From positions 1 through 64,000 of the forward strand of contig DUSN01000045.1 of the NCBI GenBank assembly GCA_012842605.1: DNA of 64,000 nucleotides, given 5' to 3'. A model generated the notes under the pieces. It made no database searches. It was not told where the DNA came from and saw nothing but the letters and a program-made list of their open reading frames with translations. Both the position numbers and the translations under genes were made by a program. This document shows positions 1-64,000 of the stretch, in pieces (positions within the stretch are counted from its first letter, which is position 1; every line of letters begins with the position of its first letter). The stretch comes from Clostridiales bacterium. Its GTDB lineage: Bacteria > Bacillota > Clostridia > Caldicoprobacterales > DTU083.

Positions 1-271
1 CTCCGCCGTCAAACAGGGTTTTTGCCATGTCCATAACCGAATCGGGTGCTCCGCCGCTCAAGGTAAGCTTATAATAGGTCTGCTTATCCGAGCCGGTATT
101 GCGGGAGGTACCCATGTTCCAGCCTTCTGTAACAATTGCTATGTCTTTCTGCCCAAAAGAATAGAGCCGGTCGGCGGCATTAAGGCTGGCTGCTCCTGAA
201 CCTACTATTACGGTATTTAAAGAATAAAGCCGCAGCTTATGACCGCCAATCGAAACTCGCTCCTGTTTCAT
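1..271 (-). CDS. FAD-dependent oxidoreductase, fumarate-reductase-like (N-terminal part, runs off window)
   Basis: Only the first 90 residues are visible; the gene continues past the left edge. After a short basic N-terminus there is a dinucleotide-binding fold, TVIVGSGAASLNAADRL (about residues 19-35), followed by the segment GTSRNTGSDKQTYYKL, as in succinate dehydrogenase/fumarate reductase-type flavoproteins. The ATG at 271-269 follows an AGGAGG site lying inside the end of the upstream SDR gene, two bases away, so it is the last visible gene of the OYE-LacI-UROD-SDR operon. Probably a soluble FAD enzyme reducing or oxidising a C-C or C-O bond of the pathway substrate. The C-terminal domain cannot be assessed. 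Confidence 0.75.
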   Translation of the reverse strand, partial: MKQERVSIGGHKLRLYSLNTVIVGSGAASLNAADRLYSFGQKDIAIVTEGWNMGTSRNTGSDKQTYYKLTLSGGAPDSVMDMAKTLFDGG

Positions 272-273
272 AC

Positions 274-1047
274 TTAAAGCCTCCTGATATGGAATCCGCC
301 ATCCACGTCAATGGTCTGGCCGGTGCAGTAAGCCAGTTTCCCGGAACACAGCACCGACACTGCATCAGCCACATCCTGGGGATCTCCCCACCTTTTAAAA
401 GGCAGCAGACCTTCGGATATCAGCTTGTTATATTTATCTTTTACTGTGCTTGTCATATCAGTCCGTATAATTCCGGGCCGGATTTCATAAACAAGAATCC
501 CCTCATCAGCCAGGCGGTCTGCAAACAGCTTGGTCATCATTCCCAAGCCTGCCTTGGATATGCAATATTCACCCCTGTTAACAGAGGCAGTGTACTCTGA
601 AATTGAGGAAATAGTAATAATAACCGGGTTATAATCAGGTATTTTATTCATTGCCTTCAGCATTACATTTGCAGCAGCCTGTGTTAAAAAGAAGGTTCCC
701 TTAAGATTAACTCCCAGAACATAATCAAAGCTCTCCTCGGTGGTCTCCAGCAAATCCATCCGCTTCTTAGGCGCTACACCGGCATTGTTTACCAGTACAT
801 CCAGTCTCCCGTACCGATCCAAAACAGCCTCTATGAATTTCTTCCTGTCTCCAGCATCCCCAAGGCTTCCCTGAACATAAACAATATCATCGGTGATTGC
901 TCTGATCTGTTCCAAATTGTCCTTAACCTTTTCTTCAGGGGAGGTGCCTAAGATTGCTATGCTGTAACCTTCACTTGCAAGCTGCATCGAAATGGCAAGT
1001 CCTATTCCCCGGGCACCGCCGGTAATTGCAGCAGCCTTATTGATCAT
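274..1047 (-). CDS. Short-chain dehydrogenase/reductase (SDR)
   Basis: A 257-residue classical SDR: NAD(P)-binding TGGARGIG near residue 9, NNAG near 87, and the catalytic Ser/Tyr-x3-Lys set in SSISEY...YCISKAG. The C-terminus carries the usual TGQTIDVDGG. The ATG at 1047 is chosen over the first in-frame start at 1077 because AAAGGA lies nine bases upstream of it. It sits between a URO-D gene and a flavoprotein gene in one minus-strand operon under LacI-type control. It likely interconverts an alcohol and a ketone of the carbohydrate or aglycone handled by this cluster. Substrate not predictable. Confidence 0.9.
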   Translation of the reverse strand: MINKAAAITGGARGIGLAISMQLASEGYSIAILGTSPEEKVKDNLEQIRAITDDIVYVQGSLGDAGDRKKFIEAVLDRYGRLDVLVNNAGVAPKKRMDLLETTEESFDYVLGVNLKGTFFLTQAAANVMLKAMNKIPDYNPVIITISSISEYTASVNRGEYCISKAGLGMMTKLFADRLADEGILVYEIRPGIIRTDMTSTVKDKYNKLISEGLLPFKRWGDPQDVADAVSVLCSGKLAYCTGQTIDVDGGFHIRRL

Positions 1048-1077
1048 ATAAACCAGTCCTTTCGTTGAGGCAAACAA

Positions 1078-2142
1078 TTAATAAGAACCTAATTCCTTTG
1101 CCAGCTTAATAATCCTTTTCATAGTATCAAAGCTGACACTGTTGGGTATGGAGTGATCGGAGCTGAATATATACCCCCCGTTTTCCTTCATTACAGGTAT
1201 CAGCCTTCTCATTTCGGCTTCAACTGCATCCGGATCATTCCAGAGAACTGCATTCAAACCGCCGTGCAGCACAATTTTATCGCCAAATTGTTTTTTCAAA
1301 GCATATGGATCCATGCCGGCCTTAACTTCCAGAGGGTTCAGTGCATCCAAACCAGCGTTAACCAAGTCCTCCACAAAGGGTTTGATATCACCGCATGAAT
1401 GCAAATGTGCCTTTATTCCTTTTGAATGAGCCCAGTCAATTGCCCGCTTGTGAACAGGGAGCAGCAGTTCCCGGTACATTTTCCTTGAAAAGAACTGATT
1501 ATATTTATACCCCATGTCATCCGGCCAAAAAATGCTGTCAAACTCATAACCTGCATCCCAAACCATTTCAAACTGGGCAATGCACATATCTAAGAAATGG
1601 TTAAACATATCCACACACCATTCAGGCTCTTCCACCAGTGCCATAAGAAGCCTTTCAGTACCGATAAACCATGAATGAGTTACATCAAAGCCAAACCAGA
1701 AATTAGCCTGAATCCATGCACCTGATTCCCGCCATCTCTTATAGTTTTTCTGCAGATATGCCCAATCAATCCTGTCACGGCTGGGTGTCATGCGTTCCTT
1801 AGCTTTTTTCCACTCATCAGGATTGGTAACTTTAAAGTCAAGGAATTCAGGTGTGGAGTCAGGTATCCTCTGCTCCCGCAGGGTAACACCCCATGGTGTG
1901 GTATATGTAATGAACTCATACGTTTCCTGTATAACTTTACTTTCATATTGAGGAGAGATATCTGCACCAATAGAAGCTACCTTGTCGATATCAAAATATT
2001 CCACCCAATTCTTATCGCCAAGTCCTTCCTTCCTCCAGCGCAGGATGGTTCCCTGCCATGGAGAATCAATAATAGGAATCCTGTCTGCTTCCTTATGCTC
2101 AAACATACGGGCAAACCTTTCACGAGACGTCATTTTTTCCAT
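1078..2142 (-). CDS. Uroporphyrinogen decarboxylase family protein (MtaA/CmuA-like)
   Basis: 354 residues with the URO-D TIM-barrel pattern: an N-terminal TSRERFARMFEHKEADRIP segment and the HLHSCGD motif about residue 246, followed by GGLNA. The His-x-Cys motif is the zinc/thiol site of corrinoid methyltransferases (MtaA, CmuA), not of haem-pathway HemE. In sugar and aromatic catabolic clusters such proteins are common but rarely characterised; methyl transfer or decarboxylation are the family options. It has a strong AAGGAGG site and follows lacI by 14 bases in an operon. A second, divergent member lies at 38138-39166. Confidence 0.85.
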   Translation of the reverse strand: MEKMTSRERFARMFEHKEADRIPIIDSPWQGTILRWRKEGLGDKNWVEYFDIDKVASIGADISPQYESKVIQETYEFITYTTPWGVTLREQRIPDSTPEFLDFKVTNPDEWKKAKERMTPSRDRIDWAYLQKNYKRWRESGAWIQANFWFGFDVTHSWFIGTERLLMALVEEPEWCVDMFNHFLDMCIAQFEMVWDAGYEFDSIFWPDDMGYKYNQFFSRKMYRELLLPVHKRAIDWAHSKGIKAHLHSCGDIKPFVEDLVNAGLDALNPLEVKAGMDPYALKKQFGDKIVLHGGLNAVLWNDPDAVEAEMRRLIPVMKENGGYIFSSDHSIPNSVSFDTMKRIIKLAKELGSY

Positions 2143-2156
2143 TAACTCTTCCTCCT

Positions 2157-3173
2157 TTAAAGCTGCATTATTTTATTACTTGTTCTGCATTCAACAGATT
2201 TGCGAATTATCAGCCGGGTTTCCATAACGTTAATATATGGAGGTGACTTGTCTCCCTTGATGATGGAAATTAGTCTTTCAGCAGCAGCTTCTCCCATTTG
2301 ATACAAAGGCTGACTGACTGTTGTCAGGGGAGGGTCCAGAAAAGGAGTGAACTGCAGGTTGTCAATGCCCACTACCGATATATCCTGTGGTATTCTCAAG
2401 CCCGCATCCTTAACAGCACGCATAGCTTCCAGAGCGCGCGGATCACTCAATGCAAAAACAGCATCAGCCTTTACTCCCTTTTTTATCAGGCGGTATATGG
2501 CATCATAACAGGATTCATTGTCGGGTACTTTTATTACCAGAGACGGATCCGGGACTATGCCGGCTTCTTCCAGTGCCTGACAATAGCCTTGAAAACGTTC
2601 GCTGTACAAAGGCAGGGTGGTATCTCCGATAACAGCAATTATCCGCTGATGACCGGTATCCACCAGATACCGTACAGCCTGATAGGCTGCTTTTTTATTG
2701 TCTATTACCACAGCATCCACTTCATCTCCAAGCTTGCGGATTAAAAGCACCATTGGCAAACCGGAGGCCTTCAGTTCATTTATATGGCTGTCATCTCTGC
2801 CGGATGCTGCCAGAATAATACCGTCTACCCATTGCTTGCGCAATTTTTGAATGCATTCCTTTTCTATATTAATATCTTCATCGGTATTACACAATATCAA
2901 AGTATAGCCGTGTTTTCTTGCAGTGTCCTCTACCCCGCGTGAAACCAGGGGAAAAACCGGATTGCAGATATTTGGCACTATAAGTCCTATGGTACCGGTT
3001 ACACCTTCTTTCAGCCCCTTAGCCAATGCATTGGGCTGGTAGTTCAGCTCTTTTACGGCTGCAAGTACTCTTTCCTTTGTTTTCTCATCAACCGGTATTT
3101 TCCCGCTTAATGCACGGGATACCGTACTGGACGATACACCGGCCTTTTTTGCAACATCCTTGATTGTCACCAT
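2157..3173 (-). CDS. LacI family transcriptional regulator
   Basis: 338 residues with an N-terminal LacI HTH (VTIKDVAKKAGVSSSTVSRAL), hinge region and periplasmic-binding-protein-like effector domain (GLIVPNICNPVF..., VVGIDNLQFTPFLDPPLTTVSQP). The start ATG follows AAGGAAGGA. The gene is inside the operon it probably controls, between the OYE gene (14 bases upstream) and the URO-D gene. Likely targets are the CAATCG-type palindromes at 4579-4604 and perhaps the site at 6779-6792. The effector is presumably a sugar or glycoside intermediate. Confidence 0.93.
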   Translation of the reverse strand: MVTIKDVAKKAGVSSSTVSRALSGKIPVDEKTKERVLAAVKELNYQPNALAKGLKEGVTGTIGLIVPNICNPVFPLVSRGVEDTARKHGYTLILCNTDEDINIEKECIQKLRKQWVDGIILAASGRDDSHINELKASGLPMVLLIRKLGDEVDAVVIDNKKAAYQAVRYLVDTGHQRIIAVIGDTTLPLYSERFQGYCQALEEAGIVPDPSLVIKVPDNESCYDAIYRLIKKGVKADAVFALSDPRALEAMRAVKDAGLRIPQDISVVGIDNLQFTPFLDPPLTTVSQPLYQMGEAAAERLISIIKGDKSPPYINVMETRLIIRKSVECRTSNKIMQL

Positions 3174-3187
3174 TTGCAGTCCTTCCT

Positions 3188-4567
3188 TTATACATGCTCA
3201 GCAAGATGATTGCTGACCAGGACAGGCTTCCCCTGCCTGCATTCATTGTAAAGGGGCAGATAAACTGCACTGTCCTTAATAACACAACCGGTCTTGCCGC
3301 CGTATCTCATGATCTCCGAGCACTTGCCGCAGGCAATGCAGCATTTGGATCTTATCATGCTGCCCTGCTTATAAATATCACGGGGAAAGTCCGGGTAAGC
3401 AAAGGACTGGCGTCCAAAGCCCGCAAGACTGAACCAGCCGTCATTAATGGCACCGGCAGCTGCAAAAGCGCCGAATTCACGAAGCCAGCTGAAACCTGTT
3501 CCTATGACTGTCATTTCAGGTGCTGCCTCCTGGAGCTCTTTTCCGGTCTGCAGAATCCGTTTTACGCCAGCCAGCGGATGCTCCATGGGCTTGTAAAAAC
3601 CTATATCATAGGGACGGTTTATATGCGGATTATAATATGGATTGCCGCATGTGACATTTACTATCTTTACGCCTTTTTCCCACAGGATTTTTATTAGCTT
3701 TTTGGGTTCAGTCAGGTCGGGGATATGATGATCCTCCCGGCTTACCCCCCAGCCATATGGATATGGTATGGCATCATAGGCATTCAGCCTGACAGCAATA
3801 TCAATTGTGTCACCTAACTTAGCTTTTATTTTATCTACAATATTTAATAGGAAGCGCGTACGGTTTTCAAAAGATCCGCCATAATTACCCTCACGTGTAA
3901 AGGCAGACAGCAGCTCGGAATTTAAATACCTGTGGCAAGCCTTAATATCAACAGCATCAAACCCCGCTTCCTTTGCTAAAACAGCTGCGTCTGTGAATTG
4001 ATCCTCCAACTGTTCCAGTTCGTCATCTGTAATAATGTGGTATTCCAATCCTTCCACATCCAGGTATGGATTTCTTGCAGCAATAACAGGAGCAGGTTTT
4101 CCTGCCGGACGACTGTACCTACCGGAATGGGTAAGCTGAATCACTGTATAGGGTTTTAGCGGGCTGTTAGAAACTTCTGCACAGGTAACAGGCAGGCTGT
4201 TCTTGTATATATGCACTGCCAGGTTTTTGAATTGATCAAGTGTCTGCTTATTTATGCATAGCTGCCTGGGATTAGCCCTTCCATCCTGAGTTACGGCAGT
4301 TGCCTCTACCCAAAGCAAACCAGCACCACCCTTTGCAAACCGTTCATAACGCCGGTATACAAGAGCGCTGGGGGAACCGTCGTCTTCCCCGTCACAGCCT
4401 TCCATGGGGTGAATGGCCATCCGGTTTGGAACAGTCTTACTGCCGATGCTCCATGGTTTAAGAAGAACGGATAAATCCTGAGACAGCGGCAAATCTACAC
4501 CTGTTTCTTCAAGCTTGTTTCTTAAATCATCCAGGTCCTTAATTTGAAAACGCTCGTGAGTGCTCAT
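3188..4567 (-). CDS. Old Yellow Enzyme-type NADH:flavin oxidoreductase with C-terminal 4Fe-4S motif
   Basis: 459 residues. The FMN-binding TIM barrel is recognisable from PNRMAIHPMEGCDG (near 48), VIQLTHSGR, DAVDIKACHRYLNSELLSAFTREGNYGGSFENRTR and VTVIGTGFSW. The C-terminus has C-x2-C-x2-C-x11-C (CIACGKC...TGC), the cluster site of 2,4-dienoyl-CoA reductase/trimethylamine dehydrogenase relatives. Unlike those enzymes it stops after the cluster and lacks the C-terminal FAD/NAD domain, so a separate flavoprotein may donate electrons. ATG 4567 (GGGAGG six bases before) is preferred to the GTG at 4570. First gene of its operon. It probably reduces an activated C=C bond. Confidence 0.88.
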   Translation of the reverse strand: MSTHERFQIKDLDDLRNKLEETGVDLPLSQDLSVLLKPWSIGSKTVPNRMAIHPMEGCDGEDDGSPSALVYRRYERFAKGGAGLLWVEATAVTQDGRANPRQLCINKQTLDQFKNLAVHIYKNSLPVTCAEVSNSPLKPYTVIQLTHSGRYSRPAGKPAPVIAARNPYLDVEGLEYHIITDDELEQLEDQFTDAAVLAKEAGFDAVDIKACHRYLNSELLSAFTREGNYGGSFENRTRFLLNIVDKIKAKLGDTIDIAVRLNAYDAIPYPYGWGVSREDHHIPDLTEPKKLIKILWEKGVKIVNVTCGNPYYNPHINRPYDIGFYKPMEHPLAGVKRILQTGKELQEAAPEMTVIGTGFSWLREFGAFAAAGAINDGWFSLAGFGRQSFAYPDFPRDIYKQGSMIRSKCCIACGKCSEIMRYGGKTGCVIKDSAVYLPLYNECRQGKPVLVSNHLAEHV

Positions 4568-4578
4568 CACATACCTCC

Positions 4579-4604
4579 CGCAATCGTTTGTGCAATCGAT
4601 TGTA
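4579..4604 (-). promoter_or_regulatory. Tandem LacI-type operators upstream of the OYE operon
   Basis: Two related sites lie 12 bases apart just upstream of the OYE ribosome binding site: CAATCGTTTG (4581-4590) and CAATCGATTG (4593-4602, a perfect 10-bp palindrome within TGCAATCGATTGTA). The central CG with flanking AAT/ATT fits LacI-family operators. Repression by the operon's own LacI protein is inferred. Confidence 0.6.
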
Positions 4605-4668
4605 ATATCATTTATTTATTCTATATGGTTAGCAAAACTCCTTCATTTAGTAATAAAATAAATTTACC

Positions 4669-4714
4669 AAAAAAAGGCATTGCAGTCCGGTTTATTCTTG
4701 CTGCAATGCCTTTT
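4669..4714 (-). terminator. Rho-independent terminator after the isomerase gene
   Basis: Perfect 14-base arms (4672-4685 and 4701-4714, core GGCATTGCAG/CTGCAATGCC) with a 15-base loop; on the minus strand the stem is followed by seven T. It separates the Gfo/Idh-isomerase unit from the OYE operon. The A/T-flanked arms could also work on the plus strand. Confidence 0.88.
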
Positions 4715-4786
4715 AATAACACTAAGAATACCTGAAGAGCGTCTTGCTCCAGTCCCCGGTGGCTGGCAGCTTATTGCCGCTGTATG

Positions 4787-5554
4787 TCAAAGCCCCATAT
4801 TTTTTAAATTTCTTCTGCTGATAGCAAGGCTTTCAAATGGATCATGACGGCATATATCCTGCTCTACAGCAGCCCAGATCACACCTGTCTTTTTGCATGC
4901 TTCTATAATGCCCTTCCAGTTGAGATTCCCTTCGCCTACTTCAGCCATAGCCGGCTTCCATTCATTAGTTGCGACCATATCCTTGAAGTGGATAACATCC
5001 ATACGCCCGCTGACCTTGTATATCCAATCGACGGGATCAGCTCCGCCATGCTGTACCCAGTATGTATCCAGTTCAAATCCGAAAACCTCAGGATCGCTTT
5101 CCTGCAGTAAAATTTCCATGCCTGTAACTTTGCCGAATTTCTGGAACTCAAAGCTATGGTTATGGTATATGAATTTAAGTCCATTGTCAGCTAAAATTTT
5201 AGCGTATTTGGATGCTTCAACCGCAAACTCAGCAAAGCCTTCCTTGCTGTTAGCATAGTTGCCGGGCATGGAGCCTATCCCTACATATTTACAGTTCCAT
5301 AGTTTATGCTGTGCAATGACATCCTGAGTGTCATTTTTCAGGCGGTCAAAGCTTATATGGGTAGCACATATTTCCAGCTCGTATTCATCTGCATAATCCT
5401 TCATTTGCCGGTGTTCGATCGGCCCTATTCCTGATACCTGGACCGCATCATATCCAGCCTCTTTGATTTTTCTGAGACTTTCCCTGATTCCTTCGGAAGT
5501 CTTGCAGAAGTCCCTTACAGTATACATTTGTGCTGCTATTTTAGGATAGCTCAT
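4787..5554 (-). CDS. Sugar phosphate isomerase/epimerase (xylose isomerase-like TIM barrel)
   Basis: 255 residues of the AP-endonuclease-2/IolE-like TIM-barrel superfamily: start MSYPKIAAQMYTVRDF, YHNHSFEF (near 140), ELDTYWVQHGG, HFKD and a late AAVEQD. The Glu/His/Asp metal-binding pattern is intact. It lies 20 bases downstream of the Gfo/Idh gene, a standard pairing in myo-inositol and ketosugar pathways and in 3-keto-glycoside lyase systems where such barrels do beta-elimination. Function beyond isomerase/epimerase/lyase cannot be decided from sequence. Confidence 0.88.
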   Translation of the reverse strand: MSYPKIAAQMYTVRDFCKTSEGIRESLRKIKEAGYDAVQVSGIGPIEHRQMKDYADEYELEICATHISFDRLKNDTQDVIAQHKLWNCKYVGIGSMPGNYANSKEGFAEFAVEASKYAKILADNGLKFIYHNHSFEFQKFGKVTGMEILLQESDPEVFGFELDTYWVQHGGADPVDWIYKVSGRMDVIHFKDMVATNEWKPAMAEVGEGNLNWKGIIEACKKTGVIWAAVEQDICRHDPFESLAISRRNLKNMGL

Positions 5555-5574
5555 AATAACACCTCTTTCACCAA

Positions 5575-6732
5575 TCAGAAGGTACCCTCTATATTAAAGG
5601 TTCTATTTTCAGCAACCTTCTTAAAGGTAGATGTCTTGATTTTTTCCTGAAGCTTCTGGTAGAACAGTTCTTCATCTACCGGAATATCTACCCATGAATC
5701 CGTCCATGCGGACAAGTGCATGGCATTGGAAATCTGCAGTCCGTTAATGCCTTCAACACCCGGAGCCAGCAAAGGCGTTCCCTTTAATATAGCCTGCACC
5801 CAATTGCTGGTTATACCCCTGTGTTCACTGGCTTTACCCCATATGGGTATTTCACATTTCCAGCATTCAGGCTCACCGAAGCCGCCTTTATACTCCGCAT
5901 TAAACTGACGTTCAGGCACCCTGAGCCGCCAGAATGTAACCTTGCCGTCTTCAATAACCAGCTTGCCCCGGTCTGCCGAGATTTCAAACCTGTTGGTTCC
6001 GGGCGACTCCCCTGTAGATGTTACAAATAAGCCTGTTGCGCCGTTTTCATATTCCACATACCCTGTTACATCATCTTCAACTTCGATATTATGGTATTTG
6101 CCAAAGGCGCAGAATGCACGCACCCTTTTAGGCATGCCGCACATCCACTGCCACAGGTCCAATTGATGAGGATCCTGATTCAACAATACGCCGCCGCCTT
6201 CTCCTGCCCAGGTAGCTCTCCATCCGCCTGAATCATAATAACTCTGAGAACGATACCAATTGGTAATGATCCAGATAGTTCTCTTAATTTCTCCCAGTTC
6301 TCCGGACTTAACCAAATCTCTTACCTTCTGATAGACAGGATTGGTTCTCTGGTTGTACATGATGCCGAATACCCTGCCGCTTTTTTCAGCAACCTCATTC
6401 ATCTCCCTCACCTGGCGGGTATAGACTCCTGCCGGTTTCTCTATCAGGGTGTGATACCCCTGCCGAAGGGATTGAATTGCCATGGGCGGGTGGAAGTAAT
6501 GCGGTGTGGCAATCATTACAGCATCCATTGCCTTTGATGCAAAGAATGCATCTGCATTGTCAAATAACTGTACGCTTTCGCCAAGGTTTTCTTTTGCCCA
6601 TTTCAGGCGTTCGGGATTGATATCGCAGACAGCTGTCAGCTCAGCATTGGGTACATCACCTGCCTTGAGATATAAAGCATGGACTGTCCCCATGTTGCCA
6701 ATACCTATGATGCCTATCCTTACTCTTTCCAT
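5575..6732 (-). CDS. Gfo/Idh/MocA family oxidoreductase
   Basis: 385 residues: N-terminal Rossmann motif RIGIIGIGNMG, the family's EKP motif (TLIEKPAG near residue 95) and the C-terminal alpha/beta substrate domain with GGVLLNQDPHQLDLWQW. It is an NAD(P)-dependent dehydrogenase of sugars, cyclitols or glycosides. The start at 6732 is selected because GAGGAGG lies six bases upstream; the longer in-frame start at 6771 has none. First gene of a two-gene operon with the isomerase, preceded by a cre/LacI-type site at 6779-6792. Confidence 0.9.
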   Translation of the reverse strand: MERVRIGIIGIGNMGTVHALYLKAGDVPNAELTAVCDINPERLKWAKENLGESVQLFDNADAFFASKAMDAVMIATPHYFHPPMAIQSLRQGYHTLIEKPAGVYTRQVREMNEVAEKSGRVFGIMYNQRTNPVYQKVRDLVKSGELGEIKRTIWIITNWYRSQSYYDSGGWRATWAGEGGGVLLNQDPHQLDLWQWMCGMPKRVRAFCAFGKYHNIEVEDDVTGYVEYENGATGLFVTSTGESPGTNRFEISADRGKLVIEDGKVTFWRLRVPERQFNAEYKGGFGEPECWKCEIPIWGKASEHRGITSNWVQAILKGTPLLAPGVEGINGLQISNAMHLSAWTDSWVDIPVDEELFYQKLQEKIKTSTFKKVAENRTFNIEGTF

Positions 6733-6778
6733 GTGTTTCCTCCTCTCAGAATTTGTTAATGGAAATGCCATATGATAT

Positions 6779-6792
6779 GTAAGCGTTTACAA
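6779..6792 (-). promoter_or_regulatory. cre/LacI-type operator upstream of Gfo/Idh gene
   Basis: TGTAAGCGTTTACA matches the CcpA cre consensus and the LacI-family pattern; it is palindromic except for the central G/T pair. It sits 28 bases downstream of the putative -10 and 46 bases before the start codon, a roadblock-type position. A near-identical site occurs at 61004-61017. Confidence 0.65.
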
Positions 6793-6819
6793 ACAGATGT
6801 AAAACATGCTGTCTTTTTT

Positions 6820-6847
6820 ATTATAGCACACTTTCCGGTTTGTTGAA
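6820..6847 (-). promoter_or_regulatory. Putative promoter of the Gfo/Idh operon
   Basis: On the minus strand a perfect TATAAT (6825-6820) is preceded at 16 bases by TTCAAC, a weak -35. It lies about 90 bases upstream of the start codon and just upstream of the operator at 6779-6792. Confidence 0.4.
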
Positions 6848-6945
6848 CCTATGTCAATCAATATGTAATTTTTTCTCTAAAGTTACATACTCGCGCAGCT
6901 TATCAGCGGGAAACTTATTGATTGTTCTCCTTTTCAGATATTGGG

Positions 6946-7163
6946 TAGACAACACTTGATTTCCAGTGCTATAATTATTAGCATGCACAACGGAAGATTT
7001 CGATGCACATAAGATAAACATTGAGAAATCACAGCCTTATGCACCATATTGACAGTCTTAAGAGCTAATCGATTTTAAGCCGAAGCTGAAAAAATAAAAT
7101 GATAACTATTTTCTATAAGATTAAAAATGAATTATTGACTGAAAACTGCTAAAATGATGTAAT
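6946..7163 (+). promoter_or_regulatory. Promoter region of the ABC-2 transporter operon
   Basis: Two candidate sigma-A promoters face the ABC genes in the 6793-7231 intergenic region: TAGACA-N18-TATAAT (6946-6975) and TTGACT-N17-TGTAAT (7135-7163). The second would leave a leader of about 60 bases. No other gene or RNA was recognised in this gap. Confidence 0.5.
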
Positions 7164-7231
7164 TATAAGAGCCTATGGAAGAACTGCATTTCACCGCTTT
7201 GATTTAGCATTGATATGCCAGGGGGAAAAGA

Positions 7232-8206
7232 ATGATTGAACTTAAAAATATTAATAAAACTTTTAAGGCTGCCAGGCGCAATGCAGGGCTTAGTGAAGCT
7301 GTAAAAGCACTGTTTAAAAAGGAATACACCTATATTCATGCACTTAACGATGTATCATTTACAATAAACGATGGAGAAATGGTAGGATATATCGGCCCCA
7401 ATGGTGCAGGCAAAAGCAGCACCATTAAGATTATGAGCGGCATACTGACACCTGACAGCGGAGAATGTATCATAAACGGAAGAACGCCCTGGAAGGACAG
7501 AATAGCCCACGTCAGGGAAATTGGCGTTGTATTTGGCCAGCGCAGCCAGCTGTGGTGGGATGTGCCTGTAGCTGACAGCTTTGAACTGATTAAGGAAATT
7601 TACAAAGTGGATAATGCAACATTCAATAAAAATCTGAATGAGTTAACAGAGCTTTTAGATATCGGAGAAATCATGCGGACACCCGCAAGGCAGCTTTCAC
7701 TGGGCCAGCGAATGCGTTGTGAAATTGCCGCTTCCCTCTTGCACAGCCCTCGGATATTGTTTTTAGACGAGCCTACCATCGGCCTGGATGCCGTATCTAA
7801 AATAGCGATTCGCAGCTTTATCAAAACCATTAACAAGGAGCGCAAGACTACTGTTATTTTAACAACACATGATATGCAGGATATCGAAGCCCTTACAGAA
7901 AGAATTCTTTTAATCGGAAGAGGCAAAATTCTGCTGGACGGCACTTTAAGTCAGCTGAAAAAGAAAAATTCCACACGAAAAACCCTGTCGGTTGATTTCC
8001 TGGGGAAAATTTCAGAAGTAAGCCACGGAATGAGCATTTCAAAAATGATGGACGGACATGCTGAGATTGTTGTTGAAACAGACATTATATCAGTATCCGA
8101 AGCACTGTCCATAATATCAAATCAGGTAGAGATCAGCGATCTTTCGGTAACGGGGACAACGACAGAAGAACTGGTGGTATCTCTTTACAGGGAGTTTGAA
8201 ATATGA
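7232..8206 (+). CDS. ABC-2-type transporter ATP-binding protein
   Basis: 324 residues: Walker A GPNGAGKSS near 55, Q-loop segment GVVFGQRSQLWWDVP, signature LSLGQRMRCE, Walker B ILFLDEPTIGLD and the H-loop TTHDM. The long N-terminal part (ARRNAGLSEAVKALFKKEY) and the Q-loop wording are typical of the COG4586 group that pairs with two ABC2_membrane_6/DUF990 permeases, as here. AGGGGG precedes the ATG; the stop overlaps the next start (ATGA). Cytoplasmic motor of an exporter of unknown substrate. Confidence 0.93.
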   Translation: MIELKNINKTFKAARRNAGLSEAVKALFKKEYTYIHALNDVSFTINDGEMVGYIGPNGAGKSSTIKIMSGILTPDSGECIINGRTPWKDRIAHVREIGVVFGQRSQLWWDVPVADSFELIKEIYKVDNATFNKNLNELTELLDIGEIMRTPARQLSLGQRMRCEIAASLLHSPRILFLDEPTIGLDAVSKIAIRSFIKTINKERKTTVILTTHDMQDIEALTERILLIGRGKILLDGTLSQLKKKNSTRKTLSVDFLGKISEVSHGMSISKMMDGHAEIVVETDIISVSEALSIISNQVEISDLSVTGTTTEELVVSLYREFEI

Positions 8207-9006
8207 AAAAATACCTGTCCTTCTTTATTATCCGACTCACTACCGGACTTCAATACCGTGCAGCAGCCTTAGCTGGCATCTCAACACAATTTGCCTGGGG
8301 CGGTATGACGCTCCTGATGTTCCGGGCATTTTACCAATATAGCTCAAGTGCATTTCCTATGACTTTTCGGGAGCTTTCAAGCTATATCTGGCTCCAGCAG
8401 GCATTCCTGGCACTGTATATGTCATGGTATTTTGACAATGATATTTTTGACTCTATAACAAGCGGCAGCATTGCATATGAGCTTTGCCGCCCTGTAGATC
8501 TTTATACAATGTGGTTTGCTAAGAATGCAGCCGTCCGGATGTCAAGGGCTGTTTTACGCTGCATGCCTATTTTGGTCATAGCTGCTTTTTTGCCGGAACC
8601 CTTTAACGTATCTCTTCCGGCATCCTTCCTTTCCGGATTGCTGTTTTTAATTTCTATGATTATGGGCTTTCTGGTGCTGGTTGCCTTTTCCATGCTTATC
8701 TATATTACAGCCCTATACACCTTGTCGCCTTTGGGAATCAGGGTAGTTGCCACAAGCGCAATTGAGTTTTTTACAGGTGCAATAATTCCACTGCCTTTTT
8801 TCCCGCAAAGCATACGGAATATAGTGCACCTGCTGCCCTTTGCATACATTCAAAACACGCCATTCCTTATCTACAACGGCTATATCAGCGGAACAGAAAT
8901 GTACAAAAGCATTCTGCTCCAGGCTGTCTGGCTCCTGCTGCTTTGGGCATCAGGCAAGCTGCTGATGAAGCGGGCTCTGAAAAAAGTGATTGTACAGGGA
9001 GGATAA
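8203..9006 (+). CDS. ABC-2-type permease subunit 1
   Basis: 267 residues with about six hydrophobic segments, beginning MKKYLSFFIIRLTTGLQYRAAALAG. The N-terminal basic stretch followed by a first membrane helix, and the paired permease next door, fit the DUF990/ABC2_membrane_6 family (COG4587-like). It overlaps the ATPase gene by four bases and is followed at once by the second permease, so the three genes encode one complex in the cytoplasmic membrane. Substrate unknown. Confidence 0.85.
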   Translation: MKKYLSFFIIRLTTGLQYRAAALAGISTQFAWGGMTLLMFRAFYQYSSSAFPMTFRELSSYIWLQQAFLALYMSWYFDNDIFDSITSGSIAYELCRPVDLYTMWFAKNAAVRMSRAVLRCMPILVIAAFLPEPFNVSLPASFLSGLLFLISMIMGFLVLVAFSMLIYITALYTLSPLGIRVVATSAIEFFTGAIIPLPFFPQSIRNIVHLLPFAYIQNTPFLIYNGYISGTEMYKSILLQAVWLLLLWASGKLLMKRALKKVIVQGG

Positions 9007-9007
9007 A

Positions 9008-9784
9008 ATGAAGTTATATTTGAAATATGCTTCCATTATTCTGAAAAGCCAGATGCAGTACAAAGCTTCATTTTTTATGACTGCTTTGGGCCAGTTTCTA
9101 GTGTCTTTTACAGCATTCTTGGGAGTACGCTTTATGTTTGCCAGATTCAATGCTGTAAGCGGATTTACTTTTGCTGAGGTGCTGCTGTGCTTTTCAATCA
9201 TTCTTGCTTCCTTTGCCCTTGCAGAATGCTTTGTCCGCGGTTTCGACACCTTTCCCGGCATCATATCCAATGGTGAATTCGACAGAATCATGGTTCGCCC
9301 CAGGAACGAAATCCTGCAGGTGTTGTCCTCCAGGATAGAATTTTCCAGGCTGGGCCGCCTGCTGCAGGCACTTGGAATGTTTGCTTATGCATTGCATGAA
9401 AGCAATGTTGAATGGACATTTGACAAGATACTTACTCTTATTCTTATGCTGACAGGCGGATTCTTTGTGTTTGCCGGCCTGTTTGTCGTCTATGCAGGTC
9501 TTTGCTTTTTTACCCTGGAAGGCCTTGAGTTTATGAATATATTCACTGACGGAGCAAGAGAGTTTGGCAAGTTCCCATTTTCTATATACGGCGAAAGTGT
9601 TTTGAAATTCTTAACCTATGTAATTCCCCTGGCACTCTTTCAATACTACCCGTTTTTATATCTTATAGGAAAATCAGATAATACACTTTATATGTTCCTT
9701 CCGCTGCTGGGAATGCTGTTTGTCATCCCCTGTCTTTTATTCTGGCGTTTTGGTGTAAGGCACTATAAATCTACGGGTTCATGA
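9008..9784 (+). CDS. ABC-2-type permease subunit 2
   Basis: 258 residues, about six membrane segments, starting MKLYLKYASIILKSQMQYK; DUF990/COG3694-like partner of the preceding permease. The ATG at 9008 is used because GGGAGG lies directly upstream; an earlier in-frame start at 8990 would lie inside the previous gene without a ribosome site. Ends 13 bases from the convergent gene at 9798. Confidence 0.85.
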   Translation: MKLYLKYASIILKSQMQYKASFFMTALGQFLVSFTAFLGVRFMFARFNAVSGFTFAEVLLCFSIILASFALAECFVRGFDTFPGIISNGEFDRIMVRPRNEILQVLSSRIEFSRLGRLLQALGMFAYALHESNVEWTFDKILTLILMLTGGFFVFAGLFVVYAGLCFFTLEGLEFMNIFTDGAREFGKFPFSIYGESVLKFLTYVIPLALFQYYPFLYLIGKSDNTLYMFLPLLGMLFVIPCLLFWRFGVRHYKSTGS

Positions 9785-9797
9785 TGCATGATTTTGC

Positions 9798-10466
9798 CTA
9801 TGCCCCGATGCTGAACCCGCTTTCAATCTGTATTTCGGGCAATGGCGGAAATTCATATTGATCCAATGGAATGTCTTTCAGTAACTCAACTACTTCTTCA
9901 AAGTTTTCATTCAAGGTGATGCCCTTTTCTCTAAGAAGCATTTCAAGGGAGTCATTTTCCCATTTAATCCACCTTGCATAACTGCTGCAAGCATCCGTAT
10001 ATACCTGGTATAACTCCAGATCTGATGCCCTTTCTATTACCTCACTGCAGATAAAAACATTGCAGATATAATGCCTGTACTTTACCGGCAATGTACATCC
10101 TTTTCCCGGCTTGACAAACGGGCAGGTCCTGAAAAATACAGTCTTATCGTCCAGTTCAAATTCAGAAGCACGCACGCTTTGCATAAATTTGCTGTAACCT
10201 TTTTCATCGAACTGCCCTTTTGCATGTATATAGTAATTATATACTTCCGTACCGGGCAATTTCCGGATCATATCAAGCAGCTTCAAGCCTTCATGGGTTT
10301 TCGACATTTTATGAATGTCATACAGCTCAAACTTTGGAAAATACGCACAGCATCCTCTGTTCTGAACAGTACAAAGGCTGATTCCCAGCAGACTGCGGCA
10401 ATTGCTGCATTCAGTGCATACAAACTGAGGAATTCCTTCATCAAGATGCAGATATATTTTACCCAT
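9798..10466 (-). CDS. Cysteine-cluster protein (YkgJ-like, possible Zn/Fe-chelating)
   Basis: 222 residues, soluble. Two Cys-rich blocks stand out: residues about 17-40 (CTECSNC, then C, CC) and about 112-142 (CPF...GCTLPVKYRHYICNVFIC). Such arrangements occur in the YkgJ/CxxCxxCC putative zinc- or iron-chelating proteins; a metal cluster is likely but the function is unknown. The ATG is preceded by GGGGG. Single-gene unit, convergent with the ABC-2 operon. Confidence 0.6.
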   Translation of the reverse strand: MGKIYLHLDEGIPQFVCTECSNCRSLLGISLCTVQNRGCCAYFPKFELYDIHKMSKTHEGLKLLDMIRKLPGTEVYNYYIHAKGQFDEKGYSKFMQSVRASEFELDDKTVFFRTCPFVKPGKGCTLPVKYRHYICNVFICSEVIERASDLELYQVYTDACSSYARWIKWENDSLEMLLREKGITLNENFEEVVELLKDIPLDQYEFPPLPEIQIESGFSIGA

Positions 10467-10763
10467 TAAACCCCCGCCTTGAATTAATATATACTATCAA
10501 TTATAAATTCAAGGCATATACAGATAAATAACAAAAAAAGTAAGAAAATGCCTAAAAATTGAAATCTCAGTTTATTATAAAAAATAGTTTTTTTCTGCCG
10601 CAGTCATGCTTTTAGTTACAGGGCAGCAGAACATCTGATATTATTCTTAAGCTGTACAATTGCTTCTTTACTATCTTTTAAGAATCTCGTCGGCGTACCC
10701 AGCCATTGTATGACAGCCAGTTTGCTTATGCTTATATATTTAAGAACAATGAATTTAGCTCTT
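10467..10763. other. Intergenic region without a recognised gene
   Basis: AT-rich stretch between the Cys-cluster gene and the DUF4256 gene. An open frame on the minus strand (10616-10763 and on into the DUF4256 gene) has no ribosome site and its upstream half is antisense-frame overlap, so it is not called. No terminator hairpin was found. Confidence 0.4.
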
Positions 10764-11330
10764 TTATACCCTGAGTGAGCCTCGGAATCCCCTGGAAGAA
10801 TAATAGGACTCTGCACCATTATGATAAGTAAAAACCATATCGTAGCGGCGATCACAGAATATTGCCCCTCCAAGCTTCCTGACAGAATCAGGTGTTTTTA
10901 CCCAGCTGGATGTTTTTGTATCAAATTTACCGAGATTTTGCAGGCTCCGGTATTGTTCTTCCGTCAGAAGTTCTATTCCCATCTCGGCCGCCATGCCAGC
11001 AGCACTGTTGGCAGGTTTGTGTTCTTTCCTTGCCTCCAGGGCTGCATTGTCATAGCAGAGACTTCTGCGTCCCTTGGGGCTCTCAGGAGCACAATCATAA
11101 AAAATGTATTCACCTTTTACTTCATCAAAACCAACGACATCCGGTTCTCCGCCGGTTCTTTCCATCTCATTGAGTGACCAGAGCTTTTCCGGATTTGCAA
11201 TCAGCTTTGCCTGCACTTTATCCCATTCCAGTCCCTCATGCCGGTTCATATTGCTTTCAAAACGGGCTTTAAGCTTGCTGAGAAGCTCTTCACGCTGTTC
11301 CGCTGTCAATTCTCTTTTTCCTTTACTCAT
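10764..11330 (-). CDS. DUF4256 family protein
   Basis: 188 residues, cytoplasmic, matching the DUF4256 family from memory: ELTAEQREELLSKLKARFE at the N-terminus, W-x-SLNEMERTGGEPDV in the middle, YDCAPESPKGRRSLCYDN and the C-terminal GGAIFCDRRYDMVFTYHNGAESYY. The start at 11330 has GGAGG eight bases upstream; an upstream in-frame start lacks one. Function of the family is unknown. Stands alone between a gap and a divergent glycosyltransferase. Confidence 0.85.
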   Translation of the reverse strand: MSKGKRELTAEQREELLSKLKARFESNMNRHEGLEWDKVQAKLIANPEKLWSLNEMERTGGEPDVVGFDEVKGEYIFYDCAPESPKGRRSLCYDNAALEARKEHKPANSAAGMAAEMGIELLTEEQYRSLQNLGKFDTKTSSWVKTPDSVRKLGGAIFCDRRYDMVFTYHNGAESYYSSRGFRGSLRV

Positions 11331-11539
11331 GCAGTTGCCTCCATATTTTGTATTAATTCTTTCACATTTTCTCACTCAATCATGATTTCTCATATCCGGC
11401 GAAATATACTGCATAACTCTACACTTATTTATAAACTTAAATAATATCCATATAGCAATTGATTTTATTGCTTTAACAAGATTTCAAACCAGCAACTGAC
11501 AGAAGCTAAGCTGTTCAAAATTGATAAACTTATACTAAC

Positions 11540-11576
11540 GGACAAGGATGTCCTTTTATTGATGTTTTGGTATAAT
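11540..11576 (+). promoter_or_regulatory. Extended -10 promoter with inverted repeat, GT8 gene
   Basis: TGGTATAAT (11568-11576) is an extended -10. In place of a good -35 there is an inverted repeat GGACA-AGGA-TGTCC (11540-11553), which could be an activator or repressor site. The 11331-11662 gap holds no other feature. Confidence 0.5.
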
Positions 11577-11662
11577 TGAATATATAGGTGGCAATGGTAC
11601 CTAAGATACTTCCTTCTATACAAAAATACAATACTTGATACTAACGAAGGTGGTAATAACAT

Positions 11663-12481
11663 ATGAACCTGCTTGTAACTTTGGACTCCAAATACATACG
11701 ACCGCTAAAGGTAATGCTGACATCACTATTCATGAATAATCCGGATGAGCATTTCAACATATATCTTATCCATTCCAGAATTAAAGATGATGAGATAGCT
11801 GATATTGAAAGGTTCATAGAAAAACACAGGCAAAAACTGTCTGTAATTAAAATAGATAACAGTTATTTTCAAAATGCTCCTGAAGTATTTCATTATCCAA
11901 AAGAGATGTATTACAGGCTGCTGGCTTTCAAATTTTTACCGCAAGAGCTGGATCGCATCCTCTACCTGGACCCGGACATCCTGGTCATTAACCCGGTTCG
12001 CGAATTTTATAATACCAAACTTGACGGATACCTTTATGCAGCAGCCTACCATGATATATTGGCAGTGAAGAAAATTAACCGTATCCGCTTATATCCGTAT
12101 AAAATCGAGGCATATTTCAATTCAGGCGTATTGCTGATGAATTTGGAACTGCAGAGAAAGCATGTGGATGAAGAAACTATTTACAGCTTTGTTGAAAAAA
12201 ACCGTTCCAAACTCATCATGCCCGACCAGGATATAATAAATGCGCTCTATTCAAAGCAGATAAAGTGCGTGGATGAGAAGCTGTACAATTATGATACAAG
12301 ATACTACAAGTATTATAAAGCAATAACAAACAATGCGTGTGATATGGACTATATTATGAAAAATACAGTATTCCTCCACTTTTGCGGAAGAAAAAAGCCC
12401 TGGCATAAAAATTACAGCGGTAAGTTTCATTCTTTATACAAGCAATATGAAAAATGGGCAATTACTGACGCTGCAACATAA
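11663..12481 (+). CDS. Glycosyltransferase family 8 protein
   Basis: 272 residues. GT8 features: N-terminal LLVTLDSKYIRPLKVMLTSL, the metal-binding DxD (YLDPDILV, residues 103-105), FNSGVLLMNL near 153, PDQDIIN and the C-terminal HFCGRKKPWH. It transfers a hexose from a nucleotide sugar, probably onto a cell-surface glycan or lipid; no membrane anchor is seen. GAAGGTGG precedes the ATG. Monocistronic, convergent with the ABC exporter pair. Confidence 0.88.
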   Translation: MNLLVTLDSKYIRPLKVMLTSLFMNNPDEHFNIYLIHSRIKDDEIADIERFIEKHRQKLSVIKIDNSYFQNAPEVFHYPKEMYYRLLAFKFLPQELDRILYLDPDILVINPVREFYNTKLDGYLYAAAYHDILAVKKINRIRLYPYKIEAYFNSGVLLMNLELQRKHVDEETIYSFVEKNRSKLIMPDQDIINALYSKQIKCVDEKLYNYDTRYYKYYKAITNNACDMDYIMKNTVFLHFCGRKKPWHKNYSGKFHSLYKQYEKWAITDAAT

Positions 12482-12495
12482 TAAAGCATTATCTT

Positions 12496-14352
12496 TTAAG
12501 AAGCACTTTCGGCATTGCCCATTTGGCTGACCACCATTTTATAGTAATGTCCTTTTTTATTCATGAGGCTGTTATGATTCCCGCTCTCTATTATTTCACC
12601 ATTGCTGATAACCATAATACGGTCTGCATCTCTAATGGTGGACAAACGATGGGCTATTAAAAAGCTTGTGCGATTCTTCATCAAACTCAGCAGTGCACAC
12701 TGGATATCCTTCTCAGTTCTTGTATCAACACTGCTGGTTGCTTCATCCAGAATTAGAATGGGACTGTCACACAGCACTGCACGGGCAATGGCTATCAACT
12801 GCCTCTGCCCCTGACTTAAATTATCCGTTGCACCTGATACCATGGTATTATACCCTTTTGGCAGTTTGATGATAAAATCATGGGCACGGGCTATTTTTGC
12901 AGCCTTTATTACCTGTTCATCGGTTGCATCTTTACGTGAATAACGAATATTATCCATAATTGTACCTGTAAAAAGGCAGGTGTCCTGCAGCACAACAGAA
13001 AAGCATTTTCTAAGGCTGTTTCGTTTCAAATCAGTAATGGGCATATTATCAATTAAAATTCTTCCGCTGTCAGCATCATAAAAGCGCATAAGAAGGTTGA
13101 CGATGGTGGTTTTCCCTGCGCCGGTTTCACCCACTAAAGCAACTACTTCTCCTGCATTAACCTTAAAGCTTACATTTTTTAATACAGGAGTGGCCTTGTT
13201 GTACGAGAAGCATACATCGTCAAATTCAACCTCTCCCCTTGGATTGCCCACATCCATGGCATTTTCCGGATCAGCGGCCTCTTCTTCGCTGTCTAAAATT
13301 TCAAAAACCCGCTCTGCCCCGGCTAAAGCCGATTGAATGGTGTTAAACATGCCTGCAATTGAATTGAGCGGTTGCGTGAATTGCTTTGAATAGCTCAAAA
13401 AACTAACCACTGTGCTGACAGGTAAGCTGTATCCTACAGACAATATCCCTCCTGCGATAGCAGTAGCCGTAAAGATAAAATTGCTTATAACATTCATGAG
13501 AGGCATCATATATCCTGCCCATGTCTGCGCCTTTGTGCTGCTTTCATTCAGCTTTTCATTAATCACCTTAAATTGTTCCAGCACATCCTGCTGCCTGCCA
13601 AAGGCCTTTACCATTTTCAGCCCCAGTATGTTTTCCTCTATAACCCCGTTGAGCAGACCAAGATTGCGCTGCTGAGCCAAAAAGTGGGTACGGCTTTGCT
13701 TCGCTATCAAACGGGTTAAAATCGTCACAAGAGGAATGCATAACAGAACGACAAAAGTAAGAATAAGGTTTAACCTTATCATTACTACAAAGGAACCAAC
13801 CAGTGTCAGAATACTTGATATTAATTGTGTTGTTGTCTGCGCAATGGTAGAGCTTATATTGTCCACATCATTGGTAATCCTGCTCATCGTGTCGCCATGG
13901 GAACGCGTATCATAAAACTCCAGCGGGAGCTTTTGCATCTTTTCAAATACTTCATTGCGCAATGTGCATACAAGCTTTTGCGAAACTTTAAGGGTAATGA
14001 CTCCGTTAAGAGATAAAATGAGCCAGTTGGCTGAATATAAAGCTGCAATGATGAGCAGATACCACATAAGTATTTTTGTATCCACGCTTTTTTCTGCAAT
14101 ATCAAAAGCGCTGAAGGTCTTGCCTACAAAATAAGGAATTGCGACGGATATTAATGACGAAAAAGCAGTAAGGAGCATAGCCAGGAAGATTGTTTTAGCC
14201 CAGCGCATGTATATTTTAATAATACGCACCAAAGTTCCCTTTGCATTTTTAGGTTTTGCACCCGGCGCAAACCTATGAGGCCCGCCGCCTCCCGGCCTCA
14301 TCATGCCAATTGCCGGCATGCCTGCTTCCGGTCTTGAAACCCGCTGTGCCAT
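12496..14352 (-). CDS. Heterodimeric ABC exporter, subunit with consensus ATPase site
   Basis: 618 residues: a Gly/Pro-rich N-terminus, six membrane helices (about 45-330), then the nucleotide-binding domain with Walker A GETGAGKTT, signature LSQGQRQLIAIARA and Walker B LILDEATSSVD with the catalytic Glu. It lies three bases after its partner, whose Walker B has Asp instead. This asymmetry marks type IV heterodimeric exporters such as BmrCD or TM287/288. Likely drug or lipid export. No regulator gene is attached, unlike the similar pair at 45348-49012. Confidence 0.92.
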   Translation of the reverse strand: MAQRVSRPEAGMPAIGMMRPGGGGPHRFAPGAKPKNAKGTLVRIIKIYMRWAKTIFLAMLLTAFSSLISVAIPYFVGKTFSAFDIAEKSVDTKILMWYLLIIAALYSANWLILSLNGVITLKVSQKLVCTLRNEVFEKMQKLPLEFYDTRSHGDTMSRITNDVDNISSTIAQTTTQLISSILTLVGSFVVMIRLNLILTFVVLLCIPLVTILTRLIAKQSRTHFLAQQRNLGLLNGVIEENILGLKMVKAFGRQQDVLEQFKVINEKLNESSTKAQTWAGYMMPLMNVISNFIFTATAIAGGILSVGYSLPVSTVVSFLSYSKQFTQPLNSIAGMFNTIQSALAGAERVFEILDSEEEAADPENAMDVGNPRGEVEFDDVCFSYNKATPVLKNVSFKVNAGEVVALVGETGAGKTTIVNLLMRFYDADSGRILIDNMPITDLKRNSLRKCFSVVLQDTCLFTGTIMDNIRYSRKDATDEQVIKAAKIARAHDFIIKLPKGYNTMVSGATDNLSQGQRQLIAIARAVLCDSPILILDEATSSVDTRTEKDIQCALLSLMKNRTSFLIAHRLSTIRDADRIMVISNGEIIESGNHNSLMNKKGHYYKMVVSQMGNAESAS

Positions 14353-14355
14353 GCC

Positions 14356-16074
14356 TTACACCTCCCTGCTGCCTTCTATTTGTGTCTTGTAAATATCCCG
14401 GTATACCTCGCAATCCCTAAGCAGTTGATCATGAGTACCAAATCCGGCTTTTTCACCGTTATCCATAACAAGAATCCTGTCAGCAAACATAGCTGTTCCG
14501 CAGCGCTGGGTAATTATTATTACCGTCTGTTTTCTTGTTTTGTCTATTAAATTATCCCGTACTTTAGCTTCAGTTATTGCATCCAATGCGCTTGTGGCGT
14601 CATCCAGTATAAGCACAGGGGAGTTTTTAAGTATTCCGCGTGCTATGGATATACGCTGCTTCTGCCCGCCTGAAATATTTACCCCGGCACTTCCCAAAAA
14701 GCTCTCAAAACCATCCTGCATCCTGCCGATAAAATCCGCCTGGGCCATTTCTGCAGCCTGCTGCACCATTTCATCAGTAGCATTCTTGTTACCCCACCTT
14801 ATATTTTCAGCTACCGTCCCTGAAAAGAGCATTGGATTCTGGGGCACAATGGCAATATTCCTGCGTACCGAGTCAATACTCAGATCTCTTATATCATTGC
14901 CATCGATTAAAATTCTTCCTCTGTTTACATCATAGAAACGCAAAAGCAGCCAGGCAATAGTAGATTTGCCGCTGCCTGTCGGTCCGATTATTGCCAAGCT
15001 TTCGCCGCTTTTGACTGAAAAGGACAAATCTTTCACGGCAGGCACCCCGCTGCCACTGGGATATGCAAAGGTTACGTTTTCAAACTCAATATCACCTTTA
15101 ATTTCTTTTATTTCACCACCGCCGGCAAAATCCCCCTCGCAGTCAAATACTTCTTTGATTCGGGCAGTGGAAGCTTTTGTTCGCACAAAGGTGTTAAATA
15201 TATTCGTAATCATAATTAGTGACATGAGTATTTGTGCCATATAAACAGTAAAGGCTGTAATATCACCGGGATTTGCGAGATTAATAACAAACAGCCTGCT
15301 GCCGGCATAAATCACAACGATTGTGCCTATGCCAACGGCAAGGGTCATGAGAGGTGATATCAGGGTAATAATCATCTGAGCGGAAATACCCTTTTGCATT
15401 AAATTTGAATTTGCATCTTCAAACTTATCGCTTTCCTGTTCATAAGTCCCAAAGGCCTTTACCAGACGTACTCCTATAAGGTATTCCTGGACAACCGAGT
15501 TTACCTTGTCCATAGCTTTTTGCAGCATCGAATAACGGGGATAGCTAAGCTTCATACTGATTATAATAAGGATGGCAACTACCGCAACAATGCTGTAGAT
15601 AATAAGGCTTAACCTAAAATTGAGCAAACTGGCAAGAACAATACTGCCTACGCACGTAATAGGCGCTTTCATAAAGATGCGCATAATGCCGTTTACAAAT
15701 AGCGTTACCTGGGCTGTGTCATTTGTCATACGTGTAATAAGGGACCCGCTTTCGATTTTGTCTACACTTTGCTCTGAAAAATATATAATCTTCTCAAATA
15801 AATCATATCTCAAGTCTGCCCCCATACGCTGAGATACCCTGCTGGCCAGTATATTTCTTGCAACAGCAAAGCATGCACCGAAAAAGGTTACCATAAGCAT
15901 AAGGGCACCCCAATAATAAACTTTGGAGATCTGGCCCTGACCAATTCCCATATTAATGATATTTGACATCAGAGTGGGAGTAAGCAAATCGCAGATTGCC
16001 TCAGAAGCAACACAAAATACAGCTGACAAAAACGGGAACTTGTATTTGCTGAAATACTTGCTGTATATATTCAT
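14356..16074 (-). CDS. Heterodimeric ABC exporter, subunit with degenerate ATPase site
   Basis: 572 residues starting MNIYSKYFSKYKFPFL, with six membrane helices and an NBD carrying Walker A GPTGSGKST, signature NISGGQKQRIS and Walker B LILDDATSALD, where Asp replaces the catalytic Glu. First gene of the operon with 12496-14352. The start at 16074 has an AGGACAGGG site ten bases upstream; an earlier in-frame start at 16113 has none. Confidence 0.9.
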   Translation of the reverse strand: MNIYSKYFSKYKFPFLSAVFCVASEAICDLLTPTLMSNIINMGIGQGQISKVYYWGALMLMVTFFGACFAVARNILASRVSQRMGADLRYDLFEKIIYFSEQSVDKIESGSLITRMTNDTAQVTLFVNGIMRIFMKAPITCVGSIVLASLLNFRLSLIIYSIVAVVAILIIISMKLSYPRYSMLQKAMDKVNSVVQEYLIGVRLVKAFGTYEQESDKFEDANSNLMQKGISAQMIITLISPLMTLAVGIGTIVVIYAGSRLFVINLANPGDITAFTVYMAQILMSLIMITNIFNTFVRTKASTARIKEVFDCEGDFAGGGEIKEIKGDIEFENVTFAYPSGSGVPAVKDLSFSVKSGESLAIIGPTGSGKSTIAWLLLRFYDVNRGRILIDGNDIRDLSIDSVRRNIAIVPQNPMLFSGTVAENIRWGNKNATDEMVQQAAEMAQADFIGRMQDGFESFLGSAGVNISGGQKQRISIARGILKNSPVLILDDATSALDAITEAKVRDNLIDKTRKQTVIIITQRCGTAMFADRILVMDNGEKAGFGTHDQLLRDCEVYRDIYKTQIEGSREV

Positions 16075-16293
16075 AATTGGTATCCCTGTCCTTTGATACT
16101 TTTTGTATATCAATTGTCTATTTTATCATAAAATATTTCAGCATACGATTTCCCTTTAAACTTTTCTACTAAGCTATGAAAATTAACTATATACTTTTTG
16201 ATTCTTTCTTCATTTTCTGAAATAACCAGATGTGGTTTTCATTTACCGACTACAAGCATAACCGGTATATCACATTTACCCGTTTAAAGTAAA

Positions 16294-16324
16294 ACTGCAC
16301 TAAAGGATTAAACTTTAGTACAGT
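16294..16324 (-). terminator. Hairpin downstream of the GH/two-component operon
   Basis: 12-base arms with one mismatch (16294-16305 and 16313-16324, core CTAAAG/CTTTAG), followed on the minus strand by TTTTACTTT. It lies about 70 bases beyond the glycosidase stop and is the only terminator candidate there. The rest of 16114-16396 shows nothing. Confidence 0.5.
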
Positions 16325-16396
16325 CAATCAAATCCTGTTATTGTTATAAGCCTTTTGTCAAACAATATAATTCTGCTAATAAGAAAATGGCAGTAA

Positions 16397-17880
16397 TTAT
16401 TTAAGTATTATCCTAAACGCGGTACCATTATCTAAATCCAACTCCCCGTAATCTGTTCCCTTTTCATCTGCACCTTCTGACACACTAATCGGTGAGATTT
16501 TTCTTTTACTTACCCATACCTCGTCATTCCATCTGCCTTCTTCAATCAATAATCTTTTCTCAGGATTTATCGGGCATATGGCAGCAATGGTATCTACACC
16601 TAATAAGGTAAAATCATTTTCTCCAGTTCTTAATGCAATGCATTTTCCGTCTTTGCCGGCAATAAACCTCCACCTTATCCCCCATCTTCTTTCCTCAATT
16701 TTTCTGGGAGTCCCATATGAGATATAGTGCATCATATCTTCAGTACCTGCTAAGGCAGCTATCTGCCTGGATGCGCAATTCATTGCTGTCTGGGCCCTTC
16801 CATAGGATACAGCAGCATCCGACCATTCTCCGTTCCTGCTCACGAAAGGCTTTTCCTGCACACCGTCTCTCCATGCTCTCCATCCAAATGCGTGGTCTAT
16901 GGCCCAGGGAGAAAAACCTTGAACCCCATGCTCACAAACCGCCAGATAAAGGTTCGTAGCAGCCTCCCCTACCGACTCGGTTGAATGCTCTGCTATAAAA
17001 GGAATATTTCTGCCTATTTTAAAATGCTGGATGGCAAAAGCCAGGTCTCCCGGTGTAAAACCGTAATAGTCGGGAGCAATAAAGTCGACACTATGACACT
17101 CATTCACATACATTTCCACATTCTCTCCGGGCCTTAACGGATTGATGGGAAAATTCACATAGGTAAGCACCGGGAATATTCTCTTTTGGTCCTTAAGCAA
17201 TTCATTCAGATACCTGGTCAAAGATCTTACACCAAACTCAAACTCGCTGCCGCCTTCTTCTTCATACAAGCATTGCAGGAACTGCAGTAACAACGAGAAG
17301 GCCAAAAGTCCAAAATGGGCTTCTGACTTCCTTCCGGTTGTTCATGGCTCATGTACAGGCATACCTCGTTTTCTATCTGCATCATGATAACCGTATGATC
17401 TTTGCCATCTACCTCCGCCAGGTGGCTGAGCAGTTTGTTGAATGACTTTTTTTCTGTCTCCAGAGTATTTCTGTTATTAGGACAAAGGCCGTCACGCTCC
17501 CTGCCTTTTTCATCAATAATCCTGGGGAATCCTTCTTTGTCACTTGTTACCCAGGCAGGAGCCGGCCTTGAGCTTCCTCCCTGATTTGTGCCAAACCACA
17601 GCAAAGACATGCGCAGCCTAAACTCACGGCATCTTGCAATAGCATGATCCAGCACTTCCCATTTGTATTTTCCTTCCTCCGGCTCCATCACAAGCCACCT
17701 TAAAGGAAAGAAAAGCGTATTGCAGCCTAAGGATACCGTATGTTCAAACAAATAATCAAAGTCCTCAATTTTAGTACAGTTCAGGTAATCATATTGAATG
17801 CCAAGAGTAAGATATGGACTATTATCGATATGTATTCTGTTTCTTCCCCTGTACTCCTTGATTTCAGACCAAATCTCCAT
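16397..17880 (-). pseudogene. Frameshifted GH-A clan glycosidase (GH35/42-like, DUF5597-type)
   Basis: Two overlapping frames make one protein of about 495 residues. The first (17880 to 17227) holds the barrel start (LGIQYDYLN..., NTLFFPLRW, LLWFGTNQGG) and QIENE, a GH-A acid/base site. The second (17305 to 16397) continues with PFIAEHSTES, the likely nucleophile Glu. The frame switch must fall near 17240-17275, around an AAGAAGAAGG run after the CYCSSC motif; neither frame is complete alone. Start at 17880 follows TGGAGG. It lies 12 bases behind the histidine kinase gene. A sequencing error or real inactivation are both possible. Confidence 0.75.
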
Positions 17881-17892
17881 ATTAACCTCCAT

Positions 17893-19749
17893 TTACGTCA
17901 TTTGCTTCAATAACTGACTTGTTTCCTGGAAAGTCAGTGCCGGTATATCAATAATGACTTTCGTGCCGACTCCCGGTGTGCTTTGGATGGAAACACTGCA
18001 TTGCTCCCTATAGGTAAGCTTTAGCCTTCGGATGGCATTCTGTATCCCAAACCCTTTGTATGCAGCCCGGTCATCTGTTTTTTCCTCTGAATTTAGAATG
18101 GCAGTATCAAAGCCTTTGCCGTTATCTTCAATGATAAAATCAATCCTGCTGCTTTCAAGATATGCACCTATTTTCAGATAGCTGTCTTTTTTGCTTGGGT
18201 TTATTCCGTGCAAGATAGCGTTTTCAATAAACGGCTGAAGGATCAGCTTGATGCAATAATACTCATACACATCTTCATCTACATCCCATATAAGTTCAAA
18301 GGCTGTATCATAAGTGAACTTCTGTATATTGATATATTCACGAACAATTTCCAGTTCTTCCTTAATGGAGATTAGCTCCCTGCCCTTGTTCAGGCTGAGC
18401 CTGTAAAACCTTACAAGCGAATCTATTACATTGTCAACAAGCTTGCTTTTCGGCTTGTTCAATGCCCACTTAATTGATGACAGGGAGTTATACAGGAAAT
18501 GGGGATTGATTTGCGCCTGAAGAATTTCCATTTCCATAACTCTTTTTGAAATCTCCGACTTTAACTGCTGTTCTGTTAGATAATTGACACGGGACATCAT
18601 TATGTTAAACATTTTATCAATTTGTGCAATTTCATCGGTCCCGGGTATTGTCAGAGCTTCATCGGCCTTTCCTGTATCGCTGATCCTTGAGATCTTGGCC
18701 ATTAAGCGATCCAGCCTTCTTGTAATCAAATTGGCCAGCAAATAAGAAATCAGTATGACAATAACAATTGATATTGCAGCAGTCCAGCGTGAAATATTGC
18801 GTATTACCTCAACCCTGCTGCTGATATAGCTTTTTGGATAAGATATAATTACTGTGCCGTCGTTGGATGAAGTTTTTCTATACACCAGTATATTTTTTTC
18901 ACTGTAGATTGTACCGTATTCATTGCTGCTGTTCAATATATCAGCTGTATGCATTTCGTCCGGATTCGCTGAGTCTAAAGCAGTAATTATATTGCCTTCC
19001 GAATCATAGTATGCCCACGCACCATCATCCGGCAGGTTTATATTATACAGAACATTTTCTATAGTACTGACAGGCAGGTAAACATCAATGACAGCCTGCA
19101 GGATGTTTGCATTATTATATATCGTCCTTGACAAGGTTAACACCTTGTCATACACTACATTATTCGACAACTTTGAATTCTCGGTAGTATCAATATCCCT
19201 AACCCGGTAAAAGTTGTAATTATGATATGTGCTTCTTGCCAGGGATGAAACCGGAAGCCAGGCAATACGCCGATTTTCCGTAAAGATACTTTCGTATAAC
19301 GGGTCATCTTTTATCTCTTCTATGCTTAATATGTTCTTATTGCCAAAGATAAGGCTTTTATTTGCCGTATATACCTTAATGTCAATGTCTGTCTGTAAAG
19401 TCCGCAGGTTTTCAAATTTCGGCATTATGACATCTATGTAGGCTTCATGCAGTTTATTTATATTATCTGTGTAATCAGTATTCAGGATCTTGTTAAACTG
19501 CCTGTCGAACAAAAGCAGTTCGCTCTCCTTGCGGCATAAATCAAGCTTGTAATTGATATCATCCGTGATTTGAACCAATTCACTTTCCAAAGAGCGCACA
19601 GCTTCTTTAATCATAAAAGATTCCGATTGCGAATAGGACAATTCACCCACAACAACTATAGGCACAATAATCATGAGCGTATAAGCGTATATCAGCTTGT
19701 GCCTCAGCTTTAAGTTATGTGAAAAGCTCCTTAATAGTCCTAAAAGCAT
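17893..19749 (-). CDS. YesM-like sensor histidine kinase
   Basis: 618 residues: membrane helices at about 17-38 and 322-344 around a large extracellular sensor domain, a HAMP region, the His_kinase motif QINPHFLYNSLSSIKW (His417), N-box ENAILHGINP and G-box DNGKGFD...GFGIQNAIRRL. It senses an extracellular sugar signal, perhaps through a binding protein, and phosphorylates the adjacent response regulator. Start 19749 is chosen for its AGGAG site, which overlaps the regulator's stop. In operon with the regulator and the glycosidase. Confidence 0.93.
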   Translation of the reverse strand: MLLGLLRSFSHNLKLRHKLIYAYTLMIIVPIVVVGELSYSQSESFMIKEAVRSLESELVQITDDINYKLDLCRKESELLLFDRQFNKILNTDYTDNINKLHEAYIDVIMPKFENLRTLQTDIDIKVYTANKSLIFGNKNILSIEEIKDDPLYESIFTENRRIAWLPVSSLARSTYHNYNFYRVRDIDTTENSKLSNNVVYDKVLTLSRTIYNNANILQAVIDVYLPVSTIENVLYNINLPDDGAWAYYDSEGNIITALDSANPDEMHTADILNSSNEYGTIYSEKNILVYRKTSSNDGTVIISYPKSYISSRVEVIRNISRWTAAISIVIVILISYLLANLITRRLDRLMAKISRISDTGKADEALTIPGTDEIAQIDKMFNIMMSRVNYLTEQQLKSEISKRVMEMEILQAQINPHFLYNSLSSIKWALNKPKSKLVDNVIDSLVRFYRLSLNKGRELISIKEELEIVREYINIQKFTYDTAFELIWDVDEDVYEYYCIKLILQPFIENAILHGINPSKKDSYLKIGAYLESSRIDFIIEDNGKGFDTAILNSEEKTDDRAAYKGFGIQNAIRRLKLTYREQCSVSIQSTPGVGTKVIIDIPALTFQETSQLLKQMT

Positions 19750-19753
19750 AACC

Positions 19754-21364
19754 TCATCTCCTGTCACGGAATTCAAGAGGGGTCATTCTGCAATGCTCTT
19801 TAAATACAGAGCAAAAATAAGAATTACTCTTGTAACCTACCTTTTCTGCAATTTCATATACTTTCAGAAGAGAACCCTTAAGCAGGCGCTGGGCTTCTTC
19901 AATACGGATTTTGGTAAGGTATTCAATAAGGGTAAGCCCGGTTTCCTTTTTGAAAATATAATTTGCATAACAAGGGCTTAAGTAAGCCTTCTCTGCAATA
20001 TCAGATACGGTTATATCCTTGTTGAAATTCTCATGCATGTAGTTCTTAAGCACTTCAATTACTTTCTTGTTTTTACGCCTGTCTTTACAATTAAGGTAAG
20101 AGCTTACCGAATAAATCAAATTCTTCAGCCATTCTTTTGTATCATCAAGTGAGTTTAGCTTGTAAAACTTGTCGGAAGCAGTGAATATATCATCTATAAT
20201 GCTGTTTGGTTTTTCATTTATTTCAATAAGATTGATTTGTATGTAATATATGATGCTGATGCAGACATATTGCACGTAGTTATCATTGACAGGGAACGAA
20301 ACATTTTCAAAAATGCCATCAACAAAGCTGTCGATTTCCTTTTTGTCTCCTGTCATGATCAGGTATTTTATATCATTTTGCATAGTGCTTGTGTTTACGG
20401 AAGCAGATCTGTTGCTGCCTTTATAAATATCTGAGTAATAGATTGTCTGATTTTTTCCAAGGTATTGTTTAAATTTAAGTGCGTCACATGCTTCCTGGTA
20501 GCAGCTGTGAACTTCAGTAATACGGCTGTAAGTATTGCTGGTACCCACAGCAACCGGCAGGTTGAATTGATTGAAAAGCTCTTTTCTTAAAATCTCTGAA
20601 AAGTCCACAAGGTTGAATTCCTCATTCTCATATACATTGATTAATATTGCGTAGCGGTTTCTTTCGATGCATGTTACATAAAAGCTTTTGTTATTGGAGT
20701 GTTTTTTGCAAAAATCACATATGTATTCTTTAATCTTAAGAGAACTCAGCTGTTTTCTTTCTTCTGATTCGCTCTCAATGTCATCACACTCTACTGCCAA
20801 TACTGCATAGTGTCCCTTCTTCAACCCAACCTCGAGAAAATCATTTTTTTCCCAAATAGTATTTTCATCCTTTAAGAACCCGAACAGGATATCGCGAATG
20901 AACTGATCCCTGAGTATGGGGAAGTTTTCCCTCAGACGTCTGATCAATTCTACTTCTTCTTCCCTTTTCTTTACTTCCTTTATATGGAGCCCTGTAACTT
21001 TGCTTATTGTTTCCATGAGCTCACCTGCAATTATGGGCTTGAGCACATAACCCATCGCATTCATGTTAATTGCAGATTTTGCAAAATTAAAGTTGTCAAA
21101 ACAGCTTATAAAGATAACCTTAATATCCGGCAAAAACTCTCTTATGTTTTCAACCATTTTAAATCCATCAGCATGGGGCATTACGATATCAGATATTATA
21201 ATATCAGGCTCAAGAGCCCTGGCTTTTTCAATTCCATCAAGCCCATTTTCAGCTGTACCTACTACTTTTATACCAACACTTTCCCAGTCAATGATATTTG
21301 CTATTCCTTCACGCTCAGATGGTTTATCATCTACTATAAGCAGCTTAAGCATTAATTCATGCAT
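19754..21364 (-). CDS. YesN-like response regulator, AraC-type
   Basis: 536 residues: receiver domain with VDD (11-13) and phosphoacceptor Asp59 in DIIISDIVMP, a long central linker domain, and a C-terminal double HTH (KDITVSDIAEKAYLSPCYANYIFKK... to the end) of AraC type. Partner of the kinase encoded five bases downstream. The ATG at 21364 has GGGAG eleven bases before it; Met5 is too far. Probably activates carbohydrate uptake genes nearby, such as the divergent solute-binding protein gene. Confidence 0.93.
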   Translation of the reverse strand: MHELMLKLLIVDDKPSEREGIANIIDWESVGIKVVGTAENGLDGIEKARALEPDIIISDIVMPHADGFKMVENIREFLPDIKVIFISCFDNFNFAKSAINMNAMGYVLKPIIAGELMETISKVTGLHIKEVKKREEEVELIRRLRENFPILRDQFIRDILFGFLKDENTIWEKNDFLEVGLKKGHYAVLAVECDDIESESEERKQLSSLKIKEYICDFCKKHSNNKSFYVTCIERNRYAILINVYENEEFNLVDFSEILRKELFNQFNLPVAVGTSNTYSRITEVHSCYQEACDALKFKQYLGKNQTIYYSDIYKGSNRSASVNTSTMQNDIKYLIMTGDKKEIDSFVDGIFENVSFPVNDNYVQYVCISIIYYIQINLIEINEKPNSIIDDIFTASDKFYKLNSLDDTKEWLKNLIYSVSSYLNCKDRRKNKKVIEVLKNYMHENFNKDITVSDIAEKAYLSPCYANYIFKKETGLTLIEYLTKIRIEEAQRLLKGSLLKVYEIAEKVGYKSNSYFCSVFKEHCRMTPLEFRDRR

Positions 21365-21421
21365 ATGTTAATAAACTCCCTTTATAGCATTATTAAGATT
21401 AGATATTTTTTTAAACATTGA

Positions 21422-21443
21422 TTTATGTTAAGATTAACATAAA
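21422..21443. promoter_or_regulatory. Perfect inverted repeat in the divergent control region
   Basis: TTTATGTTA and TAACATAAA flank a four-base AGAT centre. It lies between the response regulator start (21364) and the solute-binding protein start (21559), so it may be a binding site for the AraC-type regulator. Whether it serves one or both directions is unknown. Confidence 0.5.
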
Positions 21444-21558
21444 ACAAAATCGCTTTCAACACATGGTAATTTTCCCCGCTTTATTTGCAGCTTAATTGAG
21501 AACCATGGACAGTAAAACATAAGCAAACGATGAAAAGGTAAAATCAAGGAGGATAACC

Positions 21559-23418
21559 ATGACAAAACCTGTAAAGCTGATCGGCTTTATTCTGATACTT
21601 TGTATGGTATTGGCTCTGTCTGCCGGGTGCAGCAGCGGACAAGTGACCTCACCCGCCCAAAAGCCGGAAGAAGTAAAGGATGTTACACCTGCCAATCCAG
21701 ATGAAACTGAAGATATGGGGCATGACGAGTATACCCCTGAAAAAGAAATAAGTCCCAAGGCATGGTTTACCTGGGCTGATGCCTTTGCGCCTCTCAGAAG
21801 ACCTGTTGAAGATGTTGTAGGTGAAGAGATAAAAAGGATAACCAAAGTAAATTTCACACAGGACAATATTATTGCAAATAACGGGGTTACAGGACCTGAA
21901 AGACTGAGTATGTTTTTAGCAACCGATACCCTGCCGGAGATTATATATGCCCAGGTTTCCAGCTCTACAGATATTATCAATACTCTGGTTAATTCCGGAG
22001 AAGTGTGGGAACTTACTCCATACCTTGAAAAATACACACCAAATATGTTGCAGAGGATTTTGCCCGAAACATGGGAATGCTGGTATAGGGACGGGAAAGT
22101 ATATGGAATACCAGGCGATTTTGAATCCAACACAGTTTTTGAACCAAATATGACTGACCTGGCTAAGGAGCAGATAGCGAAAAAACCAGGACCATTCTTA
22201 TTCGTTGTACGGGATGATTTGCTGAAGCAGATTTACCCGGAAACAAAAACATCTGAAGAATTGGCAGCTGCACTTGAAGCAAACGGCAAGCTTACATGGG
22301 AAGATATGAAAACTCCTATGGAAACACCGGAAGACTTGCTCGATTTCCTCAGAAGAGTAAAAGAGCTTGGCGTGAAAACCCAGGGCAAGGACGTCATTCC
22401 ATTGGATATGTGGACTGAAGGCTGGTGGATTGCACCATTTGCAGAAGCATACGGATTTATTAATGCAGGAGCATGGGGCGTAACCTGGAGTGAAGAAGCA
22501 AACTCTGTCTATTGGGCTCCTTCTACCCCTGAATACAAAGAATACTTATACTGGCTGCATACTGCTTATAAAGAAAAGCTTATAGATCAGGAAACCTTCA
22601 TCATGGGCGACGACCATCGAAATGCTAAAATCTACTCCGGTCTGTATGCTGTATCACACAACTGGCAGGATATCAATAGTATAAATAACAATATTAAAGC
22701 AAATGGTGACAAATTTGCATACAGGTTAGTGAAGGGTATGACAAAGAAAATAAACGGAGATCCACAATACTTATTAATGGATCCAAGAGGCGGCAACTTC
22801 CTCATGATCTCAAAATCTGTTCCAGAAGATGAGCTTATCCAGATGCTGAAATGGATTGACTTCATGTATTCTTACGAAGGTGAAGAACTCATGGCGTGGG
22901 GGCCGGAATCTGCCGGTCTGTGGGAGATTAAAGACGGAGTAAAAACATTTAAAGATCCTGATTTGATGCAAAATGCCATGTATGGCGCTGAAACTGAAAA
23001 GGATCTCACATATTACGGTCTTTCCGGCGGACCTATTAATTTCTATGAACTCGCAAGGTTTACTTACCTGCATGATAATACTCGTACAGTCAAGGCTTAC
23101 CACAGCGTACCTCCCAGAGTAGACAATGTTTATCTTGCCCAGTATGCTGATTTCTGGAATGAAATGTTTCCCAGGAAAATAAAAATCAATCAGTTGCCCA
23201 TGTTCCTTGGACAGGTGCCCGATATAGCCAAGCTGACCAGTGAAGAAGGACTTTATGGTGCCTGCAAGAACGAATGGGCCAAGGCGATTGTATCCGGCAA
23301 TGATGAAGAGTTTGAAAAACATTATCAAGAAGGCTTGAAGCGCTTGCAAGACCTTGGAATGGAAAAAGCCATGGCAGATCTGACCAGGCTGCTAAACGAC
23401 TTCTTGTCACAAAATTAA
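21559..23418 (+). CDS. Extracellular solute-binding lipoprotein (LplA-like)
   Basis: 619 residues with a lipoprotein signal peptide (KLIGFILILCMVLALSAGC, Cys about 24) and a Ser/Pro/Glu-rich linker, then a large sugar-binding domain with many Trp residues. The length fits the LplA/YtcQ family that binds oligosaccharides for LplBC-type permeases. AAGGAGG precedes the ATG. It is divergent from the YesMN operon and has no permease genes after it; the nearest permeases (27805-29707) are on the other strand and have their own binding protein. Confidence 0.88.
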   Translation: MTKPVKLIGFILILCMVLALSAGCSSGQVTSPAQKPEEVKDVTPANPDETEDMGHDEYTPEKEISPKAWFTWADAFAPLRRPVEDVVGEEIKRITKVNFTQDNIIANNGVTGPERLSMFLATDTLPEIIYAQVSSSTDIINTLVNSGEVWELTPYLEKYTPNMLQRILPETWECWYRDGKVYGIPGDFESNTVFEPNMTDLAKEQIAKKPGPFLFVVRDDLLKQIYPETKTSEELAAALEANGKLTWEDMKTPMETPEDLLDFLRRVKELGVKTQGKDVIPLDMWTEGWWIAPFAEAYGFINAGAWGVTWSEEANSVYWAPSTPEYKEYLYWLHTAYKEKLIDQETFIMGDDHRNAKIYSGLYAVSHNWQDINSINNNIKANGDKFAYRLVKGMTKKINGDPQYLLMDPRGGNFLMISKSVPEDELIQMLKWIDFMYSYEGEELMAWGPESAGLWEIKDGVKTFKDPDLMQNAMYGAETEKDLTYYGLSGGPINFYELARFTYLHDNTRTVKAYHSVPPRVDNVYLAQYADFWNEMFPRKIKINQLPMFLGQVPDIAKLTSEEGLYGACKNEWAKAIVSGNDEEFEKHYQEGLKRLQDLGMEKAMADLTRLLNDFLSQN

Positions 23419-23424
23419 AGAGGT

Positions 23425-23449
23425 AGACACGGGGACGGTTCTCCTGTCT
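23425..23449 (+). repeat. REP-like element copy A
   Basis: Imperfect hairpin with AGACA/TGTCT ends around GGGGACGGTTCT, located seven bases beyond the solute-binding protein stop. It is a diverged, oppositely oriented relative of the repeats at 25763-25871 beside the RAYT transposase gene. Confidence 0.6.
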
Positions 23450-23513
23450 TATAATACTAAATGTTCATTAAAAAAGGTATCAATGGATACCTACATACAC
23501 TATATATCATAAT

Positions 23514-24339
23514 TTACTTCTGCCAATATTCTCCCTGATAGATTTTTGTAATATTCTCACCATCCGTCGTCATCGATAATAAGGTCCTAAGGCTATCTTG
23601 ATCTGTTTTTCCATCAATTGTTTTAATTTCATATGTGTATGCATAAAAATAAATATGATTGCCGAGGATGTTTATATTATCGAATGTATTGTATCCTCCA
23701 TATCCATCTTGTCCCTCATATATATTTTCTCCTACTATATCTTTTGTTAACTGAAGCACTTGTGTTTCTTCGCCTGTTTGCAAATTTACTTTTGAAAGCT
23801 TTCCATTGTCATGTATTTATTACAGTTAAGCATTTTCCGCCATCTTCTATAATTTTTTGATTTTCAGAGCCATCCCATTTTACTTTCCAAATCTCAAAGC
23901 TTGGTTCAATTATACAGCCGCCTGTGTATATAGGGATATCAAGCTGATAATAAATCCAACCATCTTCAATATTTAGATAATTCTGTGTATAATCGCTATG
24001 TACCAATACTGTTTTTTCCTGGCCATCTGTCCTTATTCTGCATATACCCTCATTGGGATTAAAATAAATCCAACCGTCTTCAACAAGGATTTCGATTTCA
24101 TATTTACTGCTGTAATTCTCATCGACCCATATTACAGTCTCATTACTGCCATCGAAATTCGCTTTGCACAAGGATCTTTCCAAATGGCTGTAATAATAAA
24201 TATACTCCCCGTCTGATGCAACAAATGACCGATTTGCTACATTTCCGTACCTGTTCAATTTCTCTGCAGATTGATTACTGCATCCAGCAAATGAGATGAT
24301 GATAAATATCAGCAAAAGAAGTTTGACTGATTTTTTCAT
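23514..24339 (-). pseudogene. Frameshifted DUF5050-type lipoprotein
   Basis: The first frame (24339 to 23809) has a lipoprotein signal (LLLIFIIISFAGC) and repeats of the type DGEYIYYY, EDGWIYF, EDGWIYYQL, typical of DUF5050 beta-propeller-like proteins. It stops at 23809, but homologous sequence resumes in another frame with IHDNGKLSKVNLQTGEET and runs to 23514. The switch lies about 23815-23825 near an ATAAATACA stretch and needs one extra base removed. Start 24339 has AGGTGG nine bases before. Function of the family is unknown. Natural decay or an assembly error are both possible. Confidence 0.65.
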
Positions 24340-24426
24340 GTTCACTCACCACCTATAAAATTAATAAAGGTATTATGGTGAGTGAGAACCAAGAAGATGT
24401 GATCGGCAATAGCCACAATCATTATA

Positions 24427-24840
24427 TCAGATAGATATATGTTTATCACTACTACTAATAATTTTCACATAGAATTCTCTGTTTCGTGGCCCGTCGAATT
24501 CACAGAAGTATATGCCTTGCCAGGTGCCCAGCATAAGTTTTCCTTCCTGGATTATAACAGTACAGGAGGAACCCATAAGAGAAGCCTTTACATGAGCATG
24601 CGAATTCCCTTCAAAGTGTAGATAATCTCCATGTACAGGGAATGCTTTGTTCAATGCAGAAATCATGTCCCGCACAACATCCGGATCAGCATTTTCGTTT
24701 ATTGTGACACCAGCTGTTGTGTGAGGCACATATACGACTACGATGCCATCCCGCACATTGCTGTTTTTTACAATTTCAGCAACCTTATTGGTTATGTTGA
24801 TGAATTGTTGTGATTTCGTGGTTTGAATTTTATGGTTCAT
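24427..24840 (-). CDS. yjbQ: YjbQ family protein (UPF0047)
   Basis: 137 residues covering the whole small YjbQ fold: VPHTTAGVTINENADPDVVRDM in the middle, HFEGNSHAHVKASLMGSS with the conserved His residues, and GTWQGIYFCEFDGPRNRE at the end. Family members show weak thiamine-phosphate synthase activity; the true role is uncertain. ATG 24840 follows AAAGGAG, unlike the in-frame start at 24891. It lies 53 bases downstream of the transposase gene on the same strand. Confidence 0.9.
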   Translation of the reverse strand: MNHKIQTTKSQQFINITNKVAEIVKNSNVRDGIVVVYVPHTTAGVTINENADPDVVRDMISALNKAFPVHGDYLHFEGNSHAHVKASLMGSSCTVIIQEGKLMLGTWQGIYFCEFDGPRNREFYVKIISSSDKHISI

Positions 24841-24893
24841 TATGCAATTCTCCTTTTTGTCATTTGTCCGATATATGTGGATGGTTCTCATGT

Positions 24894-25685
24894 CTAATTT
24901 CTTAGGATTTTACTTACCTTATCCTTACTCAGACCGGTAATAGCAGCAATTTTCCTTACCGATAAGTGGGTCTTTTGCCTAAATTCCTTAATTAAATCGT
25001 TCGATATTTGCGCCATCTGACTGTTGTTGCTTTCATAACCCTTATCCATAAGCATCTTCAAAAAAAGTTCTCTTGCTTCTTTTTCATCAATAATTTCTGT
25101 GTCATCTTTCAGGTCAATATAAGTATCATCACACTCCTCATTCATATACTCTTTATACTTCTCAATGGCCACATCCTTATCTTCAGAAAAAAAGCCCAGT
25201 ATGGTATCGGTATCCAGCATTTTGGCAAAGCAATTTTCGTTATCATTATTTAAATAGCTATTGTAGCTACTCCATTTATAGTCAGATGCTCTCTTTACTA
25301 TCCCTGCCTTTACCGGATTTTGATGTATATATCTCGTTAAAGTCAATAGATATCTATCCTGTTCTACAGCCTCACTCTTAAACCTGTCTTGAAATAGATG
25401 CCCTACTCTTTTGTACTTCTTGTTGAAATAATGGACATAACTTACGGTAATACGCTTCATTACTGCAGCTACATCTTCCATTCCTTCTCTTAACAATAAA
25501 TGAACATGATTATCCATGAGACAAAAGGCATGAAGATAAAATCTATTATTCTTTTTCTTTTCATGCATGATTTCTATGAAACGATGTTTATCCTCATCAC
25601 CTTTAAATATATTATTTCTTTCATTACCGCGAAGCATGATATGATAATATCCACTATTGCTTTTAATTCTCTGTTGTCTTGGCAT
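24894..25685 (-). mobile_element. REP-associated tyrosine transposase (RAYT, Y1/IS200-like)
   Basis: 263 residues. The Y1_Tnp HUH motif is MDNHVHLLL (His60, His62); Tyr86 in SYVHYFNKKY is the likely catalytic residue, followed by GHLFQDRFKSE and TRYIHQNPVKAGI. A C-terminal helix-turn-helix (SVRKIAAITGLSKDKVSKIL) is added, as in many RAYTs. RAYTs cut single-stranded REP hairpins; matching repeats lie 80-190 bases upstream of the start and at 23425. No terminal inverted repeats of a classical IS were found, and the gene is intact. Confidence 0.88.
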
Positions 25686-25762
25686 CTTTTATCACTCTTA
25701 TTATTGATTTTTAGTAATAGTTTACTAATATTGTATACATTTGTCAACGCATACATAAATAT

Positions 25763-25793
25763 AAGTAAGACAAAAGAACCGTCCCCTTGTCTC
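25763..25793 (+). repeat. REP-like element copy B
   Basis: 31-base unit with AAGACA...TGTCTC ends around AGAACCGTCCCC, perfectly repeated at 25798-25828 with a period of 35. The ends can pair as an imperfect hairpin. It lies 5' of the RAYT gene. Confidence 0.75.
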
Positions 25794-25797
25794 ATTT

Positions 25798-25828
25798 AAG
25801 TAAGACAAAAGAACCGTCCCCTTGTCTC
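25798..25828 (+). repeat. REP-like element copy C
   Basis: Identical over 31 bases to copy B, four bases after it, in the same orientation. Confidence 0.75.
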
Positions 25829-25840
25829 GAAAGACAAAAA

Positions 25841-25871
25841 GGAAGACAAAGGAACCGTCCCTTTGTCTTCC
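25841..25871 (+). repeat. REP-like element copy D, perfect hairpin
   Basis: Variant with perfect 12-base arms GGAAGACAAAGG and CCTTTGTCTTCC around AACCGTC. It ends 22 bases before the solute-binding protein stop at 25894, so it may also act as the 3' hairpin of that operon. Confidence 0.75.
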
Positions 25872-25893
25872 CTTCCTTTGTCTACTCTACCGC

Positions 25894-27675
25894 TTATTTT
25901 TTATTGGCGAGGTAGTCCAGGTAAGCTGCTTCAATAATCGGATTAATATGGTTGTAGTAATCCATATAATTAATATTTTCTGCTTTTTTGCGCCATTCTT
26001 CTATAAGCCTGTCAAATTCAGCGTCGTCTTTGGCAAGATAGAGCTTTCCAATGTACTCAGCCTGCAGTGAGGTCAGCTGTTTTTCAATAAGGGCCAAATC
26101 CGAATCGGGTTCTATGCCGGTTTCATAAACAAACACATCGTCACGGGTCACACCTGCCCTGGCAGCATTGAACTCTACAGTCAGATTGGGATCCAGACCC
26201 AGTATCTGTTTGTATTCCAGATCGTATTGGTCTTCACTCTCAGCCAGGTAATATTTGTTCTCCAGGATGGTAAAAGCATCTCCTTTTGAATCAAAACCAC
26301 CATAGTAGTTGCTGAATATGGTATACTTGCCAATTCCGGTTTTTTCAATATAGTCAGGATCAGTTTTAACCATTTCAATAACTTCATCGGTGGGCTTTCT
26401 GAAGCCATCAGCGTCATAGTTCCAATGTACGCCTTCAACACCCATTCCCTGGAAAGCAATACCTTCTTCAGTACTCAACCAGGCAAGTCTCTTAATAATT
26501 TCTTCGGGATTTGCGCAATTGACAGTAATGTACAAACCAGTCATGCCATTGGGGAAGTACTGCCCTGTAATATTCTGGGCTGTTATGCCGGAAGACTCAG
26601 GATATTTCATCCAGGTGTAGGGAACGATTTTCTGTTCGGGGTGGCCTGCTGCAGCTCTTGCCCTGTTGGCAACGCCATCAAGCCATCCGCCGGCATAGTA
26701 GTTACAGAATATAATACCCTGGGCCAGCTTCTGATTATAATCATCCATTGTCATAGTAACAGCTTCCGGATCGGCGATTCCTTCTCTATATGCCCTGTTC
26801 AGCCAACGCATTGCCCACATCCATTCTTCACTGTCAAAGCAGTATTTCTGCTTCCAGTTATCAGCCTGAGTTGCTGACCCCAGCCAGGAGTGTGCGCCGC
26901 CAAATCGCTGGAGTGCATAAATAGCCCAGATAGCACCCCATTCATCAGCAAACCAGCCGGAGAAGGCGTATGTCTTCATTCCATCATATTCCGGCATTGC
27001 TTCCTGCATAGCTTTAGCCATTTCGAAGAACTCATCCAGATCCTTGGGTTTAGGGAGATCAGCCGGATCATCAGCCAGCATCCTCCAAATATCATAACGG
27101 AAACCCATTGTGGGCTCAATGCATGGGAAATCTTCGGTATAACCAAATTGACCCGGGACATAGTAGAATTTGCCTTTGTAGCCTTCTATATCCAGAGAAA
27201 ATGCAGCAGGATTACTTGTCATGTATTCATACAACCAGGGAGCGTATTTTTCCAGATAAGGCCCGATCTCCACCAGATGTCCCCCGGTTGTATAGTTATC
27301 CATAATAGGTTCTGGTTTCAAATTGAGGGCGTCAGGATAGGATCTGCTGGCGAGCATCAATGTAAGCTGCTCTGCAGCATCACTTGCTGTGTATTGAAAT
27401 TCGATGTCAACGCCAAGCTGTTCGCGGATAAATTTGTGGCACTCATCTTCGTCCACAAAATCTCCCGGATCAGGACTCCCGAGCCAGATTGTAAATTTGA
27501 TGGGTTCCAGGGTGTCCCCCGGGTCATCGATGGGTTTTTCTGATGTTTGAGGACCTGAAGTACTTGGAGTATCTGAGGGAGTTTTTCCTGTATCTTTGCT
27601 GCAGGCTGCAAAAGTGGATAAAACTAATACTGCAATTAGGCAGATACACCATAGTTTTATTAGCGCTCTTTTCAT
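25894..27675 (-). CDS. Extracellular solute-binding lipoprotein (LplA-like)
   Basis: 593 residues: signal peptide with lipobox-like STFAAC (Cys about 25; Phe at -3 is unusual), Ser/Thr/Pro linker, then a two-lobed sugar-binding domain rich in Trp/Tyr. It is the last gene of the LplB-LplC-binding protein operon and shares family and size with the protein at 21559 but is clearly divergent. Captures an oligosaccharide at the outer face of the membrane for the two permeases encoded upstream. Confidence 0.9.
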   Translation of the reverse strand: MKRALIKLWCICLIAVLVLSTFAACSKDTGKTPSDTPSTSGPQTSEKPIDDPGDTLEPIKFTIWLGSPDPGDFVDEDECHKFIREQLGVDIEFQYTASDAAEQLTLMLASRSYPDALNLKPEPIMDNYTTGGHLVEIGPYLEKYAPWLYEYMTSNPAAFSLDIEGYKGKFYYVPGQFGYTEDFPCIEPTMGFRYDIWRMLADDPADLPKPKDLDEFFEMAKAMQEAMPEYDGMKTYAFSGWFADEWGAIWAIYALQRFGGAHSWLGSATQADNWKQKYCFDSEEWMWAMRWLNRAYREGIADPEAVTMTMDDYNQKLAQGIIFCNYYAGGWLDGVANRARAAAGHPEQKIVPYTWMKYPESSGITAQNITGQYFPNGMTGLYITVNCANPEEIIKRLAWLSTEEGIAFQGMGVEGVHWNYDADGFRKPTDEVIEMVKTDPDYIEKTGIGKYTIFSNYYGGFDSKGDAFTILENKYYLAESEDQYDLEYKQILGLDPNLTVEFNAARAGVTRDDVFVYETGIEPDSDLALIEKQLTSLQAEYIGKLYLAKDDAEFDRLIEEWRKKAENINYMDYYNHINPIIEAAYLDYLANKK

Positions 27676-27781
27676 CTTTCTTCCTCCTTATTATTAATAT
27701 GATAAAAGCATCAAAAGACACTTACATTTTATTAATTCCAATGTTAGTCTTTTGACACCTATATCGCTGCATGGGACAATT

Positions 27782-27809
27782 GCTGATACCAAAATGGTTT
27801 TGTATCAGC
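27782..27809 (-). promoter_or_regulatory. Intercistronic hairpin between permease and binding-protein genes
   Basis: GCTGATAC/GTATCAGC arms with a 12-base loop overlap the LplC-like stop codon. There is no T-run on the minus strand, so it is more likely an mRNA-stabilising or partial-attenuation hairpin than a full terminator. Confidence 0.45.
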
Positions 27810-28695
27810 CTTTTATTGCACCCAGCATTATGCCTTGGGTAAAATATCTCTGGAAAAATGGGTAGACTAGAATAATAGGAATAGTGACAATCATTGTAAT
27901 GGATGCCCTCATGGATTCAGGAGTAAGGGTAACCAATACATCTTTTGGAAGCGGCACATCTCTGGATGTTGCTACAGAAGTACGCTTAAGCATGTTCATC
28001 AGTATTAGCTGCAGCGGCCATAATTTAGGGGAATTTCTATTGAACACTGCGGCGTCAAACCAGGAATTCCATTGACCCACAGCAGTAAATATGCTCACAA
28101 CTGCCAGGACGGGAGTACAAAGTGGAAATATTATTCTAAAGAAGATAGTATATTCCTTTGCTCCGTCAACTTCAGCTGATTCCCAGAGAGATGAAGGTAG
28201 TTCCTGTATATATGTTCTGATCAGTATCATATTGTAAATGCCAATAAGCCCGGGGATGATATATACCCAAAATGTGTCCAGAAACCCCAGTGCGGACAGA
28301 GTCAGGTAATATGGGATCAACCCGCCGCTTACATACATTGTTACTACAAATAACCGGTTAAAGAACCTGCGGAAAATTAGGTGAGGTCTGCTTAGGACAT
28401 AGGCCAGCATGGAAGTTGTCAGCAGGGACATTACGGTGCCAATGACTGTCCTGCATAAGGAAATGAATGCTGCTCCTGCTATATCATTAGTTGCCCAAAC
28501 CATCCTGTAATTTACAAATGAAAACTTTCTGGGCCATAAATAAAGACCTCCTCTCATTGCATCAAGAGGTTCATTTAACGAGTACACCAGAAGGTAATAA
28601 AAGGGGTAAAGCGTCATAATTCCCAGAATCAACAAGATGAAGGCAGCTGTCCAGTTAAACAGCATTTCCGAATGTGATTGCTTTCTGATTTTCAT
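27805..28695 (-). CDS. Carbohydrate ABC transporter permease (LplC/YtcP-like)
   Basis: 296 residues, six membrane helices, with the coupling EAA loop [21 protein letters not shown] (about 185-205, shown here by its key residues) and the family's C-terminal [25 protein letters not shown]. Second permease of the oligosaccharide importer, 52 bases after the LplB-like gene. No ATPase gene is present; as usual in this family an MsmK-type ATPase encoded elsewhere should energise it. Confidence 0.93.
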   Translation of the reverse strand: [296 protein letters not shown]

Positions 28696-28747
28696 TTTTC
28701 AGCCTCCGAAATAAATTATTGCTGTTAACTTGCTGTAAAAGATATTG

Positions 28748-29707
28748 TCAAAAAAGCGATCGTCCATTGATGCGTTTAATGATGGTGTTTACAAAAACAA
28801 TCAAGACAAGGCTGCAAAATGTATTGAATATCCCTACTGCTGTTGCATATGAAAAGTTTGCCTGCTGAAGTCCCATGCGGTATACCATGGTGTCAATAGT
28901 GTCGGCAAATTCCATATTGGCAGGATTTTGAAATACATACACCTGTTCGAAGGAACCGGATATAAGCCCTCCTGCTGCAAGTATAAGCAATACCGATACG
29001 GTTGGGGCAAGACCCGGAAGAGTAACATGCCATATGCGCTTCATCCTGGTGGCACCGTCTACATATGCAGCTTCATACAAGTTTGGATCAATGCTTCCCA
29101 TGGCACCTAAGTATATAATGGTCGACCATCCTAAGTTTTTCCATATGCGGGTAAATATTAAAATCGGCCATGCCATGCTGGGCATACCTAAAAACATGAT
29201 AGGCTCTTTTGTAATTCCCAAAGATATTAAGACATTATTTACTACTCCTTCCATCGATAAGAACTGAAAAAATATTCCGCCCACAATTACCCATGATATA
29301 AAGTAAGGCAGATAAGAAATGGTCTGTATAATACGTTTGTATACTTTAAAGCGCAGCTCATAGATCACAATTGCTAAAGATATCTCCAAAGGCATCGAAA
29401 TAATCAGAGTAAGAATATTTACGCAAATTGTATTTCTTATCACCCGGCCAAAATCCAGACTCTGGAACAAAAAGCGTTTGAAATTGTCCAACCCTACCCA
29501 TGGGGCACTGGAAATCGGGAAACCCGGGCGGTATCGCACAAAAGCCAGATACCAGCCCCAAAGCGGCGTATAACAGAACAGGATTACCCAAATCAAACAT
29601 GGAGCCAGCATGATCAGGAGATGCTTTTGAGTTATAATTTTTTGCAACAGGCTTTTCTTCTTATTTTTGACTGCTTGTATATTGCTGTTGATAGGCAGGA
29701 TACTCAT
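28748..29707 (-). CDS. Carbohydrate ABC transporter permease (LplB/YteP-like)
   Basis: 319 residues, six membrane helices; N-terminal HLLIMLAPCLIWVILFCYTPLWG, EAA loop EAAYVDGATRMKRIWHVTLP and a typical C-terminal end. First gene of the importer operon. Start 29707 follows GGGAG by seven bases; the in-frame start at 29725 has no site. Regulation may come from the YesMN pair at 17893-21364, the closest such system. Confidence 0.92.
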   Translation of the reverse strand: MSILPINSNIQAVKNKKKSLLQKIITQKHLLIMLAPCLIWVILFCYTPLWGWYLAFVRYRPGFPISSAPWVGLDNFKRFLFQSLDFGRVIRNTICVNILTLIISMPLEISLAIVIYELRFKVYKRIIQTISYLPYFISWVIVGGIFFQFLSMEGVVNNVLISLGITKEPIMFLGMPSMAWPILIFTRIWKNLGWSTIIYLGAMGSIDPNLYEAAYVDGATRMKRIWHVTLPGLAPTVSVLLILAAGGLISGSFEQVYVFQNPANMEFADTIDTMVYRMGLQQANFSYATAVGIFNTFCSLVLIVFVNTIIKRINGRSLF

Positions 29708-29905
29708 ACATACACTCCCAATCACCGATATTCTATAAATTTAGTATAAAGGCTGGTGACAAGGGATTCATTATAAAAAACATTGACTTTTTTAAAAATA
29801 AATTGCTGCTAAAAAAGATGACAATACTGTAATATGAAATGTTATATTTTTCATTGATATGTATAAGAATTTATAGATAAAATTCAATTATTGTGAAAAG
29901 TATGT

Positions 29906-29933
29906 AAAAAGACTGCTGATTTTGTCAGCAGCC
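29906..29933 (-). terminator. Terminator of the flavoprotein gene
   Basis: GGCTGCTGA/TCAGCAGTC arms (29933-29925 and 29919-29911, one G-T pair) and a five-base loop, followed on the minus strand by TTTTT. It lies 26 bases after the stop at 29959. Confidence 0.85.
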
Positions 29934-29958
29934 TTAATTCCTGCAAGAAAGTCATTTA

Positions 29959-31020
29959 CTACTTTATAGATTTTATGCCTGATCTCATAGCCATCTGCCT
30001 GATTAATGGGTTATACATTGCTGGGGATTTTAAATTCTTAATAAACAAATTAAACTTGATGCCCTTCATCATATTTGTATATCTTTCAAAATAACCATCT
30101 ATCCCCTTTTCAAGACTCTGAGCCAGGAATAAAGAGCTTTTCAGAGCGTAACTTATTCCTTCAGCAGAGCTGGGACTAATTGCGCCTGCAGCTTCCCCTA
30201 TAAGGGTTACACCATCCATTCCTGCATAAAACTGTGATATCTTCTTTGGCCTGTAAATAAATGCACCCTCTGTTTTAATTTTATTATCAAAGTTAAAGCC
30301 TAATCGTCCCAGTTTTCTTTTCAACAAATTAAACCTTTCTCTAGTATTGTCCTTTGGTCTTAAGGCCGATCCTAACAATAGAAAATCATCTTTTGGTATT
30401 AACCATGAATAGAAATCACTGATTTCTTCATCAAATACAGCTGTGAAATAAGGCATTGGATGTGAGCATTTGAACCATTCCTGGATGGCTATATACATTA
30501 CCGGAAGATTTGTTTCTTTTCCTATCATTTTTCTTAATTTCGAATTGCCGCCATCTGCTCCTACAATAATTCTTGTCTTTGCAGACATTTCCTGTCCTTT
30601 GCAGGTATATTTTATCTCATAACCACCTGGTATTTTATCAAAACTTTTGAATAAAGCGTTAAACTGCTTATCTACACTATTAGGAATAAGAGAAACCATC
30701 CATCTGTCAAATTTCTCCCTGTCCATATTGTAATAAAATCTCTGATACAGTCTTTCCAAATTATTTGTCAAATCAATAGTTCTTACAGCAAAAAGCTGCG
30801 GATCAACTAAGATATCTTTGGGTACTCCCAATCCCAGCTTTGCGATCATTTTCTGTGCATCAGGTGCTAATAAGCCTCCGCAGCATTTATTTATACTATG
30901 TTTGGAATTATAATTTTCCAGTTCCCGTTTATCTAATAATAAAACTTTATATTTATCCCCAATTAATCGGGCAAGATTTGCCCCTGCAGGTCCTGACCCT
31001 ATTATAGTAATGTCATACAT
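29959..31020 (-). CDS. FAD-dependent oxidoreductase, geranylgeranyl reductase-like
   Basis: 353 residues: GSGPAGANLARLIG (FAD dinucleotide site, residues 8-21), KCCGGLLAPDAQKMI, an internal VGADGGNSKLRK and the second FAD motif GVTLIGEAAGAISPSSAEGI. This is the geranylgeranyl reductase/CbrA branch of the p-hydroxybenzoate hydroxylase fold, which saturates isoprenoid or other lipid double bonds. Monocistronic with GGGAGGG upstream and its own terminator. Substrate unknown. Confidence 0.87.
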   Translation of the reverse strand: MYDITIIGSGPAGANLARLIGDKYKVLLLDKRELENYNSKHSINKCCGGLLAPDAQKMIAKLGLGVPKDILVDPQLFAVRTIDLTNNLERLYQRFYYNMDREKFDRWMVSLIPNSVDKQFNALFKSFDKIPGGYEIKYTCKGQEMSAKTRIIVGADGGNSKLRKMIGKETNLPVMYIAIQEWFKCSHPMPYFTAVFDEEISDFYSWLIPKDDFLLLGSALRPKDNTRERFNLLKRKLGRLGFNFDNKIKTEGAFIYRPKKISQFYAGMDGVTLIGEAAGAISPSSAEGISYALKSSLFLAQSLEKGIDGYFERYTNMMKGIKFNLFIKNLKSPAMYNPLIRQMAMRSGIKSIK

Positions 31021-31391
31021 TTATGCTATACCCTCCCGGTTTCAGTGCTTTGAATGATATTAATCTTATACAGCATGTATCGTATCATTAGGTTTAAATT
31101 ATAGGTTGTTAATGATTATAGCAAATTATTTATTTGATTATCATGATATCATTATGTTAAGAAATCATCTAAGAAGTGTATGCACCCAGGCTGGGGCATT
31201 AATTTCTCTGCAGATTATTCGGTACACTCTGTAATTAGCGAAATATAAAAAGTATGTCCCCGGAAGTTGATCACAGTAAGTATTCATTTGCCCAGCATGC
31301 ATTGGAAAGTAAGGCAAAAGGTGGCTGTCTCATAGATTTTTGATAAGGCCCTAAGCCCAAGCAAGGGAGCCAAGCAAGGGAGACGTTTAAC
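31021..31391. other. Intergenic region with a short tandem repeat
   Basis: No convincing gene. At 31357-31382 the 13-mer CCAAGCAAGGGAG occurs twice head to tail. An imperfect 20-codon minus-strand frame near 31270-31335 has no ribosome site and is not called. No terminator with a T-run was found for the downstream pair. Confidence 0.5.
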
Positions 31392-32249
31392 TTAATTAAA
31401 AAATGTCAAAACCAGTGCCACTACACCCAATAAAAAACCTATCACAGCAATCGTATATAATCCTTTTATTTTTCGGGTAATGGCAGCAAGTGATAATGAA
31501 TATTCATTTTTTACCTCAATCAGTTCTTTGGTATTTTCATCTTCTTTCTTTGCAATAGATTCATGAAACTCATTATGCTGTCTATCAGTCTCCACCAATG
31601 CTTTCAATTCCTCAGTAAATCGCTTAACTGATTCATCTATTCTTTGAAGTTTTTCTTCATAATGCTTGTCAACCTCAATAAACTCCTCTAACTGCTTGTT
31701 TAGTCTGACATTTTCATCATGTACGCATTTTATTTTTTTACTAAGTTTATCCAGTTTGATAAGAATATCTTCCTGAGCTTTAAGCTCCCTTATAACATTC
31801 AAGATTTCTTTCTTTGCAAGCTCCGAGAGTTCTTCAGCAGATGCATTACTCAGTCGTAACTCCAATTCCCTTACAATGCTTCTATTGAGCGCGAGGTTGC
31901 TGATTCCTAAGCCGAATAAATATTTCGTTATTTCCGTAAGCCTTGTTAGGAATTTAAACGAAATCTCATGTGCTTTTGCTTGAGCAGAAAGAGCTTGAGC
32001 AGAGTCACAACTAAATGATTGAAGCGCTTGAATAGCCTCCGCTTTCTGAAACCAGCCAGTTGGTTTGCTTTTAGCATAATCGGCTGTTTCCAGAGCTTTA
32101 TCAGCCAGGTCAATAGCATTCTTGACTTCATTATCGTAGTTGATCAACTCTTGAAATGCACCAGAAACAATATTAGGTAGTTCGCTTTCATCTACATCGA
32201 ATTGCTTTGGAAGTTCATCTATATTTAGAACTGTCATTTCTTGTTCCAT
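31392..32249 (-). CDS. Coiled-coil tail-anchored protein of unknown function
   Basis: 285 residues; not recognised as a named family. The N-terminal half is mostly helical; residues about 165-250 are a charged coiled coil (repeated E/K/L heptads), and the last 24 residues (GLYTIAVIGFLLGVVALVLTFF) form a single C-terminal membrane anchor, placing the body in the cytoplasm. ATG 32249 follows GGGGG by nine bases and lies five bases after the upstream gene's stop, so the two genes are co-translated and probably interact. Confidence 0.75.
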   Translation of the reverse strand: MEQEMTVLNIDELPKQFDVDESELPNIVSGAFQELINYDNEVKNAIDLADKALETADYAKSKPTGWFQKAEAIQALQSFSCDSAQALSAQAKAHEISFKFLTRLTEITKYLFGLGISNLALNRSIVRELELRLSNASAEELSELAKKEILNVIRELKAQEDILIKLDKLSKKIKCVHDENVRLNKQLEEFIEVDKHYEEKLQRIDESVKRFTEELKALVETDRQHNEFHESIAKKEDENTKELIEVKNEYSLSLAAITRKIKGLYTIAVIGFLLGVVALVLTFFN

Positions 32250-32254
32250 TATAA

Positions 32255-33805
32255 TTACCCCCATAAGATAATGTCATCAATTTCCTTAATTAGATCCGGT
32301 TTTTTTTCTTTCAAATCATCAATATGATTGCCAACTTCTTTAATTCTATCATCAATGTCAACCAGAACACTGGTGTACGCAGCTGCAGCATATTTCAACG
32401 CTTTCATTGCTTCATTAATCGTTTGCTCTGCCGCTTCTGCCGCAAGCCATACATTTGCTTGCATATAGAAAACTCTTGCATTCATAAGGTGTAGCTGCTC
32501 ACTGAAAATGCTAATGCGCTCATTAATGTGCCCGCTGCGTTTGATGCCCATTGCAACATCAGTACCCACTGCAACAGCAAAACGACCAACACCAACAAAA
32601 TTTACCCGCAGTATAAACTCCGTAGCAAACAGGGCGGCGTTACCACCTGATTTAACTGCACCTCGTATTGTTGCATCAATTACATCAACTGCAGTCATGG
32701 TTGCTGTTGCTATTGTCAGCATCCTGATAATTGTACGGTTCTTCCATGGTTTAACTTTTTCAAAATCAATTTTGTTCAACTCAGATAAATGTCGTATATT
32801 TTTTTCTTTTATCTCATTAGCTAACCTTCGAATGAAGTAAAACCCACGAACAATGCATTCGTTGACTATAACAGGAATTGCCTGCCTTCCAATTTCATGC
32901 GCTACACCAATCTCAGCACGTAAATCAAACCTTAGTTCTTCGGTTATCTTTCCTCTTTCATCACGCTTAGCAAGTAACGTTCCGTTAAAGAGCTTTGAAA
33001 TCCATACAGAAAAGTCGTTTATACCATCCTTATTATTAAAAATGGGTAGTGCTGATAGTTCTTTAAGGAAAGATACCAGTGGACCAGGCAGGCCTGTGCC
33101 AGCACCAGGGGTTGAGCTTGACCCTGCCATATCACTAATCATGTGCAGGAACCAATAGACAACACCAAATAATATTTTCTTAGGGAAGTCTTTGCCAATA
33201 AGTGATTTATCTTTAATGGCAACAACAATAAACTTACCTGTAGTGTCTGTTCCGAATGATTTTCCTGTGAATTGAGTTAGCAGTGAGAATATTAATCCTA
33301 CAAGGGTTGGATGATGAGCAAAATCACGGAGATGATGCTGCAGACTGCCTCCAAAGAGTGGTGTTTCGCCATCGCTTGGCATACCAAATTTCTCAAGAAA
33401 TCTAATAGCCCCTTCTACGGAATCTGTATCCTTTTTGGGTTTATAGCCCATTTTTTTTGCAAAATCTTCAACAAAATCATTTACTTTCTTAGTTCCCCAG
33501 TCTCTGCCTCTTTCTAAGTTGAATTCGCCGACCAAAAACGCATCGACTAACCCTGCAAGCAACCCGCTTCCAACGGCGATTATATTATCAATACCGTCAG
33601 CATGGTTTGTTAACTGGTCGATTTCGTTGTTAAGTTCATCTATTCTTTCTTTATTGTACCGGATTCTATCATTAACAGAATTCAAACCATTAGCTATTAA
33701 TCGCTTCCGCGGATCAGATAGGTCATTCTCATCATACATGGGAAAAACCTCATACTGAACCTCAATATCCTCAGTTATAACTTTATAATCAAGCAATGAT
33801 TTCAT
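32255..33805 (-). CDS. Membrane-associated protein of unknown function with His/Asp motifs
   Basis: 516 residues; I do not recognise a named family. Hydrophobic segments lie near 72-92, 165-180, 208-225 and 355-375. Conserved-looking polar residues cluster in QHHLRDFAHHPT (His157, 158, 164, 165) and WFLHMISDMAGSS (His221, Asp225), followed by a Gly/Pro run. This resembles the H...H-x3-D layout of YdjM/DUF457-type membrane metal hydrolases, but only distantly. Charged helices flank both ends. GAAGGA precedes the ATG; forms a two-gene unit with 31392-32249. Confidence 0.75.
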   Translation of the reverse strand: MKSLLDYKVITEDIEVQYEVFPMYDENDLSDPRKRLIANGLNSVNDRIRYNKERIDELNNEIDQLTNHADGIDNIIAVGSGLLAGLVDAFLVGEFNLERGRDWGTKKVNDFVEDFAKKMGYKPKKDTDSVEGAIRFLEKFGMPSDGETPLFGGSLQHHLRDFAHHPTLVGLIFSLLTQFTGKSFGTDTTGKFIVVAIKDKSLIGKDFPKKILFGVVYWFLHMISDMAGSSSTPGAGTGLPGPLVSFLKELSALPIFNNKDGINDFSVWISKLFNGTLLAKRDERGKITEELRFDLRAEIGVAHEIGRQAIPVIVNECIVRGFYFIRRLANEIKEKNIRHLSELNKIDFEKVKPWKNRTIIRMLTIATATMTAVDVIDATIRGAVKSGGNAALFATEFILRVNFVGVGRFAVAVGTDVAMGIKRSGHINERISIFSEQLHLMNARVFYMQANVWLAAEAAEQTINEAMKALKYAAAAYTSVLVDIDDRIKEVGNHIDDLKEKKPDLIKEIDDIILWG

Positions 33806-33844
33806 AGTTTTTATCCTTCATGTACTAACAAAATATTACTGTCT

Positions 33845-33874
33845 ATTTTATCATAATTTGGCTTAATAATTCAA
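33845..33874 (-). promoter_or_regulatory. Promoter of the unknown two-gene unit
   Basis: On the minus strand TTGAAT (33874-33869), an 18-base spacer and TAAAAT (33850-33845), about 40 bases before the start codon at 33805. Confidence 0.5.
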
Positions 33875-33943
33875 TTAACTCACAAAATTAATAGCCCCTG
33901 TAATAAGGAAGCTATTCTATATATAAAGGCCTGGTATATAATT

Positions 33944-34560
33944 TTATACTTTTTGGCAGACAGGGCATATGTACGAAGTTGTACTGCCCGTTTTTAGTGA
34001 AACTATTGTCTCACCGCAGACAGGGCAGGACTGTTATAAAGGAGTTCAATTTCATCTCCCTCCATGTCCGATATTTTCTTCTGGGGGTGCAGGCGGGCCT
34101 TGAATAAAATGTCGTGCATATACATATTACCGATGCCGCCAATATTCTTTTGGTTCATTAAGAAAGCTTTGATCTGTGTCTTTTTACCTTTCAGGAGCGA
34201 TGAAAAATAATCCAGCGTAAATCTTTCATCAAAGGGGTCAATAGCTATAGCTTTTGTATTTGGCTCTGACGCTAATTCGTCATCAGAAACGAGCAGAAAT
34301 TTACCGAACCACAAAAAGCGGGCTGTATAACCACTTCCATCATTAAAGGTAACCTTTACCTGGTATTTGTCAGCTTGGTCCTCCTCATTTTCGAAATACA
34401 TAACATCAGCATCCATACCAAGAGACAGAAGAACGTTTTCACCGTTATCGAGCGAAGTTATTATCCATTTCCCTCTATTCTTGACATCCTTAATACTTGC
34501 GTCCTTAACTCGTTTTTGAAACTCATAAAATGAGACGTTGGCGCATTTTTCCTGCAGCAA
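33944..34560 (-). pseudogene. Decayed formamidopyrimidine-DNA glycosylase (Fpg/Nei family)
   Basis: The open frame 34560-34003 matches the middle of Fpg: GKWIITSLDNGENVLLSLGM and QKNIGGIGNMYMHDILFKARLHP. The N-terminus with the catalytic Pro-Glu is missing; there is no in-frame initiator and only a degraded TIQSI-like stretch upstream. The C-terminal zinc finger is present but in another frame (CPVC...YICPVC, 34023-33944), and roughly 35 residues before it are deleted. Therefore inactive as a glycosylase. Confidence 0.8.
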
Positions 34561-34615
34561 AGTGATACTTTGTATGGTCTTCCAATATAAACTAATGCCA
34601 TTAGTATGTCAATGG

Positions 34616-35506
34616 TTAAGGTAAGAGAAATAAATACCCTGTTCCAACCATTAGTACATTGCTGAAGCTATGCATAATCATAGGATATATGACGCTTCTA
34701 CTATCCTGGTATGCTTTACCGGAAATAATTCCTTGCATGAATGCATATAAAAATTGAGAATAATTCATTTCTTTAATGCTAAACGGGAATAATGACCATT
34801 TCATATGGGCAAACGCAAACAATAAAGAAGCAATAATAGTCTCTAATGTTATATTCCACTTTACATCTATTCTTTTACCGAACACCTGCATGAGTATTGT
34901 AATAGGCAGCGCACGATATAATATCTCTTCGGCTGGTCCGCTTAAAAACAATGAAAAGCAGAGAGTACCAATAATATTGTTTTTGTTTAGGGGGAATGCA
35001 TATACCGGCAATGAGTTATTTATCATCATAAGTATATGGACAACAGGTGTGATTACTGTAAAAATAGCAATATATATAACAACAAATTTGATTCCTGTTT
35101 TACTGTCACCAAAGCCCATACCGAAATTTACTTTGAATAGCTTGCTTAGTATCAGAATTGCAATCAACGCAAAGAGCAATATGGCTGTATGATGAACAAA
35201 ATTCCAGGCATAGGCATTATAGGGATCAAGTTTTACGTATGAAAACATATCGGCAATGTTGCTTCCCGCAATGCCCAATACTTTCTGAAAAATAAGCAGC
35301 ATCAAAACAACGGCTACATATAACAACACCTTTTTCCAGCTAACTTGCATCTTTTCCATTTTGATAACACTCCTATCTATACAAATATTTCGTTTTATTA
35401 GTGATCTCATATATTCTTCATCTGCTTTCTCGCACAAGCAAAATTCCCTTACTGGATCATATTTAACTCTGTCGAGATTCCAATTCTCATGACGGTTAAA
35501 ATTCAT
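34616..35506 (-). CDS. CPBP family intramembrane metalloprotease
   Basis: 296 residues with a cytoplasmic N-terminal tail of about 55 residues and about seven membrane helices. The glutamate motif PAEEILYRALP (near 190), FAHMKW and the late HSFSNV are the three metal/catalytic motifs of the CAAX-protease/bacteriocin-processing (CPBP) family. The ATG abuts the stop of the upstream gene (TAAATG), with GGAAGG inside that gene, so the two are translationally coupled under TetR-type control. Confidence 0.88.
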   Translation of the reverse strand: MNFNRHENWNLDRVKYDPVREFCLCEKADEEYMRSLIKRNICIDRSVIKMEKMQVSWKKVLLYVAVVLMLLIFQKVLGIAGSNIADMFSYVKLDPYNAYAWNFVHHTAILLFALIAILILSKLFKVNFGMGFGDSKTGIKFVVIYIAIFTVITPVVHILMMINNSLPVYAFPLNKNNIIGTLCFSLFLSGPAEEILYRALPITILMQVFGKRIDVKWNITLETIIASLLFAFAHMKWSLFPFSIKEMNYSQFLYAFMQGIISGKAYQDSRSVIYPMIMHSFSNVLMVGTGYLFLLP

Positions 35507-36007
35507 TTATTCACCTTCCTTTGCTTTCATGTGCAATGGATTTTTGAAGGCATTTTTTTGTTCTTTATAAATATGAATAATTACCTTACAGCAATCTTCA
35601 TTCATCAATGTACTTTCAACAGCTATATTTCCTGCATCAGTTCCTCCAACAGCAGTAATCATGGCAATCATTGGGTTAAGGCACCAGCCATAGCATGGAT
35701 TTGCTCCGCCCAACTTCTTTGATAGCGCACAAAGTTTACATGATGTTGCTATGGCAGCATATCCGTCCTCAATTTTCTTCACTGTCCAGTCTGCACAACC
35801 ATAGATTTCTGAAAGGGTATGAAAGATGTCTTCAATGCTTTTAATACCCAACTGCTGATTTAAATAGGAAGCCGTCTTTGTTTGCCTTTCTTTTCTTTTC
35901 TCAACTACCGTATCTAATGCCTTTAGTTTCTCATATGTGTTTACAGTCTCTGCGATGGATACCGCATAAGTGTTTTGCAAAAATGCAAGCCTTTTTTCAA
36001 TTTCCAT
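35507..36007 (-). CDS. L-2-amino-thiazoline-4-carboxylic acid hydrolase-like protein
   Basis: 166 residues, soluble. The C-terminal half has a Cys-rich pattern, SCKLCALSKKLGGANPCYGWCLNPM, followed by GNIAVESTLMNEDCCKVIIH, which resembles the ATC hydrolase (PF14196) family; assignment is by recall and moderate. AAAGGAG precedes the ATG. First gene of a two-gene operon with the CPBP protease; a TetR-type operator lies about 30 bases upstream. A non-enzymatic sensing role is also possible. Confidence 0.55.
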   Translation of the reverse strand: MEIEKRLAFLQNTYAVSIAETVNTYEKLKALDTVVEKRKERQTKTASYLNQQLGIKSIEDIFHTLSEIYGCADWTVKKIEDGYAAIATSCKLCALSKKLGGANPCYGWCLNPMIAMITAVGGTDAGNIAVESTLMNEDCCKVIIHIYKEQKNAFKNPLHMKAKEGE

Positions 36008-36036
36008 TTTTATCTCTCCTTTTAAATAATTTATTT

Positions 36037-36048
36037 TAACGTTCGTTA
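36037..36048 (-). promoter_or_regulatory. TetR-type operator, copy 1
   Basis: TAACG-TT-CGTTA, an inverted repeat with five-base arms, upstream of the 36007 gene. The same 12 bases, within a shared 15-base sequence, recur at 36696-36707 before the TetR gene. Confidence 0.7.
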
Positions 36049-36049
36049 G

Positions 36050-36080
36050 GTAGAACGCATAGCTATGCTTTCTGTTCTAC
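36050..36080. repeat. Nested palindromes upstream of the ATC-hydrolase-like operon
   Basis: GTAGAAC (36050-36056) and GTTCTAC (36074-36080) enclose a perfect 12-bp palindrome GCATAGCTATGC (36057-36068). It lies between the TetR stop and the next promoter; no T-run, so not a simple terminator. Confidence 0.55.
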
Positions 36081-36112
36081 TATATTGCATGGCGTGCGTT
36101 GAGATTTATTAT

Positions 36113-36679
36113 CTATTTTGCTACGCAGCCTTGCAAAACAATAGAGATCTCTTCCCTGATTTCATCCTCCGGTAAATATCGATTTTTCACTACAATATTC
36201 TCTATCAGCGTCTCTAATAAATGCACCAATGTTCTTACTATTGCTTTTTCATTATCCAAGTTCTTCGTATGGGATTTGAGGATCTCACGGTGCCTTGGCA
36301 ATATACTTTTCTCCCACTCATCCATAAGGTTCATCAATTCCTCGTCTCCATCGAATGATAAGTAAACTTTGATTCCAAGCCGATATACCAGTTTTTCATA
36401 GTCGCTTAGTGCATTTAAGTTATAAATGAACTTAGTATATAAATCTATAATATTGTCGCTTTTCAAGTGAGATGCCTGCTTTTTTACGACATTGAAAAAA
36501 TCCTTTTTAATAATTTCATCGAACAACTCTTTTTTATTATTGTAATAATAATAAATCATGGGTAGAGAGCATTTTACTTCATTAGCAATATTACGTATTG
36601 TCGTTCCATAATAACCGTTAGCATTGAATTGCTTAACTGCAACTTCTTTTATTCGATCTCGTAAATCTTTATCTGTCAT
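36113..36679 (-). CDS. TetR family transcriptional regulator
   Basis: 188 residues. The N-terminal HTH is VKQFNANGYYGTTIRNIANEVKCSLPMIYYYYNNKKELF; the rest is the helical ligand-binding domain. AAGGAGG before the ATG. Its own promoter and that of the downstream ATC-hydrolase-like/CPBP operon share TAACGTTCGTTA, so it probably represses both. Ligand unknown. Confidence 0.92.
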   Translation of the reverse strand: MTDKDLRDRIKEVAVKQFNANGYYGTTIRNIANEVKCSLPMIYYYYNNKKELFDEIIKKDFFNVVKKQASHLKSDNIIDLYTKFIYNLNALSDYEKLVYRLGIKVYLSFDGDEELMNLMDEWEKSILPRHREILKSHTKNLDNEKAIVRTLVHLLETLIENIVVKNRYLPEDEIREEISIVLQGCVAK

Positions 36680-36695
36680 AAGCTCCTCCTTTATT

Positions 36696-36707
36696 TAACG
36701 TTCGTTA
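36696..36707 (-). promoter_or_regulatory. TetR-type operator, copy 2 (autoregulation)
   Basis: Identical TAACG-TT-CGTTA inverted repeat 17 bases upstream of the TetR start codon, just before its AAGGAGG site. Confidence 0.7.
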
Positions 36708-36726
36708 GAATTTTATCATGCTAATT

Positions 36727-37090
36727 TCAATTTGTCAACATTTTTAGTAATATTTTTTTGGAATTCATTAATACACCAAGATAAGCTGCATTTTGTTTAC
36801 CGGCTGTTGTACCATAAAACTTGAATGAAATCAGACTTGCCATGGAAGCAATGATTGTTCCAAGGCCGCCTAAGTTAGTTCCAACAATCAGTGTTGAGAT
36901 ATTATCAGCAAAGCCGGAAAGAAGGATAGCCGCAGGAACATTGCTGATAACCTGGCTGGCAAGCACAGATGCAAGCAATTCATGTCCATTTATAATACTT
37001 TGGAGCCAGGTGTTGATTCCCGGAATACGCTTCATATTGCCGATGAATACAAATAAGAATATGAAAGTAAGCAGCAAAGAATAGTCTTAC
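36727..37090 (-). pseudogene. 3' remnant of an ArsB/citrate-type ion permease
   Basis: About 120 C-terminal residues of a CitMHS/ArsB-like (SLC13/IT superfamily) permease: DYSLLLTFIFLFVFIGNM, SNVPAAILLSGF and GTNLGGLGTIIASMASL. The first 300 or so residues are absent; the frame is cut about 20 bases from the ROK gene stop and no start with a ribosome site exists. Confidence 0.75.
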
Positions 37091-37111
37091 ACATAAGGGA
37101 TTATGCACAGG

Positions 37112-38080
37112 CTATTCATATAAAGCAACAGCAAGGGCTGCATAATCACCTATACTGTCTCCAAGGACTGCAGGAACTACCTTGCATACGCATTTTGAAA
37201 CAGGCAAGGTTTCTCTTGCAATAATCTCCTGAGCTTTTGGCCATAAAAGGTCTGTGCACCTTTCAAATATGCTGCCGATGATAATTACCTCAGGATTAAG
37301 TATATCAATAATAATTGAGAGACCTCTGCCAAGATACTCCCCGCTTATGTCAAATATTTCTTTAGCCAGTTCGTCTCCATTCTTTGCGGCATCGGCAACA
37401 ATTTTGGCATTAAGCTTAGGGAGATCGTCTATACTATGGCAAAAGGACACTGCTGTACCCATCTGAATCTTTTCTAAAACCTTCATTCTTGCAAGCTGGG
37501 CAATGCCGCCACCGCTGCAAAAGCCCTCAAAGGAACCTGATTTGCCATATCCAACAGGGCCAAAGCTATCCAGTCTTATGTGTCCTACTTCCCCCGCCAT
37601 ATCATTTGTTCCCGTATATAGCCTGCCATCAAGTATCAGACCTGCACCCATGCCCGTTCCAAATGTGAGAAAAATTACATTATTGCAGCCTTTGCCGGCA
37701 CCAAACTTCCATTCAGCAAGAGCGCAGGCATTGGCATCGTTTTGAAGTCTTGTTTTGATTCCAAACCTGTCTTCAAAATATTTATTTACATAGATATTAT
37801 CCCAGCCAATAAGATTAGGAGGAGATAGTATTACACCCAACTTGCTGTTTAAAGGACTGCCACAGCTAACGCCTATACCTTCTATGTCTTGGTTACTTAG
37901 TCCAAATTTGCATAGAAGCTTCTCTATTCCTTCCGACAATTGGTTTAACATGTGCTCCGGCCCTTTTTCCGTTGGGTAAACACACTTTTCAATTATGCTT
38001 ATTGCTCCGTCCTCATCATATCTGCCTAATACAGCAGCACATTTTGTGCCGCCGATATCTATACCTATTAAATTTTTCAT
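37112..38080 (-). CDS. ROK family sugar kinase/regulator-like protein
   Basis: 322 residues: phosphate-binding GIDIGGTKCAA at the N-terminus, LQNDANACALAEWKFGAGKGCNNVIFLTFGTGMGAG and GEVGHIRLD in the middle. There is no HTH, so it is a kinase-type ROK member. The usual zinc motif CxCGxxGC is not present; the equivalent region reads FEGFCSGGG. GGAGG precedes the ATG. It lies 57 bases after a URO-D-family gene, presumably phosphorylating the sugar released by that pathway. Confidence 0.9.
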   Translation of the reverse strand: MKNLIGIDIGGTKCAAVLGRYDEDGAISIIEKCVYPTEKGPEHMLNQLSEGIEKLLCKFGLSNQDIEGIGVSCGSPLNSKLGVILSPPNLIGWDNIYVNKYFEDRFGIKTRLQNDANACALAEWKFGAGKGCNNVIFLTFGTGMGAGLILDGRLYTGTNDMAGEVGHIRLDSFGPVGYGKSGSFEGFCSGGGIAQLARMKVLEKIQMGTAVSFCHSIDDLPKLNAKIVADAAKNGDELAKEIFDISGEYLGRGLSIIIDILNPEVIIIGSIFERCTDLLWPKAQEIIARETLPVSKCVCKVVPAVLGDSIGDYAALAVALYE

Positions 38081-38137
38081 AAAAGCCTCCGTGGTCTCAA
38101 ACCTCCGTGCTCCCTACAATGATTTTAAAGCTGAGAG

Positions 38138-39166
38138 TCAGTTATTGAATGATAATGCCGTTTCAACCATAGAAAAATAATTTTCTTCAGGTAGATACTC
38201 AGGAACACTGTTGCCGGTTCCTAAAGCATAAGCTCCTCTATCGGCTGTCCTTTCAAGCATTGCTTTACATCTTGCCCGTACAGCTTCAGGAGTTGACCTG
38301 CACATGAAGTCTACGTCAATTCCCCCGATAATTGCAATTCTATGCCCCCAGCGTTCATATGCTTCCTCTACCGGAATAATCTTGTCTTCATATGAGTGTT
38401 TGCCGTCATACTTCATATCATCTATGATATCATCCATTACTTTTTCCAAGTTCCCACAGGAATGAAGAATTGCCGGTTTACCTGCTTTGTGAGCAGCCTC
38501 AACTATTTTTTTATGCCAGGGAAACACATATTTCCTCATATCTTCCGGACTCAGCATGGTCTGAGTATTGTATCCCCAGTCATCATTGCCTATAATCGCT
38601 CCTACTACAGGATATTGCACACATATTTCATAATATCTCGCAAGCCTGCTGCCGACATGGTCAAATATTCTCTGAACTAAATCAGGGTTGTCGTAAATCA
38701 TAATGCATAATTTTTCATATCCAACTAATTCAACAACGTTTTCCAGCACACCACCAAAGCTGTAAACAATAATTTTCATACCCTCCGGCATTTCATCATT
38801 CAGCTTTTCCAGCCTTGAATAATCAAATGAATCCGGGTCCGGCCAGGGATATTTTTCAAAGCTTTCTTCATCGTATATAATTGAGTTTTCATTCAGAGAA
38901 ACGGTCTTCTTCTTTGTTTGAGGTTTCTTCGGAAAATGAAAATCTGAACCGTTGAGTGATGCATAATCATATCCTGCGTTCTTGAAGCCGTGTATTACGA
39001 TCCTGTATTGCTGCAGCTCATCTTCCCGGCTTAAAATCTGCTGACCGCACAATTTTCTGTATAGGGTATCATTTAAAAATAACTCGAATAAAGTGGGTCT
39101 GCTTGGTACTTCCCTATTAAGTATTTTTAAAATATTGCTAAAATCAGGCTGCCTCATTTTTTTCAC
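38138..39166 (-). CDS. Uroporphyrinogen decarboxylase family protein
   Basis: 342 residues of the URO-D fold: ILHSCGNLEKVMDDII (near 238) with the His-x-Cys site, an acidic NDDWGYNTQTMLSPEDMRKY and GGIDVDFMCRSTPEAVRARC. More distant from HemE than the copy at 1078-2142, to which it is only loosely similar. Operon with the ROK gene. Such corrinoid-type URO-D proteins accompany sugar genes in several Clostridia without a known reaction. Confidence 0.85.
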   Translation of the reverse strand: MKKMRQPDFSNILKILNREVPSRPTLFELFLNDTLYRKLCGQQILSREDELQQYRIVIHGFKNAGYDYASLNGSDFHFPKKPQTKKKTVSLNENSIIYDEESFEKYPWPDPDSFDYSRLEKLNDEMPEGMKIIVYSFGGVLENVVELVGYEKLCIMIYDNPDLVQRIFDHVGSRLARYYEICVQYPVVGAIIGNDDWGYNTQTMLSPEDMRKYVFPWHKKIVEAAHKAGKPAILHSCGNLEKVMDDIIDDMKYDGKHSYEDKIIPVEEAYERWGHRIAIIGGIDVDFMCRSTPEAVRARCKAMLERTADRGAYALGTGNSVPEYLPEENYFSMVETALSFNN

Positions 39167-39262
39167 TCCTTCATTTTATGTAAACTTACTTATATTAAGG
39201 CTTTTTTAAATTTTTGATAGACTTCTGGAATCCTCCAAGAAAAGGAGTGCCCTGACCTTGAA

Positions 39263-40858
39263 TCATACACAATCTATTCCTTGCGCTTCAGCGTATTCTG
39301 CAAATTTTATCAGGTTGCGGCCGGAAACCTTAGCTTTATACAGCAATTTATCAGCAGCAGCTATAATATCCGGCGGGGTAATTTCCGGTGAATATCGGAC
39401 TGTAGTTATTCCAAAGCTTGCTGTGACAAACTCTGAAACAGCAGACTTTTTATGTTCAATTTTTAGTTCCTTAATCCTTTGCTGAATCCTTTCGGCCACT
39501 TTCACTGCAGAATGAATGTCAGTATCAGGCAGTATACAGGCAAACTCTTCTCCACCATAACGGGCCGCTAAATCAACAGCCCTGATTATACTGCTTGCTA
39601 ATACACCGCCGATCTGACGCAGACAGTCATCTCCTGTAACATGACCATAATAATCATTATATTCCTTGAAATGGTCAATATCAAATAATATGATTGATAA
39701 TTCAGATTTTGAACGTCTAAGCCTGGAATATTCACGCTCCAAAACAGCATCAAAGCATCTTCTGTTTGCTATTCCTGTCAGACTGTCTGTGTTGCTTAAT
39801 TCTCTCAAACGTCGATTGGAATCTTCCAGTAATAGTTCCATTTCCTTTCTGTCATTTATATCCGTTAACATTGCAAAAGATCCCTCAAAATTTCCGGAAT
39901 CATCTAAAATTGGCTTTGCAGAAACCAAAAACCAATGTTTATACCCATCCTTCCTTAACAGACAGCATTCATAAACTGAACCCTCACCTTTTTTCCGGAG
40001 AGACTTCTGATAATTGTAAACATCTATTTGGCTTTCAGGGAAAAATGAAACATATGACCTTCCAATCATTTCATCAATCGTATATCCAAGAACAGATGCC
40101 ATGTTCTTATTAGCAAAGGTGATTTTATACTGTTCATCAAAAATAAGGATGCCTTCAATGGCTGTTTCTATTATCTGCTGGAATCTAATTTCACTTTTCT
40201 TCAAAGATTTTTTTATTTCCTGTATTTGCTTGTCGCTTCTTTCTTTAGCAAGCATCAGCAAAATAAACCCACTAACTAAAAATATACAAAAACTGACTCC
40301 CGGTATCAAACCAAATATGGGACTACCATTCAGCTTTAAGGCATATACTGGAAAAGCTAAACATATAATAGAGCTTACCAAGAATATCAATCCAGCTGCA
40401 AAATAACATGCAGCCAAAAGCAATTTCAGGGAAAATTCCATATCTGATTTACCAAACAGGTATACACTCGGCAAAAAATAAAAAACACTTTGGAGAAGAA
40501 AAATAAGTCCTGCCCTGTAAGGGCTGTCCAAAAATACTGTAATCAAGCATGCCAGTATAACCCCAATAGATGCTATAACATGCAGCCGGCGTTTCATATT
40601 ATATCCGGATAAAATCCTGATAGCACAGGCTTCATAGGCACAGCCCAATAACAAAAAAGTATTTGCCAGCATTGTAAAGCCATCATAGGCGCTCGTCCTA
40701 AAGTACAGCAATAATGATCCGGCAGCCTGCAGATTTTTTGCTGTTATCCAGAAAGGAACTTCTTGAAAGCTGTTTGTCTTAAATTTGAATATTACCAGTA
40801 ACAGCCCATATAAAAAAGAGCCGACTGCCAGCATTAACATTACAGTTCTTAAATCCAC
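39263..40858 (-). CDS. Diguanylate cyclase with 7TM-like sensor and PAS domain
   Basis: 531 residues: about seven membrane helices (1-210), a PAS domain (about 225-350: RFQQIIETAIEGILIFDE and the PAC segment), then a GGDEF domain with active-site RYGGEEF and an intact inhibitory site RxxD five residues before it (RAVDLAARY). An active, product-inhibited c-di-GMP synthase in the membrane is predicted. Monocistronic; the bidirectional hairpin at 40947-40975 lies upstream. Confidence 0.93.
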   Translation of the reverse strand: MDLRTVMLMLAVGSFLYGLLLVIFKFKTNSFQEVPFWITAKNLQAAGSLLLYFRTSAYDGFTMLANTFLLLGCAYEACAIRILSGYNMKRRLHVIASIGVILACLITVFLDSPYRAGLIFLLQSVFYFLPSVYLFGKSDMEFSLKLLLAACYFAAGLIFLVSSIICLAFPVYALKLNGSPIFGLIPGVSFCIFLVSGFILLMLAKERSDKQIQEIKKSLKKSEIRFQQIIETAIEGILIFDEQYKITFANKNMASVLGYTIDEMIGRSYVSFFPESQIDVYNYQKSLRKKGEGSVYECCLLRKDGYKHWFLVSAKPILDDSGNFEGSFAMLTDINDRKEMELLLEDSNRRLRELSNTDSLTGIANRRCFDAVLEREYSRLRRSKSELSIILFDIDHFKEYNDYYGHVTGDDCLRQIGGVLASSIIRAVDLAARYGGEEFACILPDTDIHSAVKVAERIQQRIKELKIEHKKSAVSEFVTASFGITTVRYSPEITPPDIIAAADKLLYKAKVSGRNLIKFAEYAEAQGIDCV

Positions 40859-40946
40859 GGTAACCTCTCAAACAAAAGTTAATATACAATATTATAGACC
40901 AGCCTTGTTAAATATGGAATATATACTTTATGTGCATAATAAAAAT

Positions 40947-40975
40947 CCAAGCCTCATATTTATGCTTAGGCTTGG
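40947..40975. terminator. Hairpin terminator after the small helical gene
   Basis: CCAAGCCT/AGGCTTGG arms with a 13-base loop, A-rich on the left and AAATTTT on the right. On the minus strand it follows the 41023 stop and is followed by TTTTT, so it ends the beta-helix cassette operon. Confidence 0.8.
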
Positions 40976-41022
40976 AAATTTTATGGAATCTAAAACCTAT
41001 AGTTCATAGCTAAGCTCTGAAC

Positions 41023-41196
41023 CTATAATTTCATATATTCCAGTTCAAGGGCTGCTAATTTCTTCTTATAAGTTCTCAAGGCTAATTCTTGATTTTTTCT
41101 TAAATATCCCGGCATTTGCTCTGTTATACTTTCACTTTCCTTAATTAATTCAGTCAACCTTGCTATTTCATTCTTTATTCTCTCTTTTTTATCCAT
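41023..41196 (-). CDS. Small helical protein, copy 1
   Basis: 57 residues, almost all helical and highly charged (starts MDKKERIKNEIARLTELIKE, ends LELEYMKL), containing QMPGYLRKNQ. Paralogue of the 59-residue protein at 42253-42432 (shared: IK-E-LT-LIKE, ITxQMPxYLRxNQ, YKKxL). Each copy follows a beta-helix gene. The site AAAGGCAGGTG lies about ten bases before the ATG. Likely a two-helix coiled-coil; function unknown. Real because of its conserved duplicate. Confidence 0.75.
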   Translation of the reverse strand: MDKKERIKNEIARLTELIKESESITEQMPGYLRKNQELALRTYKKKLAALELEYMKL

Positions 41197-41217
41197 TAAA
41201 ATAACACCTGCCTTTAG

Positions 41218-42219
41218 CTAATTGGAGCTGTTGTCTTCTTTATCACAATCGCCGCAGATAACACCCGGTGCTTCACAAGGTTCACACGGTTTCTGTATAT
41301 TATTAATAAAAATATTGCCAGAGCCTCTTTCGATTATATTCTCCGGAACATTGCATACCAATATATTATCCATTACAAGATTATTGAAGAAAAAGAGAGT
41401 AATTCCGGTATCTCCGTTGAAGGATATTTCATTTTTATAAAACACTCCTAATTCGCCCTGGTCAAGTATTCCTGCTATTCGATTGCATGCTATATGATTT
41501 TCTCCGGAAAATTGATTTCTGATGCCATCCGTTATAAAATAACCATTCAGCGTGCAGCCTTTAACAACATTTCCAATTATCAAGGTATTACTTCCATCAC
41601 CTGTTCTTATTCCCTCGTTATTGTCTATTGCCAGATTATCATAAACCAAATTATTATTGCCAAATATATCGAAACCAATGAGACGATTTCTTATGGCTTT
41701 ATTAGAAACAAAGGCATTGTTGCTGTCAGAGGCTAAAACGGTTCCAAAGCCGGTACCGGAGCAATCTTTGACTATATTATCTATGATCCTGTTGCTTGTA
41801 CTGGTCAGGTTTAATACTATGCCATCATTGCATCTGCATACTTCATTTTTCCAGATTAAATTGCCGCTGGAATGAAAAACTGATATACCAATAGTTAACA
41901 AATTATTAATTCTGTTTTTTATGATTCTGTTGCCGGAGCCGCCATCAATAACAATGCCATCAAAACGATAATGCCTTATATTAACGCCCTCAATTACCAC
42001 CCCGGTAACATTTGACAGTGTGAAAGCTGTAATGAGAGAGCTTTGGCCGTCAAAGATGACTCCCGGACCTTTTGCTATTATCCTGATATTATCCTTGGTG
42101 ATAATAACATTCTGAAAATATATGCCCTCCTCCAAAAGCAGGACATCTCCCGCATTAACTCTGTCTGAAGCTATCAGCTCAGTAATATCCGTAAACGGCG
42201 TTATATTTATTACTGCCAT
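41218..42219 (-). CDS. Right-handed parallel beta-helix repeat protein
   Basis: 333 residues of repeating coils such as GNRIIKNRINN, NLIWKNEVCRCNDGI and NNLVYDNLAIDNNEGI, as in NosD/pectate-lyase-type helices. No signal peptide. The C-terminus ends with a Cys-rich tail, KPCEPCEAPGVICGDC, then an acidic end. ATG 42219 follows AAGGAAG; an earlier start at 42237 is weaker. Followed after 21 bases by a small helical gene. A binding or structural surface role, possibly spore- or envelope-related, is only a guess. Confidence 0.85.
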   Translation of the reverse strand: MAVINITPFTDITELIASDRVNAGDVLLLEEGIYFQNVIITKDNIRIIAKGPGVIFDGQSSLITAFTLSNVTGVVIEGVNIRHYRFDGIVIDGGSGNRIIKNRINNLLTIGISVFHSSGNLIWKNEVCRCNDGIVLNLTSTSNRIIDNIVKDCSGTGFGTVLASDSNNAFVSNKAIRNRLIGFDIFGNNNLVYDNLAIDNNEGIRTGDGSNTLIIGNVVKGCTLNGYFITDGIRNQFSGENHIACNRIAGILDQGELGVFYKNEISFNGDTGITLFFFNNLVMDNILVCNVPENIIERGSGNIFINNIQKPCEPCEAPGVICGDCDKEDNSSN

Positions 42220-42252
42220 GCAGACACTTCCTTTCAAAGCAATTCATCAAAT

Positions 42253-42432
42253 CTATGCCTCTAATTTTATGAGTTCATTTTCAAGCATGTTCAGTTGCTT
42301 CTTGTATAATTCCAGGAGAAATATCTGATTTGATCTCAAATATTCCGGCATTTGCAGTGTTATTCTTTCATTTTCCTTAATTAGTCCAGTCAGCCTGTCT
42401 ATTTCTTTTTTAATTTTATCCTTAACATCCAT
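42253..42432 (-). CDS. Small helical protein, copy 2
   Basis: 59 residues (MDVKDKIKKEIDRLTGLIKE ... LIKLEA), paralogous to 41023-41196 over its full length. AGGCAGGTG precedes the ATG. It sits between the decayed and the intact beta-helix genes, 33 bases before the intact one's start. Predicted alpha-helical and soluble. Confidence 0.75.
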   Translation of the reverse strand: MDVKDKIKKEIDRLTGLIKENERITLQMPEYLRSNQIFLLELYKKQLNMLENELIKLEA

Positions 42433-42452
42433 TGATTCACACCTGCCTTAGG

Positions 42453-43277
42453 TTAATTGGTGCTGTTTTCAGCTGCGCCGGCACATTGACCGCAAACAAC
42501 ACTGGGAGCCTCACAAGGTTCACATGGCTTTTGCATATTATTCAAAATATTATTGTCAGTTCCGCTATCGGTTATATTGCCTGGTATATTGCATACAAGC
42601 AAATTGTCCATCACAAGGTTTCCGACGGAAGTTGAACCGAGTGTCAGCCCGGAATTCCCGTTGTAGGATATTTCATTGTTCAGGAATGTTCCGAACTGGC
42701 CGCTATTGCTCACACCTGTTCTATTATTGCACACTATATGGTTTTCTCCATAAAAAGATTTGAATAGCTTGCTGTTACAGTCACAGTATTGGTCCTGCAA
42801 TCTTTTATCACATTCCCAATTGCAACAGTATCACTGCCGGAATTTGTAAATATTCCATTTGAATTATCTATTAATATATTATTGAATGCCAGATTATTGC
42901 TGCCAAACAATTCAATGCTATTGCCCGCATTCCCTATGGCCTTATTGGAAATAAAGACATTGTTGCTGTCCACGCCTAAAAAGCATTCAAAGCCATCATC
43001 CACGCAATCTTTGACTATATTGTCTATAACCCAGTTGTGCGTACTGCCGGCAATAAACCGAATGCCGTCAGAACAATTGCAGATCTCATTTTTCCAAAAT
43101 AAATTCCCGCTGGAAGTCTGTACATCAATCCCGTTGCTTAGAGTATTGCTAATTACATTCTTGATGATTCTGTTGCCGGAACCGGATGTTATCAGAATGC
43201 CATTGAACCGATAATGCCTGATTTTCATGCCTTCTATTACAACTCCGGTTACACTGGACAGTCCAAAAGCTGTCCCT
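42453..43277 (-). pseudogene. Truncated and frameshifted beta-helix repeat protein
   Basis: Clear paralogue of 41218-42219 from TAFGLSSVTGVVIEG to the tail KPCEPCEAPSVVCGQC. The first about 60 residues are missing: homology begins at about 43277, right after the ferritin terminator. Inside, the frame changes at a five-base A run on the plus strand (42752-42756): adding one base restores SNLFYGENHIVCNN. Could be decay, sequencing error at the homopolymer, or slippage. Confidence 0.8.
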
Positions 43278-43280
43278 AAA

Positions 43281-43308
43281 AAGGCAGCTCTCCAAAGAAA
43301 GCTGCCTT
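43281..43308 (-). terminator. Terminator of the ferritin gene
   Basis: AAGGCAGC/GCTGCCTT arms with a 12-base loop; on the minus strand followed by TTTTTAGG. It is 43 bases past the ferritin stop and abuts the truncated beta-helix gene. Confidence 0.88.
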
Positions 43309-43350
43309 GTTTCAAAACTATCTGCATGGCAAATTTAAATGTATGTATGA

Positions 43351-43830
43351 TTATCTTTCAGATAATTCTTTATCAAGAATGTACAAACCGTTCCACTGGC
43401 CGTTAATTCTCTCCAGTCTCTCCACAAGCACACCGAAGGTGTTCTCTTCTTCTATCTGTTCATCCACAAACCATGCAAGAAGGTTAAGCACTCTTTGATC
43501 CCCTTCTTCCCTTGCCTGCTTTACCAGATCATGAATCCTTGAAGTAACTACTTTTTCATGTGCAAGAGCCTTTTTAAATACCGATTCTATGGAATCAAAT
43601 CCACCATCTCCGGGATTGAGAGGACGGTATTTTACTCCGTATCCAGTGTCCTGCAGGAATTTTTTAATTTTAGCTGCATGGGACATTTCTTCCTTTACCT
43701 GCTCGTCCATAAAATGGGTCATGCCTCTCATATTCTGAGAATCAAGATATGCAGACATAGTTGCATAAATGTATGCAGATTCCAGTTCAAAGTTCATTTG
43801 CTCATTTAAATTATCATACAGTCTACTCAT
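43351..43830 (-). CDS. Ferritin (FtnA-like)
   Basis: 159 residues, four-helix bundle of non-haem bacterial ferritin: NEQMNFELESAYIYATMSAYL with the ferroxidase Glu, DEQVKEEMSHAAKIKKFL (Glu, His), AHEKVVTSRIHDLV (Glu) and WFVDEQIEEE. No haem-binding Met is needed. It oxidises Fe(II) and stores iron in the cytoplasm. AGGAGGAG precedes the ATG; monocistronic with its own terminator; divergent from the TetR gene. Confidence 0.95.
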   Translation of the reverse strand: MSRLYDNLNEQMNFELESAYIYATMSAYLDSQNMRGMTHFMDEQVKEEMSHAAKIKKFLQDTGYGVKYRPLNPGDGGFDSIESVFKKALAHEKVVTSRIHDLVKQAREEGDQRVLNLLAWFVDEQIEEENTFGVLVERLERINGQWNGLYILDKELSER

Positions 43831-43952
43831 GGCATACTCCTCCTATTTGTTATATATTTACCAATAACCATAATTCCACACTTCAAAACTTTTTATATCA
43901 AAAAATTATAGAATGTTGGAGAATTTAGTCTGAAAAGCAATAAATCTTTTAT

Positions 43953-43981
43953 TTGACAATGCGACCGCCTGGTCATATAAT
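43953..43981 (+). promoter_or_regulatory. Consensus sigma-A promoter of the TetR operon
   Basis: TTGACA (43953-43958), exactly 17 bases, TATAAT (43976-43981): a full-consensus promoter. A TetR-type operator lies inside the spacer, so the strong promoter is probably kept off. Confidence 0.9.
43963..43974 (+). promoter_or_regulatory. TetR-type operator O1
   Basis: GACCGCCTGGTC: GACC/GGTC arms around a four-base centre, located between -35 and -10. Centre is 33 bp (about three helical turns) from O2. Confidence 0.8.
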
Positions 43982-43994
43982 ATAAGTAACAATA

Positions 43995-44008
43995 TGACCG
44001 GGTGGTCA
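43995..44008 (+). promoter_or_regulatory. TetR-type operator O2
   Basis: TGACCGGGTGGTCA: TGACC/GGTCA arms with a four-base centre, downstream of the expected start of transcription and 25 bases before the TetR start codon. Confidence 0.8.
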
Positions 44009-44032
44009 CTTATATTTGAAAGGATGCTTTTA

Positions 44033-44677
44033 ATGCCGCAAAAAACGTTTTATAACCTGCCGGATGAAAAAAGAAGCTTAATAATTTCAGCTGCAATCCA
44101 GGAATTTTCCAAAGCTGACTATAATTCAGCCAGCATAAATCAAATATGCAGGAATGCAAACATTGCAAAGGGAAGCTTCTACCAGTATTTTATCGATAAG
44201 CTGGACTTATACGTTTATATTATGACTTTGGCTATTGAAGAGAAGATCAGGTTTTTTACTTCTGTTATATCAGAATTTCACTCCTTAACACTATTAGATC
44301 AAATACGCCTGCTTTTTCTTAAAGGTATTGAATTTGCAAAAAGACATCCTGAGTATGCTGCCTTAGGAGAGCAGTTCTCCAAGGGAAATAATGAAACGGC
44401 TAAATCATCAGTTATTAAGGAAGGCGACAAACTGTCAGAATCACTGTTTATGCAAATGATCCAAGATGCAAAAACAAAAGGTGAAATTGACAGCAGTGTT
44501 GATTCTTTTGCATTAAGCTTGCTGCTGCAATCCTTAAACAGTGCAGTGAATAACTATATGCTTAATAAGTTTGGCAGCATTAGTTATGAACACAATGCAG
44601 AAGACGTAAACAGCTTTGTGGATTCATTGTTAAACATAATATTCCATGGAATTCAGAATAGAAATGAAAAAATTTAA
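44033..44677 (+). CDS. TetR/AcrR family transcriptional regulator
   Basis: 214 residues. N-terminal HTH: IQEFSKADYNSASINQICRNANIAKGSFYQYFIDKLDLY; C-terminal helical ligand domain. ATG 44033 follows AAAGGA by eight bases; a longer frame from 43994 would begin inside operator O2. Autorepression through O1/O2 is strongly suggested, with the membrane protein gene 12 bases downstream as co-target. Confidence 0.93.
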   Translation: MPQKTFYNLPDEKRSLIISAAIQEFSKADYNSASINQICRNANIAKGSFYQYFIDKLDLYVYIMTLAIEEKIRFFTSVISEFHSLTLLDQIRLLFLKGIEFAKRHPEYAALGEQFSKGNNETAKSSVIKEGDKLSESLFMQMIQDAKTKGEIDSSVDSFALSLLLQSLNSAVNNYMLNKFGSISYEHNAEDVNSFVDSLLNIIFHGIQNRNEKI

Positions 44678-44689
44678 AGGAGGTTTATC

Positions 44690-45259
44690 ATGAACAAGAA
44701 AACAGATTTTATAATAGGAATGTTGTTTGCAGCTGCTACTATAGTATTTATTGTTTTGTTTTTGACCAATGATATGTTTTTTAACTGGGCATTTGAAAGG
44801 CATCATAATATATTAAGCTGGTATATCAGGCCTTTATTTATAATCCCAATGGTTATTTTTGCATTCAAAAAAAGCTACACCGGTATATTTGCTTCAATAT
44901 TTGCCCTGTTTACAAGCATGTTCTGGTTTCCTGCCCCGGCGGCAAGCAGTCCTCAGGTATTAGAATTTTTGGCTTTTGAAATGGATTACCTTAAAGGTGC
45001 ATGGACCGCTCCTAAAATAATAATGAGTTTGGCAGTGCCCCTATTTTTCTTTATGCTTCTTACAGCAGCATGGAAAAGAAACTGGAAATGGCTATTGGGT
45101 GTCATAATAGGGGCAGCCGTTCTTAAATTTATCTGGAGCGTTGCATTCAGCGGTGAAGCAGGCATGTCTATTCTGAAACCTGCATTATTTGGCCTGGTTG
45201 TCTGTATCGGTGGACTAAGCTATTATTTTAAGAAGCATAAACGAACAGAAAAAATGTAA
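44690..45259 (+). CDS. Multi-pass membrane protein under TetR control
   Basis: 189 residues with about six hydrophobic helices (first at 8-26, then 43-59, 64-82, 109-126, 134-150, 165-178) and a basic C-terminus KKHKRTEK. I recognise no named family. AAAGGAGG precedes the ATG; in operon with the TetR gene. Position suggests a resistance or membrane-adaptation role. Confidence 0.8.
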   Translation: MNKKTDFIIGMLFAAATIVFIVLFLTNDMFFNWAFERHHNILSWYIRPLFIIPMVIFAFKKSYTGIFASIFALFTSMFWFPAPAASSPQVLEFLAFEMDYLKGAWTAPKIIMSLAVPLFFFMLLTAAWKRNWKWLLGVIIGAAVLKFIWSVAFSGEAGMSILKPALFGLVVCIGGLSYYFKKHKRTEKM

Positions 45260-45283
45260 AGGTTTCGGACTTTGCTGCAGCCG

Positions 45284-45316
45284 GCTCCCCCATGCCTGCG
45301 GGGCATGAGGGGGAGC
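45284..45316. terminator. Strong bidirectional terminator
   Basis: GC-rich stem GCTCCCCC-ATGCC / GGCAT-GAGGGGGAGC with a short loop, followed by CTTTAT on the plus strand. It lies between two convergent operons (stops at 45259 and 45348). Confidence 0.8.
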
Positions 45317-45347
45317 TTTATGGTGTGCAGCTTATAGTGTATTGTAC

Positions 45348-47276
45348 TTAATCCAGCTCAATTGCTCCGGTATACAGCTGATAATATCTTCCGCCCATTG
45401 CCAGGAGTTCTTCATGGGTTCCCTGCTCTATAATTTCACCATGCTCCAGCACTATGATATGATCAGCATTTCGTACGGTAGACAGTCTGTGTGCAATTAC
45501 AAAGGTAGTCCTGTTTTTCATCAGCCTGTCCATGCCTCGTTCAATATATTTTTCAGTTCTTGTATCAACAGAACTGGTAGCTTCATCAAGTATCAGGATA
45601 GGTGCTTTTGATATGGCAGCCCGGGCGATATTCAGAAGCTGGCGCTCACCCTGGCTCAGATTAGAGCCATCGCCTTCCAGTACCGTATCATAACCATCAG
45701 GCAGTCTCTCAATAAATGAGTGGGCACTTGCAATCTTGGCTGCAGCTATTACTTCTTCGTCTGTTGCGTCAAGACGCCCATACCTTATATTTTCCCGTAC
45801 TGTATCAGAAAACAGATGGGTATCCTGAAGCACCATTGCAATATTGCCCCTTAATGAATCCTTCCTGATTTTCTTTATATCGATGCCGTCAATCAATATA
45901 TGTCCTTCTTCAACCTCATAAAATCTATTAATCTGGTTTGTAATAGTTGTTTTTCCTGCGCCTGTCGATCCGACAAAAGCTACCTTCTGGCCCGGCTTAG
46001 CTTTTACATTTATATTTTTCAGAACGGTCTTATCGGGAGTATAGCCAAAAGTAACGTTTTTCAGTTCCACTTCCCCTTTTATCACTTGAGCTCCCTCAAC
46101 CGGATTTGCTTCAGCGCAGATTTCAATGGCATCCGCCGGACCTGCCGTTTCAGGCGCTTCATCCATTACTTCAAACACTCTTTCCGCTCCGGCCAATGCC
46201 GCGAATATCATATTCATCTGCATTGACAATTCGTTGACCGGTCTTGAAAACTGCCTTGAATACTGAGTAAATATGGTCAGCCCGCCGATATCGAAATTTG
46301 AGGTCAGGCACAGGATACCGCCGACGGTGGCGGATATTGCATAGCTTACCTGGCTTAAGTTGCCCATTACAGGCCCAATAATGCCGCCGAAGAACTGCGC
46401 CTTCATTTGCTTTTTACGCAGGTCATCGCTCAGGAACTCGAATTCTTCCATCGCTGTTTCTTCATGGCAGAATACCTTTATTACCTTCTGACCGGTTACT
46501 GTTTCCTCAATATATCCATTGACTGCACCAAGTGCCTGCTGCTGAGCCATAAAGTATTTCCTGCTTTGTTTTCCGATCATGCCTGCTGCGTATACCAGCA
46601 AAGGTACTGTTATTATAGTAACTGCTGACAAAATCCAGTTTGTTACAAACATCAGTATTAAAGTTCCAATCAAGGTTATGACACTTGAAAAAATATGGGC
46701 CATGGTATTATTGAGCATCTCGCCGACCGAATCAAGGTCGTTTGTAAAGCGGCTCATAAGGTCACCATGGGTATGGGTATCATGATATTTCACCGGAAGC
46801 TTTTGTATCCTGCGAAACAGGTCTTCTCTGATCCGAACCAGTGCATTCTGAGATACCCCTATCATAATCCTCTGCTGCAGATAGGAGCAAATGATACCGA
46901 CAAGATAGATACATGCCATTGTAAGAAGGCCTATTGCAAGATTCCTTATTTTTTCTTCCGCTGATCTGTCTGCTGATACCAGATTGTTTATTACAGGCCT
47001 TAAAATATAGCTGCCGCCCAGGCCAGTCAAAGTGCTGCCCAGTACACAGGCAAGAACAAACAGGATTTTAATCTTGTCACGTCCTATATAAGCAAGGAGC
47101 CTTTTAATTGTGGTATATGCATTTTTAGGCTTGCCTCCGCCCAGTGCACCACGAGGTCCGCCTGGCCTGCCCATGCCGCCAGGTCTCCTGCCTCCGGGAC
47201 CGGCATTGCCATTCATCCCTTTGTTACCATATCTGCGCAGTAAGATTTCTTTTCTTTCTTCACTAATATGACTCAT
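45348..47276 (-). CDS. Heterodimeric ABC exporter, subunit with consensus ATPase site (second pair)
   Basis: 642 residues; N-terminal Gly/Pro/Arg-rich extension of about 45 residues, six membrane helices, NBD with Walker A GSTGAGKTT, signature LSQGERQLLNIARA and Walker B LILDEATSSVD. Starts in a TAATG overlap with its partner gene. Same architecture as 12496-14352, but the two are diverged paralogues. Likely multidrug export under MarR control. Confidence 0.93.
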   Translation of the reverse strand: MSHISEERKEILLRRYGNKGMNGNAGPGGRRPGGMGRPGGPRGALGGGKPKNAYTTIKRLLAYIGRDKIKILFVLACVLGSTLTGLGGSYILRPVINNLVSADRSAEEKIRNLAIGLLTMACIYLVGIICSYLQQRIMIGVSQNALVRIREDLFRRIQKLPVKYHDTHTHGDLMSRFTNDLDSVGEMLNNTMAHIFSSVITLIGTLILMFVTNWILSAVTIITVPLLVYAAGMIGKQSRKYFMAQQQALGAVNGYIEETVTGQKVIKVFCHEETAMEEFEFLSDDLRKKQMKAQFFGGIIGPVMGNLSQVSYAISATVGGILCLTSNFDIGGLTIFTQYSRQFSRPVNELSMQMNMIFAALAGAERVFEVMDEAPETAGPADAIEICAEANPVEGAQVIKGEVELKNVTFGYTPDKTVLKNINVKAKPGQKVAFVGSTGAGKTTITNQINRFYEVEEGHILIDGIDIKKIRKDSLRGNIAMVLQDTHLFSDTVRENIRYGRLDATDEEVIAAAKIASAHSFIERLPDGYDTVLEGDGSNLSQGERQLLNIARAAISKAPILILDEATSSVDTRTEKYIERGMDRLMKNRTTFVIAHRLSTVRNADHIIVLEHGEIIEQGTHEELLAMGGRYYQLYTGAIELD

Positions 47277-49012
47277 TATGCTGTCTCCTTCTTGTCCATC
47301 TGCGAGTAATAAATTTCAGTATATGCCTTGCATTTTTGCATCAATTCCTCATGTGTACCTATGCCGACAATCTTTCCGTCATCAAGGACTACAATCTTGT
47401 CAGCTTCAAATACTGAAGAAATCCTTTGCGCAATGATGATTTTCGTTGTACCTTTCAGCTCTTTATGGAAGCTTTCCCTGATCCTTGCTTCCGTTGCCGT
47501 ATCAACTGCACTTGTGCTGTCGTCAAGAATCAGGATTTTGGGTTTCTTAAGCAATGTTCTGGCGATACATAACCTCTGTTTTTGCCCTCCGGAAACATTT
47601 ACGCCGCCCTGTCCAAGCTCGGTCTCATATCCTTCCTTGAATGAAGTGATGAATCCGTGTGCCTGAGCACTTTCTGCCCATTGATATATTTCTTCATCAC
47701 TCGCGTATTCGTCGCCCCATTTGAGATTTTCCTTAATTGTGCCTGAAAACAGCACATTTTTCTGAAGAACAATGCCGACTCCGCTGCGAAGGTTTTTCAG
47801 TGAATAGTCCTTCACATTCACATCATCTACCAGAACTTCTCCCCGGTCTGCATCATACAGCCTGGGTATCAGCTGCACTAAGCTTGATTTGCCGCAGCCG
47901 GTTGAACCGATAATACCAACTGTCTCACCCGGATTTATTACAAGATTGATATTCTCCAGGACCCATTTCTCATTGTTTTTGTAGTATTTAAAGTAAACAT
48001 TTCTGAATTCGATCTTGCCGTATTGAACAGCAGCATCTTTGAACAAAGCCATATCATCAGTAAGGTCAATATCTGTGCAAAGAACTTCGTTAATACGCTT
48101 TGCAGATGCCAGCGCTCTTGAACTGCTAAGAATTATAAAGGAAACCATCATTAGTGACATTAATATCTGGACAACATAGTTTATAAATGCAGTAAGGACA
48201 CCGGGAGTCATGCTGCCTGTTATAATCTGATTCCCTCCAAACCATACAACACCCAAGGTTGTGATATTCATTGAAAGAGTCATAACCGGCATGGTAAAGA
48301 TAACAACCTTCATTGCACTTATTGTGCTTTCTTTCAGATTATTGCTTGATTTTTTAAATTTCTCTTCTTCAAAGCGCTCTCTGACAAATGATTTTACAAC
48401 CCTGATATTAGTTAAATTCTCCTGGGTGACAGTATTAAGTACGTCCAGGTTCTTTTGCATGGCTATAAACCGGGGAAAGGCAGTTTTCATAATGAGGAAA
48501 ATTGCAGCAGCCAGCAAAGGTATTACGCACAGAATAACCAGCGTCAGCTTCGGATTTAATGTAAAAGCCATTATAAGGGCGCCGATGAGCATGCCAGGTG
48601 CTCGTAAAGCCATTCTCATCATCATCTGAATTATGTTCTGCACCTGGGTAATATCATTGGTCAGCCGGGTAACCAGAGAACCTGTATTGTACCGGTCTAT
48701 ATTTGCAAAGGAGAACTTCTGGATTTTATTGAACAGATCTTTCCTCAAGTCGTTTGCAAATCCCGAGGATGCTTCAATTGCATAATAGGCGCCTCCCACG
48801 CCGCCGACCATCATAACCAATGCTGTAATTATCATCGTTATACCCATTGCCATAATATAGAGAGTGCCTCTTCCGCCATTTACTCCGTTATCAATGATAT
48901 TGCTTAACAGCAAAGGCATCACCACTTCACCGATAACCTCTACAATCATAAGGATCGGCCCTGTGATAAATGCAAACAGATATGGTTTTGCATATTTCCA
49001 ATAACGTTTCAT
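47276..49012 (-). CDS. Heterodimeric ABC exporter, subunit with degenerate ATPase site (second pair)
   Basis: 578 residues: six membrane helices, Walker A GSTGCGKSS, signature VSGGQKQRLCIART, and Walker B LILDDSTSAVD with Asp in place of the catalytic Glu. It lies four bases after the MarR gene and overlaps its partner by one base, so all three form one operon. Confidence 0.93.
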   Translation of the reverse strand: MKRYWKYAKPYLFAFITGPILMIVEVIGEVVMPLLLSNIIDNGVNGGRGTLYIMAMGITMIITALVMMVGGVGGAYYAIEASSGFANDLRKDLFNKIQKFSFANIDRYNTGSLVTRLTNDITQVQNIIQMMMRMALRAPGMLIGALIMAFTLNPKLTLVILCVIPLLAAAIFLIMKTAFPRFIAMQKNLDVLNTVTQENLTNIRVVKSFVRERFEEEKFKKSSNNLKESTISAMKVVIFTMPVMTLSMNITTLGVVWFGGNQIITGSMTPGVLTAFINYVVQILMSLMMVSFIILSSSRALASAKRINEVLCTDIDLTDDMALFKDAAVQYGKIEFRNVYFKYYKNNEKWVLENINLVINPGETVGIIGSTGCGKSSLVQLIPRLYDADRGEVLVDDVNVKDYSLKNLRSGVGIVLQKNVLFSGTIKENLKWGDEYASDEEIYQWAESAQAHGFITSFKEGYETELGQGGVNVSGGQKQRLCIARTLLKKPKILILDDSTSAVDTATEARIRESFHKELKGTTKIIIAQRISSVFEADKIVVLDDGKIVGIGTHEELMQKCKAYTEIYYSQMDKKETA

Positions 49013-49016
49013 CTAT

Positions 49017-49493
49017 TTATTCCCTTTCATTTTTTGAATTTAACTCATCTTCCATTTTTACCAGGTTAGCATTCAGCTTTTGCAGCAATGAAAACAAGGC
49101 AGCCTTCTCTTCATCCGTAAATCCGTCAAGAACCTTTCTTTCTGTTGACTCAAAAATCTGTTTGCTTTGCTCCACAACCTTTTTCCCTTTTTCAGTTATG
49201 GTGATTTGATTGAGCCTGTTATCCCCTTCATCTATTTCCTTGTTTACATATCCGCCTTTTCTCAATTTTTTTAGTGATACCGCTATCGTTGCCGCGGATA
49301 CTTCCATTGACCTGGCAAGATCGATCTGCGAAGCACTGGGGTTATGGGCAATTTCCATAAGCAAGCGATGCTGAGCATGGTAGACTCCTGTTTCATTCAG
49401 ATAATGCAGCATAATTTTCCTGTGTTTCACAGCAAAAAAAATAAGCTGATGAATGATACTCTTATTGCTTATTTTAATTGCATCACTATCCAT
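49017..49493 (-). CDS. MarR family transcriptional regulator
   Basis: 158 residues with a winged HTH: QIDLARSMEVSAATIAVSLKKLRKGGYVNKEIDEGDNRLNQITITEKGKK. First gene of an operon with a heterodimeric ABC exporter, the usual place for a drug-responsive repressor. The start ATG has only a weak GGTGA site. Candidate operators lie at 49535-49573. Confidence 0.93.
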   Translation of the reverse strand: MDSDAIKISNKSIIHQLIFFAVKHRKIMLHYLNETGVYHAQHRLLMEIAHNPSASQIDLARSMEVSAATIAVSLKKLRKGGYVNKEIDEGDNRLNQITITEKGKKVVEQSKQIFESTERKVLDGFTDEEKAALFSLLQKLNANLVKMEDELNSKNERE

Positions 49494-49534
49494 GTTTGAT
49501 TTTTCACCGCCTTATTTCCTTATTTCAAGTTATA

Positions 49535-49573
49535 ATTAGCTTGCTAATCGTTAATGTATTAATAATTAGCTAA
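49535..49573 (-). promoter_or_regulatory. Candidate MarR operators
   Basis: Perfect ATTAGC-TT-GCTAAT (49535-49548) and, 17 bases on, TTAGCTAA (49566-49573) within a TTAGTTAGCTAATT-like stretch. Both lie upstream of the marR start at 49493 and match typical MarR-type TTAGC palindromes. Confidence 0.6.
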
Positions 49574-49740
49574 CTAACAATTAAGCATTATAGCACTTTA
49601 TTTATCTATAATCAACTACAAATAGTGCTCAAATATATCTCTTGAATTCTTTTAATTAATGCACTCTGTCATAAGTATGATAAGTATGCCCAGCAGTAGA
49701 AGATAAAACGGATATAACCAACAGAATTGATAAAAACAAA

Positions 49741-49760
49741 GCAGTGGTTTGTCCCACTGC
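49741..49760 (-). terminator. Terminator of the MGMT-like gene
   Basis: GCAGTGG/CCACTGC arms with a six-base loop, followed on the minus strand by TTTGTTTTTATC. Confidence 0.85.
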
Positions 49761-49781
49761 AAAATGCATTTATAAATCTTG

Positions 49782-50090
49782 TTAACAATCCCATTGGTGC
49801 TTTTTTAAATCGACATGTGTTTCATCCTTCATGCTGACACCTTCGTTCTGCAAGAGAATCCTTTGCTCAGGCCATCCCGGCACCAGCCTTCCGGAATGAT
49901 TCACTACCCTATGGCATGGATAGCTGCCGTAATATTCAGCCATGCTCAGAATCTTGCCTACAAGCCATGAGTTTTTTTCACGCCCAATCAATCTTGCTAT
50001 CTGGCCGTATGTTGCAACGCACCCTTCAGGGATTTCTTCCACTACCGACAATATTTCATAAATCAAGTCTTCATTTAAAACCTTCTTCAT
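49782..50090 (-). CDS. MGMT family protein (O6-alkylguanine transferase-like)
   Basis: 102 residues, only the DNA-binding/active-site domain: VEEIPEGCVATYGQIARLIGREKNSWLVG and SYPCHRVVNHSGRLVPGWPEQRILLQNEGV. The PCHR motif keeps the acceptor Cys. Full-length Ogt has an additional N-terminal domain, so this belongs to the short ATL/YbaZ-like group, where a Cys is often replaced; here it is present. Repair of alkylated guanine or marking lesions for excision repair is likely. Confidence 0.88.
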   Translation of the reverse strand: MKKVLNEDLIYEILSVVEEIPEGCVATYGQIARLIGREKNSWLVGKILSMAEYYGSYPCHRVVNHSGRLVPGWPEQRILLQNEGVSMKDETHVDLKKHQWDC

Positions 50091-50231
50091 CTGTTTTCTT
50101 CCTTGTGTTATAGTTCCTTATCACTTCTATTGTTATATCCATATTCGTAATAACAAGAGTATGTGATGTACTTCTACACTGACAGGTTGTTTCCTGCCTG
50201 ATTTATAAAACAATGTTTCCGTCGAATATAA

Positions 50232-50375
50232 TCATTCATTTAATAAGCGCTGTGCCACCATTCTCCAGTCGTACAAAAAGTTCTTCATAAGATTAGGTCT
50301 TCTTCTTACCGCTAATGGATGGTATGAAACAATAGACGGATATCCCAATATGTCATACCATCTGCCTCTCAGATA
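50232..50375 (-). pseudogene. C-terminal remnant of a uracil-DNA glycosylase-like protein
   Basis: The last about 45 codons read RGRWYDILGYPSIVSYHPLAVRRRPNLMKNF in pieces of which SYHPLAVRRRPNL matches the HP-motif end of family 4/5 uracil-DNA glycosylases. Nothing upstream belongs to the enzyme; the open frame runs into the VanZ gene. Recognition is by motif and moderate. Confidence 0.5.
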
Positions 50376-50406
50376 TGAATGCAAGAATAAGTACAATTCT
50401 CTTAAG

Positions 50407-50838
50407 TTAATTACCACCACCTCTATTAATTATAATTGTGTACAAAATATATCCGATGACAGCCCCAAGTGTATTCAATACCAAATCGTCCAATTCTGCT
50501 ATGCCCTTGCGAAAAATAAACTGCGATACCTCAATAGAAAAAGAAAATACAAGACCCAAAATAGCGACTTTCAAAACACTTTTCTTCTTTAGAAGCATCG
50601 GCAATAAAAACCCAAATGGAATGAACCAGCCTATGTTGCCTAAAAATAATCTTAGAAATTCTATTACTCCAGCATTTTTATAAACATATATCAAATCAGT
50701 GAAGAAAGTGAGGTTTAGCTGCGGTTCATCATAATTAACAGCAAACCTGAAAATTGTCAGCTTCAAAACAATTAATATGTATACAATAAATAAAATTAAG
50801 CAAACTGTCTTTTTCTTCTCTATTATCAATACACTCAT
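50407..50838 (-). CDS. VanZ family membrane protein
   Basis: 143 residues, about four membrane helices, with family motifs GNIGWFIPFGFLLP, FSIEVSQFIF and LDDLVLNTLGAVIGY. VanZ-like proteins affect glycopeptide resistance or membrane/teichoic acid functions; the role here is open. The annotated ATG is only one base from AAAAGG, so the TTG at 50829 may be the true start. A perfect palindrome lies 28 bases upstream. Confidence 0.85.
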   Translation of the reverse strand: MSVLIIEKKKTVCLILFIVYILIVLKLTIFRFAVNYDEPQLNLTFFTDLIYVYKNAGVIEFLRLFLGNIGWFIPFGFLLPMLLKKKSVLKVAILGLVFSFSIEVSQFIFRKGIAELDDLVLNTLGAVIGYILYTIIINRGGGN

Positions 50839-50865
50839 ACCTTTTAATTATCTAATTAATCCATA

Positions 50866-50882
50866 ATGACGGTTCCCGTCAT
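50866..50882. promoter_or_regulatory. Perfect 17-base palindrome upstream of the VanZ gene
   Basis: ATGACGG-TTC-CCGTCAT. Its position 28 bases before the start suggests an operator; no regulator gene is adjacent. Confidence 0.5.
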
Positions 50883-50981
50883 CTATGAGGATGTAGACTT
50901 ATTGCTGCTATATTTATTATCTATCATGCAAGCGTGAAAGTAAATATCAGCCAGTAAAGCCTGATACATTAAACATAAAAA

Positions 50982-51018
50982 AGGCTTCTGAATGAAAGAA
51001 TGATCATTCATGAAGCCT
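50982..51018 (-). terminator. Terminator downstream of the ABC ATPase remnant
   Basis: AGGCTTC-TGAATG / CATTCA-TGAAGCCT with one bulged base and a ten-base loop; T6 follows on the minus strand. It now ends only a gene remnant. Confidence 0.8.
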
Positions 51019-51056
51019 ATATTACAGCCTGATGAGTAGCTTCTTCTATATGCCTA

Positions 51057-51178
51057 TTATGCATGCTTTACAAACAGCAGCCTTCCGTCGTTTATTCCCC
51101 AGACTTCATCGGCAATGGATGTAACCTTTTTAGAGTGGGTGGCAACTATGCCAACACGCTGCTGTTCGCCGCCGCACA
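51057..51178 (-). pseudogene. Remnant of an ABC transporter ATPase with internal deletion
   Basis: Reads GEQQRVGIVATHSKKVTSIADEV then WGINDGRLLFVKHA in one frame to the stop at 51057. The signature motif is joined directly to the H-loop region, so Walker B and about 45 residues are deleted, and all sequence upstream of GEQQRV is gone. Confidence 0.65.
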
Positions 51179-51309
51179 ATTCTCAAACCGGCGGTTATTT
51201 AATTATCTTGTCTGTTGCAAAAGTTATTGTTCAGGTAAATAACGGCAAGTATCAGGCTGCAACTGAGGATGGCCATCCTATGACTATTACAGCAGCATTC
51301 CTGGCATAA
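51179..51309 (+). pseudogene. Short C-terminal remnant of an unidentified protein
   Basis: Plus-strand frame ending KYQAATEDGHPMTITAAFLA and stop at 51309. It opens into the ABC remnant without a start or ribosome site. A hairpin with AAGCTTCCTCA/TGAGGAAGCTT arms (51312-51353) follows and could be its old terminator. Confidence 0.35.
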
Positions 51310-51388
51310 AAAAGCTTCCTCATTATTAAGCAATTTACAATGTGAGGAAGCTTATTGTGTTAGATTGTAAATGTTAATATGAAACCGA

Positions 51389-51554
51389 TTATTCCTGCTT
51401 GATAATTATTGGGGTTCTCATAAAAAACTCAATCTCACCCTGAGAGTTATAAAGAGCAGCTTCTTTGATGCCATTTGCCTGTAAATGCTTCCATAAGTTT
51501 TCCCACTGGAGAGTGTGTATATAGGTAGTTACAAATACTTTTAACAGTGCATTG
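51389..51554 (-). pseudogene. Small gene broken near its start
   Basis: An AGGAGGG site (51569-51563) precedes ATG 51554, but that frame stops after three codons. One base later a frame of about 54 codons runs to 51389 (LLKVFVTTYIHTLQWENLWK, ANGIKEAALYNSQGEIEFFM). Removing one base near 51545 restores a single protein. Family not recognised. Confidence 0.45.
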
Positions 51555-51783
51555 GTTTATCCCTCCTATTAAAGTATCCATATTTCAGGTGCCGGTTTTT
51601 ATATAAAGTTTTCTCTCTTAAAGCATCTCCAGTCTTTTGCCGGAAAGTCAATTCTCTATAGCAAGTGGCGTAACTATAAAAATGCAGATTAATTATATAT
51701 GGATCTATGTATTAAAAGAAATGGATACAGCTTCGAACAAAAGTGGAAAAATCTCAGTGAAAGATAATAGGAAGGAATGCAAT

Positions 51784-51821
51784 AAAAAACCAGGGATCCC
51801 TTGTAAAGGTAATCCCCGGTT
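51784..51821 (-). terminator. Terminator of the RCC1-repeat operon
   Basis: AACCGGGGAT/ATCCCTGGTT arms on the minus strand (one G-U pair), then TTTTTTATT; 50 bases past the stop at 51871. Confidence 0.8.
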
Positions 51822-51870
51822 TATCCAGAGTATCTGTAAGTAAGCTGTTTATTAATACCTCTCCTGTCAT

Positions 51871-53250
51871 CTATGACGCCGGCCCTATGTTGCTCCACGA
51901 GGCAATTTCTTCAAGCGCCTTCTTATTCTCTGCTATCAATTCTTGAGTGGTGCCGCCTACGACTGCCCCTGCTATAACCACTGTGCCGTCTGTCTTAAGC
52001 CCGGCTATGAAATTCGGCCCAACCGACACGGCTGCAATATCCTTCCACATATTCGCATCATTCTCTCCATGCCTGTCGTCTCCTGCTACCACTACTGTGC
52101 CGTCACTTTTCAGCCCGGCCGTATTACTATTGGAAGCTGCAATAGCAATTATATCAGTCCAGTCTTCCACATCATGCTGACCTGACGTATTTCTTCCTGC
52201 TGTCGCTACAGTTCCGTCAAAACGCACTCCTGCTGCATGCACGGTACCAATTGCTACATCTATAACGCCCACCAGGTTATCAAGGCCATCCATCTCACTG
52301 AACGATTTATTAATGCAATGAATATTGCCGTCTTCCATTAGCACAAGAATGACATCAGACCCAGGACACACCTTGATCATGCCCTCTGTTTTTCCGGGAA
52401 TTTGCTTGTAATAATCCTTCCCTTCCAATGTCCCTGCAGCTACAATAGTATCATCAGCATTAACTCCAATAGTATCGGTAGCGGTATTCCCCGCATATAC
52501 TGCCACAATGTCGGTCCAGTCCTGGACATTGCACTGTCCGTTGTTGTTAAATCCGGTAGCAACAACAGTGCCATCTGCCCGCAGCCCTACTGTATACTTA
52601 AATCCTGCAGCAACGGCAATGATATCCGTCCAGTCCTGCACATTGCATTGTCCTTCGTCGTTACGTCCGGCAGCAACCACCCTGCCATCTCTGCACAAAG
52701 CTACCACATGGTCGCGGCCGGCGGCAATAACCTGCAGGTTCAGCCGGGCGATGCCCTTAAAATCCCGCAGCGACACCGCTGCATCATAAGCCACACCAAT
52801 TTTTCCATTTTGAACTGACAAATTGTAAACTCTTCCTATTTCATCCCTGGCACCGGGATAATCGATGTCCGATATAAAAAGCTCCAGTGCATCCCTGTAT
52901 TTACCTTCGTCCGTCAGTGCTATGCCCAAGCGATAACGAGCTTCGCGGTAACGCTCAGGGCTGTCCCGATATGGTGCAAGCTCTGAAAACTCCTGCATTG
53001 CCTGCTCATACAAGCCTTCATTCAATTTGGCTAAAGCTGCACCATAGCGTGATGCCATCAGCTTGTCTGCACTGTCCCTATAATCCCCAAGTTCAGTGAA
53101 TGAGGCTATTGCCTCCTCATACCTGCCTTCGCTCAGTGCTGCAACAGCATTGTTGTACTTGATATGTGGTATCAACACAGTCACTGTCAGCACTGAAGCA
53201 GCAGCAATAACTGTCAAAATGATTATCAGAATCCATAACCATTTTTTCAC
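51871..53250 (-). CDS. Membrane-anchored TPR and RCC1-repeat protein
   Basis: 459 residues: N-terminal anchor (about 4-26), TPR-like helices (30-130: AALSEGRYEEAIASFTELGDY, KLNEGLYEQAMQEFSELAPY) and six to seven RCC1-type blades of the form DWTDIIAVAAG...LRADGTVVATG (175-430), which should form a beta-propeller outside the cell. GTG 53250 is preferred to the TTG at 53262, which is fused to the GGAGGA site. Co-transcribed with the lipoprotein gene upstream. Function unknown. Confidence 0.8.
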   Translation of the reverse strand: MKKWLWILIIILTVIAAASVLTVTVLIPHIKYNNAVAALSEGRYEEAIASFTELGDYRDSADKLMASRYGAALAKLNEGLYEQAMQEFSELAPYRDSPERYREARYRLGIALTDEGKYRDALELFISDIDYPGARDEIGRVYNLSVQNGKIGVAYDAAVSLRDFKGIARLNLQVIAAGRDHVVALCRDGRVVAAGRNDEGQCNVQDWTDIIAVAAGFKYTVGLRADGTVVATGFNNNGQCNVQDWTDIVAVYAGNTATDTIGVNADDTIVAAGTLEGKDYYKQIPGKTEGMIKVCPGSDVILVLMEDGNIHCINKSFSEMDGLDNLVGVIDVAIGTVHAAGVRFDGTVATAGRNTSGQHDVEDWTDIIAIAASNSNTAGLKSDGTVVVAGDDRHGENDANMWKDIAAVSVGPNFIAGLKTDGTVVIAGAVVGGTTQELIAENKKALEEIASWSNIGPAS

Positions 53251-53258
53251 AGCTATTC

Positions 53259-54116
53259 TCAATCCTCCGATGGAGTGTACACGAATGAAAGCTCTTTGCC
53301 GTCGGATGTGACTCCTGTGACCGCATCACCGTCTATCGCATACCACTCCGGACATTGTTTAGGAAAATCGATTGTTTCGCTGCCTGTTAATGCCGGCGGT
53401 TCTGCTGATTCTTCTGACATGCCAACCGCGCCATTCCTGTCGCTGAATGCCAGCTTATAAACATACGCAGAGCCGTCATCACCTATAGAAAATATTTGAG
53501 CAACATATCCGTAGGATGTTTTGCGGTATTCATATGTCAGGCAATGGCTGCCGTCAAGAAACGCTTTACACTTAAGTGAATCTGCTGCCTTGTCGTATAC
53601 ACCTTGCAGCTCATATTTCCTGCCATCGTCCCTTGTATGTTTGACACTGTACTGGTTTCCGCTTTCGGTATATTCTATATCTTTCAAACCAAGGAAGCCA
53701 AGCGCTGTATTGGCTGCTTCCTGCCCCAGACCGAAACTGCTTGCGGGCAGCATTGCCAGATCTACCATTACCACACCAAGCAGAGACATAGAGTACAATG
53801 CAGTATCAGGATTATTTGCCAGTGCATCAGAAAGCATGGTAATTACATCACCTTTTGCCGTTGCAAAATTACTGTATGATTCTGCTGCAGTGGCAGGCGA
53901 ACCGGGTGCATTAGAACCTTTATCCTGCTGCTGGCCCGAATTATCACTTCCCTTATCTTCCGGCTGTACAGTCACTTCCGGTTTCCCCTTGTCATCAGGC
54001 TTATCTTCACTTGATGGGACATTCCGGGCGCAGCTGGCAAGCAGCAATACAGCCAGAATTATGGCAGTCAACCGGTATACAATCTGCATAGTACTTCTGT
54101 TTTTTGCTGTAAACAT
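53259..54116 (-). CDS. Lipoprotein of unknown function
   Basis: 285 residues: signal peptide with lipobox LLASC (Cys about 29), a Lys/Asp/Gln-rich linker (30-75) and a globular domain from ESYSNFATAKGDVITM onward. No known family recognised. GGAGG before the ATG; its stop overlaps the ribosome site of the RCC1-repeat gene, so the two are coupled and probably act together at the cell surface. Confidence 0.75.
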   Translation of the reverse strand: MFTAKNRSTMQIVYRLTAIILAVLLLASCARNVPSSEDKPDDKGKPEVTVQPEDKGSDNSGQQQDKGSNAPGSPATAAESYSNFATAKGDVITMLSDALANNPDTALYSMSLLGVVMVDLAMLPASSFGLGQEAANTALGFLGLKDIEYTESGNQYSVKHTRDDGRKYELQGVYDKAADSLKCKAFLDGSHCLTYEYRKTSYGYVAQIFSIGDDGSAYVYKLAFSDRNGAVGMSEESAEPPALTGSETIDFPKQCPEWYAIDGDAVTGVTSDGKELSFVYTPSED

Positions 54117-54290
54117 TGAATAACCTCCAATTTTAATTTCCTATTTGGTATGCACTATGTATATGGTGCGTTTGGAAGTACTATAGTACTTCTCTAAATT
54201 CATTTATATATATTCTATTTGCCGCTACTAACTGTGAATAGTCAGAATATGCTTAATTTTAGTAAGAATAATGTTATTTTCATATGAAAA

Positions 54291-54315
54291 AACCAGGCTC
54301 TTCAAAAGCCTGGTT
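54291..54315 (-). terminator. Terminator of the AraC/PAS regulator gene
   Basis: AACCAGGCT/AGCCTGGTT arms, seven-base loop, followed on the minus strand by TTTTTTCA. Sixteen bases past the stop at 54331. Confidence 0.9.
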
Positions 54316-54330
54316 CTATAACCTTTATGT

Positions 54331-55110
54331 TCAATTTTGTTTTGACGTTTTCCGGTATTGGGAAGGTGAAACACCAACCTTCTTCTTGAACAACCTTGCG
54401 GAATGACCATTATAGTTCATGTTGCATTCTGTAAAAGCCTGAGCAATAGTCAGGTTGGTATCCAGCAGCACTTCTTTCAGCTTGCTGATTTTATAATTAA
54501 TGTAATACTCATATGGTGTTACGCCTGCATGCTTTTTAAACAGCTTTATAAAATGGGATTTGCTAAGGCATGCTGCCTTTGCTGTTTTGTCAGCGTCAAA
54601 AGGTTCCTTCCAATGGGATTTTATGTATAGTTTGGCTCGTCCAATTTCTTCTTTCCCTGTATAAATGTTCTTGAAAAAGAAAACCGCTGCAAAGTATTCT
54701 ACTCTGCCATCCGCATTAAACAAAGGAAAACATGTAATGTCTGAGTTTATTGCTTTTAAGTTCCTTTCTTTTACATCAAAATATCGCATCATGTCATCGT
54801 AAGGTGCAGTAAAATCAGTAAGATGGACAGTTTTGCCTGTCAAAACCTCCCTGATCTTATCCACAACTCCAAGCTTAATGACAATCGGATCCTCAAAAGC
54901 GTTGTATCGTCCTATATGGGACTCCCTGCTTTTTATGCCCATCATCTCCAGTGCTGCATTGTTAATCATCCTTGCCGTCCCGTCAACTGAGAAAATCTGA
55001 AGCGGATAGGGAAAAAGCTCAAACACTTTCTCATAAATATCTTTTTCATCAAGCATCTGCATAAAACAACTGGATATTCCCGTTTGGACATCCTGGTCAT
55101 AAATACTCAT
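54331..55110 (-). CDS. AraC family regulator with N-terminal PAS domain
   Basis: 259 residues: PAS-like region (YPLQIFSVDGTARMINNAALEMMGI, about 33-140) and a C-terminal AraC double HTH (AKAACLSKSHFIKLFKKHAGVTPYEYYINYKISKLKEVLL to VGVSPSQYRK). Start 55110 follows AGAGG; an earlier start at 55128 has none. Encoded 67 bases after the G3E GTPase gene on the same strand; may sense an intracellular or redox/ligand signal. Confidence 0.88.
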   Translation of the reverse strand: MSIYDQDVQTGISSCFMQMLDEKDIYEKVFELFPYPLQIFSVDGTARMINNAALEMMGIKSRESHIGRYNAFEDPIVIKLGVVDKIREVLTGKTVHLTDFTAPYDDMMRYFDVKERNLKAINSDITCFPLFNADGRVEYFAAVFFFKNIYTGKEEIGRAKLYIKSHWKEPFDADKTAKAACLSKSHFIKLFKKHAGVTPYEYYINYKISKLKEVLLDTNLTIAQAFTECNMNYNGHSARLFKKKVGVSPSQYRKTSKQN

Positions 55111-55177
55111 GGAAATACCTCTTTTCAATAATACATTTCAACTGTCAACCATACATGATTTGAAAAACCACTTTTAT

Positions 55178-56266
55178 TTATACTATATAATTATAACGAT
55201 AAGTTGGCTTGGGACGTCCCGGCCTCAAGCAAGTCAAAGCAAGAACTTTTGATGTTATATCAGTTCCGCAGGCATCAGCAATTTCTCCTAATACAATTTT
55301 TTCAAGCCTTTCAGGCTCCATCTGCACCCGGGCATTCATGGTCATTACAACTTCATCTGCAATCCCTACGCTCCTTCGGATGCTGAGGGACTCCTTGTTC
55401 CCGGTCAGATTGCCAATCACATAATTATTTCCGGCCTCAATGATCAGCTTAACATGCCCAATCACAGAATTAGATTCTTCAAATCGACGACTGAGTGCAT
55501 TGAGCAAATTCTCATTAAACCTATCCCAATTAACTGAACTGCCCTTCAGCTCCAGGGTTGCATTAAGCCACCCTAAAACTGCTTCACCTTCAGCATAAAT
55601 ATCGTAATCCACCTGTGCCAGGTTTGTTCCGGCTTCAGCGCGGCTGGTCACTATGTTCAACCAATTTTCCAGGCCCTCTCCGGTTCTTGAGCTTATTGCA
55701 AGTACTTCAGCACCGGGCCATTCCTTCTGTATGCGTTTTTTCAATTCTTCAACTTCATCCGGTGTCAACAAATCAGTTTTGCTGATTACTATTATATCGG
55801 CTTCCTCAATCTGTTTCTTAGCTATATATACTGCACTGGGATGCAACCCGGAATCACTTCCGTTAAGAATATCCGACAGACGCTTTGGGTCAACCAGTAC
55901 CGTAAGCGGAGCTAAAGCAAAGTCCTTACCAAAGTGTTTCTTAAAAGGCTGCAATATTGTAGCTGAAAGGTCAGTGCAGCTTCCTACCGGTTCAGCAATT
56001 ATGATTTCAGCATCCTGATTTTTTATTAAATAAAGTATTGCATCTGTAAATCCATTGTAATTGCAGCAGAAACAGCTGCCGCTCACTTCCTTAACGGCTC
56101 CGTTAGCATATTCAAGAAATGTTGTATCGACTAATTCAGGTGCCTGGTCATTGGTAATCAAGCCAACACGTTTTCTGTTTTTCGTAAGTATATTTGCAGC
56201 TTCAAAAAGAAGTGATGTTTTGCCGGCACCCAGAAATCCGCCAACTAAAATAATCCTTGCTTTCAT
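55178..56266 (-). CDS. G3E family GTPase (CobW/UreG/HypB-like)
   Basis: 362 residues: Walker A GGFLGAGKTS (9-18), the metal-binding SGSCFCC motif (about 62), EPVGSCTD, NKxD equivalent SKTD. The usual CobW_C domain is replaced by a different C-terminal half with a basic, Pro-rich tail (LRPGRPKPTYRYNYIV). These GTPases deliver metal ions or corrinoid cofactors; its link to URO-D-type methyltransferases in the window is an inference. Confidence 0.85.
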   Translation of the reverse strand: MKARIILVGGFLGAGKTSLLFEAANILTKNRKRVGLITNDQAPELVDTTFLEYANGAVKEVSGSCFCCNYNGFTDAILYLIKNQDAEIIIAEPVGSCTDLSATILQPFKKHFGKDFALAPLTVLVDPKRLSDILNGSDSGLHPSAVYIAKKQIEEADIIVISKTDLLTPDEVEELKKRIQKEWPGAEVLAISSRTGEGLENWLNIVTSRAEAGTNLAQVDYDIYAEGEAVLGWLNATLELKGSSVNWDRFNENLLNALSRRFEESNSVIGHVKLIIEAGNNYVIGNLTGNKESLSIRRSVGIADEVVMTMNARVQMEPERLEKIVLGEIADACGTDITSKVLALTCLRPGRPKPTYRYNYIV

Positions 56267-56620
56267 ATTGCCTTTCCTGTCCCTTTCTATTCTTCAATGC
56301 CTTTTGGTGGAGTATATGGTATAACACTAGAAATCATCCTGCCCCGGGCGTATTTTCCTAAGGCTTGCAAATTTCATTATAATCATCTGCCTGCATTTAA
56401 TGCAATGAAAAATATTCAATTCGTTATGAACTATATTCTCTTTTTTGCAATAAAAATCCTTTATCCGGCAGCGAATTACGAATCTTGTGTTACAACCTGA
56501 TTTGTGTTACCCTTTATATTACATGCAAATGGATAAGAGTACAGCTTTTATCGAGTAATCATAAATATGCTTATATTACAGAATAAGCATTAATGTTTGA
56601 TGAATAAACGGAGGAATAAT
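56267..56620. other. Control region between G3E and restriction genes
   Basis: Divergent promoter region with no gene. A perfect inverted repeat ATGCTTAT-ATTACAGA-ATAAGCAT lies at 56567-56590, about 30 bases before the restriction gene start, a possible operator. No C-protein gene is present. Confidence 0.5.
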
Positions 56621-57211
56621 ATGAACTACACACTGAAGAATAAGCAGATTGAGAACTACAATGATGTCAAGAGCTGTTCATTTCCAAAGTATACATCACA
56701 GCTGATAAACTGGGCTAATAATAATGCACAAGGTACACGTCCCAAGGTTGTTGGTAAAATGACTGAATTGTTTCCTGAATTTCTGGAGTCCGGTGAAGAT
56801 GTCACGATAGAAAACTGGAAAAGATGGTACACAGAAAGATATCCGGATACTATATGCAAAGCAACGGATAAGATATACAGACAAATACAGAATTTTAGAG
56901 AAGCAATCCAGCTTATAGACAGAGAAATGGTGGAGAAGTGGGTCGAGGACCTGATAATAGTTAAAACATTTAACGGGATTAATATTCAAAAAGCCATTCT
57001 TGCATCTTTGGCAGAAAAGAAGGGCACAACATTCAGGATGGCAAACTCCTCCGAGGAATCAAGGGGAATCGATGGATATGTCGGCGATACTCCATATTCT
57101 ATAAAACCGGATACGTACAAGACCATGGATCATCTCCCGGAAGTTATTGATGTTAAAATGATATATTATAAAAAAACTAAGAATGGTTTCAAAATAGAGG
57201 TGGAGGATTAA
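56621..57211 (+). CDS. MjaI-like type II restriction endonuclease
   Basis: 196 residues similar in plan to the RE_MjaI family (CTAG-specific): NWANNNAQGTRPKVVGKMTELF near the start, W-x(2)-WYTERYPDTI, and in the second half ILASLAEKKGTTFRMANSSEESRGIDGYVG and IDVKMIYYKK, which gives a PD-(D/E)xK-like Asp...Asp-Lys arrangement (GIDGYVG...DVK). ATG 56621 follows GGAGG; an earlier start at 56597 is unlikely. Convergent with a beta-class methyltransferase gene. Confidence 0.75.
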   Translation: MNYTLKNKQIENYNDVKSCSFPKYTSQLINWANNNAQGTRPKVVGKMTELFPEFLESGEDVTIENWKRWYTERYPDTICKATDKIYRQIQNFREAIQLIDREMVEKWVEDLIIVKTFNGINIQKAILASLAEKKGTTFRMANSSEESRGIDGYVGDTPYSIKPDTYKTMDHLPEVIDVKMIYYKKTKNGFKIEVED

Positions 57212-57234
57212 ATCCTCCACTCCATCGCTTTTTC

Positions 57235-58263
57235 TTATTCGTAATGACATATAACAGTGTTCTCCTCTTTTGTCACTGACGATACCCGGTCTAACTTTAT
57301 TGCTGTTTCCTGCTGGGTTTTTACATTGAAACCATGAGGACCGTTTTTATAACAGCGTTCACGTTTATCATTAGGCAAGCTATCGATGAAATCAAGATGC
57401 CTTTTAATGCGTGAATCGATAACAGCATTTAAAACATCAGCCGGTACGGCAATGTTTTGCAGGGCAAGATCAGCTATATCCGGGTCAATTTCTACTCCTA
57501 TACTATTTCTTTTGGCAGCCATACATGCAAGATTTGTTGTACCAAGCCCGGCAAATGGGTCCAGAACGGTATCGCCTTCAATGGAATACATATTAACCAG
57601 CCTGTACGGGATTTCAAACGGAAAGGCTGCGCTGCGGTCCCTGCTGGTTTTTGGGGCAGAAATCACCTGTGAAGTTCCTTTAATTTCCCATAAATCTGAA
57701 AACCATACATTTCTCTCTTCCCAGAAAAACGCACTCTTTTGCCTGAGTTCCCTTTCAGTGCCTTTGAACAGCCTCTTGCCGCCTTTTCTAAAAATCAAAA
57801 TGTATTCATGCTCATATGTAACATAAGCGCCTGCCGGATACATTCCGGAACCCATAAACTTGTTGGGAGCATTGGACTGCTTGCGCCAAAGAATATCAGG
57901 AAGCACGGAATATCCTTTTCCAAGAAAATAGCTGATAACCTGTGTATGATTGGAATACAGCTGGAAATCGCCATTTATTGTCCTTGTTGCATCACCTATA
58001 TTTATACAAACAAAACCATTGTCCACAAGCACACGATCGCATTCATCCCAGGTACGGTTCAAAAGCTCATGCATCCTGTAAAAAGCCTTTATTCCTTCAC
58101 CGTCCTCCAAAAACATCTTAATTTCCGGATCCTGCCTGCTGAATATTTCATCCCACATGGCAATCATTGGATAAGGCGGTGATGTGATAATTAAATGAAC
58201 AGACTTGTTAGGGATTTGCTTTATATTTTTACTATCACCTATTATTATCTGATGCTTTGTCAT
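57235..58263 (-). CDS. Type II DNA methyltransferase (N4-cytosine/N6-adenine type)
   Basis: 342 residues. Catalytic motif IV is TSPPYPM (about 28-34), first in order, and the AdoMet motif I DPFAGLGTTNLAC lies later (about 236), the beta-class order. SPPY fits N4-cytosine or N6-adenine methylation; partner MjaI-like nuclease suggests CTAG with N4-methylcytosine. Starts 18 bases after the deoC stop, so it is co-transcribed with deoC and faces the nuclease gene end to end. Confidence 0.9.
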   Translation of the reverse strand: MTKHQIIIGDSKNIKQIPNKSVHLIITSPPYPMIAMWDEIFSRQDPEIKMFLEDGEGIKAFYRMHELLNRTWDECDRVLVDNGFVCINIGDATRTINGDFQLYSNHTQVISYFLGKGYSVLPDILWRKQSNAPNKFMGSGMYPAGAYVTYEHEYILIFRKGGKRLFKGTERELRQKSAFFWEERNVWFSDLWEIKGTSQVISAPKTSRDRSAAFPFEIPYRLVNMYSIEGDTVLDPFAGLGTTNLACMAAKRNSIGVEIDPDIADLALQNIAVPADVLNAVIDSRIKRHLDFIDSLPNDKRERCYKNGPHGFNVKTQQETAIKLDRVSSVTKEENTVICHYE

Positions 58264-58281
58264 TCGTACAGCTTCGCTCCT

Positions 58282-58953
58282 TTAGTATTTATCCTTCTCC
58301 ATTTCAAGCCCTTTAACTATTTTGATAATTCTGCTTGTTCCCAGTCTCGAAGCACCAAGCCTGATAAAATCCTCTGCATCTTCCAGGGATGCTATTCCAC
58401 CCGCTGCTTTAATTTTAAGATGGGGTTCTATATGCTTTGCAAAAAGCGCTACATCCTCTCTTGTTGCACCGCCTTTTGAAAACCCGGTAGATGTCTTAAT
58501 AAAATCGGCTCTTGAATTTGAAACGATTTTGCACATCCGGATTTTTTCCTGTTCGGTTAACAGGCAGGTCTCAATAATTACCTTGAGTATTCTGTCACCG
58601 CAGATGCTTTTTATTTTTCTTATCTCATTTTCAAGTTGATCATATTTTTTATCCTTCAGCCAGCCGATATTAATCACCATATCAATTTCATCAGCACCGT
58701 TTTTTATGGCATCCTCTGTTTCATAACATTTTGCAGCTGTTGTTGAGTAGCCATTGGGAAAACCCACAACAGTACAGATGGGGATTCTGCCGCCAACATA
58801 TGCTGCTGCATCCTTTACAAAGCCGGGAGGAATGCAAACAGAGGCCACATTGTATTTGATGCCGTCATCACATACAGACTTTATGTTATCCCAGGATGCA
58901 TCCTGTGCCAGCAAGGTATGATCAACAATTGAAAGAATTCTATCCAGTTCCAC
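58282..58953 (-). CDS. deoC: Deoxyribose-phosphate aldolase
   Basis: 223 residues, typical length. [27 protein letters not shown], then the Schiff-base Lys in FIKTSTGF and the second Lys in IKAAGGI. Cleaves deoxyribose-5-phosphate to glyceraldehyde-3-phosphate and acetaldehyde in the cytoplasm. Starts with GTG (58953), eight bases after AAGGAG. It is upstream of the DNA methyltransferase gene, an unusual neighbour for a nucleoside gene and not part of a deo operon here. Confidence 0.95.
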
Positions 58954-59038
58954 ATCAACATCTCCTTGATAATGTTTTCCATCTAATGCCTATCAGCAAA
59001 AGTATATCAGAACAATCAGCTTATTTTCATATAGAAAA

Positions 59039-60874
59039 TCAAGTGATTTTCTTTATAGGGAAATAGGTTGTATATGTTTCATAGCCTATTTCATACAGAG
59101 GTTTAAATATAAAGTTTACCGGCTGGTTAACTGTCTTCCAATTCTCCTGCCAGATGGACCAAATACGTTCATCATAGCGTTCCAGCACTTCTTCAGGCTT
59201 ATTGGTATAGTAAATTGTTCTTTCTTCATCTACTAAACCTGCTAAGACAACAGGTCCGTCCAAAAATGCTACTGTATCTTTACGGTCAGCCAATGGCCAT
59301 ATGCTTATACCTTTAGGCAATATGATTTCAACTTTGTCGCGGTTCCATTCGCGTTCTATTACAGCAAAACCTCTTTCGTTCTCTGAAAAATCAACCGGCT
59401 GGCCGTTTATAATAATCTTCATTTTATCACTCAGCCACCAGGGACATCTGAATGCCAGGGAAAAAACAGTGCTCTTTTCACAGTTGACTTCTATATTCAT
59501 TTTTTTGTACGAAGGATGCGAAAGCACTTCACGGTTCACTTTGTCAATCCGAACTATTTCCCCGGTTTCCGGGTCATAATATTGCTTTAAAAATACTTTG
59601 ACTCCATTAACATCAAAATTGACACTGGAATCCTGATATTGGGCTACTATAATTTCATTGCCGTTTTGATAGTATAAGGATTGAGGGTAAAAAGCATTTG
59701 CCTGCATCAGGGTGCAATGGCAGCACCAAAAATCTCCCGTTGCACTGCCCCATACTTTGCGTGCACCGGCATGCAGCGGCAGGTGGTACGCTACATAGCC
59801 TTTTTTCCTGTGAGCAGTATACACACCGATTTGTTCAAATCCGCTTTCTTCCCAATAGCCCTGGGCCATCAACCCATTATATAAATTGCGCTCCCAATAA
59901 TCAGCATATTCTTTTTGCCCGGTCCAGGAGAAAAGGTAATTTGCAAGCCGCATCATGTTATAGACAAAACAATGCTCCTGATTAGTCTTAGAAAGCCTGC
60001 TGGCCTCACGGCCAATGGGAGTATATATTTCACCGCTTGTCTGACTGCCGGTGGCAAATGTACCGCGTTTTCTGACTGCAAGATCCCAGTATCTTTCCAC
60101 AAGCCATCGGTAACGCTCATCACCTGTGACTTCATATGCGCGAGCAGCTCCGTGAATTTCCGGTACCGTAGCATTTGCATGCATATTGGTCAAAGGATCC
60201 TCTCCTGCCTCCAGCAACTCATACATTTCTTTTCTCTCATATCGTTTTACTAAGACAAGGTGATCAGGATCCTTAGTTATGGCATATAAATCCGCGAACA
60301 ACTCCATTATACCGCCGGTTTCTTCCCACATCATTCTTTTCATTTGTTCCGGAGTAATATCATCTGTAAATCTTAAAAAGAACTTTGCTGCATTTTTTAC
60401 TATTTCCAGGGCTTGTTCATTGCCGGCAAAGCGATATGCATCAAGCAACCCCATCATTGTCTTATGACATACATAATGAGGTGCCCAGACATGCTTGCCT
60501 CGTTTAATCCAATACAAGTATTTCTCCGGAATGGAAAAACACCACTCTCCTCCATTCTCCTTTTGGCATTTTGCCAACTCAGAAACTATATAGTCTATCC
60601 TGGCTTTCAACTCAACATCACCTGTTTCAGCAAAGATCTGTGATGCTGAGCTCAGCCAATGGCCTAATACAGTTCCTCTTATCTGGGATAATGGTGAATC
60701 CCATCCGTTATGTAAATTTTCGGGAAGGTAAGTAATTGCCCTGAGGCCTGCTTCCAGATAGTATGGAAGCAGTAAGTTTTCATTGGTCAATTCCATCAAA
60801 TAATTCCTGTTTCGATTTCTGCGCACTTCAAGCTGCCCGGACAATCGAACGTTTTTATATAATGACTTCAGCAT
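59039..60874 (-). CDS. GH127 family beta-L-arabinofuranosidase-like protein
   Basis: 611 residues, the (alpha/alpha)6-barrel DUF1680/GH127 architecture: GHWLSSASQIFAETGD, WAPHYVCHKTMMGLLDAYRF, the metal Glu and Cys in TNQEHCFVYNMMRL and the catalytic Cys pair in DFWCCHCTLMQAN. The usual CCPPN there reads CCHCT. No signal peptide, so it acts inside the cell on imported arabino-oligosaccharides. GGGGAGG precedes the ATG. A cre-like site lies 130 bases upstream. Confidence 0.9.
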   Translation of the reverse strand: MLKSLYKNVRLSGQLEVRRNRNRNYLMELTNENLLLPYYLEAGLRAITYLPENLHNGWDSPLSQIRGTVLGHWLSSASQIFAETGDVELKARIDYIVSELAKCQKENGGEWCFSIPEKYLYWIKRGKHVWAPHYVCHKTMMGLLDAYRFAGNEQALEIVKNAAKFFLRFTDDITPEQMKRMMWEETGGIMELFADLYAITKDPDHLVLVKRYERKEMYELLEAGEDPLTNMHANATVPEIHGAARAYEVTGDERYRWLVERYWDLAVRKRGTFATGSQTSGEIYTPIGREASRLSKTNQEHCFVYNMMRLANYLFSWTGQKEYADYWERNLYNGLMAQGYWEESGFEQIGVYTAHRKKGYVAYHLPLHAGARKVWGSATGDFWCCHCTLMQANAFYPQSLYYQNGNEIIVAQYQDSSVNFDVNGVKVFLKQYYDPETGEIVRIDKVNREVLSHPSYKKMNIEVNCEKSTVFSLAFRCPWWLSDKMKIIINGQPVDFSENERGFAVIEREWNRDKVEIILPKGISIWPLADRKDTVAFLDGPVVLAGLVDEERTIYYTNKPEEVLERYDERIWSIWQENWKTVNQPVNFIFKPLYEIGYETYTTYFPIKKIT

Positions 60875-60992
60875 AACTTATCCTCCCCATTTCAGCTTCT
60901 TTTCCGGTATTGCATCTTCATTCCAATACGATTATTCTTTTGCATCAGGATTCATGACAGCAGCTTTACCTGCTGAAAACCAGCAGATCTGC

Positions 60993-61178
60993 TCAATCAT
61001 CACTGTAAGCGTTGACACTTGCTTTCTTTAGTATAGCAACAACCAGTATGACAAGCAAGCCAACGACAGATATAACAAAGAGAATTAACGCAGGATTATC
61101 GTTCAAATCTTCTGCAATAGAAGAATACGAGGTAAAAAAATTGCCCGCCTTTAAATAATCCCTGTAGCATTCGAGGAT
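60993..61178 (-). pseudogene. C-terminal remnant of a membrane-anchored protein
   Basis: A minus-strand frame of about 60 codons ends at 60993 with LNDNPALILFVISVVGLLVI then LVVAILKKASVNAYSDD, a single terminal membrane helix and basic tail, as at the end of a surface protein. The frame begins directly after a stop with no start codon. The cre-like site at 61004-61017 overlaps it. Confidence 0.45.
61004..61017 (-). promoter_or_regulatory. cre-like site upstream of the GH127 gene
   Basis: TGTAAGCGTTGACA, 13 of 14 identical to the operator at 6779-6792, fits the CcpA cre consensus. About 130 bases upstream of the GH127 start codon. Confidence 0.55.
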
Positions 61179-61287
61179 TTACAATGAGCTTCGCATATGG
61201 TTCAGAGCGTTAAATGACGCAGGCTGCAAGCCGGATCCCCGAATTCTGGTTTCGAAACGCACTGGGCAGCCGCAAAAAGAATAAGAT

Positions 61288-61334
61288 ACCACGAGATTTA
61301 TGAGGAAGCCTTCTCAGTGATGTAATCCCGTGGT
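61288..61334. terminator. Hairpin after the 61352 remnant
   Basis: ACCACGAGATT/AATCCCGTGGT arms (one wobble pair) with an inner GAGGAAG...CTTCTC pairing; TTTT follows on the plus strand. Probably the old terminator of the 61352-61590 gene. The part from 61179 to 61287 holds nothing recognised. Confidence 0.5.
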
Positions 61335-61351
61335 TTTAGAATTCTTTTCAG

Positions 61352-61590
61352 TTAAAGGGTAATTAATACCTTCTCACCATCTGCAGTCTGAACATCAACA
61401 AGCGGGAGCTTTGGAAAAGTCTTTTTGGCTCGTTTCAATTCTTTAATCAGAACCTTCAGCTGCTCTTCTGTCAACGGAATGTCAGAATGTTTTTTAAGCT
61501 CGCTGCTTATTATCTTAGTTGTGATACCGTTTAAAACAACGCCGGTTGGGAGCGGTATAGTAAAACGATGACCGTCGGCTTCAAAGCGTC
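61352..61590 (-). pseudogene. C-terminal remnant of a small unidentified protein
   Basis: About 78 codons in frame: FEADGHRFTIPLPTG, LKKHSDIPLTEEQLKVLIKE, LPLVDVQTADGEKVLITL. The frame starts just after a stop within an inverted repeat AAAGCG-TTGA-CGCTTT and has no start codon. The coherent, charged helix plus beta ends look like real protein sequence. Confidence 0.45.
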
Positions 61591-61624
61591 AACGCTTTTA
61601 GCTTAATTGATGTGTTCACATACA

Positions 61625-62863
61625 TTATATAAGAAAAGCCTCCTGTTCAAGTTTCATACCTTTCTCAAGCATGAACTCAATAACATCTTTCAATTCGTTA
61701 AGCTGCTCATCTGTTAGTAGCATTCTCAATTTATCCGCATACTTTAAATCAAACTTCACTCCATATTTTATCCTGCTCTCAAACGCTTTTTTATCCATTT
61801 GGTAAGGCTTTAAAGTTGGAATTATGTTTTTCTTAAGTCTTTTGAAAATCATAAATCCACCAAGATCCAAGTCTCCCCAATGATAAAATTCTACTCCATA
61901 TGGGAGTGCCGCTTCGTATAACTTTTTGAAAAATAATCCCTTTGCCGGACTGTAAAATCCTCCATGAAATACAATCATCAATGTTTCATCCTTATTCTCC
62001 GACAGATAATGAATATAATTTGCCTTGTTTTCAATAAAGAGAATTTGTCGAACATTGCCCATATCTTCAACGACTAATTCCTTTATTGTATCGGCATTTA
62101 AAGAAATCCCATGAATGAACGCTCTAAAATCTATTTTCTTTCTATTAACAGTACCAAGTATTCCACCTTTAAACTCAATCAGTTCAGGTGATTGAATAAT
62201 GCCAACCTGCAATAGTGCATCATCATCTGATATTTCCTCCAGTAAATCCTGGTCCAGGCAATACTTTTTAATAATACCCACTAATCTATTTCTAACCTTC
62301 TTTTCAAAATACTTTGAGTCATTAAAGCAATGTAAACTAAAAACCCTTTCAAGACACTGGATTCCATCTAATTCTCTAAGGAAATCCAATGCCTTTAAAA
62401 TAGCCAATGCCTGCTCATAATCTGCAGGAAGAAAGCCAGATGTAGATGCCTTTTCCTTAATTGATTGCTCTGTATCTGTCAGGAACTCAACTATCCAATT
62501 ATCTTTTGCTTTATCCTTAAGCTCAATAACTCTACCTAATAAATCATCCAGAATAACCTTCTTTGCCTTTCTTCCTATTTCAATATAACAATCTTCCACC
62601 CTTGAGACATTAAGCCAGACTTTTTCAATAATATTCCCAGTTTCATGCTTTACCCAATCAAAACCGACCAGACCTTTCTCAGCCAATTCTAATATGACAC
62701 TGTTAAATGTCTCCCTAACCAGTGGCTCTTCAATATCGTATTCCGGAAAGTCACCTCTTGTCATTTTCAACATGATCCTTCTTTTACTATTACCATTAAT
62801 AAAAGTTTTACTTCTTTCATACCGGTCTAGAAGCCTGTCAAGTACAATCCTCTTATAATACAT
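61625..62863 (-). CDS. jetD: Wadjet anti-plasmid system protein JetD
   Basis: 412 residues: N-terminal arm domain (DUF3322-like) and C-terminal Toprim-like DUF2220 domain with the Glu in FIENKANYIHYL, HGGFYSPAKG and DLD in HWGDLDLGGFMIF. JetD is the nuclease subunit that cleaves circular plasmid DNA after loop extrusion by JetABC. ATG 62863 is chosen for GGAGGAGG; its first 11 bases overlap the end of jetC, so the two are translationally coupled. The last gene of the defence operon. Confidence 0.9.
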   Translation of the reverse strand: MYYKRIVLDRLLDRYERSKTFINGNSKRRIMLKMTRGDFPEYDIEEPLVRETFNSVILELAEKGLVGFDWVKHETGNIIEKVWLNVSRVEDCYIEIGRKAKKVILDDLLGRVIELKDKAKDNWIVEFLTDTEQSIKEKASTSGFLPADYEQALAILKALDFLRELDGIQCLERVFSLHCFNDSKYFEKKVRNRLVGIIKKYCLDQDLLEEISDDDALLQVGIIQSPELIEFKGGILGTVNRKKIDFRAFIHGISLNADTIKELVVEDMGNVRQILFIENKANYIHYLSENKDETLMIVFHGGFYSPAKGLFFKKLYEAALPYGVEFYHWGDLDLGGFMIFKRLKKNIIPTLKPYQMDKKAFESRIKYGVKFDLKYADKLRMLLTDEQLNELKDVIEFMLEKGMKLEQEAFLI

Positions 62864-64000
62864 ATAAATCCTCCTCCATGAGCTTCTTGGAATCAAATGC
62901 CCTTACAAATGAACTGGTCTTTTCCCTATATACACAAATGTTTCTGTCGACTAAAGGTGCAATATCACTGATCTTTTCCGGAGGTGCTGAAAGAATACAT
63001 TGAAACCCAAACTTTCGAAGGAGCCGTATACTTTCCTGTATTCTTTCGCTGTCCATTTTGCTAAAAGCTTCATCAAACACGATAAGGCGTATTCGGTTGT
63101 ATGCCTGGTCATGTATTCTGTACAGCTGAGCAAAGGATGCAAGCACAGAAATATAGAAAGGAGTCTGCGTCTCTCCTCCCGATTTTTTCTGTAAGGTCTT
63201 AGAAAGTCTCTGTGTTCTGTCTTCTTCATCGGTAACAACAAGGTCAAAGCTCAGATAAGTTCTGTAATCAGTAAACCTCTTAATATTTTTTTCAAGCTCA
63301 GCTCTTGCATCCGCATTGAGCTCAGCATCAATATCGATAATCTGCCTGAATAACTCGTCAATAGCGTCACGATGCTTATCCCTGAACACTTGGGAAGCAA
63401 TGTTATGTCCTTCCATAAGCATTTCGTCGGTAATCATATCATAATATTTTTTATATTCAAGCCTGGGAGAAGATACAAACCTATACCGCTCCTTACCCCA
63501 GCTGCTTTCCTTCAATGCACTGTTTAACTCATCTATCTGTGATTTTACAGTATCAATGTTTGATTTTAGCTTTGCCAGAAAATCGTCTTCAAACTGCTGG
63601 AAAGCTTTCTCCCTAGCATCCCGGATTTGCTTCCTATATTCGGGTAATCGAATAACCTTAAGTTCTTCCAGTTCCTTTCTGTAAGGAGCATTGTCTTCCT
63701 GTTTGATGTCATGAGCCATTTTATACTTTCTATTGTATTCCGATCTTGCTAACTCCAGCTCATCCTTCTTTTTTGCAGTCTGGTTCTTTGTCCTTTCAAT
63801 CTGAGAACTGAAATTATTTATAATTTCTTTTGCTGATTTTCTGTTTTGCAGTTCTTTTAAGAACCTTGGCTCACCTTTATCAGAAATCCATGAAGCTTCA
63901 TATCTTGATTCAATAATATATCTTGATTTCTTTTCCTCTTCTTCTGAAGCTGGCAGCTTTTCATTTATAATTAACTGCTTATCTTTCTGTGCTATAATAA
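62853..64000 (-). CDS. jetC: Wadjet SMC-like ATPase JetC (C-terminal part, runs off window)
   Basis: About 380 C-terminal residues; the frame stays open to the right edge, so the start seen at 63719 is internal. First comes charged coiled coil, then an ATPase head with signature KKSGGETQTPFYISVLASFAQLY and Walker B IRLIVFDEAFSKMD, D-loop MD, as in MukB/JetC. JetC drives DNA loop extrusion with JetA and JetB, whose genes should lie beyond the window. Confidence 0.9.
   Translation of the reverse strand, partial: IIAQKDKQLIINEKLPASEEEEKKSRYIIESRYEASWISDKGEPRFLKELQNRKSAKEIINNFSSQIERTKNQTAKKKDELELARSEYNRKYKMAHDIKQEDNAPYRKELEELKVIRLPEYRKQIRDAREKAFQQFEDDFLAKLKSNIDTVKSQIDELNSALKESSWGKERYRFVSSPRLEYKKYYDMITDEMLMEGHNIASQVFRDKHRDAIDELFRQIIDIDAELNADARAELEKNIKRFTDYRTYLSFDLVVTDEEDRTQRLSKTLQKKSGGETQTPFYISVLASFAQLYRIHDQAYNRIRLIVFDEAFSKMDSERIQESIRLLRKFGFQCILSAPPEKISDIAPLVDRNICVYREKTSSFVRAFDSKKLMEEDLYVL

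Follow-up and report, generated by a model that had tools for sequence, protein, structure and literature searches.

Two adjacent minus-strand genes in the window (the whole 64,000-nucleotide stretch of DNA analysed here) probably form an anti-phage module that resembles Bunzi but has had its partner replaced. The module would join a BnzB-like core, carrying a His/Asp site, to a membrane-tethering partner, and would act on the membrane or envelope when triggered by infection. Defence is the best reading because the larger protein, judged by profile matching, is a homologue of BnzB. It matched the PADLOC model for BnzB, a component of the anti-phage system Bunzi (E=9.6e-52), and its clade aligned in HHalign with both BnzB-type proteins (probability 100%, 1e-48) and PDC-M09B-type proteins (probability 100%, 3e-61). 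Pfam, NCBIfam, and PHROGs returned nothing convincing for this protein. The original prediction had recognized no named family for either gene product, which must be revised for the large protein and still stands for the partner. Of the roles it had offered, abortive defence gained from the BnzB homology, and we found no support for a role in envelope stress.

The features of the gene pair are listed in Table 1.

Table 1. Positions in the window of the two genes, their junction, and the conserved residues of the core protein.
Feature	Position	Strand	Details
BnzB-like core gene, 516 aa	32255..33805	minus	ORF list and translation
Partner gene, 285 aa	31392..32249	minus	No PADLOC, Pfam, NCBIfam, or PHROG family explains the product
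Core/partner junction	32247..32265	minus	Core gene end TGG GGG TAA, five-base gap, partner ATG at 32249
HHLRDFAHHPT codons, residues 157-167	33305..33337	minus	H157 and H164 near-universal; H158 and H165 variable in other architectures
WFLHMISDMAGSS codons, residues 218-230	33116..33154	minus	H221, S224, and D225 near-universal
D145 codon, further near-universal acidic residue	33371..33373	minus	Conservation table

The gene pair is real, and more than a chance arrangement of reading frames, because full-length homologues of both genes occur in several phyla. Its coordinates confirmed the described layout of two genes separated by five bases. The core gene finishes with the codons TTA TGG GGG TAA, followed by TTATA and then the partner ATG, such that a GGGGG Shine-Dalgarno-like run is embedded in its final codons just 5' of the partner start. 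The TGGGGGTAA..ATG junction was found again in several homologues, with the same arrangement in L072, L073 from Aquibacillus koreensis, L074, and L076 from Bacillus sp. EB01, and in some homologues a 10-bp overlap replaces the gap. Translational coupling of the two genes is well supported because the run lies in the last codons and the junction recurs among homologues. If an in-frame ATG further upstream, at 32264, is the start, the partner has 290 residues. The claim that the pair has its own promoter was not confirmed: a promoter scan gave 10 promoter-like sites versus 10.6 expected in shuffled sequence, with a 9/12 site with an extended -10 at 33874-33845. Base composition did not clearly differ between the pair and its flanks, and therefore gives no signal of recent acquisition.

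The partner was predicted to be a coiled coil with a C-terminal membrane anchor, and our analyses agree. Its AlphaFold2 model is all-helical (helices 21-61, 69-135, and 138-284), and its one strong hydrophobic segment is C-terminal (residues 266-284, mean hydropathy 2.67). A conserved helical N-domain of ~150 residues (about 18-165) precedes the coiled coil and anchor. Among homologues, the coiled coil ranges from very short to more than 200 residues, with tandem repeats, and a hydrophobic anchor ends most complete copies. No convincing match to a named family was obtained from PADLOC, Pfam, NCBIfam, or PHROGs. The partner matched neither BnzA (no PADLOC match, HHalign probability 0.2%) nor PDC-M09A (no PADLOC match, HHalign 6% on 24 columns), and HHalign detected no distant homology to the C-terminus of the fused proteins described below.

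A profile of the N-domain identified 16 loci including the window, in Bacillota, Spirochaetota, Pseudomonadota, Bacteroidota, and Verrucomicrobiota. At all 16 the partner lies directly downstream of a BnzB-like gene, with a gap of -17 to +30 bp, which bears out the expectation that the two genes belong together. When the partner profiles were run against 391 class and 389 phylum genomes, the N-domain occurred only beside BnzB-like genes (G000, G244, and G408), and all other matches covered only the coiled-coil part. Frameshifts break both genes in the G408 copy. No partner homologues were found in viral contigs and phage records. By these comparisons, the partner is a separate protein, non-homologous to BnzA and PDC-M09A, that travels with the BnzB-like core.

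The core protein comprises a conserved region at about residues 60-415 and a C-terminal coiled coil at about 415-516. Its AlphaFold2 model is confident (pLDDT 87.2, pTM 0.71). The original prediction had proposed profile and predicted-structure searches; profile comparison led to BnzB and PDC-M09B, and structure search led to no PDB fold. Specifically, neither protein model had a significant fold match in the PDB, nor did the core model in the viral BFVD, and a PDB profile search matched only coiled coils. Entries for PspA/Vipp1, V-ATPase, and tape-measure proteins in the fold search were rejected as generic helical matches. Where several hydrophobic stretches had been described in the large protein, we observed one strong segment (residues 75-93, mean hydropathy 2.06), with the others at 1.5 or below.

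We aligned 62 homologues spanning all architectures and found that D145, H157, H164, H221, S224, and D225 were each kept in 60 or 61 of them. The main exception is L068, a divergent protein, and position 224 is Gly in one two-gene protein. Conservation of the His/Asp residues was thus correctly anticipated for H157, H164, H221, and D225, and was not universal for H158 and H165: in other groups, H158 is replaced by Arg, and H165 by Asp, Asn, Ser, or Glu. D145 is near-universal even though it was absent from the original list of residues. This degree of conservation is far above chance and supports a functional site formed by D145-H157-H164-H221-S224-D225, which probably binds metal.

To place the pair among its relatives, we searched with the PADLOC BnzB model and then with an alignment query. 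Relatives of BnzB were present in 20/391 sampled class genomes and 10/399 phylum genomes, on plasmids of lactic acid bacteria and Vibrio, and in one phage record. Single-sequence scans of genomes and viral contigs found nothing; the alignment query matched genomes, yielding 80 loci with flanks, and nothing in viral contigs. A phage-borne relative is a PDC-M09-like pair near one genome end of the human gut phage NatCom_3357 (L043, 3294-5847).

The partner slot is occupied in different ways across these relatives. Canonical pairs on Vibrio and Lactococcus plasmids have BnzA upstream of BnzB (BnzA 4e-177 and 5e-128, BnzB 4e-152). Others have PDC-M09A downstream, a model match that was tested on L048. 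At ~60 of the 80 loci, the slot is taken by a fused C-terminus of ~380 residues whose Gly-rich hydrophobic segment bears a weak resemblance to M09A (HHalign 98%). Elsewhere there are M09A-like proteins, either upstream or after a small gene, or a short protein that has two TM segments and faintly matches BnzA. Membrane segments are found in the partner-slot proteins of nearly all architectures. Some M09A-like proteins resemble the PADLOC family LeoBC, a dynamin-like membrane protein, and a membrane-inserting role is therefore plausible for them. The single-gene fusions of ~800 residues (most of L082-L150) attach a Gly-rich membrane C-terminus to a BnzB-like core. They are common in gut Clostridia, with further examples from Actinomycetota, a Melainabacteria MAG, and one archaeal MAG, and are covered by no named system.

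In a quick tree with several weak branches, the window type and the fusions formed one clade (support 100), followed by M09B (98), with canonical Bunzi outside. The nearest kin of the window protein were from Bacillaceae, Spirochaetota, and one Pseudomonadota MAG. In the same tree, the M09A-partnered L080 and L145 grouped beside two-gene loci (support 93), which makes at least one exchange of partners during evolution likely.

Tabulating gene neighbourhoods, as originally proposed, confirmed the constant pairing at 16 loci, and some loci are in defence regions. In a Bacteroidales assembly (L143, 1524-14827), the two-gene module lies within a type I R-M operon, with the specificity subunit gene on one side and the restriction subunit gene on the other; a Wadjet III JetC gene precedes L073 by ~4 kb, and L114 directly follows an IetA-like AAA ATPase gene. 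These are single cases, and ordinary genes surround most of the two-gene loci sampled. The immediate neighbours of the window pair are likewise ordinary, and the closest genes of another defence type lie 23 kb from it (an orphan methyltransferase) and 28 kb from it (a Wadjet I operon).

Several features elsewhere in the window were recorded in passing. The Wadjet type I operon (61625-63719, continuing on contig C48 to ~68.3 kb, L188) includes JetD (2e-115), a JetC of 1133 aa in the full contig, and two further genes where JetB and JetA are expected. A TSPPY-motif protein at 57235-58263 is probably the one behind the type II DNA methyltransferase match, and no restriction enzyme was recognized alongside. 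A formamidopyrimidine-DNA glycosylase gene (34003-34560; region 33950-34560) stops in the H2TH domain, and its zinc-finger residues (CPVCGETIV..YICPVCQK) continue in another frame, which implies a frameshift or assembly error between them. A 116-aa ORF at 36727-37077 looks like a membrane transporter reduced to its C-terminal part, and the gene is probably truncated.

From the BnzB homology and the neighbourhoods of L143, L073, and L114, we infer a role in phage defence and, more tentatively, the following mechanism. The BnzB-like protein would be the sensing or enzymatic core, with D145-H157-H164-H221-D225 forming its active site, probably with metal. The tail anchor would fix the partner in the inner membrane, the coiled coil may oligomerise it, and its conserved N-domain would hold the BnzB-like protein there. 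Infection would then activate the complex such that the membrane or envelope is damaged or blocked and phage spread is stopped, probably at the cell's cost. Membrane damage as the outcome is suggested only by the partners' hydrophobic segments. Where the architecture is a related one, the place of the partner would be taken by a membrane-inserting Gly-rich segment, either fused or separate (PDC-M09A/BnzA-like).

Three other explanations were weighed against a Bunzi-like defence module. The long coiled coils in the partner and in the BnzB-like C-terminus, together with a fold search that found no known catalytic fold, could point to a non-enzymatic pair. It would still be defensive, but the His/Asp residues would be a structural site, for example zinc-stabilised, in a membrane-tethered sensor or scaffold triggered by conformational change alone. 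We consider this rather unlikely, as S224, D225, and D145 accompany the conserved histidines in every architecture, which looks more like an active site than a structural zinc. A toxin-antitoxin pair or mobile-element maintenance module with no tie to phage defence would agree with the coupled two-gene layout, the horizontal spread, and the relatives carried by mobilisable plasmids and by one phage genome. Yet it is highly improbable given the homology to a named defence system, partners that are long and structural, unlike antitoxins, and ~60 relatives that consist of one fused protein and lack a second gene.

The third possibility starts from the leading idea of the original prediction, a His/Asp layout that recalls the YdjM/DUF457 membrane metal hydrolases. 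The pair would be such a hydrolase with a scaffold, here serving envelope or lipid housekeeping instead of defence. The core has conserved potential metal ligands, and it resembles YdjM/DUF457 proteins (PF04307) in membrane association and in a similar motif order of Asp, then H(H)..H, then H-x3-D some 50-57 residues later. However, there is no detectable sequence homology between them, as the core had no Pfam PF04307 match and an HHalign probability of only 0.2-0.4% against 11 YdjM proteins from related genomes. Length and surrounding helices also differ, and the spacing of the motif fits only 3/11 of those YdjM proteins. A loose D/H..H/H-x3-D motif was present in 103/105 BnzB-like ORFs versus 38/1193 unrelated ORFs, and because ~3% of unrelated ORFs carry it, the resemblance is a lead only. 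A patchy spread across phyla, with any BnzB relative in 20/391 class genomes, is also ill-suited to housekeeping, and we judge this explanation quite improbable. One literature lead on DUF457 (PMC12642688) was set aside because it concerns DUF4579, another domain.

With the defence module as the preferred reading, a broader proposal is possible, if short of probable. BnzB may be a membrane-associated defence enzyme that depends on metal and has a new fold, acting as the shared core to which exchangeable membrane modules are fitted: BnzA, PDC-M09A, the fused Gly-rich segment, the short protein with two TM segments, and the tail-anchored coiled coil. The coiled coil would then represent an undescribed family of defence proteins that controls the place or timing of core activity. 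We found no mechanism for Bunzi in the open literature searched. The variant and its relatives separate a constant part (the BnzB core with D145-H157-H164-H221-S224-D225) from an exchangeable part (the membrane partner), turning an uncharacterised defence system into defined residues and domain swaps open to direct testing.

Bunzi consists of BnzA and BnzB (PMC11206119) and is credited to Millman et al. 2022 (PMC10952713). One published table lists TerB (PF05099) for Bunzi (PMC10952713), and this domain had no match in either window protein or in the genome. PF05099 was also without a match in BnzA of L040 (3823-5511) and L042 (2838-4487) or in BnzB of L041. The window pair is like Bunzi in its core, which is homologous to BnzB over ~310-360 residues with the same D/H/H/H/S/D set, and in being a two-gene operon with a membrane segment in the partner. 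It differs in that its partner is a non-homologous tail-anchored coiled coil located downstream at 16/16 loci, whereas BnzA is upstream in the Vibrio and Lactococcus pairs, and in that its core ends in a coiled coil. No BnzA was found in the window's own genome (84% complete), in which a control search likewise matched nothing; M09A was not found there either. The PADLOC phage-defence candidate PDC-M09 (M09A and M09B) shares a downstream, nearly overlapping partner gene, and in the tree the window clade has the M09B-type core as its closest outgroup. In contrast, the PDC-M09 partner has a Gly-rich membrane hairpin (M09A model 7e-73) that the window partner does not match, and the PDC-M09B models themselves do not match the window core. 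The unnamed ~800-aa fusions of gut Clostridia and relatives are a sister lineage with a core ~40-50% identical to that of the window, but in them the place of the separate partner is taken by ~380 C-terminal residues that include a Gly-rich segment with a weak match to M09A. The PADLOC models for Bunzi and PDC-M09 miss two widespread forms, one with two genes and one with a single fused gene. On account of its partner, the window pair belongs to neither Bunzi nor PDC-M09, but it very likely works like both.
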